From Candidatus Hydrogenedentota bacterium (GTDB lineage Bacteria > Hydrogenedentota > Hydrogenedentia > Hydrogenedentales > JAGMZX01), in contig JAKQEQ010000017.1 of the NCBI GenBank assembly GCA_029556545.1, forward strand, positions 202,699-266,698: 64,000 bases of DNA, read 5' to 3'. The notes under the pieces were generated by a model. That model was not told the origin of the DNA and did no database searches. It saw only the letters and a program-made list of their open reading frames with translations. Shown piece after piece: positions 1 through 64,000 of this stretch. Position 1 is the first letter of the stretch; every line of letters begins with the position of its first letter. The position numbers and the translations under genes were made by a program.

Positions 1-2
1 AC

Positions 3-656
3 GCCCAGCGCGGCTACGTGGTGGCGACCATCGGCTACCGTTTCAAGCAGGAAGCGCCGTTCCCCGCGTGCGTCGAGGACGCGAAATGCGCGGTGCGCTG
101 GATGCGCGCGAACACGGAGGAACTGTCGGTCGACCCGGACCGCATCGCCGTGATCGGCGGCTCGGCGGGCGGCTATCTGTCCATGATGGTGGGTTACTCG
201 CCTGATGTCCCCGAACTCGAAGGGAACGGCGGCCACGCCGGCGTGAGCAGCGCCGTCGCCTGCGTCGTCAATCTCTACGGCCCGACGGACCTCACCGCGG
301 ATATGGCCCGGGCGCACGGACTTGTCGAGTCGTTTCTCGACACGACCTATGAGCAAGACCCGGACCGTTTCACGCTCGCGTCGCCCATCCACCACCTCGA
401 CGCGACCGACCCGCCCACGCTCATTATCCAGGGGACTATCGACGACATCGTGCCCGTCGCACAAGCCGATCTGCTCGCCGAACGCCTCCGGGAACTCGGC
501 GTGCACTACTGGTACGACCGGCTCGACGGCTGGATGCACACCCTCGACATCGTCGCGCCCCTCAACGAGCGCGTCCAATGGCTCATGAACGCCTTCTTCG
601 AGGAGCATTTGGCCAAGAAAGAAAAAGCCGCCGGCACCGCGCCGAGAGACCGGTAA
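3..656 (+). CDS. Alpha/beta hydrolase, 5' end outside window
   Basis: This is the C-terminal part of an alpha/beta-hydrolase of the esterase/lipase (BD-FAE-like) group, likely an esterase or acetyl-xylan-esterase-like enzyme. The frame is open to the left edge of the window, so the GTG at 18 is probably internal. The nucleophile elbow GGSAGG follows the strand IAVIGG. An acid candidate lies in QGTIDDIVP and the catalytic histidine in GWMHTLD, in the right order. The Lys/Ala-rich tail ends with a TAA at 654-656. Substrate cannot be read from the sequence. The fold call is firm and the specific activity is open. Confidence 0.8.
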   Translation, partial: AQRGYVVATIGYRFKQEAPFPACVEDAKCAVRWMRANTEELSVDPDRIAVIGGSAGGYLSMMVGYSPDVPELEGNGGHAGVSSAVACVVNLYGPTDLTADMARAHGLVESFLDTTYEQDPDRFTLASPIHHLDATDPPTLIIQGTIDDIVPVAQADLLAERLRELGVHYWYDRLDGWMHTLDIVAPLNERVQWLMNAFFEEHLAKKEKAAGTAPRDR

Positions 657-846
657 GGCAGTCGCCGGCGCGTTCCCTGATGTTCTGGACCGGTGTCCGC
701 CGGTTCTGAGACAATGCGCCAGTGACCGGCGCACTGTGGAAATGGCCGCAACAGCCGAATGCGTTGCCGTCGGCATTCCGGGGACGTTCACGCCGGCAAT
801 CAATACCGGTCGTTAAGCATGCCGAAAGGCAGTATGGAAGCTCGTC

Positions 847-1959
847 ATGCCGCACAAGGAATTTGATCGGAACGCGTTGGAAATACGGCCGCTGGCGGAG
901 CGGGAGGACCGCGCGTTCATCGAGACGGACCATGTGAGCCCGGACGAGCAGCCGCAGCCCTTCTCGAAGGAGGCGCAGCGGGTCATCGACGAGGCGGTCG
1001 AACGGCTCCTCGCGGCGCGCGCGGCGGGGAAATCGCGCATGCTCGCGTTCGGCGCGCACGCAATCAAGAACGGACTCGCGCCGGTGTTCATCAAGCTGAT
1101 CGAGGACGGCTGGATCACGCACTTGGCCACGAACGGCGCGGGCGTCATCCACGACTGGGAATTCGCGTTCCAGGGTCACACGAGCGAGCACGTGGCGAAG
1201 AACGTGGCCGCGGGCCGCTTCGGCATCTGGGAGGAGACCGGCTACTACCTGAATCTCGCCCTAGTCGTCGGCGCGTATCGGGGTCTAGGCTACGGCGAGG
1301 CCGTCGGCGCGTTTGTCGATCAGGAAGGGCTCGATATCCCGGCCGAGGAGGCGTTGGTCGCCGAAATCCGCGAGAAGGCGGCGGATGCGCCGCTCGAGGC
1401 CGCCGCCGCGGCGGACCTGCTCCACGCCGTGCGCGCGTTTTCGCTGCGACCGGGCCGCATGGACGTGCCGCATCCGTACAAGCGCTTCGGATTGCAGGCG
1501 GCGGCGTACCGGCTCGGCGTGCCGTTCACCAGCCACCCGATGATCGGCCACGACATCATCTACACGCACCCGATGAACCACTGCGCCGCCATTGGCCGCG
1601 CGGCGCAACGCGACTTCCTCCTCTTCGCAAACAACGTCGCCAACCTCGACGGCGGCATCTACCTCAGCATCGGCAGCGCGGTCATGTCGCCCATGATCTT
1701 CGAGAAATCGCTGTCCATGAGCCAGAACCTCGCCATCCAACAGGGCAAGCACATCGACAACCACCTCATGGTCATCGTCGACCTCCAGGAGTCGCACTGG
1801 GACTGGATGCAAGGCGAGCCGCCCGACGACAATCCCGACTACTATCTGCGCTACTGCAAATCCTTCTCGCGCATGGGCGGCGCCATGCGCTACCTCAGCG
1901 CCGACAACAGGGATTTCCTCCTGGCGCTGGTGCGGGGGCTGGAGAACCGGATCGAGTGA
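847..1959 (+). CDS. Conserved protein of unknown function (possible DHS-like fold)
   Basis: This 370-residue protein has no signal peptide or membrane segment. It starts at an ATG at 847 with only a weak ribosome-binding site. Striking motifs are GAHAIKNGLAPV, THLATNGAGVIHDWEFAF, HDIIYTHPMNH, IYLSIGSAVMSP and DNHLMVIVDL. Alternating hydrophobic strands and Gly-rich turns suggest a Rossmann-type nucleotide-binding fold. The layout recalls proteins I have seen labelled deoxyhypusine-synthase-like, but I cannot confirm that and the canonical DHS active-site motifs are not evident. The last 28 codons recur twice downstream as fragments (4866-4949 and 6107-6179), so the 3' end of this gene is the apparent boundary of an accessory region. 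A catalytic role is plausible but unassigned. Confidence 0.65.
   Translation: MPHKEFDRNALEIRPLAEREDRAFIETDHVSPDEQPQPFSKEAQRVIDEAVERLLAARAAGKSRMLAFGAHAIKNGLAPVFIKLIEDGWITHLATNGAGVIHDWEFAFQGHTSEHVAKNVAAGRFGIWEETGYYLNLALVVGAYRGLGYGEAVGAFVDQEGLDIPAEEALVAEIREKAADAPLEAAAAADLLHAVRAFSLRPGRMDVPHPYKRFGLQAAAYRLGVPFTSHPMIGHDIIYTHPMNHCAAIGRAAQRDFLLFANNVANLDGGIYLSIGSAVMSPMIFEKSLSMSQNLAIQQGKHIDNHLMVIVDLQESHWDWMQGEPPDDNPDYYLRYCKSFSRMGGAMRYLSADNRDFLLALVRGLENRIE
1873..1956 (+). repeat. Gene-end repeat, copy 1 (within intact gene)
   Basis: These are the last 28 sense codons of the 370-residue gene (MGGAMRYLSADNRDF followed by LLALVRGLENRIE). It is the only copy attached to a full reading frame and so is taken as the parental sequence. 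It matches copy 2 at 75 of 84 positions counted by eye, and it shares a 28-base exact block with copy 3. Confidence 0.85.
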
Positions 1960-2070
1960 TATAACTTGCAGGAGTCTGTTGACTTGATGCAGTCTAACTC
2001 TCTTGCGGGAGAACAGTTTCTCGGCAGACTCTGAGGACACATAACGTCACAGCGGAAAGGGCGTAGACAC

Positions 2071-3123
2071 ATGCCAACGGCTAAGCCTGTAAATCTCCAA
2101 ATATCCGATATTATTGCTTGGTTCCGGGCGAAGGAGCTCGTAATCAATACGGATTTTCAAAGACACTCCGTTTGGACCCCCGCGGGGAGAACATTTCTTA
2201 TTGACACCATTCTGAACGAGCTTCCCATACCCAAGATCTACTTGCGCACCAAGATCGATCCGCACACACAAACAAGCATCAGAGAAATCGTGGATGGTCA
2301 GCAGCGAGTCCGAGCGATAGTCGATTTTGCCGATAGTAAACTGAAATTAACAAATAGGTCAGAGAAATTTCATGGCAAACAATACGAAGACCTTACCGAT
2401 GAGGAGAAGGAACGATTCTTGGGCTATATAATCACCGCTGAACAACTCCTGAATGCAACTGATGACGATGTCATAGACGTTTTTGCTCGCCTTAACTCCT
2501 ATACGGTTGCCCTCAATCCCGCCGAAAAACGCCATGCTGAGTTTCAGACAGAATTCAAGTTTGCCGTGAGACAGGCGAGTCAGAAATGGCGAGGGTTCAT
2601 CGAGAAGTATAACATTTTTACCACAAAGCAGCGGTTTCGCATGCTTGACGACACGCTGTTTGCGGAGATCTTTGGGGTGCTCTTGGAAGGCGTAAAAGAT
2701 GGGGGTGAAGCCAATATCAAGAGACTTTATCAAAGGCAAACTGACGACAAGTTCACAGAGTCCGTGGCAAAGTCTGCCAGAAGAAGATTGGACGCCGCGC
2801 TAACATACTTGGACTTGTCCCTGGGCGATGTGCTTAGAGGATCGCTCTCTCGACACTATCATATTCTTTTGCTTGTAGCCGCATACACACACCACAGGTT
2901 TGGAATACCTCGTGGCGATATTGAAGACGATTTGCCACGATCTAAGATTGCGAGCACAGATGTGATACTCGGTCGCCTCGGAGAACTGGAATCTGCCATC
3001 GAGTCACAACGCAGCCGAGGACGCTACGCCGATTTCGTCAAAGCTTCAGCCGAATCAACGCACCGAATTGTAACCAGGAAGGTGCGGTTTAGAGTACTCG
3101 TCGATATTATGGCCTGCGAGTAA
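2071..3123 (+). CDS. DUF262 domain protein (GmrSD/ParB-like N-terminal type)
   Basis: This 350-residue cytoplasmic protein has DUF262 hallmarks. These are an R..VW element near residues 31-35, the strand-turn LPIPKIYL near 51-58, the ParB-like signature DGQQR at 75-79, and FARLNSYTVALNPAE near 138-152. DUF262 domains occur in GmrS of the type IV restriction enzyme GmrSD and in many uncharacterised defence genes, where DGQQR is thought to act on nucleotides. The C-terminal half carries no recognisable HNH motif, so it is not a complete GmrSD fusion. Base composition is visibly more AT-rich than the flanking chromosome, suggesting recent acquisition. It sits 19 bp before a HEPN-like gene on the same strand, and the two look like one unit. 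Confidence 0.85.
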   Translation: MPTAKPVNLQISDIIAWFRAKELVINTDFQRHSVWTPAGRTFLIDTILNELPIPKIYLRTKIDPHTQTSIREIVDGQQRVRAIVDFADSKLKLTNRSEKFHGKQYEDLTDEEKERFLGYIITAEQLLNATDDDVIDVFARLNSYTVALNPAEKRHAEFQTEFKFAVRQASQKWRGFIEKYNIFTTKQRFRMLDDTLFAEIFGVLLEGVKDGGEANIKRLYQRQTDDKFTESVAKSARRRLDAALTYLDLSLGDVLRGSLSRHYHILLLVAAYTHHRFGIPRGDIEDDLPRSKIASTDVILGRLGELESAIESQRSRGRYADFVKASAESTHRIVTRKVRFRVLVDIMACE

Positions 3124-3142
3124 GGACGCGGAGTGACGCGGG

Positions 3143-3772
3143 GTGCATCTGCTACGATTTGTGCTGAAGTATGAGCGTGGTCTGGCAAGAATTGACCAAA
3201 TAGTACGGCAAGGAGCCGTTCTTCGAAGTGACTATCCTTGCCAATGCGCTGCATGTTTATCTCATGCGATCATAGCTTTACACGACCTCTGGGCCAATGC
3301 ATGTAGATCGATTGTCCTGACGTCGGCTGAGGGCCGCTGCATAACGCGTGGCGGCCGGCGCTTGGATAGACCTGAGATGCTAGATCCAAGGGAGAGTGCC
3401 ATTGGCTATCTCCGAAAACACTGGACACGGGCGGGGAAGTTAATGCCGCGCACTTGGGAACCAGAGTGGTACATTCCGAATGTCGCGATTCGCGCAGCCA
3501 CACTACTGAATGTTGGGAATCTCTCTGAAATCACGGATGGGCTTGGCGCTACTGTCTCGGCGGAGCCTTTGCGAGTCACTCGGAATGTCGTGGCGCATTC
3601 ATTGCCAAGTACATGGCTCCGGTTGCGCAGATTGCAAGAGCAACTTGGCATATCCGAATTGAGTCGCCCGGAGGTATTCGTTCTGTTACGTAGTGAACAC
3701 GGTGCAGGAACGCAGTTTCTCTATCTTTGGTCGTACGATCTGAAGAATGCACTAATGGCGGCTATAAGATAG
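3143..3772 (+). CDS. Putative HEPN-like protein, partner of DUF262 gene
   Basis: This 209-residue protein has no confident family match by eye. Residues 147-152 read RNVVAH, which fits the R-N-x3-H form of the HEPN ribonuclease signature. It lies in a helix-rich context with other conserved-looking features (CQCAACLSHA, WEPEWYIPNV). HEPN proteins next to DUF262 genes are known in defence loci. Here that partnership is inferred from adjacency (19 bp), shared strand and shared low GC. The start is a GTG at 3143 preceded by an AAGGA-containing stretch, and a second in-frame GTG lies at 3161. If the motif is real, the product would be an RNA-cleaving effector held in check by its partner. Confidence 0.55.
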   Translation: MHLLRFVLKYERGLARIDQIVRQGAVLRSDYPCQCAACLSHAIIALHDLWANACRSIVLTSAEGRCITRGGRRLDRPEMLDPRESAIGYLRKHWTRAGKLMPRTWEPEWYIPNVAIRAATLLNVGNLSEITDGLGATVSAEPLRVTRNVVAHSLPSTWLRLRRLQEQLGISELSRPEVFVLLRSEHGAGTQFLYLWSYDLKNALMAAIR

Positions 3773-3826
3773 GCGGTGCCTTGAAGAAGTCTGCATTGAA
3801 ATGGAGCCGGGTTCAGGAGTTACACT

Positions 3827-4093
3827 ATGAACGCTGCGCGCGTGCTGGAAAATGCCGATGTGCAGCTGCCCGCGGACATTGCCGAAAGACTGAGTGCTAA
3901 GCCGGGAGATATGCTGGCTGTGGAACCCCATGCAGACGGAACGGTGTGGCTGTATCCCGATGCGTTCGGCCGCGATGACGTGTTCGGTTGTTTCGCGTGC
4001 CGCACCACAGTAACGGCCATTGTCGAAGAAATGGATGAATCGATCGCTGATGCCTGCCAAAAGGATCAGATTCAAGATGGTGCTGGCTCTTGA
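3827..4093 (+). CDS. AbrB/MazE-type antitoxin-like protein, apparently orphan
   Basis: This 88-residue protein resembles the SpoVT-AbrB swapped-hairpin DNA-binding antitoxins. The N-terminal half reads VQLPADIAERLSAKPGDML and then VWLYPDA, matching the usual pattern of a strand, P.ei...l....Gd.l and a second strand. A good AGGAG precedes the ATG at 3827. In such loci a PIN toxin gene usually overlaps the antitoxin end. Here a 28-codon frame (4050-4136, beginning MPAKRIRFKMVLALD) starts inside the antitoxin but stops at once. It could be the stump of a lost toxin, though it is too short to prove. The protein may still autoregulate its own promoter. Confidence 0.65.
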   Translation: MNAARVLENADVQLPADIAERLSAKPGDMLAVEPHADGTVWLYPDAFGRDDVFGCFACRTTVTAIVEEMDESIADACQKDQIQDGAGS

Positions 4094-4228
4094 TCGCACG
4101 GCAGACCGACGGCGATTATTTCAGCCGGTGACGTAGCACGGGGGCACAGATACGCAATTTCTGTCCAAACAAGAAATCAGGTGCGAGTCTGATTCTCACC
4201 GTATGTAAATGAATGGCCGGCGCTGAGG

Positions 4229-4543
4229 ATGGAAGCGGTTCTGACGGATTGGATAGCCGAGCGGGTACGGAGGCACGAGTTCACAGGCTTCCAGCAGGCG
4301 GAGATCGAGCGCGGAAATGACGCCCTTTCCCTTTCGGATATCGAGTACGCGCTGCTTAATGGTAGAATTATTGAGTCTAATCCGGATACGGGGCGAGGCG
4401 TGTCCTGCCTCGTGTACGGCGAGACTCAGCGCGGAGCGGCCCACGTTGTTTGTGGGCGCAACAAGTATTCATGGTTGGTGATCGCGACCGTTTACATACC
4501 GGCGTGGCCAAAATGGAAAAGCCCGACCGAAAGGAACCGATAG
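4229..4543 (+). CDS. DUF4258 protein, likely toxin of an MqsRA-like pair
   Basis: This 104-residue protein has the DUF4258 pattern: an N-terminal helix with HEFTGFQQAEIERGN, then LSLSDIEYALLNGRIIESNPDTGRG, and a strand pair SCLVYGE and VVCG with the tail WLVIATVYIP. DUF4258 proteins are related in fold to RelE/MqsR-type mRNA interferases and typically sit next to a zinc-finger antitoxin, as here. The ATG at 4229 has GAGG immediately before it, so initiation may be weak or coupled. An inverted repeat AATCAG/CTGATT at 4175-4194 lies upstream and could be an operator. The C-terminal 31 bp overlap the antitoxin start. Confidence 0.75.
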   Translation: MEAVLTDWIAERVRRHEFTGFQQAEIERGNDALSLSDIEYALLNGRIIESNPDTGRGVSCLVYGETQRGAAHVVCGRNKYSWLVIATVYIPAWPKWKSPTERNR

Positions 4544-4779
4544 TGGAACCGTATGGTGATTGCATCTACTGCGGCGGCGAAGTCGTGGAGGAAGTGCGCA
4601 GCGTCGATTATCGAATTGAAGGACAGCTATACATCATCCAAAACGTTCCCGCCGGTGTGTGTCGGCAGTGCGGAGAAATGTTTTTTACCGCCGAAACCGC
4701 GCATCGTATGGAGGCCGCCGTAACACAGCCCGCAGGCCCCCTGAATACCGTGCCCGTGCCGGTTGTCGCCATAAAGTAG
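4513..4779 (+). CDS. MqsA/YgiT-type zinc-finger antitoxin
   Basis: This 88-residue protein contains the paired zinc-binding motif of the MqsA/YgiT N-terminal domain: CIYCGGEV, then about 30 residues later CRQCGEMFF. The VPAGVC step between them is typical. The chosen ATG at 4513 overlaps the end of the DUF4258 gene by 31 bp in another frame, a usual arrangement for this toxin-antitoxin class. A C-terminal helix-turn-helix such as full-length MqsA carries is absent, so DNA binding would rest on the short form (MEAAVTQPAG onward) or not occur. It probably neutralises the DUF4258 protein. Confidence 0.8.
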   Translation: MEKPDRKEPIVEPYGDCIYCGGEVVEEVRSVDYRIEGQLYIIQNVPAGVCRQCGEMFFTAETAHRMEAAVTQPAGPLNTVPVPVVAIK

Positions 4780-5090
4780 CCGCGATCCCCATGTTCGAGG
4801 GCATGGTCGCCCCGATGAAAACGACTATCGGTTTTCCAACCGCGTTCAACAAGGAATTTCACCACATGGGCGGCACCATGCGCTACCTCAGCGCCGACAA
4901 CCGTGATTTCCTGCCGGTGCTGGTGCGGGGGCTGGAGAACTGAATCGACAAAAGTGTGCATGGTTGCGTCTAAGAATGGGGTGTCGTTGTGCATCGAGCC
5001 CTCCCTGTTGTCGGGTTGGACTGATGCCGCGTGCGCCAGCGGAGCTGTGGATAGTAGGAAGGCCATCGAATTCTGTCTGGGAGAGAGACA
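4780..5090 (+). other. Gene-free stretch with the second gene-end repeat
   Basis: This stretch of about 310 bp lies between the antitoxin and the methyltransferase. Its main content is repeat copy 2 (4866-4949). The sequence just before the repeat, which translates in frame to FNKEFHHMGG, still shares the K-x-F-x-x-MGG spacing of the parental gene. Some upstream homology therefore survives. The rest (4950-5090) shows no gene or convincing promoter. Confidence 0.6.
4866..4949 (+). repeat. Gene-end repeat, copy 2 (fragment)
   Basis: This is a detached copy of the last 28 codons of the gene at 847-1959. By eye it matches copy 1 at 75 of 84 positions, including exact runs of 26 and 21 bases. It encodes MGGTMRYLSADNRDF then LPVLVRGLEN followed by TGA. 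No full-length gene is attached upstream. It lies about 2.99 kb from copy 1 and separates two groups of accessory genes. Confidence 0.85.
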
Positions 5091-5861
5091 ATGAGCGAAA
5101 AACCGTGGTATGAGGCCCTGTTTCAAGACTACGGGCGAACGTACGACAAAGAGCCCTTCACGCAAGGCACGCAGGGAGAATGCGATTTCATCGAGAAGGA
5201 ACTTCGGTTTGACAAGTCGCTGAGGCTCCTCGATGTCGGCTGTGGCACCGGAAGGCACTCAATCGAGTTGGCCAAACGCGGCTATCACGTCACAGGAATC
5301 GATCTGTCCGAATCGCAGCTTGCGAGAGCGCGTGAAAAGGCCACCGAACAACAGGTGAGCGTCGAATTCTTGCGGCATGATGCAAGGGCCCTGCCTTTTC
5401 ACGCCGAATTCGATGCGGTCATCATGCTTTGCGGAGGCGGTTTCCCGTTAATGGAAACGGACGAGATGAATTTCGAGATACTGAAGAACGCGACACGCTC
5501 CCTGAAAGGCGGCGGGAAATTGCTGTTTACCACGCTCAACGGGCTGTTCCCCTTGTACCATAATGTGGAGGCATTTTATGCCGAATCGAAACAGGAGGGC
5601 ACTAGCGTCTGCAGGAAGAACAGCTTTGACCTGATGACATTTCGTGATTTCAATATCGCGGAATTCGAAGACGACTCCGGGAACAAGAAGACCCTTTCCT
5701 GCAACCAGCGCTACTACGTGCCGAGTGAGATCACCTGGCTGCTGAAAACGCTCGGCTACGTCCGCATCGAAATCTTTGGCGCCAAGCTGGGCGCTTTCTC
5801 CAGAGACCATTCTCTGACCCCGGAGGATTTCGAGATGCTCGTGATTGGGCACAAGCATTGA
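5091..5861 (+). CDS. Class I SAM-dependent methyltransferase
   Basis: This 256-residue soluble enzyme has the Rossmann-fold methyltransferase motifs in order. Motif I is LLDVGCGTGRHSIELAKRG near residues 45-63. The acidic loop is VTGIDLSESQL, motif II is FLRHDARALPF, and a post-II strand reads FDAVIMLCGG. The C-terminal part (NQRYYVPSEITWLLKTLGY) is typical of the small-molecule Methyltransf_25/11 groups. The start ATG at 5091 follows GGGAGAGAGACA. The acceptor substrate is unknown. It lies between repeat copies 2 and 3, so it may be cargo of the same accessory patch. Confidence 0.9.
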   Translation: MSEKPWYEALFQDYGRTYDKEPFTQGTQGECDFIEKELRFDKSLRLLDVGCGTGRHSIELAKRGYHVTGIDLSESQLARAREKATEQQVSVEFLRHDARALPFHAEFDAVIMLCGGGFPLMETDEMNFEILKNATRSLKGGGKLLFTTLNGLFPLYHNVEAFYAESKQEGTSVCRKNSFDLMTFRDFNIAEFEDDSGNKKTLSCNQRYYVPSEITWLLKTLGYVRIEIFGAKLGAFSRDHSLTPEDFEMLVIGHKH

Positions 5862-5880
5862 CTCGGGATACAGGCCAGCC

Positions 5881-6096
5881 GGCACAAGCGTTGCCGTGCC
5901 GCTCGTGTAGTTCCCGAGGCTGTTCCACGGCACGGCGGAGGAACGCGCGCGCTGGCGCCTGATTGGCAAAGGCGAGGGGATTCATTGGGAACTCCTGGAC
6001 GAAGACATCAGTGCCGAGGGATTGCTCGCGGGCAGGCCATCCGGCGAAAGCCAGGCTTCGTTCCAGAAATGGCGCGAACAACGCGGAACGGAATGA
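5881..6096 (+). pseudogene. DUF2442 gene remnant with in-frame amber codon
   Basis: Reading from 5881 to the TGA at 6094-6096 gives a DUF2442-like C-terminus: GIHWELLDEDISAEGLLAG then RPSGESQASFQKW. Upstream in the same frame is SVAVPLV, a TAG at 5908-5910, and then FPRLFHGTAEERARWRL. DUF2442 proteins usually carry a tryptophan or similar residue between VPL and FPRL, so the stop looks like a TGG-to-TAG change. No start codon or N-terminal region is left. DUF2442 is normally the antitoxin-like partner of DUF4160, and no DUF4160 gene is present. This is a decayed toxin-antitoxin relic. Confidence 0.75.
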
Positions 6097-6106
6097 CCGC
6101 GTCGTT

Positions 6107-6179
6107 ATGCGGCGCCATGCGCTACCTCAGCGCCGAAAACGGGGAAATCCCGCCAGCGCCGGCGCGGGGCTGGAGAAAG
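6107..6179 (+). repeat. Gene-end repeat, copy 3 (degraded fragment)
   Basis: This is a third, more diverged copy of the end of the gene at 847-1959. A 28-base exact block (6109-6136) covers the MRYLSA codons, and a 12-base match covers the later GLE codons. A one-base deletion and several substitutions break the frame between them. It starts about 10 bp after the DUF2442 remnant. The three copies increase in divergence from left to right. Confidence 0.75.
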
Positions 6180-6266
6180 CCTGAAGAGCCTCGCGCGAAT
6201 GCGCAAAGGGCCGCGAAGCGGGTATCGGCGTGAGGGAAGGACGCCCGTTGACAGGGGAGGATACAG

Positions 6267-6548
6267 GTGTTAGCATCAGAGTCGTTGAGAGACAAGAGAG
6301 GTCGTGCGACTATGGCGCTCCCTTTTTCAGACATAGTCGAGCAGATTCGCCTGTTGGACGATGATTCCAAGCAGGCGCTTCTCGAGTTGTTGCATTCGTG
6401 GCTTCGGGAGGAACGTCGAGAACAGATCGCCCGGAATGCGAGGGAATCGCGTGAAAAGTACGCTTCCGGCAAGGCGCGCGGCGGCTCGCTCGACGATATG
6501 ATGACGGACCTGTATGCCGAAGATCGCGAGACTGACGTGGAGCGGTAG
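6267..6548 (+). CDS. Small helical antitoxin-like protein
   Basis: This 93-residue protein is almost wholly helical and charged (IVEQIRLLDDDSKQALLELL, LREERREQIARNARESREKY). Such proteins are typically antitoxins paired with RelE/YafQ or PIN toxins. A GGGGAGG at 6255-6261 precedes the GTG at 6267 at good spacing, and an in-frame ATG lies at 6312. Its 3' end overlaps by 35 bp a frame that begins like a RelE-family toxin but is broken (6514-6666). The antitoxin thus seems to have outlived its toxin. No exact family is assigned. Confidence 0.6.
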   Translation: MLASESLRDKRGRATMALPFSDIVEQIRLLDDDSKQALLELLHSWLREERREQIARNARESREKYASGKARGGSLDDMMTDLYAEDRETDVER

Positions 6549-6666
6549 TTTCAAGCGCGCATTTCGCGCGCGCGTCCTCACGCACTCCCGCATGAACCGC
6601 TGTTTTCAAAGCAGTCTTGTCCGGTTTGGAAAATTGTCGGAGTGGTTGATTTCCAGTATGTCTTGA
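6514..6666 (+). pseudogene. Decayed RelE/YafQ-like toxin remnant
   Basis: An ATG at 6514 inside the end of the preceding antitoxin opens a 50-codon frame. It begins MPKIARLTWSGSFKRAFRAR and continues VLTHSRMNRCFQSSLVRFGKLS. This fits the start of RelE/YafQ toxins (L.W..SF.RAFRR...) and then jumps to the region after their THKL motif. The usual middle strand is missing. After a +1 shift near 6632 the sequence reads VVDFQYVLIFYSRRE, similar to the later toxin strands. An internal deletion plus frameshift would explain this. Homology is by pattern only. Confidence 0.5.
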
Positions 6667-6738
6667 TATTCTATTCTAGACGGGAGTAAACAGGGTCTAC
6701 TTGAGTTGACGATGATTGTTCTTGGGCGAGGTAATGAC

Positions 6739-7008
6739 ATGACTACGCGTGGGATGGTGATCACCTTCATTGTCTTGTTCATCCTATTGTTTGGAAGCAT
6801 TATTTCCTACCAACTGGAGATGCCCTATGACAACGCGCCTGCATCTCCTATTGAACGATGGCTTATCGTGTGCATTGTAGGTGGCCTGATTTCGGCCATT
6901 GGGGCTTGCTTCTTCACCGGAGCGATTGCTGCGGCTTTTGGAGCGTTTTCCGGGCCCGACATCGAAGGTCGAAGTTCGTCGGATTTGCCGCCCTTCGGCG
7001 GTGAATGA
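6739..7008 (+). CDS. Small two-pass membrane protein, unknown
   Basis: This 89-residue protein has two hydrophobic segments, VITFIVLFILLFGSIISY (residues 7-24) and WLIVCIVGGLISAIGACFF (about 41-59), and a Gly/Ala-rich stretch after the second. The ATG at 6739 is preceded by GAGG with seven bases between. Upstream in-frame TTG (6706) and ATG (6712) codons lack a ribosome-binding site. Local GC is lower than that of the chromosome on the right, so it may still belong to the accessory patch. No family is recognised. Confidence 0.5.
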   Translation: MTTRGMVITFIVLFILLFGSIISYQLEMPYDNAPASPIERWLIVCIVGGLISAIGACFFTGAIAAAFGAFSGPDIEGRSSSDLPPFGGE

Positions 7009-7274
7009 GGGCTCGACATGATTCTAGTGCGTACGACTGTAGGCCAGTCTCTGGGGGGTAGTCGGTATAGGCCTCACGTTACAGATGGTTTGGACCCTTG
7101 GAAATTACGGGTGGAGTAATTATTATAGTAGACTATCCACAGGTGCGGCGATGTCGAGCGAGCCATGAGGCGTCAGAATAACGAGAAGAGCTAGCAATTA
7201 TCTGCATGGTGCTCGGCTAGAGTAGCGACCCGCGAACCTTCTTGTACCTGCGGAATGCGATTAGCTTAGCAGAA

Positions 7275-8237
7275 CTACTCTAAGAACATGGGCTGAAGCC
7301 ACGCCATTGCGTCGCCCGCGCCGTAAAACTCGAAGCGGATGTAGGTGTACTTGCCTTCGGGATTGGCGGTGAACTGCGTCGCGGGTCCAGGCACATTCTG
7401 AAGAACGCGGCCCCTGTCGCCAATGACACGGATCTTCTGCGCGTTGTCAGCGCGCACGGATACGGTCAGGCCCTGCACGTCGATGGCGTCCACGGTAACT
7501 CCGGTCGATGAGTAGAATCGGCCGGTCTGCATGGCGGCCACAATTTCGTCAGCGCCGCGTGAATCCGACTGCACCATCACCCAGCCCATGCCCGCGTGAT
7601 CGGGATAGGCATGACTGTCATCCGTGGCGAACCCGTAGATGCGCCGGCCTTGGGCAAGCAGCCTGTCCCATTTGTCCGTCGCCAGTTCGCTCCCTTCCAA
7701 GACAAGGATGACGCCATTATAAATCTCGATGCCGGTGTAGCCCTGCCATTTCTCCAGCGACTCCAGCGGGCAGTGATTGTAGTTCTGTGTCCAGTTCGGG
7801 TGGTTGAAGATGGCGAACCCGCCTTCTTTCGCGACCTGATCGATCACGGCTTGGCGGTCGGCGCCGGGCGGGACCAGCGTTTTCGCGTCCACGTGGAGCA
7901 GATGCGGCCCGTTGGCGCTAATCTCATTGCCCGCGATCAACGTCATCCCCTTGGAGTCCAGCGAATCGACGGGGGTTACCATATCATGGTCGGTGATCAC
8001 CAGAAAGTCGTATCCGAGCCTCGCGAAGACGTCCACAACTTCCTGCGGCGGTTTCGCCCCGTCGCTCTGGTTGGTGTGCGTGTGAAGATTGCCGCGGAGC
8101 CACGTGGCGACGTTCGGATCATAGGTGGATAGCAGCCTGGCGGGCGTCTTGGCGACTTCCTGCGCGCACGCGGCGCATGCCGCGACTACAACCAACAGGC
8201 AGAAACCGGTACGCATCAAGCTGATTCTCGGAGACAT
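7275..8237 (-). CDS. Secreted PHP-domain (CehA/McbA-like) metallohydrolase
   Basis: This 320-residue protein has a signal peptide (hydrophobic segment at residues 10-24, cleavage near ACAQE) and then a PHP domain. Metal-binding motifs are HTHT at 52-55, DHD at 83-85, NHPNW near 150, and FATDDSHAY further on. The C-terminal segment is beta-rich (ITVSVRAD, YIRFEFYG) and may be a small accessory domain. CehA/McbA relatives act on phosphoester or carbamate bonds, but the natural substrate here is unknown. GGGAGGG stands eight bases before the ATG at 8237. It is divergent from the propeller gene at 8490 with about 250 bp between. Confidence 0.85.
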   Translation of the reverse strand: MSPRISLMRTGFCLLVVVAACAACAQEVAKTPARLLSTYDPNVATWLRGNLHTHTNQSDGAKPPQEVVDVFARLGYDFLVITDHDMVTPVDSLDSKGMTLIAGNEISANGPHLLHVDAKTLVPPGADRQAVIDQVAKEGGFAIFNHPNWTQNYNHCPLESLEKWQGYTGIEIYNGVILVLEGSELATDKWDRLLAQGRRIYGFATDDSHAYPDHAGMGWVMVQSDSRGADEIVAAMQTGRFYSSTGVTVDAIDVQGLTVSVRADNAQKIRVIGDRGRVLQNVPGPATQFTANPEGKYTYIRFEFYGAGDAMAWLQPMFLE

Positions 8238-8489
8238 GACTGACCCTCCCGATTATCGCAAGAACCATAACACAACCAAGACCCGGTGTTCAGGCAGCCT
8301 CAAGAGCCTGAACTCTTTTGTCCTCAACTTTGTGCCCCTGCGGTGCATCTTGATCATGGAGGTGTGTGCCTCCGGACAAGATTGCGCCGCCTTCCTTCTT
8401 GCAAGATGTCGGCACGGGCTATAGTGTAGCGCAAACAAGGCCCTGTTTCGGGTTCAGTTCAACGCGGCGGCTTACGCCTTGAGGAGCGT

Positions 8490-10028
8490 GTGAAAGCCAT
8501 GGTCTCCCGACACAATACGCATCGGTGCATTGGCGTGTTCTTATCCTCGCTGCTGGTCCTGGTAACGGACGCGTTTGCGGACGAACCGCCCGTCGACATC
8601 GGCCGGCGCCTCGAACTCTTCGTAGACACGTATTTGATCGACGGCATGCAGGGCGCGGCGGAACTGCGCTTGCACCACCCGGTACGCCGGGAAGTCGCCA
8701 TCGTGCACGACGCGCCGTGGGAAGGCAACGGCGGCGGCTACCACACCGTATTTCAGGACGACGAGGTGTATCGCATGTACTACCATGCCTGGCAGACCCC
8801 GCTGTCCGGCGGGCAAACGCATCCCCTCTACATCGCTTACGCCGAGAGCCCGGACGGCATCCATTGGGTCAAGCCGAACCTTGGCCTCGTGGAGTTCAAT
8901 GGTACACGAGCCAACAACATCGTGCTTGCCGAAATCAACGGAGGCGAATGCCACGATTTTGCGCCGTTCAAGGACACGAACCCAGGGGTGGCGCCGGGCG
9001 AGGAATACAAGGCGATCGGCTTGGGCAGAAACCCGCACGGACTCTACGCGTTCAAGTCGTCCGATGCGATTCATTGGACGCTCTGCAACGGCAGCGCGCC
9101 CGTCATGACGGGGCATCCGTTCGATACGCAGAACATCACGTTCTGGGACCCAACGATTGGCAAGTACCGCGCCTATATCCGCGATTTTGAGAATGGTTGC
9201 CGCGGCATCATGACGGCGACCTCGGATGACTACCTCCATTGGTCGGAACGGGAGTGGCTGGAGTTCCCGGACGCGCCGACGGAACAGCTCTACACCAATC
9301 AGGTCAAGCCGTACTATCGCGCCGCGCATATCCTCATCGGTTTTCCCTCGCGCTACGTCGATCGCGGCTGGACGCCCGCCACGCGCGCGCTGCCCTCGCT
9401 CGACCTGCGCGAGGAACGCGCAAGGACAAGCGAGCGGTACGGCACGGCCGTCACGGACGCCCTCTTCATGACCAGCCGCGACGGACGAACATTCCACCGC
9501 TGGGACGAGGCGTTCATCCGCCCGGGTTTGCGTACGCGGCATAATTGGGCTTACGGCGACAATTACATCGCGTGGCACGTGGTCGAGACGGCATCGGCCG
9601 ACGACGATTCGCCGCGGGAATTGTCCCTTTACGCCACGGAGAGCTACTTCACCGGCGACAGTTCGCGACTGCGACGTTACACCATGCGGATAGACGGGTT
9701 CGCATCCGTCTTCGCGCCGCTGGGCGGCGGCGAGATGACGACCAAGCCGCTGATCTTCTCCGGCGACCGCCTGACCCTCAATTTCTCGACATCCGCGGGC
9801 GGCGGTATCCGCGTCGAGATACAGGATGCGGCGGGCAATCCGGTTCCCGGCTATGCGTTGGACGCCTGCGACGAAATCTTCGGTGATGCGCTCGAATGCG
9901 CCGTGCAATGGCGCGGCAATGCGGACATCGCCCCGCTCGCCGGACAGCCCGTTCGTCTCCGGTTTGCCCTTAAGGACGCCGACGTGTTCGCCCTGCGCTT
10001 TGCCGGGTCCATTACCTCAGAGAAGTAG
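8490..10028 (+). CDS. Secreted glycosidase-like five-bladed beta-propeller protein
   Basis: This 512-residue exported protein has a signal peptide ending near DAFADEP. It is rich in propeller strands of the GH32/43/68-like type: EVYRMYYHAW, IAYAESPDGIHWVKPNLG, SSDAIHWTLCNG, FWDPTIGKYRAYIRD, YNYI-like repeats and DDYLHWSEREW. Such proteins in PVC-like bacteria are predicted to bind or cleave glycans. The invariant acid pair was not identifiable with confidence. The C-terminus (FSTSAGGGIRVEIQD, PVRLRFALKDADVFALRF) forms a beta-sandwich often found with these propellers. GTG at 8490 and ATG at 8499 are both possible starts behind GAGGAG. Confidence 0.7.
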   Translation: MKAMVSRHNTHRCIGVFLSSLLVLVTDAFADEPPVDIGRRLELFVDTYLIDGMQGAAELRLHHPVRREVAIVHDAPWEGNGGGYHTVFQDDEVYRMYYHAWQTPLSGGQTHPLYIAYAESPDGIHWVKPNLGLVEFNGTRANNIVLAEINGGECHDFAPFKDTNPGVAPGEEYKAIGLGRNPHGLYAFKSSDAIHWTLCNGSAPVMTGHPFDTQNITFWDPTIGKYRAYIRDFENGCRGIMTATSDDYLHWSEREWLEFPDAPTEQLYTNQVKPYYRAAHILIGFPSRYVDRGWTPATRALPSLDLREERARTSERYGTAVTDALFMTSRDGRTFHRWDEAFIRPGLRTRHNWAYGDNYIAWHVVETASADDDSPRELSLYATESYFTGDSSRLRRYTMRIDGFASVFAPLGGGEMTTKPLIFSGDRLTLNFSTSAGGGIRVEIQDAAGNPVPGYALDACDEIFGDALECAVQWRGNADIAPLAGQPVRLRFALKDADVFALRFAGSITSEK

Positions 10029-10232
10029 GCGGCGGGGCTGACACAGGGCATGGCAGCAAGCCCGGCTCAGGCTGTAAGGCCTTGCGGAATCCGGCCAATG
10101 GGCATAGAATGGAGACGTCCTTCAATATGCGGGGCCGCCGTCGCGGAGGGAAATGATGTGGTGACGGCGAGACGCGCTCGAATACCAGGGTTCGAACTTG
10201 CGGCGATTGCGGTCGTCAGAGGAGGTCGGTGT

Positions 10233-10868
10233 ATGTGCGTTACTTCCAGAAGACTGCTCCAAGGGGCATTGTGCGTGGCGCTGCTGGCGCTTGCGCCGGG
10301 ATGCATCATCAAGGTGCCGATACAGGATTCCCAGTCGATCGCGTTCCCGCAAGGCGTCTACGACGTATCCATTGGCGGTCCGGGTGAGCAGGTGTTCAAC
10401 CTGACGATTCCCATCTCCTCCTTGTGCAGTCTCCCGACGGCGGGCGACGTCATCACGGAGTTTCTCGCAAGCGGTCAGGGACTGCCGATTGGACGGTTCC
10501 TGCTTGAAGCCGACCACGCATGGGTGGAAGCATTCACGTTCGGATTTGACGGTGCGAATTTCCCTATAAGTACACAAGTAGGTGAACCTTTTGAGTTAAG
10601 GGCCCGCATAGTGGGTCCGGACGGCGAACTGGCGCGTTGCAGCGCAACGCAGATTCCCCCGCTCGCGGCGTTAACGATGATTGCCAAGCCCACCTCGCCC
10701 ATCGACATCCTGCAGTTTCATTTGCCGCCCGGCGAATGCCTGCGTGCCGAATTCATACTCACGGGGAAGAACCCGCGCGTGAATTTTCCTGTCGCGGTCG
10801 GGATAACGATGAAGGTGGAACTCCACACCCGTGGTTTTATCGACGTGAGTGCTTTCGGCCTGCCCTGA
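10233..10868 (+). CDS. Hypothetical lipoprotein
   Basis: This 211-residue protein has a lipoprotein signal: Arg-Arg then a hydrophobic core and the lipobox ALAPGC near residues 19-24. The mature part is beta-rich and contains no recognisable catalytic motif. The ATG at 10233 follows AGAGGAGG, and the frame open further upstream (to 10050) lacks a ribosome-binding site. It follows the propeller gene by about 200 bp on the same strand and could be co-transcribed. The Cys should be lipid-modified and anchor the protein to a membrane. Function is unknown. Confidence 0.65.
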   Translation: MCVTSRRLLQGALCVALLALAPGCIIKVPIQDSQSIAFPQGVYDVSIGGPGEQVFNLTIPISSLCSLPTAGDVITEFLASGQGLPIGRFLLEADHAWVEAFTFGFDGANFPISTQVGEPFELRARIVGPDGELARCSATQIPPLAALTMIAKPTSPIDILQFHLPPGECLRAEFILTGKNPRVNFPVAVGITMKVELHTRGFIDVSAFGLP

Positions 10869-11177
10869 GAACACGGCATTTGTGCTGGGTTTGGTTACAT
10901 TGAATGCCCGCCGCGAACTCGCGCCGCGTATGGAATCATGCGTGTGTGAATTGTGATGGTTGTCCCTTGCGGGGCTGTCGATCGAATCATGTCTGTGCCA
11001 CTAGTCTGGCGTTGAGCCGGATGATATGCCATGCTTCCGTCAGGTGGGAGGGCTGACAGGAAGGAAGGTCCCGCTTGCTGGACGGATGACAGGCACAGTT
11101 GGTCTAGGTTCACCGGACAATGAACGAACTGGTCTCGCGGGACCGCCCCATCCAAGCGCCGGAGCGACAGCCAGAGG
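10869..11177. other. Convergent intergenic region, nothing recognised
   Basis: This stretch of about 310 bp lies between the end of the lipoprotein gene and the end of the minus-strand ABC operon. I found no RNA gene, ORF with a ribosome-binding site, or strong hairpin. It presumably contains terminators for both convergent units, but none is convincing by eye. Confidence 0.4.
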
Positions 11178-12206
11178 TCATTTCAGCGCGCCGGTCTCCG
11201 GGGCATAACGCCAGTCCCGGCCGGGATAGGGGTGCTCGGGCAAGACCGCCAGGTAGCCGGGCCGGACCAGTTCTTCGAGGGAAGCGGGCCAACGGCCCTG
11301 ATCGCGGTGGAACTTCTCAAGGACGTTTCGGATAGCGGTCTCACGGCGGCGCAGGTCCTCGTCGAGCAACGACGTATTGCGCACGACGCCGTCCGCGTCG
11401 ATGAAGAAGCTTCCGCCGAAGGGGTCTTGCGGCAGCGCCGTGATAACGCCGGCGCGGAGAAGTTCATCGAGGTCTTTCACGGGCGTGCGGGTCCGGCGCG
11501 CGTGGCGAGCGGCCTGTTCCGTGAGTGCGCGACAGTACTCGCGGATGGCCAGTTCCTCCAGCTTGCGCACCGCCATGTCGCGCAGCAGGCGGTCGTCGCT
11601 TTCCGCCAGCTTCTCCCACATCTCCCGCTCGATGGCCGTGTCCGTAATAGCGCCCGCCTCGCGCAACTTGTCCACAAGATCCGCGACAAAGGCGGGCGCG
11701 CGACCCGTGTCGGCGCTCATGGCAAGATACAACCGCGCCCGCTCGCGGGCACCCGGCTCGCCTTTCCGATTCAGGAGATGGATCATCGCCATCTCATATG
11801 GCAGTTCCCACGCGGTCGGCACTTGGGCCACGCCCTTTTCGAGGAGTCGTAGGCCCGCGTCGTCGTCGGCGCGCAGCGACGCGAGGAAGATACCGCCGTA
11901 GCGGTACACGTCCTTGAAATACGGATCAAGGCGCACGCACGTGTGCAGCATGTGGTTGAGCCACGTGAACGCGCGGTCGCCCTTCAGTTCCGACGCCGTG
12001 TATTGAACGCAGCGGAGCCACAAGAAGTCGGCGATGATACTGTCCATGCCGCAGGTGAAGTAATTCAGCAGCTTCTCGTTGGGCAGGTAGAGCAGTTCGT
12101 CCTTCACTGGGGCGCGGGCGGCGTCCACCCGCAATTGCGCGGTAATGACGAGCGTGACCAGCAGCGCGACGCCGCAAAGCGCCAACATTCGGACGGCGCT
12201 GCTCAT
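11178..12206 (-). CDS. Membrane-anchored protein with pseudopilin-like C-terminal repeats
   Basis: This 342-residue protein starts with one membrane segment (LALCGVALLVTLVITAQL). A helical TPR-like region follows (FTWLNHMLHTCVRLDPYFKDVYRYGG, written here in parts: DPYFKDVY, GIFLA). Near the end are two copies of a motif seen at type II pseudopilin C-termini: LPQDPFGGSFFIDADG and LPEHPYPGRDWRYAPETG, each preceded by a short helix (LDELLRAGVI, LEELVRPGYL). The ATG overlaps the permease stop as ATGA, so it is translationally coupled to the ABC genes. It probably works with the transporter in export or envelope assembly, but this is inference. Confidence 0.65.
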   Translation of the reverse strand: MSSAVRMLALCGVALLVTLVITAQLRVDAARAPVKDELLYLPNEKLLNYFTCGMDSIIADFLWLRCVQYTASELKGDRAFTWLNHMLHTCVRLDPYFKDVYRYGGIFLASLRADDDAGLRLLEKGVAQVPTAWELPYEMAMIHLLNRKGEPGARERARLYLAMSADTGRAPAFVADLVDKLREAGAITDTAIEREMWEKLAESDDRLLRDMAVRKLEELAIREYCRALTEQAARHARRTRTPVKDLDELLRAGVITALPQDPFGGSFFIDADGVVRNTSLLDEDLRRRETAIRNVLEKFHRDQGRWPASLEELVRPGYLAVLPEHPYPGRDWRYAPETGALK

Positions 12207-12967
12207 ACGTCCTTGTCCTCGAAAGCGAGGGCCGCGAGAATGAGCAACGCCGCCGTATAGGCCAGCCCGTAAACCAAGACCCACGCGACATACGCCGGAG
12301 CGACAGGCACACCGTTGGCCGCTTCCGCGCGGATGTCGAAGTTGCTCAGGTTCGGGATGAGGTAATAGGCGATTTCGAGCACTTGTTTCGCGACGGTGCC
12401 GTCGAACTGCGGCGGCAAGTCGCGAAACACGCCGGTGGCATGGCCGAATGCGTACACGGAAAAGACAATAATTGCACCCAGAATGGGCGAGGTCAGCGCG
12501 GAAAGGAGCACAGCGAAGGCTGTTACCAGCAGCAGTTTCCAGTAAATGAGCAGGATCGCGAGGAAGAACATGGCGTCGAGGCCGCCGCCGAGCAGCAGCA
12601 CGTACACCGCCGAGACGCCCGTCATGATCGCCGTAACAGCCAGGAGCAGTCCCATAAGGCCGAGATACTTACCCAGAATGAATTCGTAGCGGTGCATCGG
12701 CTGCGTGATGATCGTGTACAGCGTGCGCTTGTCGATCTCCTTGTACACGAGGCTCGTGCCGACGAAGATGGCGATCAACACGCCAAACAGCGAAATCGCC
12801 GCCAGCGCGATATCCTTGACGATTTTGATGTCCTGCCCGATGCTGATCCAGCCGAGCGCCTTTGACCCGAAGATGGTCACGCCTGCGAAGAAGAGCAGCA
12901 CGTACAGCACCTTGTCGCGCACGGACTCGCGAAAGGTGTTCCGAGCAACGGCGAGCATGCGGTTCAT
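12203..12967 (-). CDS. ABC-2 type transporter permease
   Basis: This 254-residue integral membrane protein has six predicted transmembrane segments. Its N-terminal amphipathic start (MLAVARNTFRESVRDKVLYVLL) is typical of ABC-2/NatB-like permeases. The segment IDKRTLYTIITQPMHRYEFILGKYLG is the common cytoplasmic coupling loop (given here in shorter form: IDKRTLYTIITQP). The start overlaps the ATPase stop by four bases. Together with the ATPase it should form an exporter moving an unknown substrate across the inner membrane. Confidence 0.9.
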   Translation of the reverse strand: MNRMLAVARNTFRESVRDKVLYVLLFFAGVTIFGSKALGWISIGQDIKIVKDIALAAISLFGVLIAIFVGTSLVYKEIDKRTLYTIITQPMHRYEFILGKYLGLMGLLLAVTAIMTGVSAVYVLLLGGGLDAMFFLAILLIYWKLLLVTAFAVLLSALTSPILGAIIVFSVYAFGHATGVFRDLPPQFDGTVAKQVLEIAYYLIPNLSNFDIRAEAANGVPVAPAYVAWVLVYGLAYTAALLILAALAFEDKDV

Positions 12968-13893
12968 GAAGCCTTATCCTTCTCCTGTGCTTCGATGAAG
13001 TAGTCTTCGAGCGACTTGCGAACCGGGCTGAATTCGACGAGCCGCCCGCCCGCGCCGTGCACGGCCCGCACCAGGTCATTGGCGGCGTCCTGGCCGTCCA
13101 CGAGGAAAGCGTCCAATTCATCGAGGGTCCGATGCGATACGGCGCGCGCCGCCAGTGGTCGCGCCGCTTCCGGCGAGAGCCCGGCCACGATGATTTCGAC
13201 CTGCTTCACCTGTTCGCCAAGCAATTCATCGAGCCGGCCTTCGTGAGTAAGGCGACCGCGAACGAGGATTCCGACCCGGTCACAAATCTGCTCGACGTCG
13301 CCCAGCACGTGGGAACTGAAGAACAGGGTCTTCTTCGCATCGCGCATCCACAGAATCAACTCGCGAATCGACCGCCGACCCAACGGATCGAGCCCACTCA
13401 TCGGTTCATCGAGGATAAGAATCGGCGGGTCTCCCACCAACGCCACCGCGAATCCGAGCCGCTGGCGCATCCCCTTTGAGAACCCTTTGACGCGCTGGTC
13501 CGCGATACCGCGCAAATCGAGCATGCCGGCGAGTTTCTCCCACTCGCGCGCCCGCGCCGCCGCATCGAGCCCTTGAAGTCTGGCGTAGAAATCAATCGTC
13601 TCCCGCGGCGTCAGGTACTCGTAGAAATAGGGCTGCTCCGGCAGGTAGCCGATGAGCCCCCGGGCCTTGCGCGTCCGCGCGTTCTCGCCAAGCACGAACG
13701 CCTCGCCCGAGGTGGGTCGCAGCAGGCTGCACAGTATCTTGATTGTCGTGGTCTTGCCCGCGCCGTTCCGCCCGAGGAACCCGTAAACCTCGCCCTCGCG
13801 CACGTTCAGGTCCACGGCCTCCAACGCGCGCATCTGTGTCCTGCCCACCGCGCGGTAGACCTTGCCCAATTCACGTGTCACAATCGCCGACAT
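12964..13893 (-). CDS. ABC transporter ATP-binding protein
   Basis: This 309-residue ATPase of the CcmA/NatA type has Walker A GRNGAGKTTT, Q-loop YLPEQPYFYE, signature FSKGMRQRLG, Walker B ILILDEPMSGLD and H-loop FFSSHVLGD, in order. The C-terminal 80 residues (QVKEQVEIIVAGLSPE region) form the usual regulatory tail of this subgroup. The ATG at 13893 is preferred because the AAGGA upstream is too close to the ATG at 13905. It is the first gene of a three-gene operon with four-base overlaps. Substrate is unknown. Confidence 0.9.
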   Translation of the reverse strand: MSAIVTRELGKVYRAVGRTQMRALEAVDLNVREGEVYGFLGRNGAGKTTTIKILCSLLRPTSGEAFVLGENARTRKARGLIGYLPEQPYFYEYLTPRETIDFYARLQGLDAAARAREWEKLAGMLDLRGIADQRVKGFSKGMRQRLGFAVALVGDPPILILDEPMSGLDPLGRRSIRELILWMRDAKKTLFFSSHVLGDVEQICDRVGILVRGRLTHEGRLDELLGEQVKQVEIIVAGLSPEAARPLAARAVSHRTLDELDAFLVDGQDAANDLVRAVHGAGGRLVEFSPVRKSLEDYFIEAQEKDKAS

Positions 13894-14020
13894 AGCCGCA
13901 TCCATTCCTTACCGAATTCCCGTGTTCCGCGGAAATTCTATCGCGAGCGGCGTCGCTTGTCCAGACCCTGAGATTCCCGTTGCATGCGCGACGCCCCCAT
14001 GCGTCCCACGCTTCGAGTAA

Positions 14021-14049
14021 TTGACAAAATGGGTATAGCATGAGACAAT
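14021..14049 (+). promoter_or_regulatory. Putative sigma70-type promoter
   Basis: A perfect TTGACA (14021-14026) is followed after 17 bp by GACAAT (14044-14049), which matches four of six -10 positions. It points right toward the gene at 14094. Transcription from it would start near 14056, after the ATG at 14040, which favours the later start codon. Confidence 0.45.
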
Positions 14050-14093
14050 TAACGATGGCGTCATGTGCGTCGCCAAGGTGGAAGCGCGCGTTT

Positions 14094-14678
14094 ATGGGAG
14101 TGCGTATAGATACTTCCGCTGTGGATGCGCTCGCGTTTCGACGCGTAACGCGAGACGAAGGACCCGGTCTATTTCGCCGCGGCAGGGGGGAACTGGCCCC
14201 GGCGGGACGCACGCCGGAGTCCCAGCAAAGAGAACAGCCGCCAAGGGCCGGTTTCGGGGAGGGCACGGTATCGCTTCCCGGGGCGACCCTCCGCACGGTA
14301 AAGCGAAATCTGTATGAGGCGCGGCGGGTGGTGCCGAGCGTCGAGGAAATGCGCCGTGAGGCGGCGGCCCGCATTCGCCAGGAGCAAGCGCGACTCGAGG
14401 CCGAGTCACGCATCGGCGGGCGCGAGGTTCGCGCGCCGGAACCACACCGCGCCGTCGATCCCGAGGCGGAAGCGGCGGAGCGTCGTGCGGAAGAAGTTGC
14501 CGCGCCCGATCCCCAACGGCTCCGCCCGAAAGCCGCGCCGCAATCGCGTGTGTTCGAGGAGCAACAGGAAGCAATCCCGCGGGTACGTGACCAGCGTGCT
14601 ACTCCCGCGCCAGCGCCGCGCCCCGCTCCGGAACGGCAACCGCCGGGAACGCCGGTCCGTCTCGATATCCTCATCTGA
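14094..14678 (+). CDS. Arg/Ala/Pro-rich hypothetical protein
   Basis: This 194-residue, low-complexity protein is rich in Arg, Ala, Glu and Pro. The N-terminus MGVRIDTSAVDALAFRRV looks ordered. A coiled-coil-like stretch follows (SVEEMRREAAARIRQEQARL), then a disordered tail of A/P/R-rich sequence. AAGGTGG lies 12 bases before the ATG at 14094, and an upstream ATG at 14040 overlaps the predicted promoter. No family is recognised. Its composition resembles scaffold or flagellar-hook accessory proteins, but nothing specific supports a function. Confidence 0.45.
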   Translation: MGVRIDTSAVDALAFRRVTRDEGPGLFRRGRGELAPAGRTPESQQREQPPRAGFGEGTVSLPGATLRTVKRNLYEARRVVPSVEEMRREAAARIRQEQARLEAESRIGGREVRAPEPHRAVDPEAEAAERRAEEVAAPDPQRLRPKAAPQSRVFEEQQEAIPRVRDQRATPAPAPRPAPERQPPGTPVRLDILI

Positions 14679-14821
14679 CAAGACCCCCCATACACACGCT
14701 TGGCGCTTGCGGCGCCCCCTTGTAGCGCGTCCGCGGCGTATAGTACCGTAACAGCGTCGGCATGAGCCGTGCCGGGCAAGCGGCAACATAACCCAACAAC
14801 ACCTCTTGAAGGAGTCTGGCC

Positions 14822-15502
14822 ATGATGACGCGCGTCGCGCTGTTCCTGGTTGCCGTACTGATTGTATTGGGCGTATTGGTGACCGTCTATGCGCTTCTGG
14901 AGCGCCAGGGGGTCGAAACTGAGACCGTGAAGGAGCCGACGAAGGAGGAGTTGATGCCTGAACTGCGCGGTCTGGTAATGCCCTTGCGCCAGGTGCTGGA
15001 CACCCCGGTCGGATCGGGCATTGTCATGACGCCGTACGTGCGTGAACAAGTGGTGGGCGCCGTGCGCGAGGCGCAGCTCAAGTACGGGGGCACCGAGGGA
15101 GGGAGGGCAGCCCTGAGAGCCCTCGCGGACGAAGTGGGCGAGATGGCGAAGGAAGCGCGCGACCGGGAGAAGTGGGCGGTGGTGCAGGCTTGCATCGATG
15201 TGTATGAACTTCTCGGAATGACCAGCCTTATGTTGCGCCGCATGGACCAAAAAGCCGAACTCATGCTGGCCATGCCGAAAGTGCGCGTGGTCGGCATCGT
15301 GGATGACCCCGGGAAAGAACAGACTTACATCCTCATGCGCTTGATCGACCGCGAGACCCAGCAGTTCGAGAGCCGGTACGCGCGCGTGGGCGAGGAGGTG
15401 GACAGCCTGAAGATACTTGACATTGTCGGCAGAAACGCGGGCGTGCGGTTTGCCTATACGCGAATTCCCGGCCTCGAATTCGAGGTCGAGGTCTTCAAAT
15501 AG
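14822..15502 (+). CDS. Hypothetical protein with N-terminal membrane anchor
   Basis: This 226-residue protein has one N-terminal transmembrane helix (VALFLVAVLIVLGVLVTVYA, residues 5-24) and then a soluble helical region of alternating charge. The C-terminal 80 residues look like a small beta domain (KVRVVGIVDDPGKEQTYILM, GVRFAYTRIPGLEFEVEV). AAGGAGTC precedes the ATG at good spacing. It probably faces the periplasm. No family is recognised. Confidence 0.6.
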   Translation: MMTRVALFLVAVLIVLGVLVTVYALLERQGVETETVKEPTKEELMPELRGLVMPLRQVLDTPVGSGIVMTPYVREQVVGAVREAQLKYGGTEGGRAALRALADEVGEMAKEARDREKWAVVQACIDVYELLGMTSLMLRRMDQKAELMLAMPKVRVVGIVDDPGKEQTYILMRLIDRETQQFESRYARVGEEVDSLKILDIVGRNAGVRFAYTRIPGLEFEVEVFK

Positions 15503-15548
15503 GGGCCGGCGGCTGAATCGGGCAAGGAGGTGAGCGCGCGAAGCGGTC

Positions 15549-16082
15549 ATGAAACCCTTTCACAAGCGGACTTTTAGGGGCCCGGGCCAGTTCCTCGCCG
15601 AGGGGGGTTACCTGCTCCGAAGGGCATGGGCGGTCGCTCGTCTCTTGCGCGGAAACGGCCTCGAATCGGGGCTTCGCGAGCGGTTGTTTCTCGCCGTCAC
15701 GCAGGTGAACCAGTGCCGTACCTGCGCGTGGGCGCACACACGCATCGCGCTCGGGGAGGGCGTCGCGGCGGACGAAGTGCGCGCGCTCCTGCGCCGCGAT
15801 CTGGAGGCGACCCCCGAAGCGGAACGGGAGGCGGTCCTCTACGCGCAGCACTGGGCCGACACGGACGGACGCCCTGACGCTGAGGCCGTGTCGCGTCTCG
15901 CGATCCGCTATGACGCGGACACGCTCGACCGTATTCACTTGGCGCTGCGGTTCATCCGCTTCTCCAACTATCTCGGGAACTTGACGGAGCATCTCGTATT
16001 CCGGATCACCTTCGGACGGCTGGGCGATGCCGGCGGCGGGCCGAAAGCGCCGGGCGGCGCCGCTCCCGATGAACTCCCGTGA
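15549..16082 (+). CDS. AhpD-like / carboxymuconolactone decarboxylase family protein
   Basis: This 177-residue helical protein has the AhpD-type active site NQCRTCAWAHTRIAL (CxxC followed by His three residues on), near residues 56-70. Family members are thiol-dependent peroxidase partners or decarboxylases. The CxxC-x3-H form favours a peroxidase-like redox role. The later region DTLDRIHLALRFIRFSNYLG fits the family's helical hairpin. An excellent AAGGAGGTGA lies at 15523-15532, but the only in-frame start (ATG 15549) is 16 bases away, unusually far. The gene precedes an amidohydrolase by 28 bp. Confidence 0.85.
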   Translation: MKPFHKRTFRGPGQFLAEGGYLLRRAWAVARLLRGNGLESGLRERLFLAVTQVNQCRTCAWAHTRIALGEGVAADEVRALLRRDLEATPEAEREAVLYAQHWADTDGRPDAEAVSRLAIRYDADTLDRIHLALRFIRFSNYLGNLTEHLVFRITFGRLGDAGGGPKAPGGAAPDELP

Positions 16083-16110
16083 GACCGGATGAGTAAGAGA
16101 GGACGCTACG

Positions 16111-16920
16111 ATGATTGTGGATGTCTGGATGCAGCATCCGACCCGGAGGTTCCTCGAACAGCCGTATTTCGACTCGTTGCGGCGCTGGACGGGCGCGCTC
16201 GAACCGGTGGAAATCCCTATCGAGTTCACGGTCGGCGCCTTCGAGGCGGCGGGCGTTGCGAAAGCGTTGCTCTGTGCTTGGCACGGACCGTGCGGCGCGT
16301 TGATCAGCAACGACGAGGTGGCGGCATGGGTCGGACAGTTCCCGGACCGGTTCGTGGGCGTCGCATCGGTGAACCTGTACCGCCCGATGGACGCCGTGCG
16401 CGAGCTGCGGCGTTGCGTGCGCGAACTCGGTTTCAAGGGGCTGCGCATCGTGCCTTGGCTTTGGAACCTGCCGCCGAATGATCGCCGCTATTATCCGCTG
16501 TTCGCGGAGTGCGTCGAACTCGGGATTCCGTTCCTGACGCAAATCGGGCACACCGGGCCGCTGTGCCCCTCCGAGCCGGGCCGGCCCATCCCCTACCTCG
16601 ATGACGTGGCCCTCGAATTCCCGGACCTCGTCATCATCGGTGGACACGTGGGCTTCCCCTGGGTGAACGAAATGATCTCACTGGCCACGAAGTACCCGAA
16701 TGTGTTCATCGATACCTCCGCCTATAAGCTCGGGCGACTTCCCGCGGAATTGACGGAATACATGCGCGGGCGAGGACGTGAGAGGGTCATGTTCGGATCG
16801 AATTATCCAATGGTGTCGCCGGAAGCCTGCCTGAAAGACCTCGATGCGCTCGGCTTGGACGACGAGGCTCGCGCACTCTTTCTCGGCGGCAATGCGGCGC
16901 GTGTTTTCGGACTGGCGTAG
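16111..16920 (+). CDS. Amidohydrolase-2-like protein with altered metal site
   Basis: This 269-residue TIM-barrel protein of the amidohydrolase_2 (COG2159-like) family has recognisable late motifs: GLRIVPWLW, FLTQIGHTG, VIIGGHVGFPWV, NVFIDTSAYK and RVMFGSNYP. The first strand, normally ID.H.H, reads VDVWMQHP, so the first metal-binding His pair is replaced by Trp and Gln. The usual catalytic Asp of FGSDYP is Asn. Some family members do carry FGSN, but losing the HxH suggests altered metal binding or a non-hydrolytic role. AGAGGA precedes the ATG. Confidence 0.8.
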   Translation: MIVDVWMQHPTRRFLEQPYFDSLRRWTGALEPVEIPIEFTVGAFEAAGVAKALLCAWHGPCGALISNDEVAAWVGQFPDRFVGVASVNLYRPMDAVRELRRCVRELGFKGLRIVPWLWNLPPNDRRYYPLFAECVELGIPFLTQIGHTGPLCPSEPGRPIPYLDDVALEFPDLVIIGGHVGFPWVNEMISLATKYPNVFIDTSAYKLGRLPAELTEYMRGRGRERVMFGSNYPMVSPEACLKDLDALGLDDEARALFLGGNAARVFGLA

Positions 16921-16940
16921 CGGAAAACCGGGGGAACCCC

Positions 16941-18353
16941 ATGAGCGACAAGAAGACGCCTGGATACGCCCACTTCAGCGGGATCGGCGGCACGGGCATG
17001 GTCGCCGGCGCGCGCCTCGCCCTTGAGGCCGGATGGGCGGTGCGCGGCAGTGATACGCCTCTGTACCCGCCCACCTCGCACATGGTCGCGGCGCTTGGTG
17101 TGCCGGTCGCGTATGCCTACGACGCGGCCAACCTCGCGTGGAACCCGGATGTGGTGGTCGTCGGCAACGCGTTAAGCCGGGGCAATCCCGAGGTCGAGCA
17201 CGCCCTTGAGCGCCGCATGCGCATCATGAGCCTGCCCGAATGGCTCAAGGAACACGTGCTCCGCGAGCGTCGCTCGATAGTCATTGCCGGCACTCACGGC
17301 AAGACAACCACGGCGGCCCTGACGGCGTTCGTCCTCGACCAGTGCGGTCTGGCTCCCGGATTCTTCATCGGTGGTCAGCCGCTGGATTTCGCCCATTCGG
17401 CGCGTCTCGGCGCGCCCGGCGCGCCGTTTGTCATCGAAGGCGACGAGTACGACTCGGCGTTTTTCGATAAGCGCGCCAAGTTCCTGCACTATTTGCCCGA
17501 AATTGCGGTGGTCACGTCCATCGAGTTCGATCACGGTGACATCTACGCGGACCTCGCGGAAATCGAGACGGCGTTCCAGCGCATGCTGCGACAAATCCCG
17601 CGATCGGGCAGACTCATAGCCTGCGCGGACAACCACGCGGCGTCGCTCCTGCCGCATGTGTTCAGCGAGACCGCCACCTACGGGTTCGCGCCGGACGCAA
17701 CGTGGCGCGGCGAAGTGGTGGACGCCGCAACCCGACGGCTGCGCGTGTATAGGGAGGGCGTGTTCTGGTGCGAGTGCAAGCCTGCCCTCGCGGGTCGCCA
17801 CAACCAGCAGAACACCTTGGCCGCCGTCGCCGTGGCGGGAATTCTGGGCGCGTCGCCCGAGGCCGTAGCAAATGCGGTGCGCTCGTTTCGCGGTGTCCGG
17901 CGGCGCATGGAAGTCTTCATCGAGGTAGGGGGCATCACGTATATCGATGATTTCGCCCACCACCCGACGGCGATTCGCGAGACCATTGCCGCGGCCCGGG
18001 AACGCTGGCCGAACCGCCGCCTCCGCGTCCTTTTTGAGCCGCGTTCGAACACGACGGTCACGAGACGGTTCCAGACGGAGATGACGGAGGCGTTCGCGGG
18101 CGCGCACGAGGTTTGGCTCGGCCCTATCTACCGCGGCGAGCGCATTCCGGAGGCGGAGCGGCTGGACCGCGACGCGCTGGCCGCCACATTGTGCGGGCGA
18201 GGCGTACGCTGTCGCGCGGCGGAAAGCGTCGAGACCATCGTGACCGAGATACGCGCGACGGAAGCCCCGGGCGACGTCGTGCTGATTCTCAGCAACGGCG
18301 CCTTCGGCGGCATCCACGCACGGTTCCAGGAAACGCATGCAACTTCTGTATAA
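16941..18353 (+). CDS. mpl: UDP-N-acetylmuramate:L-alanyl-gamma-D-glutamyl-meso-DAP ligase
   Basis: This 470-residue Mur ligase recycles the cell-wall tripeptide by joining it to UDP-MurNAc. The order of domains fits: N-terminal Rossmann domain HFSGIGGTGMVAGARLAL, central ATPase P-loop AGTHGKTTTAAL, EGDEYDSAFFDKRAKF, SIEFDHGDIY, and C-terminal FAHHPTAIRETI with FEPRSNTT. GNALSRGNPEVE and the EGDEYDSAFFDK form distinguish Mpl from MurC. Length matches the family. Presence implies meso-DAP peptidoglycan recycling, consistent with the murein genes downstream. Confidence 0.93.
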   Translation: MSDKKTPGYAHFSGIGGTGMVAGARLALEAGWAVRGSDTPLYPPTSHMVAALGVPVAYAYDAANLAWNPDVVVVGNALSRGNPEVEHALERRMRIMSLPEWLKEHVLRERRSIVIAGTHGKTTTAALTAFVLDQCGLAPGFFIGGQPLDFAHSARLGAPGAPFVIEGDEYDSAFFDKRAKFLHYLPEIAVVTSIEFDHGDIYADLAEIETAFQRMLRQIPRSGRLIACADNHAASLLPHVFSETATYGFAPDATWRGEVVDAATRRLRVYREGVFWCECKPALAGRHNQQNTLAAVAVAGILGASPEAVANAVRSFRGVRRRMEVFIEVGGITYIDDFAHHPTAIRETIAAARERWPNRRLRVLFEPRSNTTVTRRFQTEMTEAFAGAHEVWLGPIYRGERIPEAERLDRDALAATLCGRGVRCRAAESVETIVTEIRATEAPGDVVLILSNGAFGGIHARFQETHATSV

Positions 18354-18445
18354 TCAGGGTTCCGGCGTAGCATGGTTGTCCCGGCCATGATCCTCCACGG
18401 GCAAGACGCCCGTGCTGCTTGCCGGCGGACGCGAGGTGTGCCGAC

Positions 18446-19186
18446 ATGCCCGATCCCGATATGAAACGCATTTTTCAGGAAGCGGCGGAGATCGCGAAGG
18501 GGCTGCCGCGCGGTCTCCAGGAGGCCGCCTTCAACCGCGCCCTCGATGTCCTCTTGGGCGGCGGCACGGACACTACCGAAGAAGAGGCGGACGACACGCG
18601 CCGCATTTTCGCCCTGCCAGGATCGCGCACGCTGCTGGATACGTCGGTGGCGGCCATCAATCTGGTGGCGGACCGCCTCGGTATCGAGGAACTGGACGCG
18701 GATGAGGTCGCGGAGTTCCTCGAGGAGAAAGTCGGCCCGCACTTGAACGAAGGTATGGTCGGCCGCGCCCTGGACGGCGCGGACAGCATGTTCCGCACGA
18801 TCGCCAGTGTGAACCCCCTCCAGACATTCTCTCACCCGTTAGAAGAGGATCAAGCCCAAGACACACGAGACACGCCCAAGAAGAAGGCGGGCGCAAAGCG
18901 GAAGAAACCCGCGGCCAAGGGCGCCAAGTCGCCTGGAAAGACAAAGGGAAAAAGCGAAACGAAACGCGCGTCGGTCAACGGTCCCACGCAGGTAATTGTG
19001 GACCTGGTCAAACGCGGCTTCTTCGCGTCGGCTCGCACCGCCTCGCAGGTCGCACTGTACCTGAACCGCCAGGGATTCAATTTCACCGTGTATCAACTCA
19101 CGCCCGTATTGCTTCACCTGATCCGGGCGGGACTCCTGCAGCGGCGCACGGACGCCCACGGTCAATACGTGTATGAGAAGGCGTGA
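18446..19186 (+). CDS. Hypothetical protein with Lys-rich linker and winged-helix-like tail
   Basis: This 246-residue protein has a helical N-terminal half with DVLLGG and LEELDADEVAEFLEEKVG. A low-complexity Lys/Ala/Pro linker follows (KKKAGAKRKKPAAKGAKS, about residues 145-170). The C-terminal 65 residues have a winged-helix pattern (VIVDLVKRGFF, TASQVALYLNRQGFNFTVYQ, LLHLIRAGLLQRR). The basic linker and wHTH suggest nucleic-acid binding, but no named family is recognised. The ATG at 18446 has AGGT nine bases upstream and is preferred over earlier in-frame codons. Confidence 0.6.
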   Translation: MPDPDMKRIFQEAAEIAKGLPRGLQEAAFNRALDVLLGGGTDTTEEEADDTRRIFALPGSRTLLDTSVAAINLVADRLGIEELDADEVAEFLEEKVGPHLNEGMVGRALDGADSMFRTIASVNPLQTFSHPLEEDQAQDTRDTPKKKAGAKRKKPAAKGAKSPGKTKGKSETKRASVNGPTQVIVDLVKRGFFASARTASQVALYLNRQGFNFTVYQLTPVLLHLIRAGLLQRRTDAHGQYVYEKA

Positions 19187-19212
19187 ACGCCGCGAGCACG
19201 TCCGATGCCTAG

Positions 19213-19326
19213 ACGGGCAAGCCGGGTGTGCCTTATCTGGTTATTGACGGCGAATGGGCGCGCGGTTACGAGCCGGGCAAGCCGTTCTCCGATGAATTCG
19301 CGCGCGGGCTATTCGGCCTCGCGTGA
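19213..19326 (+). pseudogene. C-terminal remnant, possibly glutaredoxin-like
   Basis: Between two intact genes, the frame from 19213 to the TGA at 19324-19326 reads GKPGVPYLVIDGEWARGYEP then GKPFSDEFARGLFGLA. The GVPYLVIDG step resembles the conserved cis-Pro region of glutaredoxin/NrdH-like proteins, followed by a natural C-terminus. A TAG at 19210-19212 blocks the frame immediately upstream, and no N-terminal CxxC region remains. It is most likely a gene tail left after deletion. The family call is tentative. Confidence 0.45.
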
Positions 19327-19368
19327 TTGTCCACCGCCGCCCGCGGAGACGCGGGAGAGGAGTTACAC

Positions 19369-20145
19369 ATGACGAAGCACATCGTACCTTGTTGGCCCCT
19401 GTTGTTGATCGCCGCGTGCATCGGCCCGATGATCGCCGCCGATGAAACCGCGGAAAAGGGGCGGGCCGTCTTCGAGCAATACAAGGATACCGTCGTCACC
19501 ATTCGGACGGTCTTGAGCATGTCCATGGGCGGCAATCCCCAGGAACGAGAGAGCGAAGCGAACGGCACCGTGATCGATGCGATGGGACTTGCCGTGCTCT
19601 CGCTAAGCAGCGTGGACCCAAGCGGGCTCATGGCGCGGCTGGACCGGGGCCGCGATGAAATGGTGACGAAGATCACGAGCATGAAAATGATCCTTGCCGA
19701 CGGCACGGAACTGGACGCGGAGATCGTCCTGCGCGACGCGGACCTCGACTTGGCCTTTGTCCGCCCCCTCACGAAGCCCGACTCGGCCATGCCGTTTGTT
19801 GACCTGACCCAGCCCGGCAAACCCGAGATACTCGATGAGGTCGTCGCCATCGCCCAACTGGGCCAGGTCGCGCGACGCACCCACAGCGCGCTCGTCGAGC
19901 GCGTCGAGGCTGTTGTGGATCGCCCCCGCACCTTCTATGTCCTCGGCGAACACAGGTCCCGCGCCGTCGTATGCTCCCCCGCGTTCACGCTCGACGGCGC
20001 CTTCGTCGGTATCGGTGTATTCCGATCGATCCAGGGGTCGGACCGGCGCACGGGCGACAACGTCCTCATCGTGATCGTGTCCGGCGACGACATCCGCGAG
20101 GCGTCGGCACAAGTGCCACCGTGGCCCGAAACCACCGAACGATGA
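19369..20145 (+). CDS. Secreted trypsin-like fold protein, probably catalytically degenerate
   Basis: This 258-residue protein has a signal peptide (LLLIAACIGPMIAA). It follows the HtrA/trypsin-like layout: ANGTVIDAMGLAVLSLSSVDP, ILADGTELDAEIVLRDADLDLAFVRP and VVCSPAFTLDGAFVGIGVF. The Asp position (DLDLAF) is kept. The catalytic His region reads LSLSSVDP instead of LTN.HVV, and the nucleophile region reads VVCSP rather than GNSGGP. A pseudoprotease, or a fold kept for binding, is therefore more likely than an active enzyme. GAGAGGAG precedes the ATG at 19369. It is followed 19 bp later by the SGNH hydrolase gene. Confidence 0.65.
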   Translation: MTKHIVPCWPLLLIAACIGPMIAADETAEKGRAVFEQYKDTVVTIRTVLSMSMGGNPQERESEANGTVIDAMGLAVLSLSSVDPSGLMARLDRGRDEMVTKITSMKMILADGTELDAEIVLRDADLDLAFVRPLTKPDSAMPFVDLTQPGKPEILDEVVAIAQLGQVARRTHSALVERVEAVVDRPRTFYVLGEHRSRAVVCSPAFTLDGAFVGIGVFRSIQGSDRRTGDNVLIVIVSGDDIREASAQVPPWPETTER

Positions 20146-20164
20146 ACATAGAGGATTGAGTGCC

Positions 20165-20857
20165 ATGTTTGCTGCAAGATGCGCGATCGGCCTCGCATTG
20201 CTATGCGCCTGTGTGGCTCCCGCGCAAGAGGCGTCCGAACCGGCCTCGGGTCGAATGTGGGACAACGCCATTCGCGCCTTCGAATCCGGGGACGCCGCCG
20301 CCCCGCCACCCGAGGGGAGCGTCCTGTTCGTAGGCAGTTCCAGCATCCGTTTGTGGGACCTCAAACAGTATTTTCCCCGTCTTTCGGCACTGAATCGCGG
20401 ATTCGGCGGTTCGCAAATGAGCGATGTGAATCACTATGCGCGCCGCATCGTACTGCCCTACAAGCCCGGCGCAATCGTGTTGTATTCCGGCGACAACGAT
20501 ATTGCCTTCGGAAAGACACCCGAGACCGTCTTCGAGGACTACAAACAATTTTTCGCGCTCGTGGCCGAAGCACTGCCCGAGACGCGCCTGATCGTGCTCG
20601 GCGTCAAGCCGAGTCGCGCGCGCTGGAAACATATCGAGGCGCAGCGCGCATTGAACCGCATGATCCGCGAGCGCGCCGCGGGGCTCGACCAGGTGATCTT
20701 CATCGATACCGAGACCCCGATGCTCGACGAGGAAGGCCAACCGGCGACGACGTTCTACGCGGCCGACGGCCTGCACCTCAGTGCGAAGGGATATGAACTC
20801 TGGGCGGCGCTGGTGCGGCCGCAGGTGTGCACGCCTGAGCAATTACTGGGAGAATGA
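20165..20857 (+). CDS. Secreted SGNH/GDSL hydrolase
   Basis: This 230-residue exported hydrolase has a signal peptide ending near APAQEA. It has the SGNH blocks: FVGSSSIRLWDL (catalytic Ser in GSSS), NRGFGGSQ (oxyanion Gly), LYSGDNDIAFG (Asn block) and YAADGLHLSAKGYELW (Asp and His). It likely deacylates a glycan or lipid outside the cytoplasm. The ATG at 20165 has GAGG ten bases upstream, while the TTG at 20156 has no better site. It is closely followed by a small gene at 20861. Confidence 0.9.
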   Translation: MFAARCAIGLALLCACVAPAQEASEPASGRMWDNAIRAFESGDAAAPPPEGSVLFVGSSSIRLWDLKQYFPRLSALNRGFGGSQMSDVNHYARRIVLPYKPGAIVLYSGDNDIAFGKTPETVFEDYKQFFALVAEALPETRLIVLGVKPSRARWKHIEAQRALNRMIRERAAGLDQVIFIDTETPMLDEEGQPATTFYAADGLHLSAKGYELWAALVRPQVCTPEQLLGE

Positions 20858-20860
20858 CGG

Positions 20861-21058
20861 ATGCGGGCCGACCCAATTCTGCGAGAAGTGTACCGAATCA
20901 AGGACGAACTCGACCGGGAGATCGGAGGCGACCTGGAAAAACTCCTTGCCCGTTTCCGCGCGTTCGCCCGAAAACATCCCGAACGCATGGTCCGCCAGGC
21001 TCCTAAGCCCGGCAAGCGAACCGGACGAAGGGCCGCAGACGCGAGGCAGGGGAAATGA
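20861..21058 (+). CDS. Small charged helical protein
   Basis: This 65-residue protein begins MRADPILREVYRIKDELDRE, a pattern I recognise from a widespread family of short uncharacterised proteins often found near toxin-antitoxin or gene-transfer loci. The rest is helical (LEKLLARFRAFARKHPER) with a basic tail. GGGAGAATGACGG lies before the ATG, just three bases after the SGNH hydrolase stop, so translation may be coupled. No function is known. Confidence 0.55.
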   Translation: MRADPILREVYRIKDELDREIGGDLEKLLARFRAFARKHPERMVRQAPKPGKRTGRRAADARQGK

Positions 21059-21267
21059 CTGCTGCCCTGAGAGACTTCGCAGCCGTTGTCCCTCAGCGAC
21101 GGAAGCATCCTTGGGCCGAGTGACCATGCTTGCCTGTTGCCGCGGTTCCCTGTGCGGAAGAGTTGATGCGGGAAAGCAGATATGGTCATGCCCGGTCGTC
21201 GGACAACGACTTCCGGCGCGCGACCAAGGCGCCAACATACGGCAATAGACCCCAGTCTTGCGCCCTG

Positions 21268-21296
21268 TTGGATTTCCGGTCCCGTTCTGCTATGAT
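21268..21296 (+). promoter_or_regulatory. Putative promoter of the mre operon
   Basis: TATGAT (21291-21296) matches five of six -10 positions. It is preceded at 17 bp by TTGGAT, matching the first three bases of the -35 element. Placement about 100 bp before mreB is reasonable for a leader-containing transcript. Confidence 0.4.
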
Positions 21297-21350
21297 TGGG
21301 GCTCATCGTTTATGCAGTCTTTTCCAAGCCCTTATGCCTGTTAGCTTTAG

Positions 21351-22427
<1,077 letters not shown>

Positions 22428-22533
22428 ACGGGTGGCGCGCGGCGTGCGTCTGACCCTCGAACCTGATAGAATGGCGACAAGTCAAGGGGATTGCTTCACG
22501 AAACGTTCCGCCAGCGATAGAGGGACTTGACCG

Positions 22534-23463
22534 ATGTCGCTCCTACGCCGCATGACCGAGCATCGGCCCGAAATCATCCTTCTTGTGGTAGTGGGTGTGT
22601 CGTTTGTTTCGCTCGTGACCGGCACGCAAGCCGGCTTTCTCGGGACCTGCCTGCGCAAGACCGTCTCATTCACGGCCTATCCCTTCGTGCGCACCATGGA
22701 CTACGCGGGCCGGGCCACGGAATACACGCTGGACCTGATCTTCGCCTACGACAAGCACCGCACCGAAAACGCCGTGCTCCGCCGCGAACTCGCGATGATG
22801 AAGGCGGCGCTTGCGGACGTGCGGGAAATGCGCCTCGAACAGGGTCGGCTCAGGAACATGCTGCGGCTCATGCACACCGAGCCGCGGCTTACCCTCGAAC
22901 CGGCGCGCGTGCTCGAGAGCTATCGCGGTGTCCTCAAGATTGATCGCGGCAGACGGCACGGCGTGAACGAAGCGATGGGCGTCATCAGCGAACAGGGCGT
23001 TGTCGGGATCGTGATCGAGGCGGACGCCATCACGGCCACGGTCGCCACCCTGCATCACGTGGACTGCCGCGTCGGCGCCATGGTCCAGCGCAACCGAGTC
23101 CGCGCGTATGACGGCATCATCCACGCCGGAGGCAGCAACGTGAGCCTGTTTTGCACGATGGACTACATTGACCTTAAGGATGAGGTGCGGCTGGGCGATC
23201 TGGTGGTCGCCAGCCCCGAGAGCGTCTTCCCCGCCGGATACCCAGTAGGCACGGTTTCCGCCGTGCACGGCGGGGGTACGTTATGGAAGACGGCGGAAAT
23301 CGAGCCGGTCGTGGACCCGTACCGTCTGGATGAGGTGTTTGTGGTGCTTCAGGCCGTGCCGACGGCGGAGGACCTCGAGGGGCCCTTGCCGCCTGACGGC
23401 GCGGTGGCCCAGGCTGGCGACCGAGTGGACAACCGTTCCTTGCAGGAACGTTACGCACCGTAG
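22534..23463 (+). CDS. mreC: Rod shape-determining protein MreC
   Basis: This 309-residue protein has a single N-terminal membrane helix (IILLVVVGVSFVSLVTG, residues 15-31), a coiled coil (RTENAVLRRELAMMKAAL) and the two-part periplasmic beta domain. Hallmarks are RGRRHGVNEAMGVISEQGVVG, VGAMVQRNR and LGDLVVASPESVFPAGYPVG. It links MreB to PBP2 on the outer side of the membrane. The C-terminal tail with QAGDRVDNRS is short and disordered. It sits 106 bp after mreB and six bp before mreD. Confidence 0.95.
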   Translation: MSLLRRMTEHRPEIILLVVVGVSFVSLVTGTQAGFLGTCLRKTVSFTAYPFVRTMDYAGRATEYTLDLIFAYDKHRTENAVLRRELAMMKAALADVREMRLEQGRLRNMLRLMHTEPRLTLEPARVLESYRGVLKIDRGRRHGVNEAMGVISEQGVVGIVIEADAITATVATLHHVDCRVGAMVQRNRVRAYDGIIHAGGSNVSLFCTMDYIDLKDEVRLGDLVVASPESVFPAGYPVGTVSAVHGGGTLWKTAEIEPVVDPYRLDEVFVVLQAVPTAEDLEGPLPPDGAVAQAGDRVDNRSLQERYAP

Positions 23464-23469
23464 AGAGCC

Positions 23470-23976
23470 ATGCGACGCAATATCCGATGGGCGGCCGTAA
23501 CGATTGTGGCGGCATTGATCCAGACCACTTGGCTGGACGCAATCCGGTTTCAGGGCGTCCTGCCCGACCTGATCCTGCTGCTGGTGGTGTATTTCGCCAT
23601 CGCGGACGGCGAGGAACGGGCCATGTTCACGGCCGTGCTCGGCGGTATCTACCAGGATGTGGCCGGCAACTACTCACTGGGGCACAACGTCCTCTGCCTG
23701 GCGATCGTCGGTTACATCGTCGGGCGCGTGTCGACCCGCTTGATCATCGAGAACCCCGCGGTAAAGGCCGGGTTGGTGCTGCTGGCGTCCATCGCCCACG
23801 GCGTCCTCTTCACCTTCATCCTCTACGTGCAAAAGCCGCATATCAGCGCTGTGTACACCATCAGCGCTTCGGTCGTACCCGGCGCGTTCTACACCGCGTT
23901 GCTGACGCCGCTGGTCTTCTTGGTGCTGGCGTGGTCGTTCCACCGCGATGACCTGCTGAAACGGGGAGCCTTGTAA
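23470..23976 (+). CDS. mreD: Rod shape-determining protein MreD
   Basis: This 168-residue integral membrane protein has five to six transmembrane segments with the usual MreD order: IRWAAVTIVAALIQTTWL, LPDLILLLVVYFAIADGEE, a Gly-rich GGIYQDVAGNYSLGHN loop and hydrophobic helices to the end. QDV-GNYSLG-N corresponds to the family loop (DLL.G..LG). It helps position MreC and PBP2. Only six bases separate it from mreC and one base from the PBP2 GTG. Confidence 0.92.
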   Translation: MRRNIRWAAVTIVAALIQTTWLDAIRFQGVLPDLILLLVVYFAIADGEERAMFTAVLGGIYQDVAGNYSLGHNVLCLAIVGYIVGRVSTRLIIENPAVKAGLVLLASIAHGVLFTFILYVQKPHISAVYTISASVVPGAFYTALLTPLVFLVLAWSFHRDDLLKRGAL

Positions 23977-23977
23977 C

Positions 23978-25918
23978 GTGCTGAGCCGAAAAGAGCCGAA
24001 ACGCTACGAAGGCGTCGAGAAGCGCGTGCAATGGGTCGCGCTGGCGCTCGCCGTGGCGTTCGCTTGGCTGCTTCAGCAGTTCTGGCAGCTGCAAATCGAG
24101 CGCCTCCACGAGTTTCAGGAGATGGCCGAAACAAACCGCGTACGCAATGAGCGGTTGAAGTCCGACCGCGGCGTGATCTACGGCCGGCACGACGTCATCC
24201 TCGCGGACAACCGGGCAAGCACGGACATCGTCTTCGTGCCCGGCGAGGCGCTGCTCGAAAAGCGCCGCGAAATCTGCATGACCCTCGAAGAACTGCTCAA
24301 CGTGAACGGAGAGGCGCTTTACGCGGAGGTCGAGAAGAACAAGCGCGCCCCCTTCACGCAGATTACCGTGAAGCGGGACGTGTCCCGGCGGGATGCCGTG
24401 CGTATTGAAGAGATGCGCTACAAACTCGATGGGGTGTTCGCCGTGGTGCATCCGCAGCGACGCTACATCTACGGGGAAACCGCTGGCCAAATCCTCGGCT
24501 ACATGGGCGAGATCAGCCAAGACGAACTAGACCGCTGGCGCGGGTATCACCTCGGGGACCTCGTGGGAAAAATGGGCCTCGAACGCATGTACGAGCACCT
24601 GCTCCACGGCGAAGACGGCTACGCGGTCGTGACCAAGTATGCCTGGGGCCGGCCGCAGTTCCTCACCGACCGGCGGGGGGTGCCGCGCATCGCCGCGCGT
24701 GACAGCCACGGCCACCTCCTCACGGAGGAGGCGCCGCGAAAAGAACCGAACCCCGGCCAGCCCCTCTACCTGACGCTCGACATCGATCTCCAGCGGGAAG
24801 CGGAGCGTCTGCTCCGGGGCCAGGTCGGCGCCATCACCGTGCTCGAGGCGGAAACGGGGGCGGTATTGGCCATCGCAAGCAGTCCCGGCTACGATCCGAG
24901 CGTTTTCGTCACGCGCGGGCTGAGCCACGAGCGCCTAAAACTGCTCGAGGCGGCGCGCCCGAACCCAATGCGCAACCGCTGTTACGTCGAGCACTATCCG
25001 CCCGGCTCCGTATTTAAGGCATTGCTCGCCGCGGCGGCCCTCGAAGAGGGGGTGATCGACAAGAACAGCACCTTCTTCTGCCCCGGCTTCTATCAGATCG
25101 ACGGGAAGGGGCGGCGTTGGCACTGCCACAAGCGGTCCGGCCACGGGCACATGTCGGTCGTGCCCGCCTTGGCTCTTTCTTGCGACGTCTTCTTCTATAA
25201 TGTCGGTCGCAAGCTTGGCATTGAGCGCATCCACAAGTGGTGCGACCGGCTCGGGCTTGGCGTGCTTACAGGCATCGACCTTCCCGGTGAGATCCCGGGC
25301 CTGATTCCGAACCCGGAATGGAAACAACAGGTGATGAAGGATGCGCCTGTATGGGACCGCAAGTGGTTTGAAGGCGATACGGTCAACGTGAGTATTGGTC
25401 AGGGCAGTGCGGCCACAACGCCGCTCCAAAATGCGGTGCTGATCGCGTCCATCATGAACGGCGGACGGCGGGTGCGGCCCTATCTCAATCGCGCGATCGG
25501 GCCCGCCCTTTCGGAGCCCTTACTGAGCGATGAGACGCTGGCCGTGGTGACCGAGGGATTATATGAATGCGTGGGGCGGGACGAGCCGGGTGCGCGCGGC
25601 ACCGGGCGGCGCGCGCACATTCCCGGCATGACTATCATCGGCAAGACGGGTTCCGCGCAGATCATGGCCCTCGAACACCACAAGAAGTACGAAACGGAGG
25701 AAGATATCCCCTATGCATTTCGCGATCATGCGTGGTTCATCGCCGGTGTACTCGACCGTGAACCGCGCATCGCCGTTTCGGTACTGATCGAGCACGGCCA
25801 CCACGGGAGCACCGCGGCGGCCCCTGTCGCCAAAGAAATAATCGAGTTCTTCTACGCCCAGGAAGCCGCGCGGGAAGAACAAGCGCCGGTGACGTTGGCG
25901 CGGCAAGGAGGCCGCTGA
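23978..25918 (+). CDS. mrdA: Penicillin-binding protein 2 (elongation transpeptidase)
   Basis: This 646-residue class B PBP cross-links peptidoglycan in side-wall growth. A membrane anchor (VALALAVAFAWLLQQFWQL) is followed by the pedestal (SDRGVIYGRHDVILADN, GQILGYMGEIS, GKMGLERMYEHLLHG). The transpeptidase domain has SVFK at 344-347, SCD at 401-403 (the PBP2 version of SxN) and KTGS at 556-559. The start is GTG at 23978. The last base of the stop overlaps the rodA ATG (TGATG). Length fits the family. Confidence 0.95.
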   Translation: MLSRKEPKRYEGVEKRVQWVALALAVAFAWLLQQFWQLQIERLHEFQEMAETNRVRNERLKSDRGVIYGRHDVILADNRASTDIVFVPGEALLEKRREICMTLEELLNVNGEALYAEVEKNKRAPFTQITVKRDVSRRDAVRIEEMRYKLDGVFAVVHPQRRYIYGETAGQILGYMGEISQDELDRWRGYHLGDLVGKMGLERMYEHLLHGEDGYAVVTKYAWGRPQFLTDRRGVPRIAARDSHGHLLTEEAPRKEPNPGQPLYLTLDIDLQREAERLLRGQVGAITVLEAETGAVLAIASSPGYDPSVFVTRGLSHERLKLLEAARPNPMRNRCYVEHYPPGSVFKALLAAAALEEGVIDKNSTFFCPGFYQIDGKGRRWHCHKRSGHGHMSVVPALALSCDVFFYNVGRKLGIERIHKWCDRLGLGVLTGIDLPGEIPGLIPNPEWKQQVMKDAPVWDRKWFEGDTVNVSIGQGSAATTPLQNAVLIASIMNGGRRVRPYLNRAIGPALSEPLLSDETLAVVTEGLYECVGRDEPGARGTGRRAHIPGMTIIGKTGSAQIMALEHHKKYETEEDIPYAFRDHAWFIAGVLDREPRIAVSVLIEHGHHGSTAAAPVAKEIIEFFYAQEAAREEQAPVTLARQGGR

Positions 25919-27132
25919 TGGCCCGGGCCGCCCGTGAATTCGAGGTGCTGGACGCTCACATGCGCGTTCTCAATCGCCGCAACCTGCTGCGCATTGACTG
26001 GGCGCTTCCGTTCCTGGTCGTGGTTCTCGCGGCGCTTGGCTGGCTCACCCTGTACAGCGCGGCGCGCAGTGCGGAAGACACGTTCTATGTGCGGCAAGTG
26101 GCGTTCTTCTGCGCGGGCGCTGCGCTGGCCTTGTGCATTGTCTGCATCGATTACCGGTTTCTGATCTGGCTGTCACCCTTCATGTACGTGGTGATTATCG
26201 GGATGTTGGTCGCCGTTCAATATTTCGGCGCGAGAGGCGGCGGCAGCGAACGCTGGCTCGAACTCGGCCCAATTCGGGTGCAACCGTCCGAATTGTCCAA
26301 GCTGGTCCTCGTGTACAGCCTGACGTGGTATTTCACCCTGCTCGGCGAACGCATCCGACGATTGCACTGGTTTCTCCTGGCCTTCGCCATTGCCGCCGTC
26401 CCGATGGTGCTCATTATCCGTCAGCCCAATCTAGGGACTGCTGCCTGCCTCGGCCCCGTTCTGCTGGTCATGCTGTATGTGGCAGGCTGCCGCTGGTGGC
26501 ATATGGGCCTGGTGATCCTCGTGGGGCTGTCATTCGTACCGTGGCTGTGGTGGCAAGTATACGAATTCGATCCTAACCTGGACGCCGAGGCGCGAGCTGC
26601 GCACGATGCCGCCGCCGAGTTCTACGAGTTGAAGTATTATCAGAAGATGCGCATCTATACGTTCTTGAACCCCGAGGCGGACCCCCGCGGCTCCGCGTGG
26701 CAGACCATTCAAAGCATGATTACCGTCGGCAGCGGCGGCCTTTCCGGCAAGGGGTATCTGCAAGGGACGCAGACCCGCCTCAACTACTTGCCTGAGCATC
26801 ACACGGATTTCATCTTCTCGCTCTACGCGGAGGAGCGCGGCTTCCTCGGCGTGGTCGTGATAGCCGGCGTGTATCTGGCCTTCCTGTTGCGCGGCCTGCA
26901 GTTCGCGCGCGATTGCCCCGAAATGCACGGGACGTTGCTGGCCGCGGGCGTCGTCACCATTCTCGCCTTCCACATCTTCGTCAATATCGCTATCACCGTC
27001 GGGTCATTGCCGGTCACGGGCATTCCACTACCGTTCATGAGCTACGGGGGGTCCTTCTATATGACGACGATGATGTGCGTGGGCGTGCTGTTGAACGTGC
27101 CGATGCGGAGGAGGATGTTCGTCAATGAATAG
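25918..27132 (+). CDS. rodA: RodA peptidoglycan glycosyltransferase (SEDS)
   Basis: This 404-residue SEDS-family polymerase has about ten membrane segments and partners PBP2. Motifs are SEDS-typical: GGGSERWLELGPIRVQPSEL, RQPNLGTAACLG, SGGLSGKGYLQGTQTRLNYLPEHHTDFIF (in parts: GKGYLQGTQTRLNYLPE, HHTDFIFSLYAEERG), and TGIPLPFMSYGGS. The Asp of HTDF corresponds to the essential SEDS acid. A long periplasmic loop with EFDPNLDAEARAAHDAAAEF (residues about 213-235) is larger than in E. coli RodA. The start overlaps the mrdA stop by one base. Confidence 0.95.
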   Translation: MARAAREFEVLDAHMRVLNRRNLLRIDWALPFLVVVLAALGWLTLYSAARSAEDTFYVRQVAFFCAGAALALCIVCIDYRFLIWLSPFMYVVIIGMLVAVQYFGARGGGSERWLELGPIRVQPSELSKLVLVYSLTWYFTLLGERIRRLHWFLLAFAIAAVPMVLIIRQPNLGTAACLGPVLLVMLYVAGCRWWHMGLVILVGLSFVPWLWWQVYEFDPNLDAEARAAHDAAAEFYELKYYQKMRIYTFLNPEADPRGSAWQTIQSMITVGSGGLSGKGYLQGTQTRLNYLPEHHTDFIFSLYAEERGFLGVVVIAGVYLAFLLRGLQFARDCPEMHGTLLAAGVVTILAFHIFVNIAITVGSLPVTGIPLPFMSYGGSFYMTTMMCVGVLLNVPMRRRMFVNE

Positions 27133-27159
27133 CCCGAATTACGCGGCGTTGGAGACCCT

Positions 27160-28677
27160 ATGAAAGAAATCGTCATTAACGTATGCCCGCTCGAGACGCG
27201 CATCGCCCTTCTCGAGAACAAACGGCTCGCGGAACTGAGCATCGAGCGGCAGGAAAGCCGGAGTCTTGTCGGGAATATCTACAAGGGACGGATCGAAGAC
27301 GTCATCCCCGGCATGCAGGCGGCGTTCATCAACATCGGCTTCGAGAAAAACGGCTTCCTCTACGTATCGGACGTGGCCGGCATCGAAGGCACCGCGGACG
27401 TCGTCCTCGAGGACGGCGTGCCGAAGCAGCGATCCCGGGCGCGCCGGGCCCGGCGCTCCATCGAATCCCTGCTGAAGGAGGGCCAGCACATCATGGTCCA
27501 AGTGATCAAGGACCAGATGGGCACCAAGGGCCCGCGCCTGACGAACTTCATCACGCTGCCGGGGCGCTTTGTCGTACTCATGCCTACCGTCAGCAACATC
27601 GGCATCTCACGCAAGATCGATTCCCAGCGCGAGCGGGACCGCCTGCGCAAGATTCTGGCGGAGGTGCGCCCGCGCGACGTGGGCATGATCACGCGCACCG
27701 CCAGCGAAGGCCGCACCAAAGAGGAAATCGCCGCCGACGTGCAGTATCTGGCCCGGGTATGGCAGAAGGTCAAGAACCGATACGACAGCGTCAAGGGTCA
27801 CGCCCTGCTGCGCGAGGACCTTGGGCCCATCCTGCGCACGGTCCGGGACCAGTTCACCGCGGACGTCGAGCGATTGACCATCGACAGCGAGGTCGAGTAC
27901 TCCCGCATTCTCAATTTCCTCGACACGTTCGCGCCCACGCTGAAGAAGCGAGTCCGCCTTTACCGCCAGAAGACCCCCTTGTTCGAGCGCACGGACATCG
28001 AGGCTGAGATCGAGAAAGCGCTTCGGCGGAAGATTCACTTGAAGAGCGGCGGCACCATCTGCATTGATCAGACCGAGGCCCTGATCGCGATTGACGTGAA
28101 CACGGGCAAGTTTACCGGAAGAAGGCAGCTCGAGGATACCGTGTTGCAGACGAATCTCGAGGCCGCCAGCGAAATCGCGCGCCAGGCGCGCTTGCGCGAT
28201 CTCGGCGGCATCATCGTCGTCGATTTCATCGACATGATCTACGAAAAAAACCGGCGCGAACTTATCCGCCACCTCACCGAGGCGCTCAAGACCGACCGCG
28301 CGAAGACCACCATATCCGAGGTCAACGAACTCGGCATGGTCGAACTCACGCGCAAGCGCGTCAAGCACAACCTCCTCAAGGCCCTCTCCCAGCCGTGTCC
28401 CTATTGCGAGGGCAGCGGCATGGTCCGCTCGGTTACCACGGTCACTTTCGACGTGCTTCGCCGCTTGCAGAGCCTCTTCGCCGCGTCCCGCGAGAAGCAC
28501 GTCGTCCTGCAGGTCCACCCCGACGTGGCCCGGCGCTTGCGCAACGAGAACAAGGACCTGCTCGACGCTATCGCCAAGGAATTCGCCCGGGAGATTACCG
28601 TCGAGTCTGTGTCTGATTTCCATATTCATGAAGTGAAGGTGCTGCGCGCGCGCACCCGCCAAGAGGTAACAACATGA
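27160..28677 (+). CDS. rng: Ribonuclease E/G family endoribonuclease
   Basis: This 505-residue endoribonuclease of the RNase G size class processes rRNA and mRNA. It has an S1 domain (GNIYKGRIEDVIPGMQAAFI, residues 35-100), the RNase H-like and 5'-sensor regions (GPRLTNFITLPGRFVVLMP, ITRTASEGRTKEEI), the DNase I-like catalytic part (IAIDVNTGKFTGRR, GGIIVVDFIDM), and the zinc-link CPYCEGSGMV. A long C-terminal scaffold like that of E. coli RNase E is absent. It follows rodA by 27 bp, the common mreBCD-rng neighbourhood. Confidence 0.94.
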   Translation: MKEIVINVCPLETRIALLENKRLAELSIERQESRSLVGNIYKGRIEDVIPGMQAAFINIGFEKNGFLYVSDVAGIEGTADVVLEDGVPKQRSRARRARRSIESLLKEGQHIMVQVIKDQMGTKGPRLTNFITLPGRFVVLMPTVSNIGISRKIDSQRERDRLRKILAEVRPRDVGMITRTASEGRTKEEIAADVQYLARVWQKVKNRYDSVKGHALLREDLGPILRTVRDQFTADVERLTIDSEVEYSRILNFLDTFAPTLKKRVRLYRQKTPLFERTDIEAEIEKALRRKIHLKSGGTICIDQTEALIAIDVNTGKFTGRRQLEDTVLQTNLEAASEIARQARLRDLGGIIVVDFIDMIYEKNRRELIRHLTEALKTDRAKTTISEVNELGMVELTRKRVKHNLLKALSQPCPYCEGSGMVRSVTTVTFDVLRRLQSLFAASREKHVVLQVHPDVARRLRNENKDLLDAIAKEFAREITVESVSDFHIHEVKVLRARTRQEVTT

Positions 28678-28686
28678 TCGTTCCCC

Positions 28687-28721
28687 ACTCGCATTCGTGC
28701 TCGTGCTCGTACTCGTAATCG
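28687..28721 (+). repeat. Short TCGTNN simple repeat
   Basis: Degenerate six-base units (TCGTGC, TCGTGC, TCGTAC, TCGTAA, preceded by TCGCAT) run without a break just after the rng stop. A partly complementary GAAGGAGAG / CCTCTCCC pair follows at about 28733-28785. Its role is unknown. Repeats of this style can be variable in copy number. Confidence 0.5.
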
Positions 28722-28846
28722 ACTATCCTCCCCGAAGGAGAGCGCAGGGTGAGGGTTAACAAAATGTAGAACGCCCTCTCCCGCGGACTAGAAGGGAATT
28801 CATGGAACGCGATACACTAGCCGCGAACTGACGGCACAAGTTCGCA

Positions 28847-29851
28847 ATGGAGACGCCAGTGAGCGCGCTGAACATCGTCACGGCGGAGACGGGCCCGGGA
28901 GGGGAAACGTATCGCCCGGTGGCCATCGCGTCGATCCGCTTGAACACGGCTCCGACATTTGACCTCCACTTCCGGCCCGGGCCCGCGCAACCGCTGGTCC
29001 TATACAGCCAACGCGGATTGCCAATCACCCACGAGACGCTGCGCCGCCTCGGCGAGAACCGGATCGAGACGCTGTACATCCACGAAGATGCACTTTCCGA
29101 GTACCGGCAGTACGTGGCGGAGAATCTGTACGACATCCTCGCCGACGCGAAGTTACCGATCAGGGACAAGGCCAACATTCTCTACAATACGGCGCAGGCC
29201 GTGCTCGAAGAGGTTTTCGAGCATCCGCCCACGCGCGAAACCGTCGCCCAAGGCAAGGAAATTAGCAGGCATACCGTCGACCTCATGACCGCCGACGGGT
29301 TCACCCTCGAGGACCTGCTGCGCACCATCTCAACCGATTATTACCTGTACACGCACAGCGTCAACGTCGCGACGTATGCCGTCGCGCTGGCCCTGCGGGC
29401 GGGCTACGCCGATACCCCCACCCTGCGCGAAATCGCCAACGGCGCGCTCTTCCACGATGTCGGCATGAGCCGCATCGATCCGGCGATTCGCGCGGCGCGG
29501 GCGCCGTTGACGCCGGACCAGTGGGCGCGCCTGAAGCAACACCCCGTCGAAGGACACGCGTTGCTCGAGTCGCTCGGATGTCTCGGCGAAGTCGCCCTCG
29601 ACATTGTGCTCCATCACCACGAGCGACTGGACGGCAAAGGTTATCCGCACGGCCTCGGCGACAAGGCGCTTTCGCCGTTCGTGCGGATGGTCAGCGTGTG
29701 CAACGTCTTTGACGCGCTCACAACCGACCGCCACCATCAGCCTGCTAGAAAGACCTTTGCCGCGCTGCACATCATGCAGACCGAAATGCGCCATGAACTC
29801 GATCAGGGGTGCGTGCGTATGTTCATCGAAATGATGGGGCTGCGTTCGTAA
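28847..29851 (+). CDS. HD-GYP domain cyclic-di-GMP phosphodiesterase-like protein
   Basis: This 334-residue soluble protein has an N-terminal unassigned region of about 150 residues (RPVAIASIRLNT, ETLYIHEDALSEYRQYV). A complete HD-GYP domain follows: HSVNVATYAVAL, NGALFHDVGMSRI (HD pair), LKQHPVEGHALL, VLHHHERLDGKGYPHGL (HHE and GYP) and VSVCNVFDALTTDR. All metal-ligand positions of the domain are kept, so it should be an active phosphodiesterase. The N-terminal module resembles the DUF3391-like part found ahead of many HD-GYP domains. The start ATG at 28847 has a weak ribosome-binding site. Confidence 0.9.
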   Translation: METPVSALNIVTAETGPGGETYRPVAIASIRLNTAPTFDLHFRPGPAQPLVLYSQRGLPITHETLRRLGENRIETLYIHEDALSEYRQYVAENLYDILADAKLPIRDKANILYNTAQAVLEEVFEHPPTRETVAQGKEISRHTVDLMTADGFTLEDLLRTISTDYYLYTHSVNVATYAVALALRAGYADTPTLREIANGALFHDVGMSRIDPAIRAARAPLTPDQWARLKQHPVEGHALLESLGCLGEVALDIVLHHHERLDGKGYPHGLGDKALSPFVRMVSVCNVFDALTTDRHHQPARKTFAALHIMQTEMRHELDQGCVRMFIEMMGLRS

Positions 29852-29922
29852 AGGAAACAGCCAGATCGGAGGCGGTCCGGACCTGGCGCGGCACGGCGTT
29901 GCGCAATCACGAGGGAAGCAGC

Positions 29923-31899
29923 ATGATAAAATGGGGAAATACGTCCAACAGACGCGACTTCCTGCGCCGCATCGCCGGCGCGGGCGCGGCGGGCGGATAT
30001 GCGGTGCTGGTGCACGCGGGACCGGGCGCGGCCCAGGAAGCGCCGCCCCTCGTTTCGCCGTCCGAGCGGATGGCGACGCCGTCCGCGGCGGGCCGGCTCG
30101 ACCAGGAACCGCACATGGCGCTCGTGGACCTCGACTGCGATTTCCTCGTGGCGGGCGGCGGCATGGCGGGCGTGTGCGCGGCGATTGCCGCCGCGCGCCA
30201 CGGTGCGAAGGTCGTGCTCGTGCAGGACCGCTCCCGGCTCGGTGGGAACGCCTCGAGCGAGGTGCGCATGCACATCGTCGGCGCGGACGACCACAACAAC
30301 CATCCGGGGTGGCGCGAGGGCGGCATCCTCGAGGAACTGCGTCTCGAGAACGCCGCGCGCAACCCCGAGTACGTGTGGGAACTCTGGGACCTCATCCTCT
30401 ACGACAAGGTGGCCTCGGAGCCGAACATCACCCTCCTGCTCGATACGGCGGTGTGCGGCGCGCGTGTCGAGGAGGGCCGCATCCGCGAGGTCCGCGCGCG
30501 CTGCGACAAGACGGAGCATCTCTACCGCATCCACGCGAAGTCCTGCGCCGACTGCACGGGCGATTGCCGGCTCGGCCTCGAGGCGGGCGCGGCCATGCGC
30601 ACGGGCCACGAGGGCCGCGCCGAACTCGGCGAGTCGCTCGCGCCCGAGACCGGCGGCCCCGAGACGCTCGGTAGCAGCATCCTGTTCACGTCGCGCGACT
30701 ACGGGCGTCCCGTCCCGTTCACGCCGCCGCCGTGGGCGCGGAAAGTGACAAAGGACCAACTCGAGTTTCGCGGCACGGGGTCATGGGAGTACGGCTACTG
30801 GTGGATCGAGTGGGGCGGGCAACATAACGCCATTCGCGACAACGAGCGCATCCGCTTCGAACTCCTGTCGATCGTGCTGGGCGTGTGGGACTACATCAAG
30901 AACTCGGGCGAGCACCCGGACAGCGCGAACTGGGGCATGACCTGGCTCGGCATGGTCCCCGGCAAGCGATCGAGCCGCCGCCTTGTCGGCCCCCACTACC
31001 TGACGCAGCAGGACCTCCTGGGCCTGAACGGCGATTTCGACGACGCGGTGGCCATCGGCGGTTGGCCCTTTGATAACCACCCCCCCGCCGGCTTCGACGA
31101 CCCGACGGCGCGTCCGGCGGACCAGGTTCGCCTCGACGAGGTCTACAACATCCCCCTGCGCGCGCTGTACTCCGTCAATATCGACAACCTCTTCATGGCC
31201 GGGCGGAACGTCAGCGCGTCGCACGTGGCGTTCACGTCCATGCGCGTCATGGCCACGTGCGCGGTCGAGGGGCAGGCCATCGGCACGGCGGCGGCGCTCT
31301 GTGCACGGGAGGGCCTCTTGCCGCGAGAGGTGATTGCGGACCCCGCGAAGACCGCCGAGTTGCAGCAGGCGCTCCTTCGCGACGACCAGACCATCAAGGG
31401 CCGTGTCAACGCGGACCCGCTGGACTTCGCCCGGCACGCGCGCGTCACTGCGTCAAGCGAGGCGCACGGCAGTCGGGCGGTCCACGTGATAAACGGTCGT
31501 GTGCGCGATCTGCCGGAGGCGTGGGAAAACCGCTGGGGCGGCGTCATGACGCCCGAGGGCGCGTGGATTGAACTTGCGTGGGACATGCCGCAACGCATCA
31601 CCCACGTCCAACTGTATTTCGACTCGGGGTTCCACCGCGAACTGACCCTCTCCGAGAGCCACGCAGTCCAGAAGCGGCAGATTCGCGGGCCCCAGCCCGA
31701 GACGGTCAAGGACTACGAACTGCTCTACCGGGCCGACGTCGCGGGCCCGTGGGAGACGCTCGTCACCGTCCGGGACAATTACCAGCGCCTGCGCCGCCAC
31801 ACGTTCCGGCCCGTCGAGGCACACGCCCTGCGCCTGCACGTCACCGCCACCAACGGCGCGGAAGAAGCCCGGGTCTACGAAATCCGCTGCTACGGCTGA
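29923..31899 (+). CDS. Tat-exported FAD-dependent oxidoreductase with C-terminal discoidin-like domain
   Basis: This 658-residue protein has a twin-arginine signal (NRRDFLRRIAGAG). The FAD_oxidored fold follows: dinucleotide motif FLVAGGGMAGVCAAIAAARHG, then GGNASSEVRMH, CADCTGDCRLGLEAGA, GKRSSRRLVG, and FMAGRNVSASHVAFTSMRVM with GQAIGTAAAL. The last 130 residues are beta-rich (ITHVQLYFDSGFHRELTLS, VEAHALRLHVTATNGA) and look like an F5/8-type C carbohydrate-binding module. Proteins of this design are frequent in PVC-like bacteria; substrates are unknown. GAGG stands before the ATG at 29923. Its end overlaps the convergent next gene by ten bases. Confidence 0.88.
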   Translation: MIKWGNTSNRRDFLRRIAGAGAAGGYAVLVHAGPGAAQEAPPLVSPSERMATPSAAGRLDQEPHMALVDLDCDFLVAGGGMAGVCAAIAAARHGAKVVLVQDRSRLGGNASSEVRMHIVGADDHNNHPGWREGGILEELRLENAARNPEYVWELWDLILYDKVASEPNITLLLDTAVCGARVEEGRIREVRARCDKTEHLYRIHAKSCADCTGDCRLGLEAGAAMRTGHEGRAELGESLAPETGGPETLGSSILFTSRDYGRPVPFTPPPWARKVTKDQLEFRGTGSWEYGYWWIEWGGQHNAIRDNERIRFELLSIVLGVWDYIKNSGEHPDSANWGMTWLGMVPGKRSSRRLVGPHYLTQQDLLGLNGDFDDAVAIGGWPFDNHPPAGFDDPTARPADQVRLDEVYNIPLRALYSVNIDNLFMAGRNVSASHVAFTSMRVMATCAVEGQAIGTAAALCAREGLLPREVIADPAKTAELQQALLRDDQTIKGRVNADPLDFARHARVTASSEAHGSRAVHVINGRVRDLPEAWENRWGGVMTPEGAWIELAWDMPQRITHVQLYFDSGFHRELTLSESHAVQKRQIRGPQPETVKDYELLYRADVAGPWETLVTVRDNYQRLRRHTFRPVEAHALRLHVTATNGAEEARVYEIRCYG

Positions 31900-32765
31900 G
31901 CAAGCTCGCCGAACGTGGCCAGCACCGGCAGATGATCGCTCAGCGCAAAGGACGTGGGGTCTTCCGGGTTCACGCGGAACGCGCCTTCGTAAAGCGCGCG
32001 GCATTCACGCACAGTCTCCGCCAGCGGGCCGTGCGCCCAAACGTAGTCAATGCGAACCGTCGGCTTGTTGCTCCGCACCGTCCCCTCGACGCCCACACCT
32101 TTCGATGCAAACGCGTCCACCAGACCGGCGTCGCGCCACGCCGCGTACTCGGGGGTGTCCGGCGGATGGTTCAGGTCGCCCTGCACAAGAAAGGTCGCCC
32201 GGCTCTCGATGTCACGCTCCAACCACGCCAGAATTTGCTCGATCTCGCGCAACCGCAAGTCTCGCGAGCGCGGGTGCAGGTGGGCGCTGAACACCGCCAC
32301 CGGGCCGCCGGGCGCATCGATGACCGCCCGGCCCGCGTAGCGCGTAAACGGCTCAAGCGCATCGATATCCTTCGACGGCAGCGAGTGATTCTCGTGCTCT
32401 AGGACGGGAAACCGCGATAGTATGGCCCCCGGGAATCCGCCGTCCAAATAGGCGTAATTCATGTCGAGGTGTGTGGCAACTTCGGCCACCGCCGCCTCGC
32501 TGTCCGCCTCCGACAGCGTCACGATGTCCGGCCCGTAGCACGCAAGTTCGAGGGCGATGCGCGCGGGCATCTGGCCGCGCGCCGCTTCGCGCCGGGCCCG
32601 ATTCGCGCGATTCTCGGGCCAACCACGGAAGCCGTACACGTTGTAGGCAATGGTACACAGTCGCGGGACCGACGCGGCGGCCGGTTCCCCCGGAGACGCC
32701 GCGCCACGCAAGGCCATCCACCCGCCCGCAACCCCTAGAAACGTTCTTCTGGTCAATCCCGGCAT
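31890..32765 (-). CDS. Tat-exported endonuclease/exonuclease/phosphatase family protein
   Basis: This 291-residue protein has a Tat-like N-terminus (TRRTFLGVAGGWMAL) and the EEP fold: IAYNVYG (Asn), IVTLSEAD (Glu), VFSAHLHPRSRD, FLVQGDLNHPPD, RIDYVWAHG and ALSDHLPV. All metal and catalytic positions of the family (N, E, H, D..N, D..H) are present. An outer-envelope or secreted phosphodiesterase, nuclease or sphingomyelinase-like enzyme is plausible; substrate is unknown. It is convergent with the FAD oxidoreductase, with overlapping ends. Confidence 0.88.
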   Translation of the reverse strand: MPGLTRRTFLGVAGGWMALRGAASPGEPAAASVPRLCTIAYNVYGFRGWPENRANRARREAARGQMPARIALELACYGPDIVTLSEADSEAAVAEVATHLDMNYAYLDGGFPGAILSRFPVLEHENHSLPSKDIDALEPFTRYAGRAVIDAPGGPVAVFSAHLHPRSRDLRLREIEQILAWLERDIESRATFLVQGDLNHPPDTPEYAAWRDAGLVDAFASKGVGVEGTVRSNKPTVRIDYVWAHGPLAETVRECRALYEGAFRVNPEDPTSFALSDHLPVLATFGELAQP

Positions 32766-32986
32766 GTCCAGACCTCCCGATTATCCCACCGGCCCAAAAA
32801 CGCGCGATCGCAAACCCGAAATTTCTTGGGAAAAGGCCGGATTGATCGTTTTACGGATATGCGCTCATACTAATGATCGTGACGGGCAAGGGCAAGGGCA
32901 AGACGTGCCTTGTCCTTCCGAGCGATCTCCGGAGTTCGGCGCGCAAACCGTCCGACGCGGGAGACGCACGAAGAGGATAACGGGAT

Positions 32987-33328
32987 ATGGGCAAGCGCTC
33001 CGATTACAAGATGAAGATTCGGGAGGAGGCCCGGCAGAAGATCCGGGGCCCCGGCGCATTAGGCGGGCAGAAGGCTTACCGTCAAGCCGTCGCGCACGGG
33101 CACAGCGTCCTGCTGCAGAAAGCGTCCGAGGGCGGCGACAGCAAGATCAAGCGGTTGCGCGGCGAGATACTCTTTCTCCTGAACAACTACGTGCCGTCCT
33201 ATGACGTGCGCATCGAGGCGCTCATCGAGGAATGGCGCAAGAGCGGCGACCCGGAATACGACCCGGCGGTCAAAGCCCGACTGCGCAAAGCCCGCAAAGA
33301 CCACATGCGCGGCAGTTCGGCCATTTGA
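32987..33328 (+). CDS. Small basic helical protein, unknown
   Basis: This 113-residue protein has a basic start (MGKRSDYKMKIREEARQKI) and an ordered-looking centre (SKIKRLRGEILFLLNNYVPS YDVRIEALIEEW, given in two parts). GAGGATAACGGGAT stands before the ATG. Composition and length would suit a nucleic-acid or ribosome-associated protein, but nothing specific identifies it. The region upstream holds three GGGCAA units at about 32884-32901. Confidence 0.5.
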   Translation: MGKRSDYKMKIREEARQKIRGPGALGGQKAYRQAVAHGHSVLLQKASEGGDSKIKRLRGEILFLLNNYVPSYDVRIEALIEEWRKSGDPEYDPAVKARLRKARKDHMRGSSAI

Positions 33329-33418
33329 AGTCGCGCCGTGTACTCCCTTTGCTCGCACGTAGCGTACGCGCGGCGTGCGTGCCACCGCTTACCACCGTGT
33401 CGCGTTGCTTGCATGTGA

Positions 33419-33433
33419 TACCATCTGGTGGTA
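33419..33433 (+). promoter_or_regulatory. Inverted repeat, candidate hicAB operator
   Basis: TACCA-5-TGGTA forms a perfect inverted repeat 16 bases upstream of the hicA ATG, overlapping a TACCAT that could be a -10 element (33432-33437). HicB-type antitoxins with a ribbon-helix-helix tail usually repress their own promoter at such sites. Confidence 0.45.
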
Positions 33434-33449
33434 CCATACGCGACGCAAC

Positions 33450-33704
33450 ATGAACGCACAGGTGAAGAAAACGCTCGAAGCCGTTTTCGAGACGCCCACG
33501 CGATGCGATATTCGGTGGGCGGACATCGAGTCGATGTTCGTGGCCTTGGGCGCGGAAGTACAGAGTGGGCGCGGTTCGCGCGTTCGCGTGGCGTTGCGCG
33601 GCAGGCGCGCGGTCTTTCACCGGCCCCATCCGGGCCGTTTGGCCAAGCGATATCAAGTGGAATACACGCGGGAATTCCTGCGCGGCGTGGGAGTCCGGTT
33701 ATGA
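33450..33704 (+). CDS. hicA: HicA-like toxin
   Basis: This 84-residue protein fits the HicA mRNA-interferase fold: an N-terminal helix (LEAVFETPTRCDIRWADIES), a turn FVALGAEVQSGRGSRVRVAL, and the C-terminal FHRPHPGRLAKRYQVEYTRE then FLRGVG. The His residues in FHRPHP match the family pattern. The usual GSH before the second strand reads GSR, as in some HicA subgroups. Cleaving mRNA would be its expected activity. The stop overlaps the hicB start as ATGA. Confidence 0.82.
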   Translation: MNAQVKKTLEAVFETPTRCDIRWADIESMFVALGAEVQSGRGSRVRVALRGRRAVFHRPHPGRLAKRYQVEYTREFLRGVGVRL

Positions 33705-34030
33705 TCGAGTACAAGGGATACGTTGGCAAGGTCGAGTTTGACGCGGAAGACGAAGTCTTTCACGGCTCGATCATCAATATCGACGATACGGTGACCTTTG
33801 CCGGAAAGAGTGTGGGCGCGTTGAAGAAGGCGTTTCGCGATTCGGTGGAGGACTATCTGGCGTACTGCGCCGCGCGCGGCGAGAAACCCGACAAGCCTTA
33901 CTCGGGCGCGCTCCGTTTGCGCATAGACCCGAGCTTGCATCGTCGCGCGGCGACGGCCGCGGCCAAGGCGGGCAAGAGCCTCAATCGTTATATCGTCGAA
34001 AGCGTCGAGCGCGCACTTCGCGTGTCGTAG
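33701..34030 (+). CDS. hicB: HicB-like antitoxin with RHH tail
   Basis: This 109-residue protein has an N-terminal HicB partial RNase H-like fold (YKGYVGKVEFDAEDEVFHGS, VTFAGKSVGALKKAFRDSVE). A C-terminal ribbon-helix-helix follows (LRLRIDPSLHRRAATAAAKA, then GKSLNRYIVESVERAL). It should bind HicA and repress the operon through the RHH domain. Start overlap with hicA ensures coupled translation. Confidence 0.88.
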   Translation: MIEYKGYVGKVEFDAEDEVFHGSIINIDDTVTFAGKSVGALKKAFRDSVEDYLAYCAARGEKPDKPYSGALRLRIDPSLHRRAATAAAKAGKSLNRYIVESVERALRVS

Positions 34031-34074
34031 CCCGCGCGCTCCCAGGCATATTGGGTGGAACGGAGGACCGGCCT

Positions 34075-35313
34075 GTGCCCAAGAATAATCGCTCCGCGAC
34101 CATCGGAGTCGTGTTCCTGTGCCTGTTCGCGCTGCCCTTCGCCGGAGTCGGCGTCGTCATGGGTTGGCTGCTGCTCTCCTCGTTGTGGACGTGGAACGCC
34201 ATGCAATCGTGGCGGGAAGTCCCCGCGATCATCCACGAGGCGCGTCTTGACGAGAGTCGTTCCGACGACAGCACCACCTACCGCGTCGAAGCGGCGTACA
34301 CCTACGAATACGGGGGCCGAACCTTTTCGGGCGATCGGGTCTCCATGTACAGCGGTTCGGACAATATCGGGGCGTTCCACGAGAATGCGCATCGCGAGCT
34401 GTCGGAGCACCAGACCTCGGGCGAACCGTTTCGCTGCTACGTGAACCCGCGCAATCCCGGCGAGGCGGTGCTGTACCGCGACCTGCGGCCGGAGATGCTC
34501 GGCTTCTACGGGCTCTTCGTCCTGCTCTTCGGCGGCGCCGGTTTTGGGATGATGATCGTGACGGTCTTCGTGCGCGGGAAAATGCGGACCACGAGCGCAT
34601 TGCGGGCGGAGTATCCGGGACAGCCGTGGTGCTGGCGCGAGGACTGGCGCGCGGGCGTCATCAAGTCCTCGAACAAGGGGGAGATGCTTGCCAGCGTCGT
34701 CTTCGCAGTGGTCTGGAACGCGGTTTCGTCGCCGGTCCTCTTCATCGTCCCGGAGGAGGCGGCGAACGGCAACCCCCTCATACTCCTCGCGCTGCTGTTT
34801 CCGCTAATCGGCCTCGGGCTCATCGCGTGGGCAGTTCGAAACGTCGTCCGTTGGCGTAAATTCGGCGAGACCACCTTCCAGATGGCCGCCGTGCCGGGCG
34901 TCGTCGGGGGGGCGATCTACGGACTGATTCGTATTCCGACGTACATCCGACCCGACGACGGATTCCGGCTTCGGCTGCGCTGCGTTAAGCGGGTGACCAC
35001 CGGATCGGGCAAGAACAAGAGCACTTCCGAGCACAAGCTATGGGAGCAGGAACAGTCTGTGCCCAACGAACAGGCGCTTGTCGATCCCGTACAGGCCGCC
35101 GTGCCCGTCCGCTTCGATATTCCTGGCGATCAGCCGGAAACCGACCCGCAGGCGGCATCGCCTATTGCGTGGAAGCTCGAGGTCCGCGCGGCGGTCCCCG
35201 GGGTGGATTATTCCGCCACGTTTGAGGTTCCAGTGTTTAGGACGGACGCCGACGCGCCAGGCTTCGACGCAACCGCTCCGTTGGCGGACGGCGGCGCGAA
35301 TCGGATGGATTGA
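34075..35313 (+). CDS. DUF3592 membrane protein
   Basis: This 412-residue membrane protein has N-terminal membrane helices (TIGVVFLCLFALPFAGVGVV and a second stretch after it). The DUF3592 extracytoplasmic domain follows (SWREVPAIIHEARL, YRVEAAYTYEYGGRTFSGDR, FRCYVNPRNPGEAVLYRDL), then further helices near 155-180 and 225-280. The C-terminal part is soluble and beta-rich. GTG at 34075 has GGAGG at eight bases. DUF3592 proteins have no established function. It follows hicB by 44 bp but is probably separate. Confidence 0.78.
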   Translation: MPKNNRSATIGVVFLCLFALPFAGVGVVMGWLLLSSLWTWNAMQSWREVPAIIHEARLDESRSDDSTTYRVEAAYTYEYGGRTFSGDRVSMYSGSDNIGAFHENAHRELSEHQTSGEPFRCYVNPRNPGEAVLYRDLRPEMLGFYGLFVLLFGGAGFGMMIVTVFVRGKMRTTSALRAEYPGQPWCWREDWRAGVIKSSNKGEMLASVVFAVVWNAVSSPVLFIVPEEAANGNPLILLALLFPLIGLGLIAWAVRNVVRWRKFGETTFQMAAVPGVVGGAIYGLIRIPTYIRPDDGFRLRLRCVKRVTTGSGKNKSTSEHKLWEQEQSVPNEQALVDPVQAAVPVRFDIPGDQPETDPQAASPIAWKLEVRAAVPGVDYSATFEVPVFRTDADAPGFDATAPLADGGANRMD

Positions 35314-35409
35314 GCAGCCCAGGAGGCCCAAGTGAATCATAGCAACGCTCTCCAAGACGCGCGACTCTCCGAGAGAGCCCTGCGGCAAACCCTGGAGCGC
35401 TAGGCCGCC

Positions 35410-36177
35410 ATGTTCGGCTTCAAGAAGCGCCGCCGCCGTCGTTTGCGCGATCAGCCTTTTCCCGAGGCATGGCGCGAGACGCTTACGGCGGGCGTGCCGT
35501 ATTACCGGCGTCTGCCGGAAACGGACCGCGAGGAATTGCACGGCCACATCCACGTGCTGCTCGATGAAAAGAATTTCGAGGGCTGCGGCGGCATGCGACT
35601 CGATGACGCCGTGCGGCTCGCCATCGCCGCCCACGCAGGCATTCTCCTCCTGCACCGTGAGACCGAATACTATCCCCGGCTTTACTCGATTCTCGTATAC
35701 CCCTATGACTTCATCGTCGAGAAACTGGTGCACCACGAGGATGACCCGCTTCACGTTATCGGGGAGGACGTGCTCTCCGGCGAGGCGTGGGCGCAGGGCG
35801 CGGTGATCCTCTCATGGGACGGCATGCTCAAGAGCGTCAAGCATGACCGGGACGGCTACAACGTCGCGATCCACGAGTTCGCGCACCAGCTTGACATGGA
35901 GAACGGGCCGCCGGATGGATTCCCCTACATCCGCGACCGCGCGCTCCGGGCCGACTGGGCGCGGATCATGCACGCGGAATTCGATCGGCTCCAGCGCGAC
36001 GTGGACCGGGGCCGCGCCACCGTACTGGACGACTATGCCGCCGAGGACCCCGCCGAGTTCTTCGCCGTCGCCACCGAGTGCTTCTTCGAAATGCCGCGCC
36101 GCCTTCAGCGCCGCCACCCGGAACTTTACGACGTGCTCCGCCGGTTCTATTGTCAGGACCCGACGACGTTGTGGTGA
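35410..36177 (+). CDS. mtfA: MtfA-type zinc peptidase (M90)
   Basis: This 255-residue soluble metallopeptidase has HEFAHQLD (H155, E156, H159) and the downstream helix with DPAEFFAVATECFFE supplying the third ligand region. Family hallmarks are RLPETDREELHGHIHVLLDEKNFEGCGG (in parts: LHGHIHVLLDEK, NFEGCGG) and SGEAWAQGAVILSWD. In E. coli MtfA links to glucose regulation through Mlc. Here only the fold is clear. The basic N-terminus FKKRRRRRLRDQPF is usual. Confidence 0.92.
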   Translation: MFGFKKRRRRRLRDQPFPEAWRETLTAGVPYYRRLPETDREELHGHIHVLLDEKNFEGCGGMRLDDAVRLAIAAHAGILLLHRETEYYPRLYSILVYPYDFIVEKLVHHEDDPLHVIGEDVLSGEAWAQGAVILSWDGMLKSVKHDRDGYNVAIHEFAHQLDMENGPPDGFPYIRDRALRADWARIMHAEFDRLQRDVDRGRATVLDDYAAEDPAEFFAVATECFFEMPRRLQRRHPELYDVLRRFYCQDPTTLW

Positions 36178-36297
36178 CGTGAACGGAAGACTTCTTTGCG
36201 CGGCGCGTTGCGGCACGTTCGACGGGCCTTATGGCGCGACTGCGGATTAACGCGGTATAGTAGCGGCGGCTGTGAACAATCACAGGAGGCAAGTTCC

Positions 36298-37446
36298 ATG
36301 TGGATGCGGCAAATCGGCGCGGCGCTCGTGGCGGTCGGCGTGTGCTTCTTGATGGGCGCGGGTTGTGAACCCGGGGAGAAAGCGCGCATGTTCTTCATGG
36401 GTTTTACCCAGCGCCCCTATGCCGACGGGCTGGACGCGCTCGAGGACACGTTCGACCGCATTCGGCAGTACAGCGACATGGCTGTGTTCCATCTGGACGA
36501 AGGCGTGCCGTGGCCCGAGGCCCACGCCGGCGTATTGTACGCCGCCGAATTCGAGGGTTACCTCGACCTGCTCCGGGATCACCGCGCGCCGGAGGACGTA
36601 GTCTACCTCGGCGTGGCCTCCCTGGACCCGGGCCGCAAGGGACCGGCGGGCTACCGCGGCGCCACCGGGAACATGGCGTTGCCGTTCCCGTGGAACACTT
36701 ACACTTTATCGGACGAACCCATGATCCAGGCGTACACTAATTTCTGCCTGCGCCTCATCGAACGCTTCGCGCCGACGTATTTCAACTACGCCGTCGAGGC
36801 GAACGCATTGCTCCTCGAAAACCCGAACCTGTGGGACACCTACGTCGTATTTCTCGCGGAAGTGTACACCCGCCTCAAGGCCGCGCACCCCGACCTGATG
36901 ATCGGCCTGAGCGTCGCCCTGCGGCACCCGGATGCGCCGGAATCGGCCATGACGCGGACGCACATGAATGACCTGCTCCCCTATCTTGATTTCCTGGGCG
37001 TGAGCGTTTATCCGTACATCTTTTTCGGCGGGCTCGATCCCGGCAACCCGGCGGACCTGCAAGAGGGCTGGCTGCTCCAGGCGACGAGCCTCGCCAAAGG
37101 AAAGCCTGTGGCCGTCACGGAAACCGCATGGCCCGCGGAGAATCTCGAAATACCCGCGTTCGGCGTCTCGGTGGCCGCAACCCCGGATCGACAGGAAGCG
37201 TATGTCCGCCGCATGCTCGGCGGGGCCAGTGATATCAATGCCCTGTTTGTCGTGTGGCTGGCGATTGCGGACACCGACGTGGTCTGGGAATCCCTGCCTC
37301 CCGAATTCCAGGATTTCGCGGAGATTGTCCGCGACACCGGACTTTACGATGAGGCGCTCGAAGCGCGGCCCGCATTGGCCGCGTGGGACACCTGGCTGGC
37401 CAAGGAACGTATCGAGCCCGGCGTCAAAGTCTCTGCATTACCCTAG
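36298..37446 (+). CDS. Lipoprotein with glycosidase-like TIM barrel
   Basis: This 382-residue lipoprotein has a lipobox MGAGC near residues 19-23. The rest has the look of a TIM-barrel glycoside hydrolase similar to GH53/GH39-type enzymes: FFMGFTQRPY, SDMAVFHLDEGVPW, YFNYAVEANALLLENP, LDFLGVSVYPYIFFGG, PVAVTETAWPAENL and ALFVVWLAIAD. Glu in YAVEANALL and in VTETAWP would be the acid/base and nucleophile candidates. No family is certain. GGAGG precedes the ATG at 36298. Its stop overlaps the convergent cupin gene by four bases. Confidence 0.7.
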   Translation: MWMRQIGAALVAVGVCFLMGAGCEPGEKARMFFMGFTQRPYADGLDALEDTFDRIRQYSDMAVFHLDEGVPWPEAHAGVLYAAEFEGYLDLLRDHRAPEDVVYLGVASLDPGRKGPAGYRGATGNMALPFPWNTYTLSDEPMIQAYTNFCLRLIERFAPTYFNYAVEANALLLENPNLWDTYVVFLAEVYTRLKAAHPDLMIGLSVALRHPDAPESAMTRTHMNDLLPYLDFLGVSVYPYIFFGGLDPGNPADLQEGWLLQATSLAKGKPVAVTETAWPAENLEIPAFGVSVAATPDRQEAYVRRMLGGASDINALFVVWLAIADTDVVWESLPPEFQDFAEIVRDTGLYDEALEARPALAAWDTWLAKERIEPGVKVSALP

Positions 37447-37814
37447 CGCCGGCCCCCAGCCTCCGGCGGGGCTTCCACGAATACATCCTCGTAGTCGAAC
37501 GGCGGAATGCCGATGATGAGCGATTCGAGATCGCCTTCCGCATGGTGGACGTGCCCCGGCTTGATCCAGACGCAATCCCCTGCCTTGATCGGCACTTCCT
37601 CGCCGTCGATCACCAGCTTGCCGGACCCGCTCAGAACGTAATAATACTCGTCGGTTCGTTTGTGCCAATGCGGCGTGGCGTCGTCCGTCCTGAGCCGGGT
37701 GATGCTGGCGGGCGCGCCGTCATCCTTCTTCAACAACCGCTGGCGAAACCCGCAGATGCTCCGTTCCCGGGGCTGTTCGTCTGCGGACACCTTGATATAA
37801 GCCTCATCTTGCAT
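37443..37814 (-). CDS. Cupin-domain protein
   Basis: This 123-residue single-domain cupin has the metal-binding set HWHKRTDEYYYVLSGSGKL (H49, H51, E56) and GHVHHAEGDL (H90 region). Motif 1 spacing (GS..HWH....E) and motif 2 (PGHVHH) are both good. Small cupins act as isomerases, oxygenases or sugar-binding proteins; the role here is unknown. AAGGA stands nine bases before the ATG at 37814. Confidence 0.85.
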   Translation of the reverse strand: MQDEAYIKVSADEQPRERSICGFRQRLLKKDDGAPASITRLRTDDATPHWHKRTDEYYYVLSGSGKLVIDGEEVPIKAGDCVWIKPGHVHHAEGDLESLIIGIPPFDYEDVFVEAPPEAGGRR

Positions 37815-38012
37815 GGTACGGCGTCCTTCGGGGTTGAACCCGGCGCTACCTTAACTCGCGCTCGGAATTCGCATCAAGTCTGCCGCCGCCGCGCATGCCC
37901 CATCGCGCCCGGGCGTCTCGGGAATACGCGTGGCGGACCCTGGTGTTTGCGTTATGCTCCAGGTGTTAACTGTTTTCAACATGGGACGTGAGGAACGTAG
38001 GAAGGGCCATCC

Positions 38013-41000
38013 ATGCTTAAGCACCGCTCGCTTCGAAGAACGAATTCCGTATGCCGACCGAACTGTCTTCTCTTCGCCGTAATCGCGGCCTGCGTATTCG
38101 CGGGAACCGCGCGCGCCGCGGAAGACGTCGGGGCCAAAGCCAATCCAAAGGTCTTGTCGGGCAACGTGCTCGTATTCTTCGATCCATGCGGCGGCGCAAG
38201 TGACCACGTTTCGCCCGCCTTGGCAAATCTCGGGCTTACCGTAACCACTCATACGAATCTTGGCGACTTCCAAACCGCCCTCACCTCCGGTTCGTGGGAC
38301 CTCGTCATTGTCGATAGCTACAACAACAGCATATCCGACGCCGTGCTCGACGACCTGGTTGCCTATCATGGCGCCGTCGGCAAGATAATATTCAGTAATT
38401 GGAACCTGCTGGGCGCCGCCGCCCATCCGTTCGTCGCGCTTGCCGGCGTTTCGGTGGTTGACCAATACAGCATTCCGGAGCCCATCCAAGCCTGGAACGC
38501 CTCGCCGTTGTTCACCACACCGAACGCTGTGCCGACCCTCGATAACCTGCTAAACCAATGCGACGTCGATGGCCAGTATCTTGAACCGACCACCGCCACC
38601 GCACACGCCGGCTACGAACCCACCCCCACCACCGATCGAGCCGCCATCACGGTGGACCCCACCGGGCGCATCATCCTCAACGGTTTCATGCCCCAGTTGG
38701 CCACCGCGGACAATGACAGCGACGGCAAGACGGACATGGTCGAGCTTTACGAGAACGAGATCACGTTCCTGCTGACCCATGCGGCGTGCCCGCAGAACTT
38801 CGCGCCCGGCGTGCGCGTCGCGTGTACCGTGGACAACCCCGACGGCAGTCCCTGTATCGTCAAGGGGACCAGGGGCACGATCATCTGCGCTACTGGTCTT
38901 CCCGGCTACGATTGGCTCGTCCGGTGGGACGGCATCGCCTGCGGCCACGATGGAAGTTTCGAATTCGGCGGCTGCGGCACGGTGCAGCCGGACAAGGGTT
39001 GGTACGTTGCGGAATCGGACATCGAGGTGGTCTGCGAAGACTGCGTTGACCACGGTTCCGGCATGTTCAACCCGGGTGACCGCGTCATCTCCCTTGTCGA
39101 TAACCCGGACGGCAATCCCTGTATCATGGCCGGAACGGTCGGTACGGTTATTTGCTATGACCCTGGCTATCCGCAGTGGCTCGTCGAATGGGATAACATC
39201 GCCTGCGGCCACAGCGGCGGAATCTGCGGCGCTACCGCGCCCGGTCAGGGCTGGTGGGTTTCCGAGTGCGTGATCTCGCATCTGCCCGGCGGCATCGAGC
39301 CCTGCCAGCAAGTCTTCGCACCCGGCGTCCGTGTCGCAAGCAAAGTGGATAACCCGGACGGCAGCCCGTGCATCGTCACTGGAACCAAGGGCACGATAAT
39401 TTGCTCAGGCGGTCTTCCCGGATTCGATTGGCTCGTTCGATGGGACGGCATCGACTGTGGACACGATGGTCACTATCTCTTTGGCGGCTGCGGCATCGTC
39501 CAACCAAACAAGGGCTGGTATGTCCTCGAATCCGAAATCGAAGTGATTTGTGAGGACTGTATTGACCACGGCCCCGACATGTTCACTCCAGGGGACCGCG
39601 TCGTCTCACTCATAGATAATCCGGACGGCAATCCCTGCCTCATGACGGGCGACACCGGCACGGTCGTGTGTTACCTTGCCGGCGGCACAGAGAATTGGTT
39701 GGTTGAATGGGACGGGATCGCTTGCGGTCACGACGGATTCGGGTTCTGCGGATTCACGGCGCCAGGCACCGGTTGGCATATGTCCGAGTGCACTATCTCG
39801 TTCTTGCCCGGCGCCGAAGGCGAGGGCGAAGGTGAAGGCGAAGGTGAAGGCGAAGGTGAAGGTGAAGGCGAGGGTGAAGGCGAGGGTGAAGGCGAGCCGG
39901 ACTGCACCGGTTCAACATGGACACAGGCGACGGGATCTGCGGATTGGACCGGTCGCGAGGAATTCGGCGCGACCGTCTTTGACGGCAAGATGTGGGTCAT
40001 GGGTGGCAGTGACGTCAACTTCACCATCCAGGACGACGTCTGGTATTCCTCCGACGGCGTGAACTGGGCCGAGGCCACGGGCAGCGCCGCGTTCGGCGAC
40101 CGGCAGAATCCCCGCGCACTGGCCTACGACAACAGGCTCTGGCTCATCGGCGGCATCAACGTCAACGATGTGTGGTCGTCCTCTGACGGCGTGACCTGGA
40201 CCGAGGCGACGCCGAACGCCGACTGGAGCGCGCGCCGCGACATTGCGGCCGTCGTATTCGACGGCAAGATGTGGGTGCTTGGCGGCCACGACGGTGTTAG
40301 CTACGTGAACGACGTTTGGTACTCGACAAACGGCGCGGACTGGACGCAAGCCACAGGCAACGCCGGTTGGCCCGGTCGTCAGGACCACGTCGCGGTTGTT
40401 TGCGGCGACCGCATGTGGGTCATGGGCGGCAACGGCCTTGACGGCCTTCTGGACGACGTCTGGTATTCCTCCGACGGCGTGAACTGGACCGAGGCCACGT
40501 CGAGCGCGCCGTGGGGTCCCCGGCGCGACCTCGCGGCCGCGGCCGCGGGCGGCAAGCTCTGGGTGCTCGGCGGCGACCCGGGCGGCGGCCACCTCGGCGA
40601 CGTCTGGTCGTCCGAAAACGGCGCGGATTGGTCCTTGGCGAACGCGGCAGCCTTCCCCGCGCGGCGGCTGCACCAAGCGCTGGTTCATGACGACCGGATC
40701 TGGGTCCTCGGCGGCCAGGTGATGGGTGTTGGCGATGACGATGACGTCTGGTATACGGAGATGCCGTGCGTCGGCGACTGCCCCGGTGAAGGCGAAGGCG
40801 AGGGTGAAGGTGAAGGCGAGGGCGAAGGCGAGGGCGAGGGCGAGGGTGAAGGCGAGGGTGAAGGCGAAGGCGAGGGCGAAGGCGAGGGTGAAGGCGAAGG
40901 CGAGGGCGAAGGCGTGGTCATATGCATCGAGCAATTGGACGAGAGCCAGGAAGTGCCTGTGCCGAACCCGATGACGGGCGCGACCGGTACGGCCACCTTC

Positions 41001-41726
41001 AGGCTGTTGCCGAATGATACGGTCCTGTTGCGCGTCGAGCACGATGTGGTCAGCCCAACCGCCGCGCATATCCATATTGCTCCCCCGGGCGCGCCGGGAC
41101 CCGTCGTAATCAACCTCGGCGACCCGACCAGCCCCATCGAGTTCGTGCTGACCATCGAGCAGTACAACACCGTGACTTTCGGCCACTACATTAACGTTCA
41201 TAGCGCCGCGAACCCCGCGGGCCAGATTCGCGCCGATATCGATTGTCCGATCATTGGCGGCGAAGGCGAGGGCGAAGGCGAGGGTGAAGGTGAGGGTGAA
41301 GGCGAAGGCGAAGGCGAAGGTGAAGGCGAAGGTGAAGGCGAAGGTGAGGGTGAAGGCGAAGGTGAAGGCGAAGGTGAAGGCGAAGGTGAAGGCGAAGGCG
41401 AAGGTGAAGGCGAAACCGGCACACACACCGCCGACCAGGACGGTGATTTCATGATCAACCTGACCGAGTTGTTGCGCGTGATACAGTTCTACAACTCGGG
41501 CGGCTTCCACTGCGCCGAGAATCCCGGCGACACCGAGGACGGCTATGTGCCCGGCCCCGGCGCGAACCACAGTTGTCCGCCCCACTCCGCGGACTACGAC
41601 GGCGGCGGCCCAAGTTGGACGATCACGTTGACGGAGTTGCTGCGGATCATCCAGTTCTACAACATCGGCGGATATCATTTCTGCCCGCTCGACGGCACGG
41701 AGGACACTTTCTGCCCGGGACTCTGA
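38013..41726 (+). CDS. Giant secreted modular protein (Glu-Gly linkers, kelch-like, CHRD, dockerin-like)
   Basis: This 1,237-residue protein has a signal peptide ([15 protein letters not shown]) and an alpha/beta domain at about 45-250 ([40 protein letters not shown]), similar to ThuA/GATase-like folds. Four Cys-rich modules of about 80 residues follow in A-B-A-B order (263-601). Then come a Glu-Gly linker (602-628), about six kelch-like repeats (629-924, with GKMWVMGG and [12 protein letters not shown]), and linker 2 (925-967). A CHRD-type domain (about 969-1081, [28 protein letters not shown]) and linker 3 (1083-1134) follow. Two EF-hand-like segments with LTELLR.IQFYN end the protein. It is likely exported and surface-bound; ligand unknown. 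Confidence 0.85.
39816..39896 (+). repeat. Glu-Gly coding microsatellite 1
   Basis: Thirteen GE codon pairs plus a final E alternate gaa/gag with ggc/ggt. They form the linker between the Cys-rich modules and the kelch-like domain. The near-pure hexanucleotide structure makes replication slippage likely. Confidence 0.9.
40785..40913 (+). repeat. Glu-Gly coding microsatellite 2
   Basis: Twenty-one Gly-Glu codon pairs form the linker between the kelch-like domain and the CHRD-like domain. The synonymous pattern differs from microsatellite 1, with more gag and ggc codons. Confidence 0.9.
41259..41414 (+). repeat. Glu-Gly coding microsatellite 3
   Basis: Twenty-six Gly-Glu codon pairs make the longest linker, placed before the dockerin-like C-terminus. 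It is mostly gaa with alternating ggc and ggt codons. Confidence 0.9.
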
Positions 41727-42045
41727 CGAAGCGGCGCCCGTCCGCGCAAACGGATTGACACGCGACCCGCCCACCGGCGTGACCGGCGGGGCAGGGTTAA
41801 CGAGAGATACAAACTAGACCAGGTGGATAGTCGCCCCGCTCTCCCTGAGGAGGGCGGGGCGACGCCTTACTTCACGTTGCCCGATTGCCATGCGTGGGCG
41901 CGCAGGCCGTATGCTCGCCGTTCTGTGCGCATTTCCCGGGGATTGTGGTAGACTCATCGTGCGCGAGCGGCGCCACCCTGCGCATGCGCGCGCCGCCGCG
42001 ACAAGCGGTCTCCGACAAGGTTACGGCCACAACCGGACTCCCTGA
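41727..42045 (+). other. Intergenic region with hairpins
   Basis: This stretch of about 320 bp lies between the giant protein gene and the acetyltransferase gene. It contains a CCCGCC/GGCGGG hairpin near 41768-41792 and the strong hairpin at 41830-41863, listed separately. I saw no gene and no clear promoter. Confidence 0.5.
41830..41863 (+). terminator. Strong hairpin, probable terminator
   Basis: GTCGCCCCGC and GCGGGGCGAC pair perfectly, and the stem continues inward through CTCC/GGAG to a tetraloop (about 15 bp with one G-T pair). No T-run follows, so it may be a weak or factor-assisted terminator. It is well placed to end transcripts of the giant gene. Confidence 0.55.
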
Positions 42046-42612
42046 ATGCAGCGGCCAAAGGCGGGCCAGTCCGTGCACGGGACAGTGGAAACATCGCAGG
42101 AACATGACTCAGGCGGCGGGGCGGAGACGTCCCCGGCGACGGGCGAACTGCGTAAGCCGAAGTTGACGGAGGTAGTCGCCCTGAAGGCGCTGATCGACGG
42201 CGCGGGCGGCGCGGTACTTTCGCGCGAGTTGCGGGAACTCTACGAGAACGTGCGGGATTTCTACGTGTACGTGGACGAGCGGGGCTTGGGCGGCTGTGTG
42301 GCGTTGCACATCGACATGATCGATCTCGCGGAGGTGCGCACGCTCGTGGTGCGGCCCGACTTGCAGCGCCGCGGCATCGGGCGGCGGCTCCTCGCGGCCG
42401 TACTCGACGAGGCGCGGGGACTGGATATCGCGCGGGTCTACGCGTTTACGCGGGAACCGGCGTTTTTCGGGAGAAACGGATTCTACGCGGTGGACCGCTC
42501 GGAACTGCCGTACAAGGTGTTCAAGGACTGCACCCGTTGCCGGCTCTTTCCGGGCTGCGATGAGACCGCGATGGTGAAAGACCTCCGTTCGGTGCGGAAC
42601 CAAGGAGATTGA
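42046..42612 (+). CDS. ArgA-like GNAT N-acetyltransferase
   Basis: This 188-residue GNAT protein has the acetyl-CoA loop VVRPDLQRRGIGRRLLAAVL and strands DFYVYVDERGLGGCVALH. The ending FFGRNGFYAVDRSELPYKVF then DCTRCRLFPGCDETAMV matches short single-domain N-acetylglutamate synthases (ArgA-like) that lack the kinase domain. It would provide the first step of arginine synthesis from glutamate. It is followed four bases later by proC, another glutamate-derived amino-acid gene. The N-terminal 40 residues are low-complexity, so the true start may be later. Confidence 0.78.
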   Translation: MQRPKAGQSVHGTVETSQEHDSGGGAETSPATGELRKPKLTEVVALKALIDGAGGAVLSRELRELYENVRDFYVYVDERGLGGCVALHIDMIDLAEVRTLVVRPDLQRRGIGRRLLAAVLDEARGLDIARVYAFTREPAFFGRNGFYAVDRSELPYKVFKDCTRCRLFPGCDETAMVKDLRSVRNQGD

Positions 42613-42616
42613 CGCG

Positions 42617-43423
42617 ATGTTGCAGGGCATTATCGGCTTCCTGGGCTACGGCAACATGGGTTCGGCCATCCTCGAGGGGTTGATCGAGGCGGGCGTGCTC
42701 ACCGGCAAATACGCGGCCGTGTATGACCCGGTCCCGGACCGCCTGCTCGCCGCGGAGAGCCTCGGAGCGACCGTCGCGGCGAACGCGCAAGCGCTCGCGG
42801 GCATGAGCGACGTACTCGTGCTTGCCGTGAAGCCCCAGATCATGAACGAGGCGCTTCAGGAAGCGCGTAAGGGCGTCAAACCGGACATACTTGTAATATC
42901 CATCGCGGCGGGCATCTCGATTGCCTTTATCCGCGAGCGGCTCGGCGATAATGTCCGCATCGTCCGCGTCATGCCGAACACGCCCGCCATGGTCAACGCC
43001 GGCGCGGCGGGCATCGCGCTCGGGGCTAATTGCACCGGGGACGACGCTGCCGTGGCGCGGACGATCTTCGAGGCGGTCGGAGTTGCGGAGATCGTCCAGG
43101 AAAAGGACCTGGACGTGGTGACCGCGTTGAGCGGCAGCGGGCCGGCGTATTTCTTCTACATGGTCGAGTGCCTCGTGAACGCCGCCGTGAACGAAGGCCT
43201 CCGTGAGGAACAGGCCACGCGCCTCGCCGCGCAGACACTCATGGGCGCGGGCAAACTCCTCGCGAGCAGCGGCGAATCCGCGGCGACCTTGCGCGAGCGC
43301 GTCACCTCGAAGGGCGGAACGACGGAGGCCGCATTGCGCTGCATGCGCGAGGAGCGCTTCGCCGACATTGTGGGAAAGGCTGTGCGCGCGGCGGCCGCGC
43401 GATCGCGCGAATTGGGCGCGTAA
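42617..43423 (+). CDS. proC: Pyrroline-5-carboxylate reductase
   Basis: This 268-residue enzyme makes the last step of proline synthesis. NAD(P)-binding motif IGFLGYGNMGSAILEGLI lies at the start. Further family motifs are VLAVKPQIM, VRVMPNTPAMVNAGAAGIA, VTALSGSGPAYFFYMVE and TLRERVTSKGGTTEAAL. Length matches the family. It is followed by a DivIVA-like gene, the well-known proC-divIVA neighbourhood. Confidence 0.96.
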   Translation: MLQGIIGFLGYGNMGSAILEGLIEAGVLTGKYAAVYDPVPDRLLAAESLGATVAANAQALAGMSDVLVLAVKPQIMNEALQEARKGVKPDILVISIAAGISIAFIRERLGDNVRIVRVMPNTPAMVNAGAAGIALGANCTGDDAAVARTIFEAVGVAEIVQEKDLDVVTALSGSGPAYFFYMVECLVNAAVNEGLREEQATRLAAQTLMGAGKLLASSGESAATLRERVTSKGGTTEAALRCMREERFADIVGKAVRAAAARSRELGA

Positions 43424-43471
43424 CACGGGTGAATAGCGCGCCGGGGCGCGCGTCCTGATCCGGGAGCAACT

Positions 43472-44035
43472 ATGCGAAGAGACAGGGTCGTATCCGAGGT
43501 GCTCGGCGAAGAAGCGGCCATCACGCCGAGCGACCTCTACAACATGCAGTTCAAGACCGCCGCGTTCGGCGGCTACGACAAGGCCGAGGTCGACGGATTC
43601 CTCGAGCGCGTCGCGGACGTGTTCGAGGACCTGGTCCACCAAGTAGCCCACCTCAAGCAGAAGTGCGAGGAACAGCGGGCGGACATCGAGACGTTCCGCG
43701 ACCTCGAAGTCACGCTTAAGGCCGCCCTCGACAGCATACAAAATTACAAGCAGGAAATCGTCGATTCCGCCCGCCGCGAAGCGAACGCCATCATCGAGGA
43801 GGCCCGCGCCGTCAAGGCGAAGGCCGAAGCCGAGGCGCGGAAAATGCCCGACGGCATCGAGCGCGAGGCCCGGGCGCTGCGCGACCTGCGCGACAGCCTC
43901 CGCAACAACCTGCGCGCCATTCTCGAGGCCCACGCGATCCTGCTCGATAAAATCCCCCTGGCCGACGATCGGCGATTTACCCCGCACGCCCACGAAGCCC
44001 CGCCCGCGCCGCCGACCGAGGAGGCTGCGTCATGA
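43472..44035 (+). CDS. DivIVA-like coiled-coil protein
   Basis: This 187-residue protein has a DivIVA N-terminal domain, ITPSDLYNMQFKTAAFGGYD then KAEVDGFLERVADVFEDL. Coiled coil follows (QVAHLKQKCEEQRADIETF, ALRDLRDSLRNNLRAILEAH). DivIVA/GpsB proteins mark curved membrane or division sites and recruit cell-wall machinery. Its stop overlaps the lolA-like ATG by four bases. Some residues at the very start (MRRDRVVSEVLGEEAA) extend beyond the usual DivIVA N-terminus. Confidence 0.88.
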   Translation: MRRDRVVSEVLGEEAAITPSDLYNMQFKTAAFGGYDKAEVDGFLERVADVFEDLVHQVAHLKQKCEEQRADIETFRDLEVTLKAALDSIQNYKQEIVDSARREANAIIEEARAVKAKAEAEARKMPDGIEREARALRDLRDSLRNNLRAILEAHAILLDKIPLADDRRFTPHAHEAPPAPPTEEAAS

Positions 44036-44835
44036 TCGCCCTTGCCTGCATGGCGGCGGCATTGCTCACGGCGGGCGGCGCGTCGGATTTCGACGCCTTC
44101 ATAAAGGAGTTCGCGATCAAGCGCGCGGGCGTCCGTTCACTCGAGGCGCAATTCATCGAAACCAGCCTTCTGCCCGATGAACGCCTCCAGACGCGGGGCA
44201 GCCTCCTCTACGCCAAGCCGCGCCGCATCCTCTATCGCACCGAAGACCCCGATCGCGTCACCCTCGTCGATGGCCGCTACGGATACGAATACGAGCCGGA
44301 CGTCAAGCAACTCATGATGTACGACCTCGACCAATTCCCCCAGGTGGACGCCTTCTTCCTCGGGTTCGATGAGGATATCGAATCCCTGCGCGAGTCGTAC
44401 CAGGTCGAGGTCTTCACCGCGCTCGAAGACGGACGCCGCAGCTGCGGCATCAAGCTCAAGCCCAAACCCGAGGACGCCGACAACGCCTTCTTCTCCGAGG
44501 TCGCTATCTACCTGCGCGAGGCGGACTTCCTCCCCGTCCGCGTCTACATCGACAACGAGGAAGACTCGAAGACCATCATCGACATCGACGAGTCGAGCTA
44601 CGTCATCAACGGCCCGTTACGCCCCGAACAGACCCAGCTTCACGTGGCCGAGGGCACGGACGTCATCCTGAACAACGAGGTCCTGCGCACCGTCGGCTCC
44701 GGCGGCGAACGCCTGCCCGATCCCATCCCGTTCGAGGGCGCGCCCGACGACGCGCCGCCGCCGGAAGCAGCGGGAAAGCCGCTCGTCGAGGAAGCCGAAC
44801 TGCCGCCGCCCGCGCCGCCCGTGGAGACGCCGTGA
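44032..44835 (+). CDS. LolA-like outer-membrane lipoprotein carrier
   Basis: This 267-residue exported protein has a short signal peptide (LACMAAALLTAGGA). The LolA fold follows: SLEAQFIETSLLPDERLQTR, GSLLYAKPRRILYRTEDPDR, VTLVDGRYGYEYEPDVKQLM and CGIKLKPKPED. LolA carries lipoproteins across the periplasm to the outer membrane, so a diderm envelope is implied. The C-terminus is extended by about 60 Pro/Glu-rich residues. It overlaps divIVA before it and maf after it. Confidence 0.85.
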   Translation: MIALACMAAALLTAGGASDFDAFIKEFAIKRAGVRSLEAQFIETSLLPDERLQTRGSLLYAKPRRILYRTEDPDRVTLVDGRYGYEYEPDVKQLMMYDLDQFPQVDAFFLGFDEDIESLRESYQVEVFTALEDGRRSCGIKLKPKPEDADNAFFSEVAIYLREADFLPVRVYIDNEEDSKTIIDIDESSYVINGPLRPEQTQLHVAEGTDVILNNEVLRTVGSGGERLPDPIPFEGAPDDAPPPEAAGKPLVEEAELPPPAPPVETP

Positions 44836-45440
44836 TCCGGCTGGTCCTCGCTTCCGCCTCGCCGCGTCGGCGCGCACTGCTCGCCGCGCTGGGCGTCGAG
44901 TTCGAGGCCATAACCGGCGACGCGCCCGAGATTGACGAAGGGGAGTCCCCCGCGCGCATCGTCGAGGACAACGCCGCCCGCAAGCGCGACGCCGTCGTAT
45001 CCGCCCTTGCCCCCCCCGCCGTCGTCATCGCCGCCGACACGCTCGTCTTTCTCGACGAGCACGTCCTCAGCAAGCCCGCCGACGCCGCCGAGGCCCGCGC
45101 CATGCTCGCGCGTCTTTCCGGGCGCACCCACCAGGTACTCACAGGCATCGCCGTCGTCGATACCGCATCGGGCCGCGCCGTCCAAGGCCACGAAACCACC
45201 GACGTCACCTTCCGCGACCTCACACCCGACGAGATCGCCCGCTTTGTGGAGATCGTCAACCCGCTCGACCGCGCCGGCGCATACACCGTCGACGGGCCCG
45301 GCAGCCTCCTCGTCGCCCGCTACGACGGCTGCTATATGAACGTGCTCGGCTTGCCCGTCGTTCGCCTCGACCTGCTCCTGCGCGAGGTCGGCGTCAACCT
45401 CTTCGACCGCATGCACCCCGACCGCGCCACATTCCTGTGA
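44832..45440 (+). CDS. maf: Maf-family nucleotide pyrophosphatase
   Basis: This 202-residue Maf protein removes pyrophosphate from non-canonical or pyrimidine nucleotides. Family motifs are LASASPRRRALLAALG, VIAADTLVFLDEHVLSKP, LSGRTHQVLTGIAV, TFRDLTPDEIARFVE, AGAYTVDGPGSLLV and NVLGLPVVRLD. The start GTG at 44832 overlaps the lolA-like stop by four bases. It is the last gene of the operon. Confidence 0.95.
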   Translation: MIRLVLASASPRRRALLAALGVEFEAITGDAPEIDEGESPARIVEDNAARKRDAVVSALAPPAVVIAADTLVFLDEHVLSKPADAAEARAMLARLSGRTHQVLTGIAVVDTASGRAVQGHETTDVTFRDLTPDEIARFVEIVNPLDRAGAYTVDGPGSLLVARYDGCYMNVLGLPVVRLDLLLREVGVNLFDRMHPDRATFL

Positions 45441-45507
45441 CAAAAGGATACATACGCACGATGTAAGGCGACCTCGGCAAACATGCCCGCGCGAGTCATG
45501 ATGCAAG

Positions 45508-47244
45508 CTATGCGGCGGACTCTCGGGCCTTGCGCACAAAGTGGACCACGAAGACGAGCGCGGTGAACAGCGCGACGGCGGCCACGCCGTACCAGCGCGT
45601 CTTCGACCAGATGGACCACAGGCTGCCGAACCCCGCAAGGATCACGGAGAAGGCCATGAGCACGTTCCACAGCACGCGCTTGCCGCCCTTCGGCATGTTC
45701 TCGCCGAGCAGCCGCTTCTGGTTCATCAGGAGGAAGAACGAGAGGTACGCCAACGGCAGCAAGGTCATCGCGAAGACGGAGGTCGGGATGGCGATCCACA
45801 TCTTGGCCTGGGTCCAGAAGAAGGGGCCGAGGATGCCGACGGACACCATCGCCATACCCACGCGCTGCCGCCAACCGCGCGCCGGCTTGTTCAACATCTC
45901 GCAGAAGCAAAGGCCGTTGATCAGCATGAGCATCGTGGCCGCGCCCATCCCCATGCCGAGCACGCCCAAGCCAAAGACGTAGCGCGCGACGGTTCTGCCG
46001 GTCAGCGGCGCCAGCGAGTCGGCGAGGTTGAAGGCGTCGCGCGTGACAAGCATGGCCGCCATGCGCCGGTCCGCCTCGGGCAACGCGGCGAGCCGCGCGG
46101 CCTTTTCGCCGGGAGTGAGGCGCGCCATTTCCTCGGGGCCTATCTCGCGTGCGAGCCGCTGGCTGAGCAGATCGTTGAACCCGCCCACGAGGTTGGCCGC
46201 GGGCCGCACCGCCTGGCCGCTTGCGTCAACCTCGCCCAGGAAGCCCGGCGCAGGCTCGGCGTGGAATTGCGCCGCCGCCGCGATCACGACGCAACTGGTC
46301 GCGAGAATAAACGGGAAAAACAGCCCCGTCGAAAGGTCGAAGATGGCCAGGCCGCGGAAGTCCTTGTCCCAACCCTTGCGCAGCATCGAGTACGGGAACA
46401 GGAATGTCATGTTGATGCCGACCGCCGTGGCGGCCGCGCTGATCATCACGTCGCGCTGTTGCGAGACAATCAGGCCGGACCAGAAATCCTGGAATTGGGG
46501 GGCAACCTGCCGGATGTGTTGCGCCAATTCCGCCACCGGCTCGGAAAGCAGTTTCAGGTTCGGGACGAAGCCCCGAAACACGCCGCTCGCCGCCAATTCG
46601 CCGGTGCTCATCAACTTGACCACGACGCTGATGAAACAAAGTACCGTCGTGCCGACCAGGCACTTCACGATGATCTCGAAGGCCTTCATGCCCCAGCCGC
46701 CGATGCTATACAACATGCCCGCCGTCAGCGCGATGGCCAGTATGATACAGCAGACCACCAGCTTGCCCCAGGGGTCCGGCATGACGTCCGGACCGAAGAC
46801 GCCCGGGAACAGGTTCTGCTGGAAGGACGCCGTGGCCAACGCAAACTGCGGCATGGACCAGACCAGGTTCGCGATCATGGACGCGAGCAGCCAGCCCCAA
46901 CCCAGCACGGGACTGATGTGGCGGTTGATCGCGCGCAGGGGGCGCTCGTCTGTAGACAACGTAACATAAGAGATCGCGCTCAGCATGATAATGCCCGCGA
47001 TCATGGCGATTGGCTGAAGCCACAGGAAGCTGAAACCGACCAAGACGCCGAGGTAGAGGCTGGACGAAAGCGAACCACCGCCTAACGTGATCGCGCTTTG
47101 CAGCCAGCCCGGACCCGAAAGCCGCACAAACACGCCCAGCAAGGGCCAACGGCCTCGCTGGCGCGCCGACACGATGAGTTCGCGGTCCCGCTCGATGCGG
47201 GGGTTCATGGAAAAGCTTTGGTTCTTCTCGCTGCTCGTGGCCAT
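45508..47244 (-). CDS. Nramp-like divalent metal transporter homologue
   Basis: This 578-residue membrane protein has about eleven transmembrane segments and an N-terminal part resembling the Nramp/SLC11 fold: GPGWLQSAITLGGGSLSSSL, FSFLWLQPIAMIAGIIMLSA. Nramp proteins carry an Asp-Pro-Gly-Asn motif in helix 1; here the equivalent GPGWLQSAI region lacks it. Ion choice may therefore differ from that of classical Mn/Fe Nramp. A large soluble insert (about 330-400, rich in Arg/Glu/Ala) interrupts the helices. GAGGAG precedes the ATG at 47244. It is divergent from the histidine kinase. Confidence 0.7.
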   Translation of the reverse strand: MATSSEKNQSFSMNPRIERDRELIVSARQRGRWPLLGVFVRLSGPGWLQSAITLGGGSLSSSLYLGVLVGFSFLWLQPIAMIAGIIMLSAISYVTLSTDERPLRAINRHISPVLGWGWLLASMIANLVWSMPQFALATASFQQNLFPGVFGPDVMPDPWGKLVVCCIILAIALTAGMLYSIGGWGMKAFEIIVKCLVGTTVLCFISVVVKLMSTGELAASGVFRGFVPNLKLLSEPVAELAQHIRQVAPQFQDFWSGLIVSQQRDVMISAAATAVGINMTFLFPYSMLRKGWDKDFRGLAIFDLSTGLFFPFILATSCVVIAAAAQFHAEPAPGFLGEVDASGQAVRPAANLVGGFNDLLSQRLAREIGPEEMARLTPGEKAARLAALPEADRRMAAMLVTRDAFNLADSLAPLTGRTVARYVFGLGVLGMGMGAATMLMLINGLCFCEMLNKPARGWRQRVGMAMVSVGILGPFFWTQAKMWIAIPTSVFAMTLLPLAYLSFFLLMNQKRLLGENMPKGGKRVLWNVLMAFSVILAGFGSLWSIWSKTRWYGVAAVALFTALVFVVHFVRKARESAA

Positions 47245-47373
47245 AGGACTCCTCGCTCCCTCGTTCGTGGGTCCGATTCCATCGACTCCGGGGACGGCCC
47301 ACACGTCCCCCGGCGGCGTCCCGGTATCATGACAGTCTCCCCCGGCGCTTTCAAGGAATGTCACGGCGCACGC

Positions 47374-47432
47374 CGCTCCGACCGCTCCGACCGATTCGAC
47401 CGATCCGGCGATCCGGCGATCCGGCGATCCCC
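47374..47432 (+). repeat. Short tandem repeats in divergent intergenic region
   Basis: Three 9-base units related to CGCTCCGAC are followed by three and a half 8-base units CGATCCGG, without a break. They lie between the two divergent genes. Such tracts can vary in number and might affect the spacing of divergent promoters. Confidence 0.6.
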
Positions 47433-47509
47433 TTCCGACGCGGCGTCTCGTGATCATGGCCCGGAATCGTTTACCATACGCCGGTATCCGGAAAAGTCCC
47501 GAGGCAACT

Positions 47510-50374
47510 GTGCGTATTCCACTACAGGCAAAGCTTACGCTGCTGTTTCTCATTTGCGGCCTGGTACCGCTCCTGGTCGCGACGATCTACAGCTTTACCA
47601 TCGCGCGGCGCGCCTCGGAAGGTCTCGAAGCGCTGGCCTATCAGGCCCTCGAGCGCCGCGCGGAAGAGCAGCTCGAGGCGGTGCTTCAGGTGAAACGCGA
47701 ACATGTGCGCAGTTACGTCGAGGCGATTGCGCGCGAGGCCAAGTTCACGGCAGGCGGCCAGCGGCTGGGACTTGCGTTCCTCATGGTCCGCGGCGCACTC
47801 GGTCGGTTTCTCCAGGATCAGGCCTCCGACGACGTGCGCCTCGGCAGGAAGCGCGAGGAACTCCGCCGCCATTACGAGGAAGACTACCTCGCGGAATATC
47901 GCGCCCGATGGGGCGAGTCGCCGCCGGATTTCGAGGCGCGCTTTCGCCTGCTCGACGCGGACGCGATCGCCGTGCAGCACGCCTTCTTCCTCGACGGCGG
48001 CCGCGCCAAGGGCGAGCCCGCCCGCATCGCCACGGGCTACGGCGCATGGCAAGCCGAATTCGGCCCGCATTTCGAGGCCGCCTGCAACGAACTCGGGTAC
48101 CATGACCTGCTTCTTGTCGATGCGGCGTCCGGCGCGGTCGTCTTTTCCGCGCGACAGCATATCGACTTCGGCACTTCGCTCAAGACCGGTCCCTGGGCCG
48201 ACACGAAGGCGGGCGAAGCTTTCCGGAAAGCGATGGAACTCGAGGGCGATGTCTTCTTCACCGATTTCGCTCCGTATCCGCCCGCATACGATGCGCCGGT
48301 CGCGTTTCTCGCGGCGCCCATCCGCCACGAGGGCGCAAAACCCGGCGCCGTTATTCTCGAACTCACCATTGATCACATCAACGCGCTGATGCGATCCCGC
48401 GCGGCGCTCGGCGAAACAGGCGAGATGTTCCTCGTCGGCCCCGATCTCCTCCTTCGCTCCGACGCCGTTCTGGACGATACCGGCGGGTTCACCGTGGCGC
48501 GGGCATTTCGCGAGCCCGAGCAACGCCGCATCGACAATGAGGCCACCCGCGCCATCTTCGCGCAGGGTGGCCAGGGCGTCGGCATCTTCCGCGACTATCG
48601 GGACCGGGAAGTGCTCATGGCCTACGCGCCCGTGGATGTGCTGGGCGTGCGGTGGGGTCTGCTCGTCAAGATGGACGTGGCGGAGGCCTTTGCCGGAATT
48701 CACCAGTTCCGGCGCACGGCGCTCAACGCGGGCGAGCAAATCGCTCGGTCGCGGTTCTTCCTGGCGCTGCTGTCGAGCCTCGCTGTACTCTTCCTCGCGC
48801 TCAGCGTGACCCGGCCCATCGTCCGCCCGCTGCGCCGCACCGTCGCCATGCTCCGCGACATGGCGCAGGGCCAAACGGACCTGACGCATCGGCTCGAGGC
48901 GCGCACCCGTGACGAAGTGGCGGACCTCGCGTATTGGTTCAACACCTTCATGGAGCGGCTCCAGGGCGTCTACGAGGAATTGGCCCACAAGACGCTCACC
49001 CTCGAGAAGTACCAGCGCGAACTCGAAGAGTACAGCCGCAATTTGGAGCAGGAGATCATCGACCGGCAATGGGCCGAAGCGGAAATTCAGCGCCGCGAGG
49101 CCTACTACAAGGCGCTTATCGAGCACGCGCCGGACGTCATCGTCGTGGTGGACAGGGAAGGTGTGCCCCAGTACATGAGTCCCTCCTTCAAAGCCGTTTT
49201 CGGCTATGCCACGGACGAATTGCGCGGCAAGCCCTTGAACGACCTCGTGCACCCCGACGACTGGGCCGCGCGCGACGCCCGGCGCGCCGAAGCCGTGGCG
49301 AATCCGGGGGTGCCGGTGCGCACCGAGTTTCGGGCAAGACGCAAGGACGGGCGCTGGGTCTGGCTCGAATCCACCGGCACCAGTTTCCTCGATGACCAGG
49401 TAGTCGCCGGCATCGTACTGAACCTGCGCGACATCACGGCGCGCAAGGAGGCCGAGGCGCTCCTGCGTGACTACAGCGGGCGACTCGAACTCGAGGTGGC
49501 CGAGCGCACGGCGGAACTGCGCAAGAAGAGCGAGGACCTCCAGCGAGCCCTCGAGGAACTGCACCAGACCCAGGACCAGCTCATTCTGAATCAGAAAATG
49601 GCCTCGCTGGGCGCGCTCACCGCGGGCATCGCCCACGAGATCAAGAACCCGCTCAACTTCATCAACAATTTCGCCGACCTCTGCGTGGAACGGGCGACGG
49701 AACTCGCGGTCGAATTCGAGCGTCGCCGTGACGAGTTGCCGGAGGACCTGGCCGCCGAAATGACGGAGGTACTGCACGACCTGTCCGCGAACGCGGCGCG
49801 CATCCGCGAGCACGGCGGCCGCGCGGACAGCATCGTGCGCAATATGCTGCTCCATTCCCGGGGCCGGCCCGGCCAACGGCAGCGCACCGATCTCAACAAC
49901 CTGCTGGATGAATACGTCAATCTCGTCTACCACGGCATGCGCGCCAAAGACGCAGCCTTCACGGTACACATCCAACGCAATTACGACGGCGGCCTGCCGG
50001 ATGTCGAGGTCGTGCCGCAGGACATCGCGCGCGTGTTCCTCAATGTCTTGACCAACGCCTGCCAGGCCGTGCAGCAGCGCCGCCGCGAGGGCGGCGCCGG
50101 GTACCGGCCACGCATCGAGGTGGGCACGCGGAACCAAGGCCGCGTCGTCGAGATTCATATCCGCGACAATGGCCCGGGCATCCCGGCGGAGTTGCAGGAT
50201 AAGGTGTTTGGCCCGTTCTTCACCACGAAGCCCGCGGGAGAAGGCACGGGACTCGGGCTCTCGATAAGTTATGATATCATCGTGCGGCAACACGAAGGGG
50301 AACTGCTCGTCGATTCCGTGCTCGGCGAATACACGGAGGTTCTTATCCGTTTGCCCGTGCGCGCCGGCGCGTAG
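47510..50374 (+). CDS. PAS-containing sensor histidine kinase with extracytoplasmic Cache-like domain
   Basis: This 954-residue kinase has membrane helix 1 (LTLLFLICGLVPLLVATIYS), a large periplasmic Cache-like region with YHDLLLVDAASGAVVFS and TGEMFLVGPDLLLRSD, and helix 2 near 410-430. HAMP (RPIVRPLRRTVAML, DLTHRLEARTRDEVADLA), a coiled coil, and PAS with PAC (DVIVVVDREGVPQYMSPSFK, VWLESTGTSFLDDQVVAGI) follow. The HisKA site is GIAHEIKNPLNF (H709), and the ATPase boxes are VFLNVLTNACQA, DNGPGIPAEL and GEGTGLGLSI. GTG at 47510 has GAGG at five bases; an ATG at 47456 and a GTG at 47450 would add up to 20 residues. It probably pairs with the next gene. Confidence 0.9.
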   Translation: MRIPLQAKLTLLFLICGLVPLLVATIYSFTIARRASEGLEALAYQALERRAEEQLEAVLQVKREHVRSYVEAIAREAKFTAGGQRLGLAFLMVRGALGRFLQDQASDDVRLGRKREELRRHYEEDYLAEYRARWGESPPDFEARFRLLDADAIAVQHAFFLDGGRAKGEPARIATGYGAWQAEFGPHFEAACNELGYHDLLLVDAASGAVVFSARQHIDFGTSLKTGPWADTKAGEAFRKAMELEGDVFFTDFAPYPPAYDAPVAFLAAPIRHEGAKPGAVILELTIDHINALMRSRAALGETGEMFLVGPDLLLRSDAVLDDTGGFTVARAFREPEQRRIDNEATRAIFAQGGQGVGIFRDYRDREVLMAYAPVDVLGVRWGLLVKMDVAEAFAGIHQFRRTALNAGEQIARSRFFLALLSSLAVLFLALSVTRPIVRPLRRTVAMLRDMAQGQTDLTHRLEARTRDEVADLAYWFNTFMERLQGVYEELAHKTLTLEKYQRELEEYSRNLEQEIIDRQWAEAEIQRREAYYKALIEHAPDVIVVVDREGVPQYMSPSFKAVFGYATDELRGKPLNDLVHPDDWAARDARRAEAVANPGVPVRTEFRARRKDGRWVWLESTGTSFLDDQVVAGIVLNLRDITARKEAEALLRDYSGRLELEVAERTAELRKKSEDLQRALEELHQTQDQLILNQKMASLGALTAGIAHEIKNPLNFINNFADLCVERATELAVEFERRRDELPEDLAAEMTEVLHDLSANAARIREHGGRADSIVRNMLLHSRGRPGQRQRTDLNNLLDEYVNLVYHGMRAKDAAFTVHIQRNYDGGLPDVEVVPQDIARVFLNVLTNACQAVQQRRREGGAGYRPRIEVGTRNQGRVVEIHIRDNGPGIPAELQDKVFGPFFTTKPAGEGTGLGLSISYDIIVRQHEGELLVDSVLGEYTEVLIRLPVRAGA

Positions 50375-50412
50375 CCGTTTCCGGCGCAAGACAGTTCAAC
50401 AGGGACAAAACC

Positions 50413-51570
50413 ATGGCGGTGCGCATTCTCGTGGTCGATGATGAACCGGACCTTGAATTGCTGATCCGGCAGAAGTTCCGGAAAAGGATTCGGGAGGAGG
50501 ACTACGAATTCCATTTTGCCGCGAATGGGCTCGAAGCCCTCGCACGCCTCGATGAAATACCCGATATCGAGCTAGTCCTCACGGACCTCAATATGCCTGA
50601 AATGGACGGTCTCACGCTGTTGGGCGACCTGGCGGAGCGTGCGCCGCTGTTGCGGGCGGTGGTCGTCTCCGCGTACGGCGACATGGAGAACATCCGCGCC
50701 GCAATGAATCGCGGGGCCTTCGATTTTATCACCAAGCCCATCGATTTCCAGGACCTCGAGGTGACCATCGACAAGACGGTTCGCGAAGTCCGCGGCGTGC
50801 GGGCGGGCATCGAGGCGCGCCGGCGTCTCCGGGCGATTCAGCGCGAGATGGAACTCGCGGTGCAAATCCAACGTTCCATCCTCCCGAAGTCGTTCCCGGA
50901 ACGCCACGACGTCGACGTCCACGGCGAGATGATGCCCGCGCTCAGCGTCGGCGGCGATTTCTACGACTTCTACTTCCTCGACGATGGCCGGCTTGCCTTC
51001 TTGATCGGCGACGTCTCCGGCAAGGGTATGTCCGCCGCGCTGTTTATGGCCGTGAGCCGATCGCTGGTGAAGGCGACGGCGCTTACCGGCGTCGCGCCGA
51101 ATGAATGCCTGAAACACGTCAATGATCTGCTGTGCGCGGACGATGCGGCCGGTATGTTCGTCACGCTATTCTATGGGATTCTCGATACGCGATCGGGCGC
51201 GCTCACGTACAGCAACGCCGGCCACAACCCGCCGGTGGTCTTGTCGGGCAACCGCGAGCCGTGGTCGCTGAGGAATCTCGGCGGAATCGTCTTGGGCGTA
51301 CAGCCCGGCCACGAATACGCGGCGGGCGCCGTGGAACTGCAACCCGGCGAGGGCGTGTTTCTCTACACCGACGGCGTGACCGACGCCGTCAACGAGGGTG
51401 GCGCGCGCTATACGCAGCGCCGCCTCGACGCGCGGCTGCGCGCCCTGAATTCCGCTTCAGCCCGCGAGATTACGGCCGCGGTCCTCGAGGACGTTCGCGC
51501 CTTCGTGCAAGATGCGCCGCCGCACGACGACATCACCATGCTCGCCGTGCGCTACCTGGGGAAGGAGTAA
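50413..51570 (+). CDS. Response regulator with RsbU-type PP2C phosphatase domain
   Basis: This 385-residue protein has an N-terminal receiver domain (VVDDEPDLELL, phospho-acceptor D58 in LVLTDLNMPEMDG, Lys in FITKPID). A short coiled-coil linker follows (IEARRRLRAIQREMELAVQI). The SpoIIE/RsbU phosphatase domain has SVGGDFYDFYFL, GDVSGKGMSAALFMA, YSNAGHNPP, FLYTDGVTDA and PHDDITMLAVRY, with all metal-binding Asp present. RsbU-like enzymes act in partner-switching control, but no anti-sigma or STAS gene is nearby. It follows the kinase by 38 bp and should be its target. Confidence 0.93.
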   Translation: MAVRILVVDDEPDLELLIRQKFRKRIREEDYEFHFAANGLEALARLDEIPDIELVLTDLNMPEMDGLTLLGDLAERAPLLRAVVVSAYGDMENIRAAMNRGAFDFITKPIDFQDLEVTIDKTVREVRGVRAGIEARRRLRAIQREMELAVQIQRSILPKSFPERHDVDVHGEMMPALSVGGDFYDFYFLDDGRLAFLIGDVSGKGMSAALFMAVSRSLVKATALTGVAPNECLKHVNDLLCADDAAGMFVTLFYGILDTRSGALTYSNAGHNPPVVLSGNREPWSLRNLGGIVLGVQPGHEYAAGAVELQPGEGVFLYTDGVTDAVNEGGARYTQRRLDARLRALNSASAREITAAVLEDVRAFVQDAPPHDDITMLAVRYLGKE

Positions 51571-51582
51571 CCACGAGCCGCC

Positions 51583-52602
51583 ATGCCTGCCCCGCCCCGC
51601 CGCGGACCGTCCTCGCGCCGAGATCGCGCGGCGCCGGGCGCGCCGTTCAAGGTCCGCTGGTCTGGTTTTCGACCCTTTTGCGATTACTGGGGCAACGAAC
51701 TGAAGCGGTACTACCAGCTCGAAACGCTGGCCGCCGCCGTCGAGTGGAGTTTGCGCGGCAAGGACCGCTTTCTACTCCCGAGCGTGCGCGCGGTCCTTGG
51801 CCCCGCGCCGGTTACGTCGCTTGACTTCCAGCTTTTCCAGGAAGGCCGTCACCAGTTGATCTTCCGATTGCACGCGGCCAATGCGCGGCGCAAACGCGCC
51901 GCCTTCGGCTTTGTGGTTGCCAAGAACGCCCAGGAACACTCCGCCGTGGCGCGGGCGGAACATCGCAATCTCGAAACGCTCCACGACCGCGCACCGCGCT
52001 TCGTCGTCCGACCGTTTCGGGGCGGCAACGTATTCCTGCCCGACCGGCATGGCCGCAAGGGCCACGACCGCGAAGTGTACGCCTATCTCACCGAATGGCT
52101 TGCCCCTTTTCACGAATTGGGCGTCAACAAAGACCTGCAATTCTTCCTGAACACGGTCAAGCCCCACACGCTTTCCCGCGCCCAGACGGAACATGTCAAA
52201 GGACTCATTATCGAGGTCATGGCTCGCACCTACCGCGCGAAGGAGCACAACGCCATGGCCGCACCCGAGATCGCCTCGGGCGACTTCGTCGCGACCCATC
52301 CGGACCGCGGACCGCAGCGACTCAAGCTCATCGCCTGCCGCGCTCTGATCCGGACCACCCCTGCAAAATATCTCCAGACTATGCTTTCCAGCGCGTGGGA
52401 CTGGGGCGAAAAGACGTTTCACCTGTGCCCCGAACAACCGGAAACCCTGTATGCGGCGTTACAGCGCGCGTTGGGGGCGGAAGAGGCCCGGGCGTGGATC
52501 GCGCAGCATGCGGACGCCGTGCGTCGCGGCGCCATTCCAGACCTGCTGCCGAAGTACCGCGCGGCGCTTCATGGTCTGGCGGTTGATAATGTGCTACGCT
52601 GA
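51583..52602 (+). CDS. Uncharacterised protein, possibly kinase-like fold
   Basis: This 339-residue cytoplasmic protein follows the RsbU-type gene by 12 bp. It begins with a basic Pro-rich tail. The centre shows a strand with Lys in AAFGFVVAKNAQEHSA, a helix AEHRNLETLHD, a hinge-like YAYLTEWLAPFHELGV, and a helical C-terminal part (AKYLQTMLSSAWDWGEKTFH, LCPEQPETLYAALQRAL). The Lys/Glu/hinge spacing is reminiscent of protein-kinase-like folds such as aminoglycoside phosphotransferases. The HxD catalytic loop and DFG are not recognisable, so this is only a suggestion. The context hints at a role in the same signalling unit. Confidence 0.45.
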   Translation: MPAPPRRGPSSRRDRAAPGAPFKVRWSGFRPFCDYWGNELKRYYQLETLAAAVEWSLRGKDRFLLPSVRAVLGPAPVTSLDFQLFQEGRHQLIFRLHAANARRKRAAFGFVVAKNAQEHSAVARAEHRNLETLHDRAPRFVVRPFRGGNVFLPDRHGRKGHDREVYAYLTEWLAPFHELGVNKDLQFFLNTVKPHTLSRAQTEHVKGLIIEVMARTYRAKEHNAMAAPEIASGDFVATHPDRGPQRLKLIACRALIRTTPAKYLQTMLSSAWDWGEKTFHLCPEQPETLYAALQRALGAEEARAWIAQHADAVRRGAIPDLLPKYRAALHGLAVDNVLR

Positions 52603-52693
52603 TCGGCGTGACCCGGCTCGGCGCGCAAACCAACGGGCAATGCCGGGCAAGGGGTCGGACGTAATCGCTTGAGTCCCCATTTGAGGAACGAGA

Positions 52694-53074
52694 ATGATGT
52701 GGCGGAAGTTGTTGCTGCTGGCGTCGGCGGGGGCGCTTGGTACGCTGGTGCGCTATGCCCTTGCGGGATGGGTCCAACGCGGTGCCGGCGCGGCATTCCC
52801 GTGGGGGACGCTCGCCGTGAACGCCGCGGGCTGTTTCCTCGCGGGGTTGGTTTGGATGCTGGCCGAGCATCGCATGCAACTCACCGGCGAGACGCGCGCT
52901 ATCGTGCTGATCGGGTTTCTCGGCGCGTTTACGACGTTTTCCGCGTTCATGCTCGAGACGAGCGAGCTGGTGCGCGACGCGGAATGGCTCCGCGCCGCGG
53001 CAAACGTGGCGATCATGAACGGCGTCGGTTTGGTTGCCCTGTTCGCGGGCCTGTTCGCTGGCCGTGCATGGTGA
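52694..53074 (+). CDS. crcB: Fluoride channel CrcB/Fluc
   Basis: This 126-residue, four-helix membrane protein has the Fluc hallmarks: GTLVRYALAGWVQR, TLAVNAAGCFLAGLVWML and GFLGAFTTFSAFMLET. It exports fluoride as a dual-topology dimer. GAGGAACGAGA precedes the ATG at 52694. A DUF190 gene follows 10 bp later, a frequent partner of crcB. I did not recognise a fluoride riboswitch upstream. Confidence 0.95.
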   Translation: MMWRKLLLLASAGALGTLVRYALAGWVQRGAGAAFPWGTLAVNAAGCFLAGLVWMLAEHRMQLTGETRAIVLIGFLGAFTTFSAFMLETSELVRDAEWLRAAANVAIMNGVGLVALFAGLFAGRAW

Positions 53075-53084
53075 GGACACGCTT

Positions 53085-53435
53085 ATGAAACTGCCGTGGG
53101 AAGCGCAACTGCTGCGCATCTTCATTGGTGAGAGCGACCGCTGTCATGGGCGGCCGCTGCACGAGGTGATCGTTGAGGAGGCCCGCAAGCGCGGAATGGC
53201 CGGCGCGACGGTGCTTCGTGGCATGGTCGGGTTTGGCGCAAATAGCCGCATCCATACCTCGAAGATACTGCGGCTCTCGGAGGACCTGCCCATTGTCGTC
53301 GAGATCGTGGACCGGCCCGAACGCATCGAGGCGTTTCTGCCGGAACTCGACGGCATGGTCGAGGAAGGGCTCGTGACCATCGAGGCGGTCAAGGTCTTCG
53401 CCTATCGCCACAGCGCGGCGAACAAAGGGGCATAG
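53085..53435 (+). CDS. DUF190 protein, partner of crcB
   Basis: This 116-residue protein has the PII-like DUF190 fold: LLRIFIGESDRCHGRPLHE, VIVEEARKRGMAGATVLRGM, GFGANSRIHTSKILRLSEDL and PIVVEIVDRPERIEAFLPEL. DUF190 proteins are genetically linked to fluoride channels and may regulate or assist them, though their mode of action is unsettled. GAGGACACGCTT precedes the ATG at 53085. Confidence 0.92.
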   Translation: MKLPWEAQLLRIFIGESDRCHGRPLHEVIVEEARKRGMAGATVLRGMVGFGANSRIHTSKILRLSEDLPIVVEIVDRPERIEAFLPELDGMVEEGLVTIEAVKVFAYRHSAANKGA

Positions 53436-53524
53436 GGTGAGCGGTCGCCGGCGGCGGGAGGCAACTGGACGGCCGCGGAGAATTGTTGTAGGGTATGCAG
53501 AGCGGCATGTGGGGAGCATACGCC

Positions 53525-54430
53525 ATGCTCGGACGAGACATCTCATATGAGAACTTGCTGGACCAGCTAAACGACGGCGTGTTCTTTCTGGACCCAAACC
53601 AAATCATTACGTATTGGAATCGGGGTGCGGAGCGGATTTCGGGGCATTCTCGCGAGGAAGTCATCGGCGCGGTCTGCCGCGCGAATTTCCTGGGGCACGT
53701 GGACCGGGACGGCAACCCGGTCTTCGGCGCGGAATCGCCGGGGGCGCTATGCCTGAAAGACGGGCAAATCCGCGAGGAGGAACTGTACATCCGCCATAAG
53801 AACGGGCAATTGATCCCGGTGTTCACGCGGATCAGCCCGATCGAGAACACGCTCCAGGAGGTGATCGGCGTCATGGAGGTGTTCACGGACAACACGTCGA
53901 AGGTGGCCGCGATGCGGCGCATCGAGGAACTCGAGGAACTGGCGCTGATCTGCCCCGTGACGCAGGTGGGCAACCGGCGTTACGCCGAGTTGGCGCTCGC
54001 GAATGCTTTCGAGGAACTGAAGCGATACGATTGGGCCTTCGGCGCGCTGTTCGTCGATATCGACGTCTTCAAGCGGGTGAACGACGCTTACGGGCACAAG
54101 ACGGGCGACGACGTCCTGCGCATGGTCGCCCTCGCGCTGAAATCGAGCCTGCGGGCCTTCGATTTTGTCGGACGTTGGGGCGGCGAGGAATTCCTGGTCA
54201 TCCTGCCGAATATCAACGATGAAGTGCTGGCCCGTGTGGCCGAGCGGTGCCGCGCCGTTGTCGAGGAGTCTCGCTACCAATGCGCGGGCAACGAGGTGCG
54301 CGTTACGGTGTCGATTGGCGCCTCCATCGCGCGGCCCGATGAAGGGCCGACGGAATTGATCGACCGCGTCGACCAGTTGATGTACCGGAGCAAGGAGTCC
54401 GGACGCAACCGCGTCACGCTCGATACCTGA
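53525..54430 (+). CDS. PAS-GGDEF diguanylate cyclase
   Basis: This 301-residue soluble protein has a PAS domain (LLDQLNDGVFFLDPNQIIT, YWNRGAERISGHSREEVIG) and PAC (NGQLIPVFTRISPIENTLQE). A GGDEF domain follows with DIDVFKRVNDAYGHKTGDDV and the active site GRWGGEEFLVILPN. RAFD five residues before GGEEF is an RxxD inhibitory site, so product feedback is expected. The ATG at 53525 has GGGGAG nine bases upstream and is preferred to that at 53495. It would make cyclic di-GMP, the substrate of the HD-GYP protein at 28847-29851. Confidence 0.92.
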   Translation: MLGRDISYENLLDQLNDGVFFLDPNQIITYWNRGAERISGHSREEVIGAVCRANFLGHVDRDGNPVFGAESPGALCLKDGQIREEELYIRHKNGQLIPVFTRISPIENTLQEVIGVMEVFTDNTSKVAAMRRIEELEELALICPVTQVGNRRYAELALANAFEELKRYDWAFGALFVDIDVFKRVNDAYGHKTGDDVLRMVALALKSSLRAFDFVGRWGGEEFLVILPNINDEVLARVAERCRAVVEESRYQCAGNEVRVTVSIGASIARPDEGPTELIDRVDQLMYRSKESGRNRVTLDT

Positions 54431-54439
54431 GCCCCCGCG

Positions 54440-55846
54440 TCAGCGCACTTCCGTGTAGACGGCCTCGGGTTCCGCGGTTTCCCCCGTAATCGAGAATGGC
54501 AACCGGTATACCGTATCGCTTTCGAGGCTGTAGAAGTACAACCGCGACTCGGAGGGCCGCCGCCCGTGGCCGTCCGCCCAGAACGCGTAGAAGCCAGGGT
54601 GCGCGTTCACCGGCCGCCGCACATAGGTGTGGTTGTACTCGCTGTTCGCGGTGAGTTGCCGCGCCTTGGTCCACGTCGCGCCCGCGTCGCTGCTGGTCCA
54701 CATGGCCACCTCCCCGCCCGGGTTATACGGCTGCGGGCCCGTTTCAGTCGGCGCGATCACGCGCCACAGGCCGCCCGGCTCGACATAGAGGCTGCCCATG
54801 TCGTAGTTGTTGTCGGAATCCGTCAGCCGGTGAATGGCCCAGGCCGCGCCCGTCCAATGCGCGGTATGCCACGTTCGCGGCCCGTTCTCCGGACCCGGCT
54901 CCCACCCCTTCGAGACAAGGTACAGGAGGATGGGGTGCTGCTCCGCGTCGTAATTGACGTCGCACATATAGACCTTGAGCCCTTCCGATTCGTAATCATG
55001 CACGAGCGCCGGGTTGTCCACGGTGGTCAACGGCGTATCGAGCACGCGCCCGTCCACGGTGGTCCACGTCTTGCCCATGTCCACTGTTTCGACGTAGTAG
55101 ACGTTCGTTCGGAAATTCAGGCCAAGATCCTGCGGGTGGTAATTGAACGCCGTGCCCACCCGATGCCCGCACGGCCAACTGATCTGGTAATGGCCTTGCG
55201 CGATGTGCGCGAGTACCCGCCGCTCCGACCATGCCCGCCCGTCGGGGCTGGTCATCCAGTAGAGACCGCGTCCGCCCTGGTACCATGTGTGCAGGAACAG
55301 GAACCCGCCGTCGGGCAGGACCCACGGCTGCGGATAGGAGAAGTTCGTTTCGAGAATCCGTTCGAAGCGGTCGATGTTGTACGGCGCGACGCCGCGCGAG
55401 ATGTACGAGGGGCGCGACGTCCCGTGGGAACTCGAAAACACCCAAAGATAGCCGTCCTTGTCCATGGCGATGACCGGATTGTCATGCGCGTCTTCCGTCT
55501 GCTTGTCGAGCAGGATCGTGGGACGCGGGACCGTGCCCGTCGCGTGGTCGTAATACGAGACCATGTGGACCAGCGTGTTCCGGTCCGGCTTCGCGCCGCC
55601 GTAGACGAAGAACGTCTTGTTCACTTCCGCCGCGTAGACGCAAAACGGATTATGATCCACGCAGTAGGTGCCCAAGCCGCCGCTGTATTTATAGACGTAC
55701 TCGTCATTGGTCTTTTGGTTGTAATACCAGATGCCGCGATAGCCCGTGTCTTTCGAGACCGGCCATTCCTCCGCTCCGGGTGACGCGGCAAACAGGGCGA
55801 CAAGACACGCGCCCGCGATCCATCTGAAAAGACAAGGATTATTCAT
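54440..55846 (-). CDS. Secreted BNR_4-like beta-propeller protein
   Basis: This 468-residue exported protein has a signal peptide (CLVALFAASPGAEEW). Propeller blades have BNR/Asp-box traits: GRAWSERRVLAHIAQGHYQI, DMGKTWTTVDGRVLDTPL, SDAGATWTKARQL. Additional motifs are DGYLWVFSSSHGTSRPSYIS, HYQISWPCGHRVGTAFNYHP and GSLYVEPGGLWRVIAPT. The BNR_4 group includes polysaccharide lyases such as ulvan lyase PL24/25 and unknowns; catalytic residues cannot be fixed here. GGGGAG stands seven bases before the ATG at 55846. Confidence 0.75.
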   Translation of the reverse strand: MNNPCLFRWIAGACLVALFAASPGAEEWPVSKDTGYRGIWYYNQKTNDEYVYKYSGGLGTYCVDHNPFCVYAAEVNKTFFVYGGAKPDRNTLVHMVSYYDHATGTVPRPTILLDKQTEDAHDNPVIAMDKDGYLWVFSSSHGTSRPSYISRGVAPYNIDRFERILETNFSYPQPWVLPDGGFLFLHTWYQGGRGLYWMTSPDGRAWSERRVLAHIAQGHYQISWPCGHRVGTAFNYHPQDLGLNFRTNVYYVETVDMGKTWTTVDGRVLDTPLTTVDNPALVHDYESEGLKVYMCDVNYDAEQHPILLYLVSKGWEPGPENGPRTWHTAHWTGAAWAIHRLTDSDNNYDMGSLYVEPGGLWRVIAPTETGPQPYNPGGEVAMWTSSDAGATWTKARQLTANSEYNHTYVRRPVNAHPGFYAFWADGHGRRPSESRLYFYSLESDTVYRLPFSITGETAEPEAVYTEVR

Positions 55847-55924
55847 TTCATCTCTCCCCGTAGGCTGCGCCCCAAACACCCGTCCGGGGCATTCCGCGTT
55901 CCCGCAAGCGCGAGGCATCTCGAT

Positions 55925-56914
55925 TCACGGACAAGACGCCCGCGCCGCGTTTGGGTCCATCCGGCGGCGCACGTCCGCGATGACCGCGTCGAGAATGGCG
56001 TCGAGCGAGGTCTTGGGCTGGTAGCCGATGGCGGCGCGCACCTTCTTGAGGCAGGGCCGCCGGTGGCGCATGTCGTCGTAGCCTGGGCCATACGCCTCGT
56101 CGTAGGACACGTAGCGGAGAGTCGACGCGCTGCCCGTCCGTGCAATAATCCGCCGGGCCAGTTCCTCCATCGATACCGATTCGTCGTTGCCGATGTTGAA
56201 CACGTCGCCGCATATATCGCGCTGGTCCATGAGCGCGATGATAGCGGGCACCACGTCGCCCACGTAGGCGAAGCACCGCGATTGTTTCCCATCGCCGTAG
56301 ACCGTGAGCGGCTCATTGCGGATTGCCTGCGTCACGAACGTCGGGATGACCATGCCGTAACGGCCGGTCTGGCGCGGCCCGACGGTGTTGAACAGGCGCG
56401 TAATGACGACCGGGTGCCGTTTTTCGAGCCAGTAGGCCATGGCGAGGTACTCGTCGATGGCCTTCGACGCGGCGTAGGACCACCGGTGCCGGCTCGTGGG
56501 TCCGATCACGCTGTCGTCTTCCTCCGCGAAGACCTCCTTCATACTCTTGCCGTACACTTCGCTCGTTGAAGTGATCAATAGCCGCTTTCGGTAGCGGCAC
56601 GTCTCCTCAAGCACCGTCTCCGTGCCCTGGATATTGTTCACGATCGTCTGGACCGGCTGGCTCACCACCAACTGCACGCCCACCGTCGCCGCGAGGTGAT
56701 ACACCACATCCACATCGCGCACCAGTTCGCGCACCGTCTCCTGGTTCAGCGTCGAGTCGATAACGCACGTGATCCGGTCCGTCAGGTGCTCGATGTTCTC
56801 GAAGCGCCCCGTGCTCAAGTCGTCCAGCACCCAGACCGTGTCGCCCCGCGCCGCCAGCGCTTCGCACAAGTGCGACCCGATAAACCCCGCCCCGCCCGTG
56901 ACCAATGCGCGCAT
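55925..56914 (-). CDS. NAD-dependent sugar epimerase/dehydratase
   Basis: This 329-residue extended SDR enzyme has the dinucleotide motif VTGGAGFIGSHLCEAL, the Asp of VLDDLSTGRFENIEHL for NAD choice, YHLAATVGVQLVVSQP, the catalytic TSTSEVYG and YAASKAIDEYL (YxxxK), and NTVGPRQTGRYGMVIPTFV. The overall layout is close to UDP-glucuronate decarboxylase or UDP-glucose-4-epimerase relatives. The precise sugar nucleotide is uncertain. The ATG at 56914 fits the start of the fold; the upstream residues are not conserved in type. It likely supplies surface polysaccharide. Confidence 0.9.
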   Translation of the reverse strand: MRALVTGGAGFIGSHLCEALAARGDTVWVLDDLSTGRFENIEHLTDRITCVIDSTLNQETVRELVRDVDVVYHLAATVGVQLVVSQPVQTIVNNIQGTETVLEETCRYRKRLLITSTSEVYGKSMKEVFAEEDDSVIGPTSRHRWSYAASKAIDEYLAMAYWLEKRHPVVITRLFNTVGPRQTGRYGMVIPTFVTQAIRNEPLTVYGDGKQSRCFAYVGDVVPAIIALMDQRDICGDVFNIGNDESVSMEELARRIIARTGSASTLRYVSYDEAYGPGYDDMRHRRPCLKKVRAAIGYQPKTSLDAILDAVIADVRRRMDPNAARASCP

Positions 56915-57027
56915 GTGTGTCTCCCGCGATTCTGATGGGAACCTCATTATACGAACGGCGGACCATCCCCTCAAGGAGACAAATCAACGTTCGGTGTGGA
57001 GACCTCGTCAATGGACGCCCTCGAACG

Positions 57028-57465
57028 TCAAAGATCCGCGAAGTCTTCCGCCCGGGGCAACCCGCGTAGCGCCTCGGCAAGGGCGTCCGGCGGCGGCGCC
57101 AGCTTACGGTTCTCCAGATTCAACCAGCCGCCGATACTCGTGACCACGGCCGCCGGTCGGCCGTCTTCGCTGAAAAAGCGATTGCGAACCCGAAACCGGG
57201 TCCCGTTCCCGCCGAGGCCCGCGAGTTCCAGCGTCACGCGAACCTGCTCAAGCAACCGTATTTCCTTTAAGTACTCGATGTCGTCCCTGAAGATCACCGG
57301 CCCGAACCGGAGCCGCGCGAATTCCCCCACGGAGAATCCGCACGCCTCGAAATACATCATGCGCACCGTCCCGCTCAGGTCCAGGTACGCCGTGTTGCGC
57401 ATGTGCCCATTGAAATCCATATCGCCCCAGCCCGCCGTAAACACCCGTTCAAAGCCGCCGTCCAT
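57028..57465 (-). CDS. Hotdog-fold acyl-CoA thioesterase-like protein
   Basis: This 145-residue protein has a 4HBT-type hotdog pattern, GWGDMDFNGHMRNTAYLDL (Asp and HMxN) and VIFRDDIEYLKEIRLLEQVR, with GWLNLENRKLAPPPDAL at the end. Such YbgC/FadM-like enzymes hydrolyse acyl-CoA. AGGGAGA stands eight bases before the ATG at 57465. An ATG at 57558 also has a GAGG and would add 31 residues of unclear relation. The HMRN replaces the more common HVNN. Confidence 0.8.
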   Translation of the reverse strand: MDGGFERVFTAGWGDMDFNGHMRNTAYLDLSGTVRMMYFEACGFSVGEFARLRFGPVIFRDDIEYLKEIRLLEQVRVTLELAGLGGNGTRFRVRNRFFSEDGRPAAVVTSIGGWLNLENRKLAPPPDALAEALRGLPRAEDFADL

Positions 57466-57741
57466 ACCGAATATCTCCCTGTTTCCCGCGATGCGCGACG
57501 CCTCGCCCGCAAAGTGCACCCTATCATCGCGCGGAAAGTAGTCGCTTCGCCACTTCATCCCGACACCTCGCGCTGGGCCCATTCCCCGCGTGGTCAGTTC
57601 GGAGAACAAACGACATCTCCGACGCTAGTCTCCCTTGTTTCCGCCGAGTTCCCGTGGTATATCAGGCGGCAAACCGTCCCTCGCGTCGCGCCGACGCAAA
57701 TGTGGTCAGGAGACGTTTTGTAGGCAAGAGGTAGCTGCCAC

Positions 57742-59178
57742 GTGAAGACGCGCGAAGTATTGTTGGTGAATCCGAATTTCATGCGGCCGCCCGTCGCGCC
57801 GCTGGGACTCGAATACACCGCTGACGCGCTGGCTCGGGAAGGATTCGCACCCGTCGTGTGCGATCTTGCGTTTGCCGAGGACTGGCGCACGACGCTCGAT
57901 GCGGCGCTCGATTCGGGCCGCTTCGCGGCCGTGCTGGTTTCCGTGCGGAATATTGACGACTCCTACTTCGCCAGCCAGGATTTTGTGCTGGCGCGGACCG
58001 CCGAAGTCGTCGCCTGGATCAAGTTACACAGCGACCTGCCCGTATGTCTCGGCGGCGTGGGCTTCTCGTGCGCACCGCGCGAAGTCTTAAGCTTCACGGG
58101 CGCGGATTATGGGATCGCGGGCGACGGAGAGGCGGGCGCGCCCGCGTTCCTTCGCGCGCTAACCGGGGAACGGGACCTCGAATCCGTGCCGGGGATCGTG
58201 CGTAGCGGTGAAGACGGGCCGGTGGCGGAACAGTCCTTTGCGCGGACGGACGTCGCAGTGGCCCCCGCGTCGCGCCGCTGCTTCCTGGATAATCGCAGGT
58301 ACTTCGAGGAAGGGGGGCAGGCGGGTATCGAGACGAAACGGGGCTGCGCCATGCCGTGCGTGTATTGCTCGGAGCCGCTGGCCAAGGGGCGCGTGATGCG
58401 CCTGCGCACGCCCGAGGCGGTGGTGGGCGAGGTCGGCGCGTTGTTGGAACAGGGTATCGACGTGTTCCACCTGTGCGACAGCGAATTCAACGTGCCCGGC
58501 GACCATGCGTTCGCGGTGTGTGAAGCGTTGTGCGCCGCCGGCGTGCATGAGCGGATACGGTGGTACGCCTACGTGTATCCGGTCCCCTTTGACCTTGAAC
58601 TTGCCCGCGCGATGGCCCGGGCAGGTTGCGTGGGGCTCGATTTCGGGGTAGACCATCTCGACGAAGGCATGCTGCGGCGGTTGGGCCGCCGCTACACGGC
58701 GGAAGACGTGCGCTGCGCGGTGGCCGCGTGCAGGGATGCGGGCATCGCGGTCATGTGCGACATGCTGCTCGGCGGACCGGGCGAGACGCGCGAGACGCTT
58801 TCCCACGCCATCGCGTCAATGCGGGAGTTCGCGCCGGACCGCGTGGGGCTTTCCTGCGGCGTGCGGGTATACCCGTACACACCCCTCGGGCGCGCCGTGC
58901 GGGACATGGGGCCGGTGCGCGATAATCCACATCTTCATGGGGCCACAATGGATAACGACGACTTGCTGCGCCCCGTCTTCTACGTGGACGCCGGGATCGG
59001 CCTGGACATTCATGATTACGTGGAGACCCTGGTGGCGGGGGACGCGCGGTTCCTGCATGCGAACCCGAACCGCAAGGACGGCAATTACAACTACAACGAC
59101 AACACGGTGCTGGTCGAGGCCATACGCGGCGGGAAACGCGGCGCGTACTGGGATATTCTGCGGCGTGTGCGCCGTTGA
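57742..59178 (+). CDS. Radical SAM protein with B12-binding-like domain
   Basis: This 478-residue protein has an N-terminal B12-binding-like fold (VLLVNPNFMRPPVAPLGLEY, AAVLVSVRNIDD, LPVCLGGVGFS). A radical SAM core with CAMPCVYC (C202, C206, C209) follows, and further elements are HLCDSEFNVPGDHAF, GLDFGVDHLDEGMLRRLGRR and MCDMLLGGPGETRETL. A cobalamin-binding DxHxxG is not present, so B12 may not bind. Members do methylations and unusual C-H chemistry; the substrate is unknown. GTG at 57742 has AGAGGT nine bases before it. Confidence 0.88.
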   Translation: MKTREVLLVNPNFMRPPVAPLGLEYTADALAREGFAPVVCDLAFAEDWRTTLDAALDSGRFAAVLVSVRNIDDSYFASQDFVLARTAEVVAWIKLHSDLPVCLGGVGFSCAPREVLSFTGADYGIAGDGEAGAPAFLRALTGERDLESVPGIVRSGEDGPVAEQSFARTDVAVAPASRRCFLDNRRYFEEGGQAGIETKRGCAMPCVYCSEPLAKGRVMRLRTPEAVVGEVGALLEQGIDVFHLCDSEFNVPGDHAFAVCEALCAAGVHERIRWYAYVYPVPFDLELARAMARAGCVGLDFGVDHLDEGMLRRLGRRYTAEDVRCAVAACRDAGIAVMCDMLLGGPGETRETLSHAIASMREFAPDRVGLSCGVRVYPYTPLGRAVRDMGPVRDNPHLHGATMDNDDLLRPVFYVDAGIGLDIHDYVETLVAGDARFLHANPNRKDGNYNYNDNTVLVEAIRGGKRGAYWDILRRVRR

Positions 59179-59220
59179 CGCGGTGGTGGGAATACCCATC
59201 AAACTTCACGGGGAACTATC

Positions 59221-59931
59221 ATGACGACATCGTGTAACAAGCCGGGGCCCGAGGAGGCGTTGCATCTCCTCGATGAGGGAAATCGCCGTTTCGTCGAAGG
59301 GCGCTCGACACATCCGCATGCCGACGCCGCGCGGCGCGGCCTTGCCGCGACCTCGCAGCAGGCGGACTACGCCTATGCCACCGTGATCAGTTGCAGCGAC
59401 TCGCGCGTGCCCGTCGAAATCCTGTTCGACGCTGGCATCATGGACCTATTCGTCGTGCGCGTCGCGGGGAACGTGTGCAACACGGACGAGATCGGGTGCA
59501 TCGAGTACGGGTTGGCGCACGTGCGAACGCCCCTGCTCGTCGTCCTGGGGCATACCCAATGCGGGGCCGTTACCGCGGTTACGCGGGTATTGCAGGGGCA
59601 CGGGCATCCCCTCGAACGCAATATCCCACCGCTCGTGCGCGGCATCGAGCCGGCGGTGCGGCGCGCCCTCGAAAGCGGCGCGACGGAGAACGAGGAGACC
59701 GTGTTTCGGCGGGCCGTCGAGGAGAATGTGTGGGAGGCCATCGGCAACCTCTTCCTGGCGAGTCCCCGGACCCGCGAACTGGTGCATGGCGGCCAGGCGC
59801 GCGTATGCGGCGCGATTTACGAACTCGAAACCGGGTGCGTGCGCTGGCTTGATGAGGCGCGCGTCGCGGAACTGCTCGACGCGGCCGAACGTGATCCGGT
59901 GCGCGCCGTGGAACCGTTTGCGGAAGAATAG
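59221..59931 (+). CDS. Beta-class carbonic anhydrase
   Basis: This 236-residue zinc enzyme interconverts CO2 and bicarbonate. The Zn ligands C58, H111 and C114 and the catalytic dyad D60/R62 are present in SCSDSRVPVEILFD and VLGHTQCGAVTAV. FVVRVAGNVCNTDEIGCIEYG is the family segment between them. Length fits prokaryotic beta-CA. It lies 42 bp after the radical SAM gene. A hairpin after the stop probably terminates it. Confidence 0.95.
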   Translation: MTTSCNKPGPEEALHLLDEGNRRFVEGRSTHPHADAARRGLAATSQQADYAYATVISCSDSRVPVEILFDAGIMDLFVVRVAGNVCNTDEIGCIEYGLAHVRTPLLVVLGHTQCGAVTAVTRVLQGHGHPLERNIPPLVRGIEPAVRRALESGATENEETVFRRAVEENVWEAIGNLFLASPRTRELVHGGQARVCGAIYELETGCVRWLDEARVAELLDAAERDPVRAVEPFAEE

Positions 59932-59960
59932 CGTGCCCCGATCAACGCCCCGACGCATCC

Positions 59961-59986
59961 GACCGGTCGGGCCGTTCCGACCGGTC
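59961..59986. terminator. Bidirectional hairpin between convergent genes
   Basis: GACCGGTCGG and CCGACCGGTC form a perfect 10-bp inverted repeat with a 6-base loop (GCCGTT), placed between the ends of the carbonic anhydrase (59931) and adenylate kinase (60037) genes. There is no strong T-run. It is a plausible shared terminator. Confidence 0.6.
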
Positions 59987-60036
59987 TACGGTTTCCACCT
60001 GTCCGAAGTCCCCCGACCCGAGAGATACGCGTGCCC

Positions 60037-60786
60037 TCAGAAAAACCGTTTGTCGACAAGCGTCTCGGTCCGGCCGAAGACCGTATCCGGCGACCCTTCC
60101 GCCGAGATGTTGATCAGCAGGCCCTTGCGATCATAGTAGTCGGCCAGCGGCGCGGTGCTGTCCTCATAGGCCTTCAGGCGCACGCGGATGGCGTCGGGCT
60201 GGTCGTCGTCGCGCTGGTACAGTTCGCCGCCGCACTTGTCGCACATGCCCTCGACTTGCGGCGGATTGAAGATCACATGCGCCGTCGCCTTGCAGGCCCT
60301 GCACGTGCGGCGCCCGCTCAGGCGCCGGATAACCTCGTCGGTATCCAGCGTGTAATTCAGTACGGCGTCCAGGCTGACGCCGAGTTCAGCCAGCATGTCC
60401 TCCAGCGCTTTCGCTTGGTCCACCGTCCGGGGGAATCCGTCCAGCAGGAATCCATAGCCGCACGTGAGGCAATCGTACCGCTCGCGCACGATCTGCACCA
60501 CCGTCTCGTCCGAAACGAGCTTGCCTTGCTTCATGCGTTCGACGGCCTCGCGCATGGTCTCGGTCATCGCGTCCGAGCTGGCGCTCTTCGCCGCGCGGAA
60601 CACATCGCCCGTGGACAACTGGCAGCACTTGTACTTCTTGGAAAGATGTTCCGCCTGGGTGCCCTTGCCGACGCCCGGCGCGCCCAGCAACACCATGTGC
60701 AGCGGCCGCTCGGGCGGTGCGTCCGTACGCTCGCAACACCCCTGCTTGCCGTGAAGCCAACGTGCGCGATCTCCTTCTACTACCAC
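60037..60786 (-). CDS. adk: Adenylate kinase (zinc-lid type) with N-terminal extension
   Basis: This 249-residue enzyme catalyses AMP + ATP to 2 ADP. The P-loop GAPGVGKGT lies at residues 35-43. STGDVFRAA and GFLLDGFPRTVDQAKAL bind AMP, and the lid has CRAC and CDKC for zinc. The final part QPDAIRVRLKAYEDSTAPLA is standard. GTG at 60786 has GGGAGAG at about five bases, which gives a 30-residue extension rich in Cys and basic residues before the usual Met (residue 31). That internal ATG (60696) has no ribosome-binding site. Confidence 0.93.
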   Translation of the reverse strand: MVVEGDRARWLHGKQGCCERTDAPPERPLHMVLLGAPGVGKGTQAEHLSKKYKCCQLSTGDVFRAAKSASSDAMTETMREAVERMKQGKLVSDETVVQIVRERYDCLTCGYGFLLDGFPRTVDQAKALEDMLAELGVSLDAVLNYTLDTDEVIRRLSGRRTCRACKATAHVIFNPPQVEGMCDKCGGELYQRDDDQPDAIRVRLKAYEDSTAPLADYYDRKGLLINISAEGSPDTVFGRTETLVDKRFF

Positions 60787-60857
60787 TGTTTCTCTCCCGT
60801 AACGTTGCGATAGTCCCAGTGAAATCGGGATCACTCCCCGGTTTCGCAAACGCGCGA

Positions 60858-60888
60858 AGTATAGCACAGCAACCGCGACTTGCCGCAA
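60858..60888 (-). promoter_or_regulatory. Possible adk promoter
   Basis: On the minus strand TATACT (60858-60863) fits the -10 consensus well. A TTGCGG lies 19 bp upstream (60883-60888), which is a long spacer. The start of transcription would be about 70 bp before the adk GTG. Confidence 0.3.
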
Positions 60889-61033
60889 CGACCTTCGCCG
60901 AGAGCATTCCTTCGACGCCGTGCTTGGGCTCAGCCTCGCAACGCGGTCCGCGCAGGGCCGCGCGCGTGCGCGGACGGCGGGGTAAGGGGCGTGACTCCCG
61001 CGTGGATGCTTGCTCCAAGAATCCGCGATCGGC

Positions 61034-62557
61034 TCAGGTAACGTAAAGGCTCTCGGTCGAAAAACACGCATCGCTGGTCAGGTTGACCCCCAGCGTTCGC
61101 AGTCCCGCCTCGTCGCCCGGCGTCGGTATGTGCGTCATGTGCATGTCGCACCCCCTGAGGTTCTTGAGTTGCTCGATGGCGAGCTTCGTTGCGCTGTTCA
61201 ACGGTGTCGAAGCGCCCACGGCAATCAGGGCTTCCTCAAGGTCGAGACTGACGTTCTTGCTGTCTCTCATATCACGTTTCATGTCGCCGATCGCCTCGAT
61301 GATGCTGGGCGAGATCAGGTGAATCTTATCCGGAATCTCCGCAAGATGCTTGATAGCGTTCAGCACGGCGCTCGTGGCGGCGTGCATCAACGGCGAGTTG
61401 CTGCCGGTGATTATCGTGCCGTCCGGAAGTTCGATCGCCGTGCCGCAATAAACGCCGTCATGACCCTTGTTGTTGTGTTGCGCTCGCAGCGCGGCTTCCC
61501 GCGCCGGGCGCACGACCCGGCGATCCTCAACCTCCATGCCGAGTTCGTTCATTATCAGTTCAACCCGCTCGACGGTCTCCTTTTCCACCAGCCCCATCAT
61601 ATACTCGCAGCGGTAGCGAAGGACTCGCCGCACTATCTCCTGTTTGGCCGCTTCGCGAACCTGTTCCTCGTCCACGATACCGAAACCGACCCGGTTGACC
61701 CCCATATCGGTTGGCGATCGATAGAAGGATTCGCCGCCGGTGATCTTCTCCAGAATCCGTTTCAACAGAGGAAACGCTTCCACGTCCCGGTTGTAGTTGA
61801 CGGCGGTCTCTCCGTACGCCTCCAAATGAAACGGGTCTATCACATTTACGTCTTTAAGGTCCGCCGTCGCCGCTTCATACGCCACGTTCACCGGGTGTTT
61901 CAGCGGCAGGCTCCAGATCGGAAACGTCTCGAACTTGGCATATCCGGCCCCCACGTCCCGTTCATATTCGTGATAAAGCTGCGAAAGGCACGTGCCCAGT
62001 TTCCCGCTGCCGGGGCCCGGGCCGGCTACCACTACCAACGGACGCGTGGTCTCGATGTAGGTATTGCGTCCGTATCCCTCTTTGCTGACGATGAGATCCA
62101 CGTCCGTTGGGTAACCGCGCGTAGCGTGATGGGTATACACCCGGATTTTGCGCCGTTCGAGTTTGTTTTTGAAAAGCAGCGCGGCAGGCTGGTCCTCATA
62201 CCGGGTGATGACTACGGCCGTGATGTCCAGGCCCCAATCCAACCGCAGATCATCAATCAACTTGAGCATGTCGATATCGTAGGTAATACCAAAGTCGGCC
62301 CGGATCTTCTTCCGGTCGATATCCCCGGCGTAGATGCACAGAATGACGTCGATCTCGTCCTTGAGCTGTTGGAGCAGCCGCATCTTCACGTTCGGGTCGA
62401 AATTCGGCAACACCCGGGCCGCGTGGTAGTCAAAGATCAGTTTCCCCCCGAACTCCAGATAGAGCTTATTGTCAAATCGCTTGATGCGTTCGAAGATGGC
62501 GGCCGCTTGTTCTTCAAGATACTTCTCTACGTTAAAAGCGACTCGCCTGCCCGTCAT
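61034..62557 (-). CDS. DUF1846 protein
   Basis: This 507-residue cytoplasmic protein belongs to the conserved DUF1846 family of bacteria and archaea, structurally known but not functionally settled. Family-like segments are GRRVAFNVEKYLEEQAAAI, RFDNKLYLEFGGKLIFDYHA, PLVVVAGPGPGSGKLGTCLS, SPTDMGVNRVGFGI, YCGTAIELPDGTIITGSNSP and GCDMHMTHIPTPGDEAGL. The GPGPGSGKLGTC loop resembles a phosphate-binding turn. The ATG at 62557 has GGAG at nine bases. It is divergent from guaA with about 280 bp between. Confidence 0.9.
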   Translation of the reverse strand: MTGRRVAFNVEKYLEEQAAAIFERIKRFDNKLYLEFGGKLIFDYHAARVLPNFDPNVKMRLLQQLKDEIDVILCIYAGDIDRKKIRADFGITYDIDMLKLIDDLRLDWGLDITAVVITRYEDQPAALLFKNKLERRKIRVYTHHATRGYPTDVDLIVSKEGYGRNTYIETTRPLVVVAGPGPGSGKLGTCLSQLYHEYERDVGAGYAKFETFPIWSLPLKHPVNVAYEAATADLKDVNVIDPFHLEAYGETAVNYNRDVEAFPLLKRILEKITGGESFYRSPTDMGVNRVGFGIVDEEQVREAAKQEIVRRVLRYRCEYMMGLVEKETVERVELIMNELGMEVEDRRVVRPAREAALRAQHNNKGHDGVYCGTAIELPDGTIITGSNSPLMHAATSAVLNAIKHLAEIPDKIHLISPSIIEAIGDMKRDMRDSKNVSLDLEEALIAVGASTPLNSATKLAIEQLKNLRGCDMHMTHIPTPGDEAGLRTLGVNLTSDACFSTESLYVT

Positions 62558-62841
62558 CGCAGTAAACTCCATCCCGCAAGGTGTTTGGAACACCCGGATT
62601 CTAAATCCCTCAGCGCCCGGCAATCAATCTCGTGCGGTTGTGTTCGCGCGGAAACAGCGCCAGACCGGGCCCTCGTTTCCGTTCCCCGGCCGTATTGCGA
62701 ATATTGTGTGGGTATCTGGTAATATTCCTCCCGCCATGGCCGGGTTCGGGTGGTGAAGTGCGGCCGTGGCGGATGGCGGGCTGCGTATCCTCCTCGCAGA
62801 AACGAAACCGAAGCCAGCGCTTCAATAGGAGCTGAACATCC

Positions 62842-63804
62842 ATGATCACCGAGATCACCGCGCAGGAGCTCAACACGGATCGCTTCATCGAAGAAAAAGT
62901 CCGGGAAATACAAGCCGGTGTCGGGGACGGCATGACCATCAATGCCTTATCAGGCGGGGTGGATTCGTCAACGGTCACGATGCTCGGGCACCGTGCCTTG
63001 GGCAACCGCCTCAAAACTGTATTCATCGACAACGGCATCATGCGTGAGGGCGAGCCCGAGCAGGTCGTCGGGTTCTTCGGCAAACTGGGCGTTACAGTCG
63101 AAGTGGTTGACGCGCGCAAGGAGTTTTTCGCCGCGCTGAAGGGCATCACGGACCCTGAAGTAAAGCGCGAAGCCATAACACAGACATTCTACAAGGACGT
63201 CTTCGGGAAGATCGTTCGGGAAAGCGGCGCGAAATGTCTCCTTCAGGGGACCATTCTCACCGACGTGGACGAGACCGTCGCCGGAATCAAGCGGCAGCAC
63301 AACGTCTTCGAACAACTCGGGATCGACCCGCAGCAGGCCTTCGGCTACCGAATAATCGAGCCCCTGATTCAATTGCGCAAGGACAGTGTGAGAAAGGTGG
63401 GCAAGGCCTTGGGACTCCCGGCGGACCTCTTCGACCGCATTCCTTTCCCGGGCCCCGCGCTGGCCGCCCGCGTCATCGGCGAGGTAACCCCGGAACGCAT
63501 CGACATCGTCCGCAAGGCGACAGCGATAGTCGAGCACCTCCTGAAAGACACCGGCGCATTCCAATACATGGCCATCCTCCACGAGGACCGCGTGACCGGC
63601 ATGCGCGACGGCAAACGCGAGTTCGGCTGCCAGATTGAGGTGCGCTGCTGGAACAGCGTCGATGCGCGAACCGCCTCGCCCACGCGGCTCTCCTTCGACC
63701 TGCTTGAGGAACTAGCCCGCAAGATCACGGACAACATCCCGGGTGTCGTCAGCGTCACCTACAACGTCGCCTCGAAACCGCCTTCCACCCTCGAAGCGGT
63801 CTGA
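62842..63804 (+). CDS. guaA: GMP synthase, ATP-pyrophosphatase subunit without glutaminase domain
   Basis: This 320-residue protein has the ATP-PPase P-loop SGGVDSS (37-43) and the dimerisation domain of GMP synthase: YKDVFGKIVRESGAKCLLQG, RKVGKALGLPADLFDRIPFP, GPALAARVIGEVTPERIDIV and DARTASPTRLSF. The family's end TYNVASKPPSTLE is often PPGTIEWE, so the C-terminus is slightly altered. The class I glutaminase domain of standard GuaA (about 525 residues) is absent. Such split or ammonia-dependent forms are known in archaea and some bacteria; no glutaminase gene lies nearby in this window. Confidence 0.88.
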   Translation: MITEITAQELNTDRFIEEKVREIQAGVGDGMTINALSGGVDSSTVTMLGHRALGNRLKTVFIDNGIMREGEPEQVVGFFGKLGVTVEVVDARKEFFAALKGITDPEVKREAITQTFYKDVFGKIVRESGAKCLLQGTILTDVDETVAGIKRQHNVFEQLGIDPQQAFGYRIIEPLIQLRKDSVRKVGKALGLPADLFDRIPFPGPALAARVIGEVTPERIDIVRKATAIVEHLLKDTGAFQYMAILHEDRVTGMRDGKREFGCQIEVRCWNSVDARTASPTRLSFDLLEELARKITDNIPGVVSVTYNVASKPPSTLEAV

Positions 63805-64000
63805 GCGGAAGACTCGAAAAGGCACGTCCGTCACCATAGAAAAGAACCATCGTCGCAAGAGTGCCGCCGCTACGGCCAACACCAAGACCAACACGTTGCC
63901 CGCCTGCGCGGACAGCGCCGGCCCCGAGGCGTCCGCCGCCTTGAAACACCCGCAGCCGTCGGGCGGCGGCTGTGCCTTCTCCGCGCCCAGGGCGAACACC
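63712..64000 (-). CDS. C-terminal part of an exported protein with apparent sorting signal, truncated by window
   Basis: The minus-strand frame from the right edge reads PPPDGCGCFKAADASGPALS then a hydrophobic span NVLVLVLAVAAALLRRWF. This is a Cys-containing motif, a membrane helix and an Arg pair, as in C-terminal processing signals (MYXO- or Synerg-CTERM-like). The frame then runs about 40 residues further and overlaps guaA by 93 bp, which is odd. A frameshift near the RRW or a misread end would give a more normal C-terminus. Most of the gene lies outside the window. Confidence 0.38.
   Translation of the reverse strand, partial: VFALGAEKAQPPPDGCGCFKAADASGPALSAQAGNVLVLVLAVAAALLRRWFFSMVTDVPFRVFRSDRFEGGRRFRGDVVGDADDTRDVVRDLAG

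Follow-up and report, generated by a model that had tools for sequence, protein, structure and literature searches.

Integrons (intI, attI, attC) hold tandem arrays of one- or two-ORF cassettes in one orientation, with toxin-antitoxin genes in the cargo, a recombination site behind each gene, and, next to the first site, a recombinase gene that points away from the array. The SCC elements of staphylococci insert at the 3′ end of rlmH (orfX) and form tandem blocks split by att copies, including blocks without a recombinase; they use serine recombinases, their blocks are large and their repeats short. CIMEs are gene-end islands that grow by accretion, with regenerated and displaced gene ends (PMC5704250). 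The pdif modules of Acinetobacter, first described on plasmids (PMC12907356), are small toxin-antitoxin modules lying between short recombination sites that resemble the dif sites of Xer, with the recombinase supplied in trans.

The window studied here, by which we mean the whole 64,000-nucleotide stretch of DNA analysed, comes from a Candidatus Hydrogenedentota bacterium. We consider it probable that it carries a small gene-cassette array docked by site-specific insertion at the 3′ end of a GSU2086-family gene. Arrays of this kind share with integrons the tandem small cassettes in one orientation, the toxin-antitoxin cargo, the site behind each gene and, in one relative (G047), a divergent recombinase gene beside the first site; they differ in that their sites are copies of the coding end of a protein gene with no attC fold, their recombinase is not IntI, and their docking site is usually a host gene, which is regenerated. 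Like the CIMEs, IMEs and ICEs that accrete at gene 3′ ends, they show a regenerated gene, displaced ends and tandem blocks mostly without integrase, but their units are single genes or pairs of 0.2–2.9 kb, the same units appear in different families, and no conjugation or replication genes were seen in the Hydrogenedentota arrays. They resemble SCC elements in docking at the 3′ end of a conserved gene, and differ in recombinase family, block size and repeat length; they resemble pdif modules in their small toxin-antitoxin units and in the inferred use of a recombinase in trans, whereas pdif sites are not gene-end copies. The layout is integron-like and meets the integron criterion that cassettes of one or two ORFs follow one another, each with its site behind it. 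The way in which gene ends are regenerated and displaced is CIME-like, and meets the gene-end island criterion of a regenerated gene, a displaced end and relatives whose site is uninterrupted. It is unproven that the arrays derive from larger elements. A literature search of incomplete coverage returned no report of such arrays, nor of integrons in Hydrogenedentota.

The locus represents a gene-acquisition hotspot common to a little-studied, uncultured phylum, collecting toxin-antitoxin and defence-like genes as compact cassettes with no integron site. If the recombinase is confirmed, the locus offers a second route to cassette arrays, and its simple marker, a gene end repeated behind the gene, could be sought in phyla thought to be without integrons.

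Proposed docking gene, gene-end copies and cargo in the window

The features of the locus are as follows.

847..1959, + strand: intact docking gene of the GSU2086 family, deoxyhypusine-synthase-like, 370 aa (NCBIfam NF052581, E 2.5e-97)
1869..1890, + strand: dyad GCGCATGG-GCGGCG-CCATGCGC, 8-bp arms and 6-bp spacer, proposed recombination core (dyad scan; identity step at −87)
1873..1956, + strand: gene-end segment repeated downstream (local alignment)
2071..3123, + strand: DUF262 / GmrSD_N protein, 350 aa (Pfam PF03235, E 6e-21; PADLOC NsnA, E 8e-31)
3143..3772, + strand: 209-aa ORF, called HEPN-like solely for an Rx4H motif (RNVVAH) spotted by eye in its translation
3827..4093, + strand: AbrB-like protein of antitoxin type, 88 aa (TIGR01439 below cut-off, E 2e-4)
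4229..4543, + strand: DUF4258 protein, likely toxin of a pair (PF14076, E 1e-11)
4519..4779, + strand: MqsA/YgiT-type zinc finger, likely antitoxin (TIGR03831 of NCBIfam, E 9e-12; Pfam, 6e-7)
4866..4949, + strand: gene-end copy 2, putative displaced former gene end (76/84 identical; nhmmer E 1e-17)
5091..5861, + strand: class I methyltransferase, 256 aa (PF13649, E 1.5e-22)
5940..6096, + strand: decayed small gene, presumed DUF2442-like (DNA conserved with G001)
6109..6178, + strand: gene-end copy 3, beginning at the dyad spacer (59/69 identical, one gap; nhmmer E 7e-9)
6267..6548, + strand: 93-aa ORF of antitoxin-like type, possibly one more cassette (a 51% relative follows the last copy in G021)

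The docking gene, weakly similar to deoxyhypusine synthase, is kept in most of the phylum. Copy 2 aligns with 1873–1956 without gaps, and copy 3 with approximately 1878–1947, its first part being a 28-base exact block. The initial annotation had seen both, counting 75 of 84 identities by eye for the former and placing the latter, with its exact block, at 6107–6179; computation confirmed the observation. The copies have local scores of 68 and 46, against 17 for the next best match on either strand of the window. The listed nhmmer values come from a profile of the gene-end copies of all species, built with both window copies included, against which the best shuffled sequence reached E 9.6. In the 6.1-Mb genome the gene end was found at three places (E 1e-68, 1e-26 and 4e-14), all at this locus, the next-best match being 25 bases long (E 0.005). 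A longer decayed copy upstream of 4866, suspected by eye, scored 20 against shuffles of up to 29 and was rejected as not significant.

The first ORF starts 111 bases past the stop of the docking gene, and the first block, of 2.9 kb, holds five genes. Pfam upheld the DUF262, DUF4258, MqsA and methyltransferase assignments that had been made from the letters alone. Support for the AbrB-like protein, which has a 61% relative within the G021 array, is weak; the 209-aa ORF called HEPN-like matched nothing in Pfam or NCBIfam, and the relic at 5940–6096, which we presume to be DUF2442-like, matched nothing in Pfam. The start of the MqsA/YgiT-type gene is uncertain, its longest ORF running from 4450. 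The DUF4258/MqsA pair is also found behind the GSU2086 gene in G021, G053, G057 and G051, and in the G060 array; the methyltransferase is common to the window and G001. The ORF at 6267–6548, behind which no gene-end copy is detectable, has a remnant between gene and copy in G009.

Recurrence and uninterrupted sites across the phylum

The recurrence of gene-end copies is directly observed: a C-terminus profile with DNA checks detected them in 14 of 68 phylum genomes, from 8 genera and 4 families (G000, G001, G009, G015, G021, G027, G038, G047, G049, G053, G055, G056, G057 and G060), the weakest being those of G009 (E 3e-10), G001 (4e-10 and 2e-4) and G038 (2e-4). All data are assembled MAGs, in which neither a circle nor live excision was seen, and the second row of profile A1 contains a two-residue error that affects search sensitivity only. 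In every case the copy comprises the last 80–190 bases of this gene, and no other part of it was found repeated. As many as four copies lie behind the gene in G021, and six follow one another in G060, the maximum; the spacing ranges from 0.2 to 2.9 kb. In a protein search of 60 relatives the extra matches all fell in residues 303–369; the remaining ones were the intact gene and two genes that are split or truncated by a contig end. Among 87 loci with at least 0.8 kb of downstream sequence, 14 entries representing 8 species (some counted twice) repeat a part of their own gene, the 3′ end every time, and none of these lies outside the phylum. The ends of 256 control ORFs of at least 200 aa from the same loci are not repeated downstream, barring the docking gene and two exceptions. 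One is a 41-base match downstream of a different gene, the other a set of antisense ORFs that lie within the G060 array.

Insertion at the 3′ end of a coding gene had been suggested by the initial annotation, which called for a comparison with the region downstream of the orthologous gene, and uninterrupted sites are indeed observed there, with cassettes present or absent at the copies. In genus g35, the G047 gene and its stop are followed by a terminator-like flank with no cassette, while in G055 and G049 that same flank stands behind the last copy (copy and flank 125/151 and 143/165 identical); therefore the cassettes lie between the gene and its own terminator. Elsewhere in the three g35 genomes this flank occurs just once, on a second G055 contig, again behind a copy, and all copies in the three lie either at the gene or within arrays. 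In genus g14, the gene is followed in G021 by a DUF4177 ORF, and in G015 by a 424-bp cassette, a copy and then the DUF4177 ORF (238/298).

Within the window's own genus, G001 matches 4870–6176 at 83% without a break, and the cassette content visibly changes at the copy: ahead of copy 2, G001 has a PIN/VapC-like ORF (below the Pfam threshold, resembling the G049 PIN protein) where the window has the DUF262 to MqsA genes. This homology, G000 against G001, breaks where copy 2 begins and a second time at 6176, where copy 3 ends. The GSU2086 gene was not found in G001, whose contig begins 457 bases before copy 2. In G038 a methyltransferase with 81% protein identity to that of the window lies immediately behind the gene. 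When the G047 array was compared with the G049 and G055 sites for a clean insertion at an empty site, the flanks proved much rearranged. A fixed neighbourhood of the same genes without copies, which would have spoken against insertion, is not what relatives have. Two insertions, proposed from the three copies, hold as a minimum, because the cassette-like ORF at 6267–6548 lies beyond copy 3.

The units are compact one- or two-gene cassettes, not large islands. Cargo elsewhere includes HicA/HicB (G047), VapB/VapC-type genes (G049), DUF4177 (G021), DUF5615 PIN-like proteins beside the DUF4258/MqsA pair (G060), and a 145-aa membrane protein that is a cassette in both G021 and G047; no transfer genes were found among the cassette ORFs examined. 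All named cassette genes share their strand with the docking gene or with the copies. In G055 an ORF overlaps the stop of the gene by 4 bases and ends 5 bp before the copy, in G015 the overlap at the start is 7 bases, and in G047 one ORF begins on the stop of a copy. Some cassette genes of relatives start on the host gene's stop, so that read-through expression is possible; translational coupling to the docking gene is likewise possible in some species, and has not been shown.

Proposed crossover point and mechanism

The dyad at 1869–1890 spans 22 bp with perfect arms, and the form CGCAT-N10-ATGCG occurs in the docking gene of 9 of 11 species. Averaged over 29 copies, identity to the host gene stays close to background (0.53–0.60) upstream of −130, counted from the gene end, and steps from 0.62 at −88 to 0.83 at −87 and 0.93 at −86. 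Short copies are seen to share one 5′ boundary: they begin at the dyad, in the window copy 3 at the spacer and copy 2 within the left arm, and this is the trace expected from a tyrosine-recombinase crossover. Because the dyad codes for the conserved residues R-M-G-G-x-M-R, it is old and did not arise for recombination. About 12 of the 29 copies, reaching to −189, exceed the length predicted by the proposed crossover; cassettes with more gene homology may be their source, without this being a full account. Between −130 and −88 identity rises slowly, since some copies are longer.

The DUF4258/MqsA cassette has a copy behind it in five species, which allows displaced ends to be compared behind the same cargo. 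In nine of ten species pairs the copy is closer to its own host gene (0.82–0.92) than to its counterpart after that cassette in the other species (0.67–0.81), the exception being G021–G060 (0.87), and across the set most copies are nearest to the gene of their own host. On this host specificity, apparent from sequence comparison alone, the best reading is that the half behind the core was once the end of the host gene and that the present end came with the cassette.

Circular cassettes, inferred rather than seen, each carrying one gene or a few, mainly of toxin-antitoxin or defence-like type, and mostly without an integrase of their own, would recombine with the 22-bp dyad near base −90 of the gene. 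Each would bring a new gene end and displace the old one downstream, where it would remain as the copy behind the cassette; the host gene would stay whole because the cassette supplies the new end, and successive events would give rise to arrays. Read-through from the host gene is inferred to express some cassette genes in relatives, and a tyrosine recombinase, one of which lies beside the G047 array, is inferred to act in trans.

Recombinase and rival explanations

As had been remarked from the letters alone for the shorter piece, no integrase is present: the window's 266-kb contig has no tyrosine recombinase of the PF00589 family, and neither the window nor most relatives have a recombinase adjoining the array. 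In G047 a PF00589 recombinase (387 aa before the contig ends; R and HxxR motifs recognised by eye) lies 158 bp from f0, the first and longest copy of the array, and points away from it, which is the layout of an integron platform. Only the first 31 codons of this gene remain beside f0 in G049; the stretch from recombinase to f0 is 90% identical between the two genomes, and the cassettes behind f0 differ. The enzyme is not an integron integrase, scoring 48 bits against the IntI model TIGR02249 (cut-off 265), with its best scores against Xer-type models, far under cut-off. None of the 14 genomes had IntI above cut-off, although the tool's control genomes also gave no signal. In 25 copies the consensus fold has 4 pairs only, with a covariation term of −0.1, the conservation being one of sequence; the arrays are not attC integrons, an attC-like fold being unsupported and the IntI test having failed. 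No close relative of the G047 recombinase was found in the other array genomes (best 36%, in G053 and G057), so most arrays are either fossils or served in trans by something else, and no viral contigs with the integrase or the gene end were found. It is a speculative and rather doubtful proposal that a Hydrogenedentota tyrosine recombinase swaps single-gene cassettes at sites derived from the coding end of one gene, which would be dock, expression leader and regenerated product together. This would be a cassette-capture system of its own kind, integron-like but working without attC or IntI.

The cassettes could also be remnants of larger elements that carried their own integrases, inserted serially at this gene end by the same chemistry, in the manner of CIMEs, and then lost the integrase and most genes. 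This remains a real possibility, to be held tentatively: a regenerated gene with displaced ends is a known island signature (PMC4383910; PMC5704250), the integrase beside the G047 array is a truncated remnant in G049, and the window's first block has 2.9 kb and five genes. Random remnants, however, would not be expected to look like units of 0.2–0.9 kb each made of one or two whole genes, nor to recur as the same units (DUF4258/MqsA, the 145-aa membrane protein) in different families, with ORF ends abutting the copies.

A further explanation, which we judge improbable, is that host XerC/XerD recombine dif-like sites within the gene end, a mechanism proposed for pdif modules. Toxin-antitoxin modules without integrase fit it, as does the Xer leaning of the G047 recombinase, but that dedicated recombinase itself adjoins an array. 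The dyad arm (C/G)CGCAT resembles the arm of dif that belongs to XerC; within 3 mismatches the window's genome yielded no dif consensus, leaving no dif for comparison.

Tandem duplication of the gene followed by deletions that left 3′ ends would account for direct-oriented copies downstream of it, but is scarcely credible and was rejected: whole-gene searches in the downstream DNA of the 87 loci gave only 3′ ends, the rest of the gene, named at the outset as evidence that would refute insertion, was found upstream of no copy, short copies have one common 5′ boundary in independent loci, and flank order at uninterrupted sites fits insertion. A dispersed repeat carrying the gene segment by chance, the initial annotation's main alternative, has in its favour the G060 copies on several contigs, but is very improbable and was rejected for the window's genome, where the segment occupies three places at a single locus; in the three g35 genomes all copies are at the gene or in arrays, and copies resemble the host's own gene.

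For cassettes docked at the gene end, the arrays lying away from the gene fit less well. The G047 array is on a different contig from the gene; that of G060 is inverted and 12 kb from the gene, preceded by genes that, named from the sequence by eye, we take to be mutL- and miaA-like, with further copies on three contigs; and G027 has a lone copy ahead of a 762-aa ORF. These positions could stem from secondary insertion, from an inversion between the gene end and the array, or from MAGs that are mixed. In the longest arrays the copies have diverged without order along the array.

Docking-gene surroundings in the window and in G047

Behind the last candidate cassette of the window lies one further small ORF, and behind the unoccupied docking gene of the relative G047 lie two genes that read like a lysine 2,3-aminomutase-type EpmB and a lysyl-tRNA-synthetase-like EpmA.

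Window 6706-7008: the further ORF, for a membrane protein of 100 aa without a family assignment
L133 (G047:C123) 4903-7091, opposite strand to the docking gene: the two genes

Gene-end copies in other relatives

The G060 array is in inverted orientation, with the intact gene 12 kb away; its cassettes include DUF4258/MqsA, membrane-protein and two DUF5615 units, among others. Further gene-end copies of this genome are on contigs C1102, C630 and C872.

L242 (G060:C1120) 14706-18665: array of six gene-end copies

In G027 a gene-end copy is followed, after 8 bp, by the start of a 762-aa ORF, behind which is a phage-type integrase remnant (98.5% to another G027 integrase). A large ORF similar to this one precedes a weak gene-end copy in G038.

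L141 (G027:C131) 145-2911: large-ORF locus
L148 (G038) 2096-4594, minus strand: large-ORF locus

Tyrosine recombinase groups

Away from the window, the same genome (G000) carries a recombinase trio resembling a recombinase-in-trio element.

G000:C134:148869-151334: tandem of three tyrosine recombinase genes

Similar groups are present in two relatives (G021:C114 and G056:C105).
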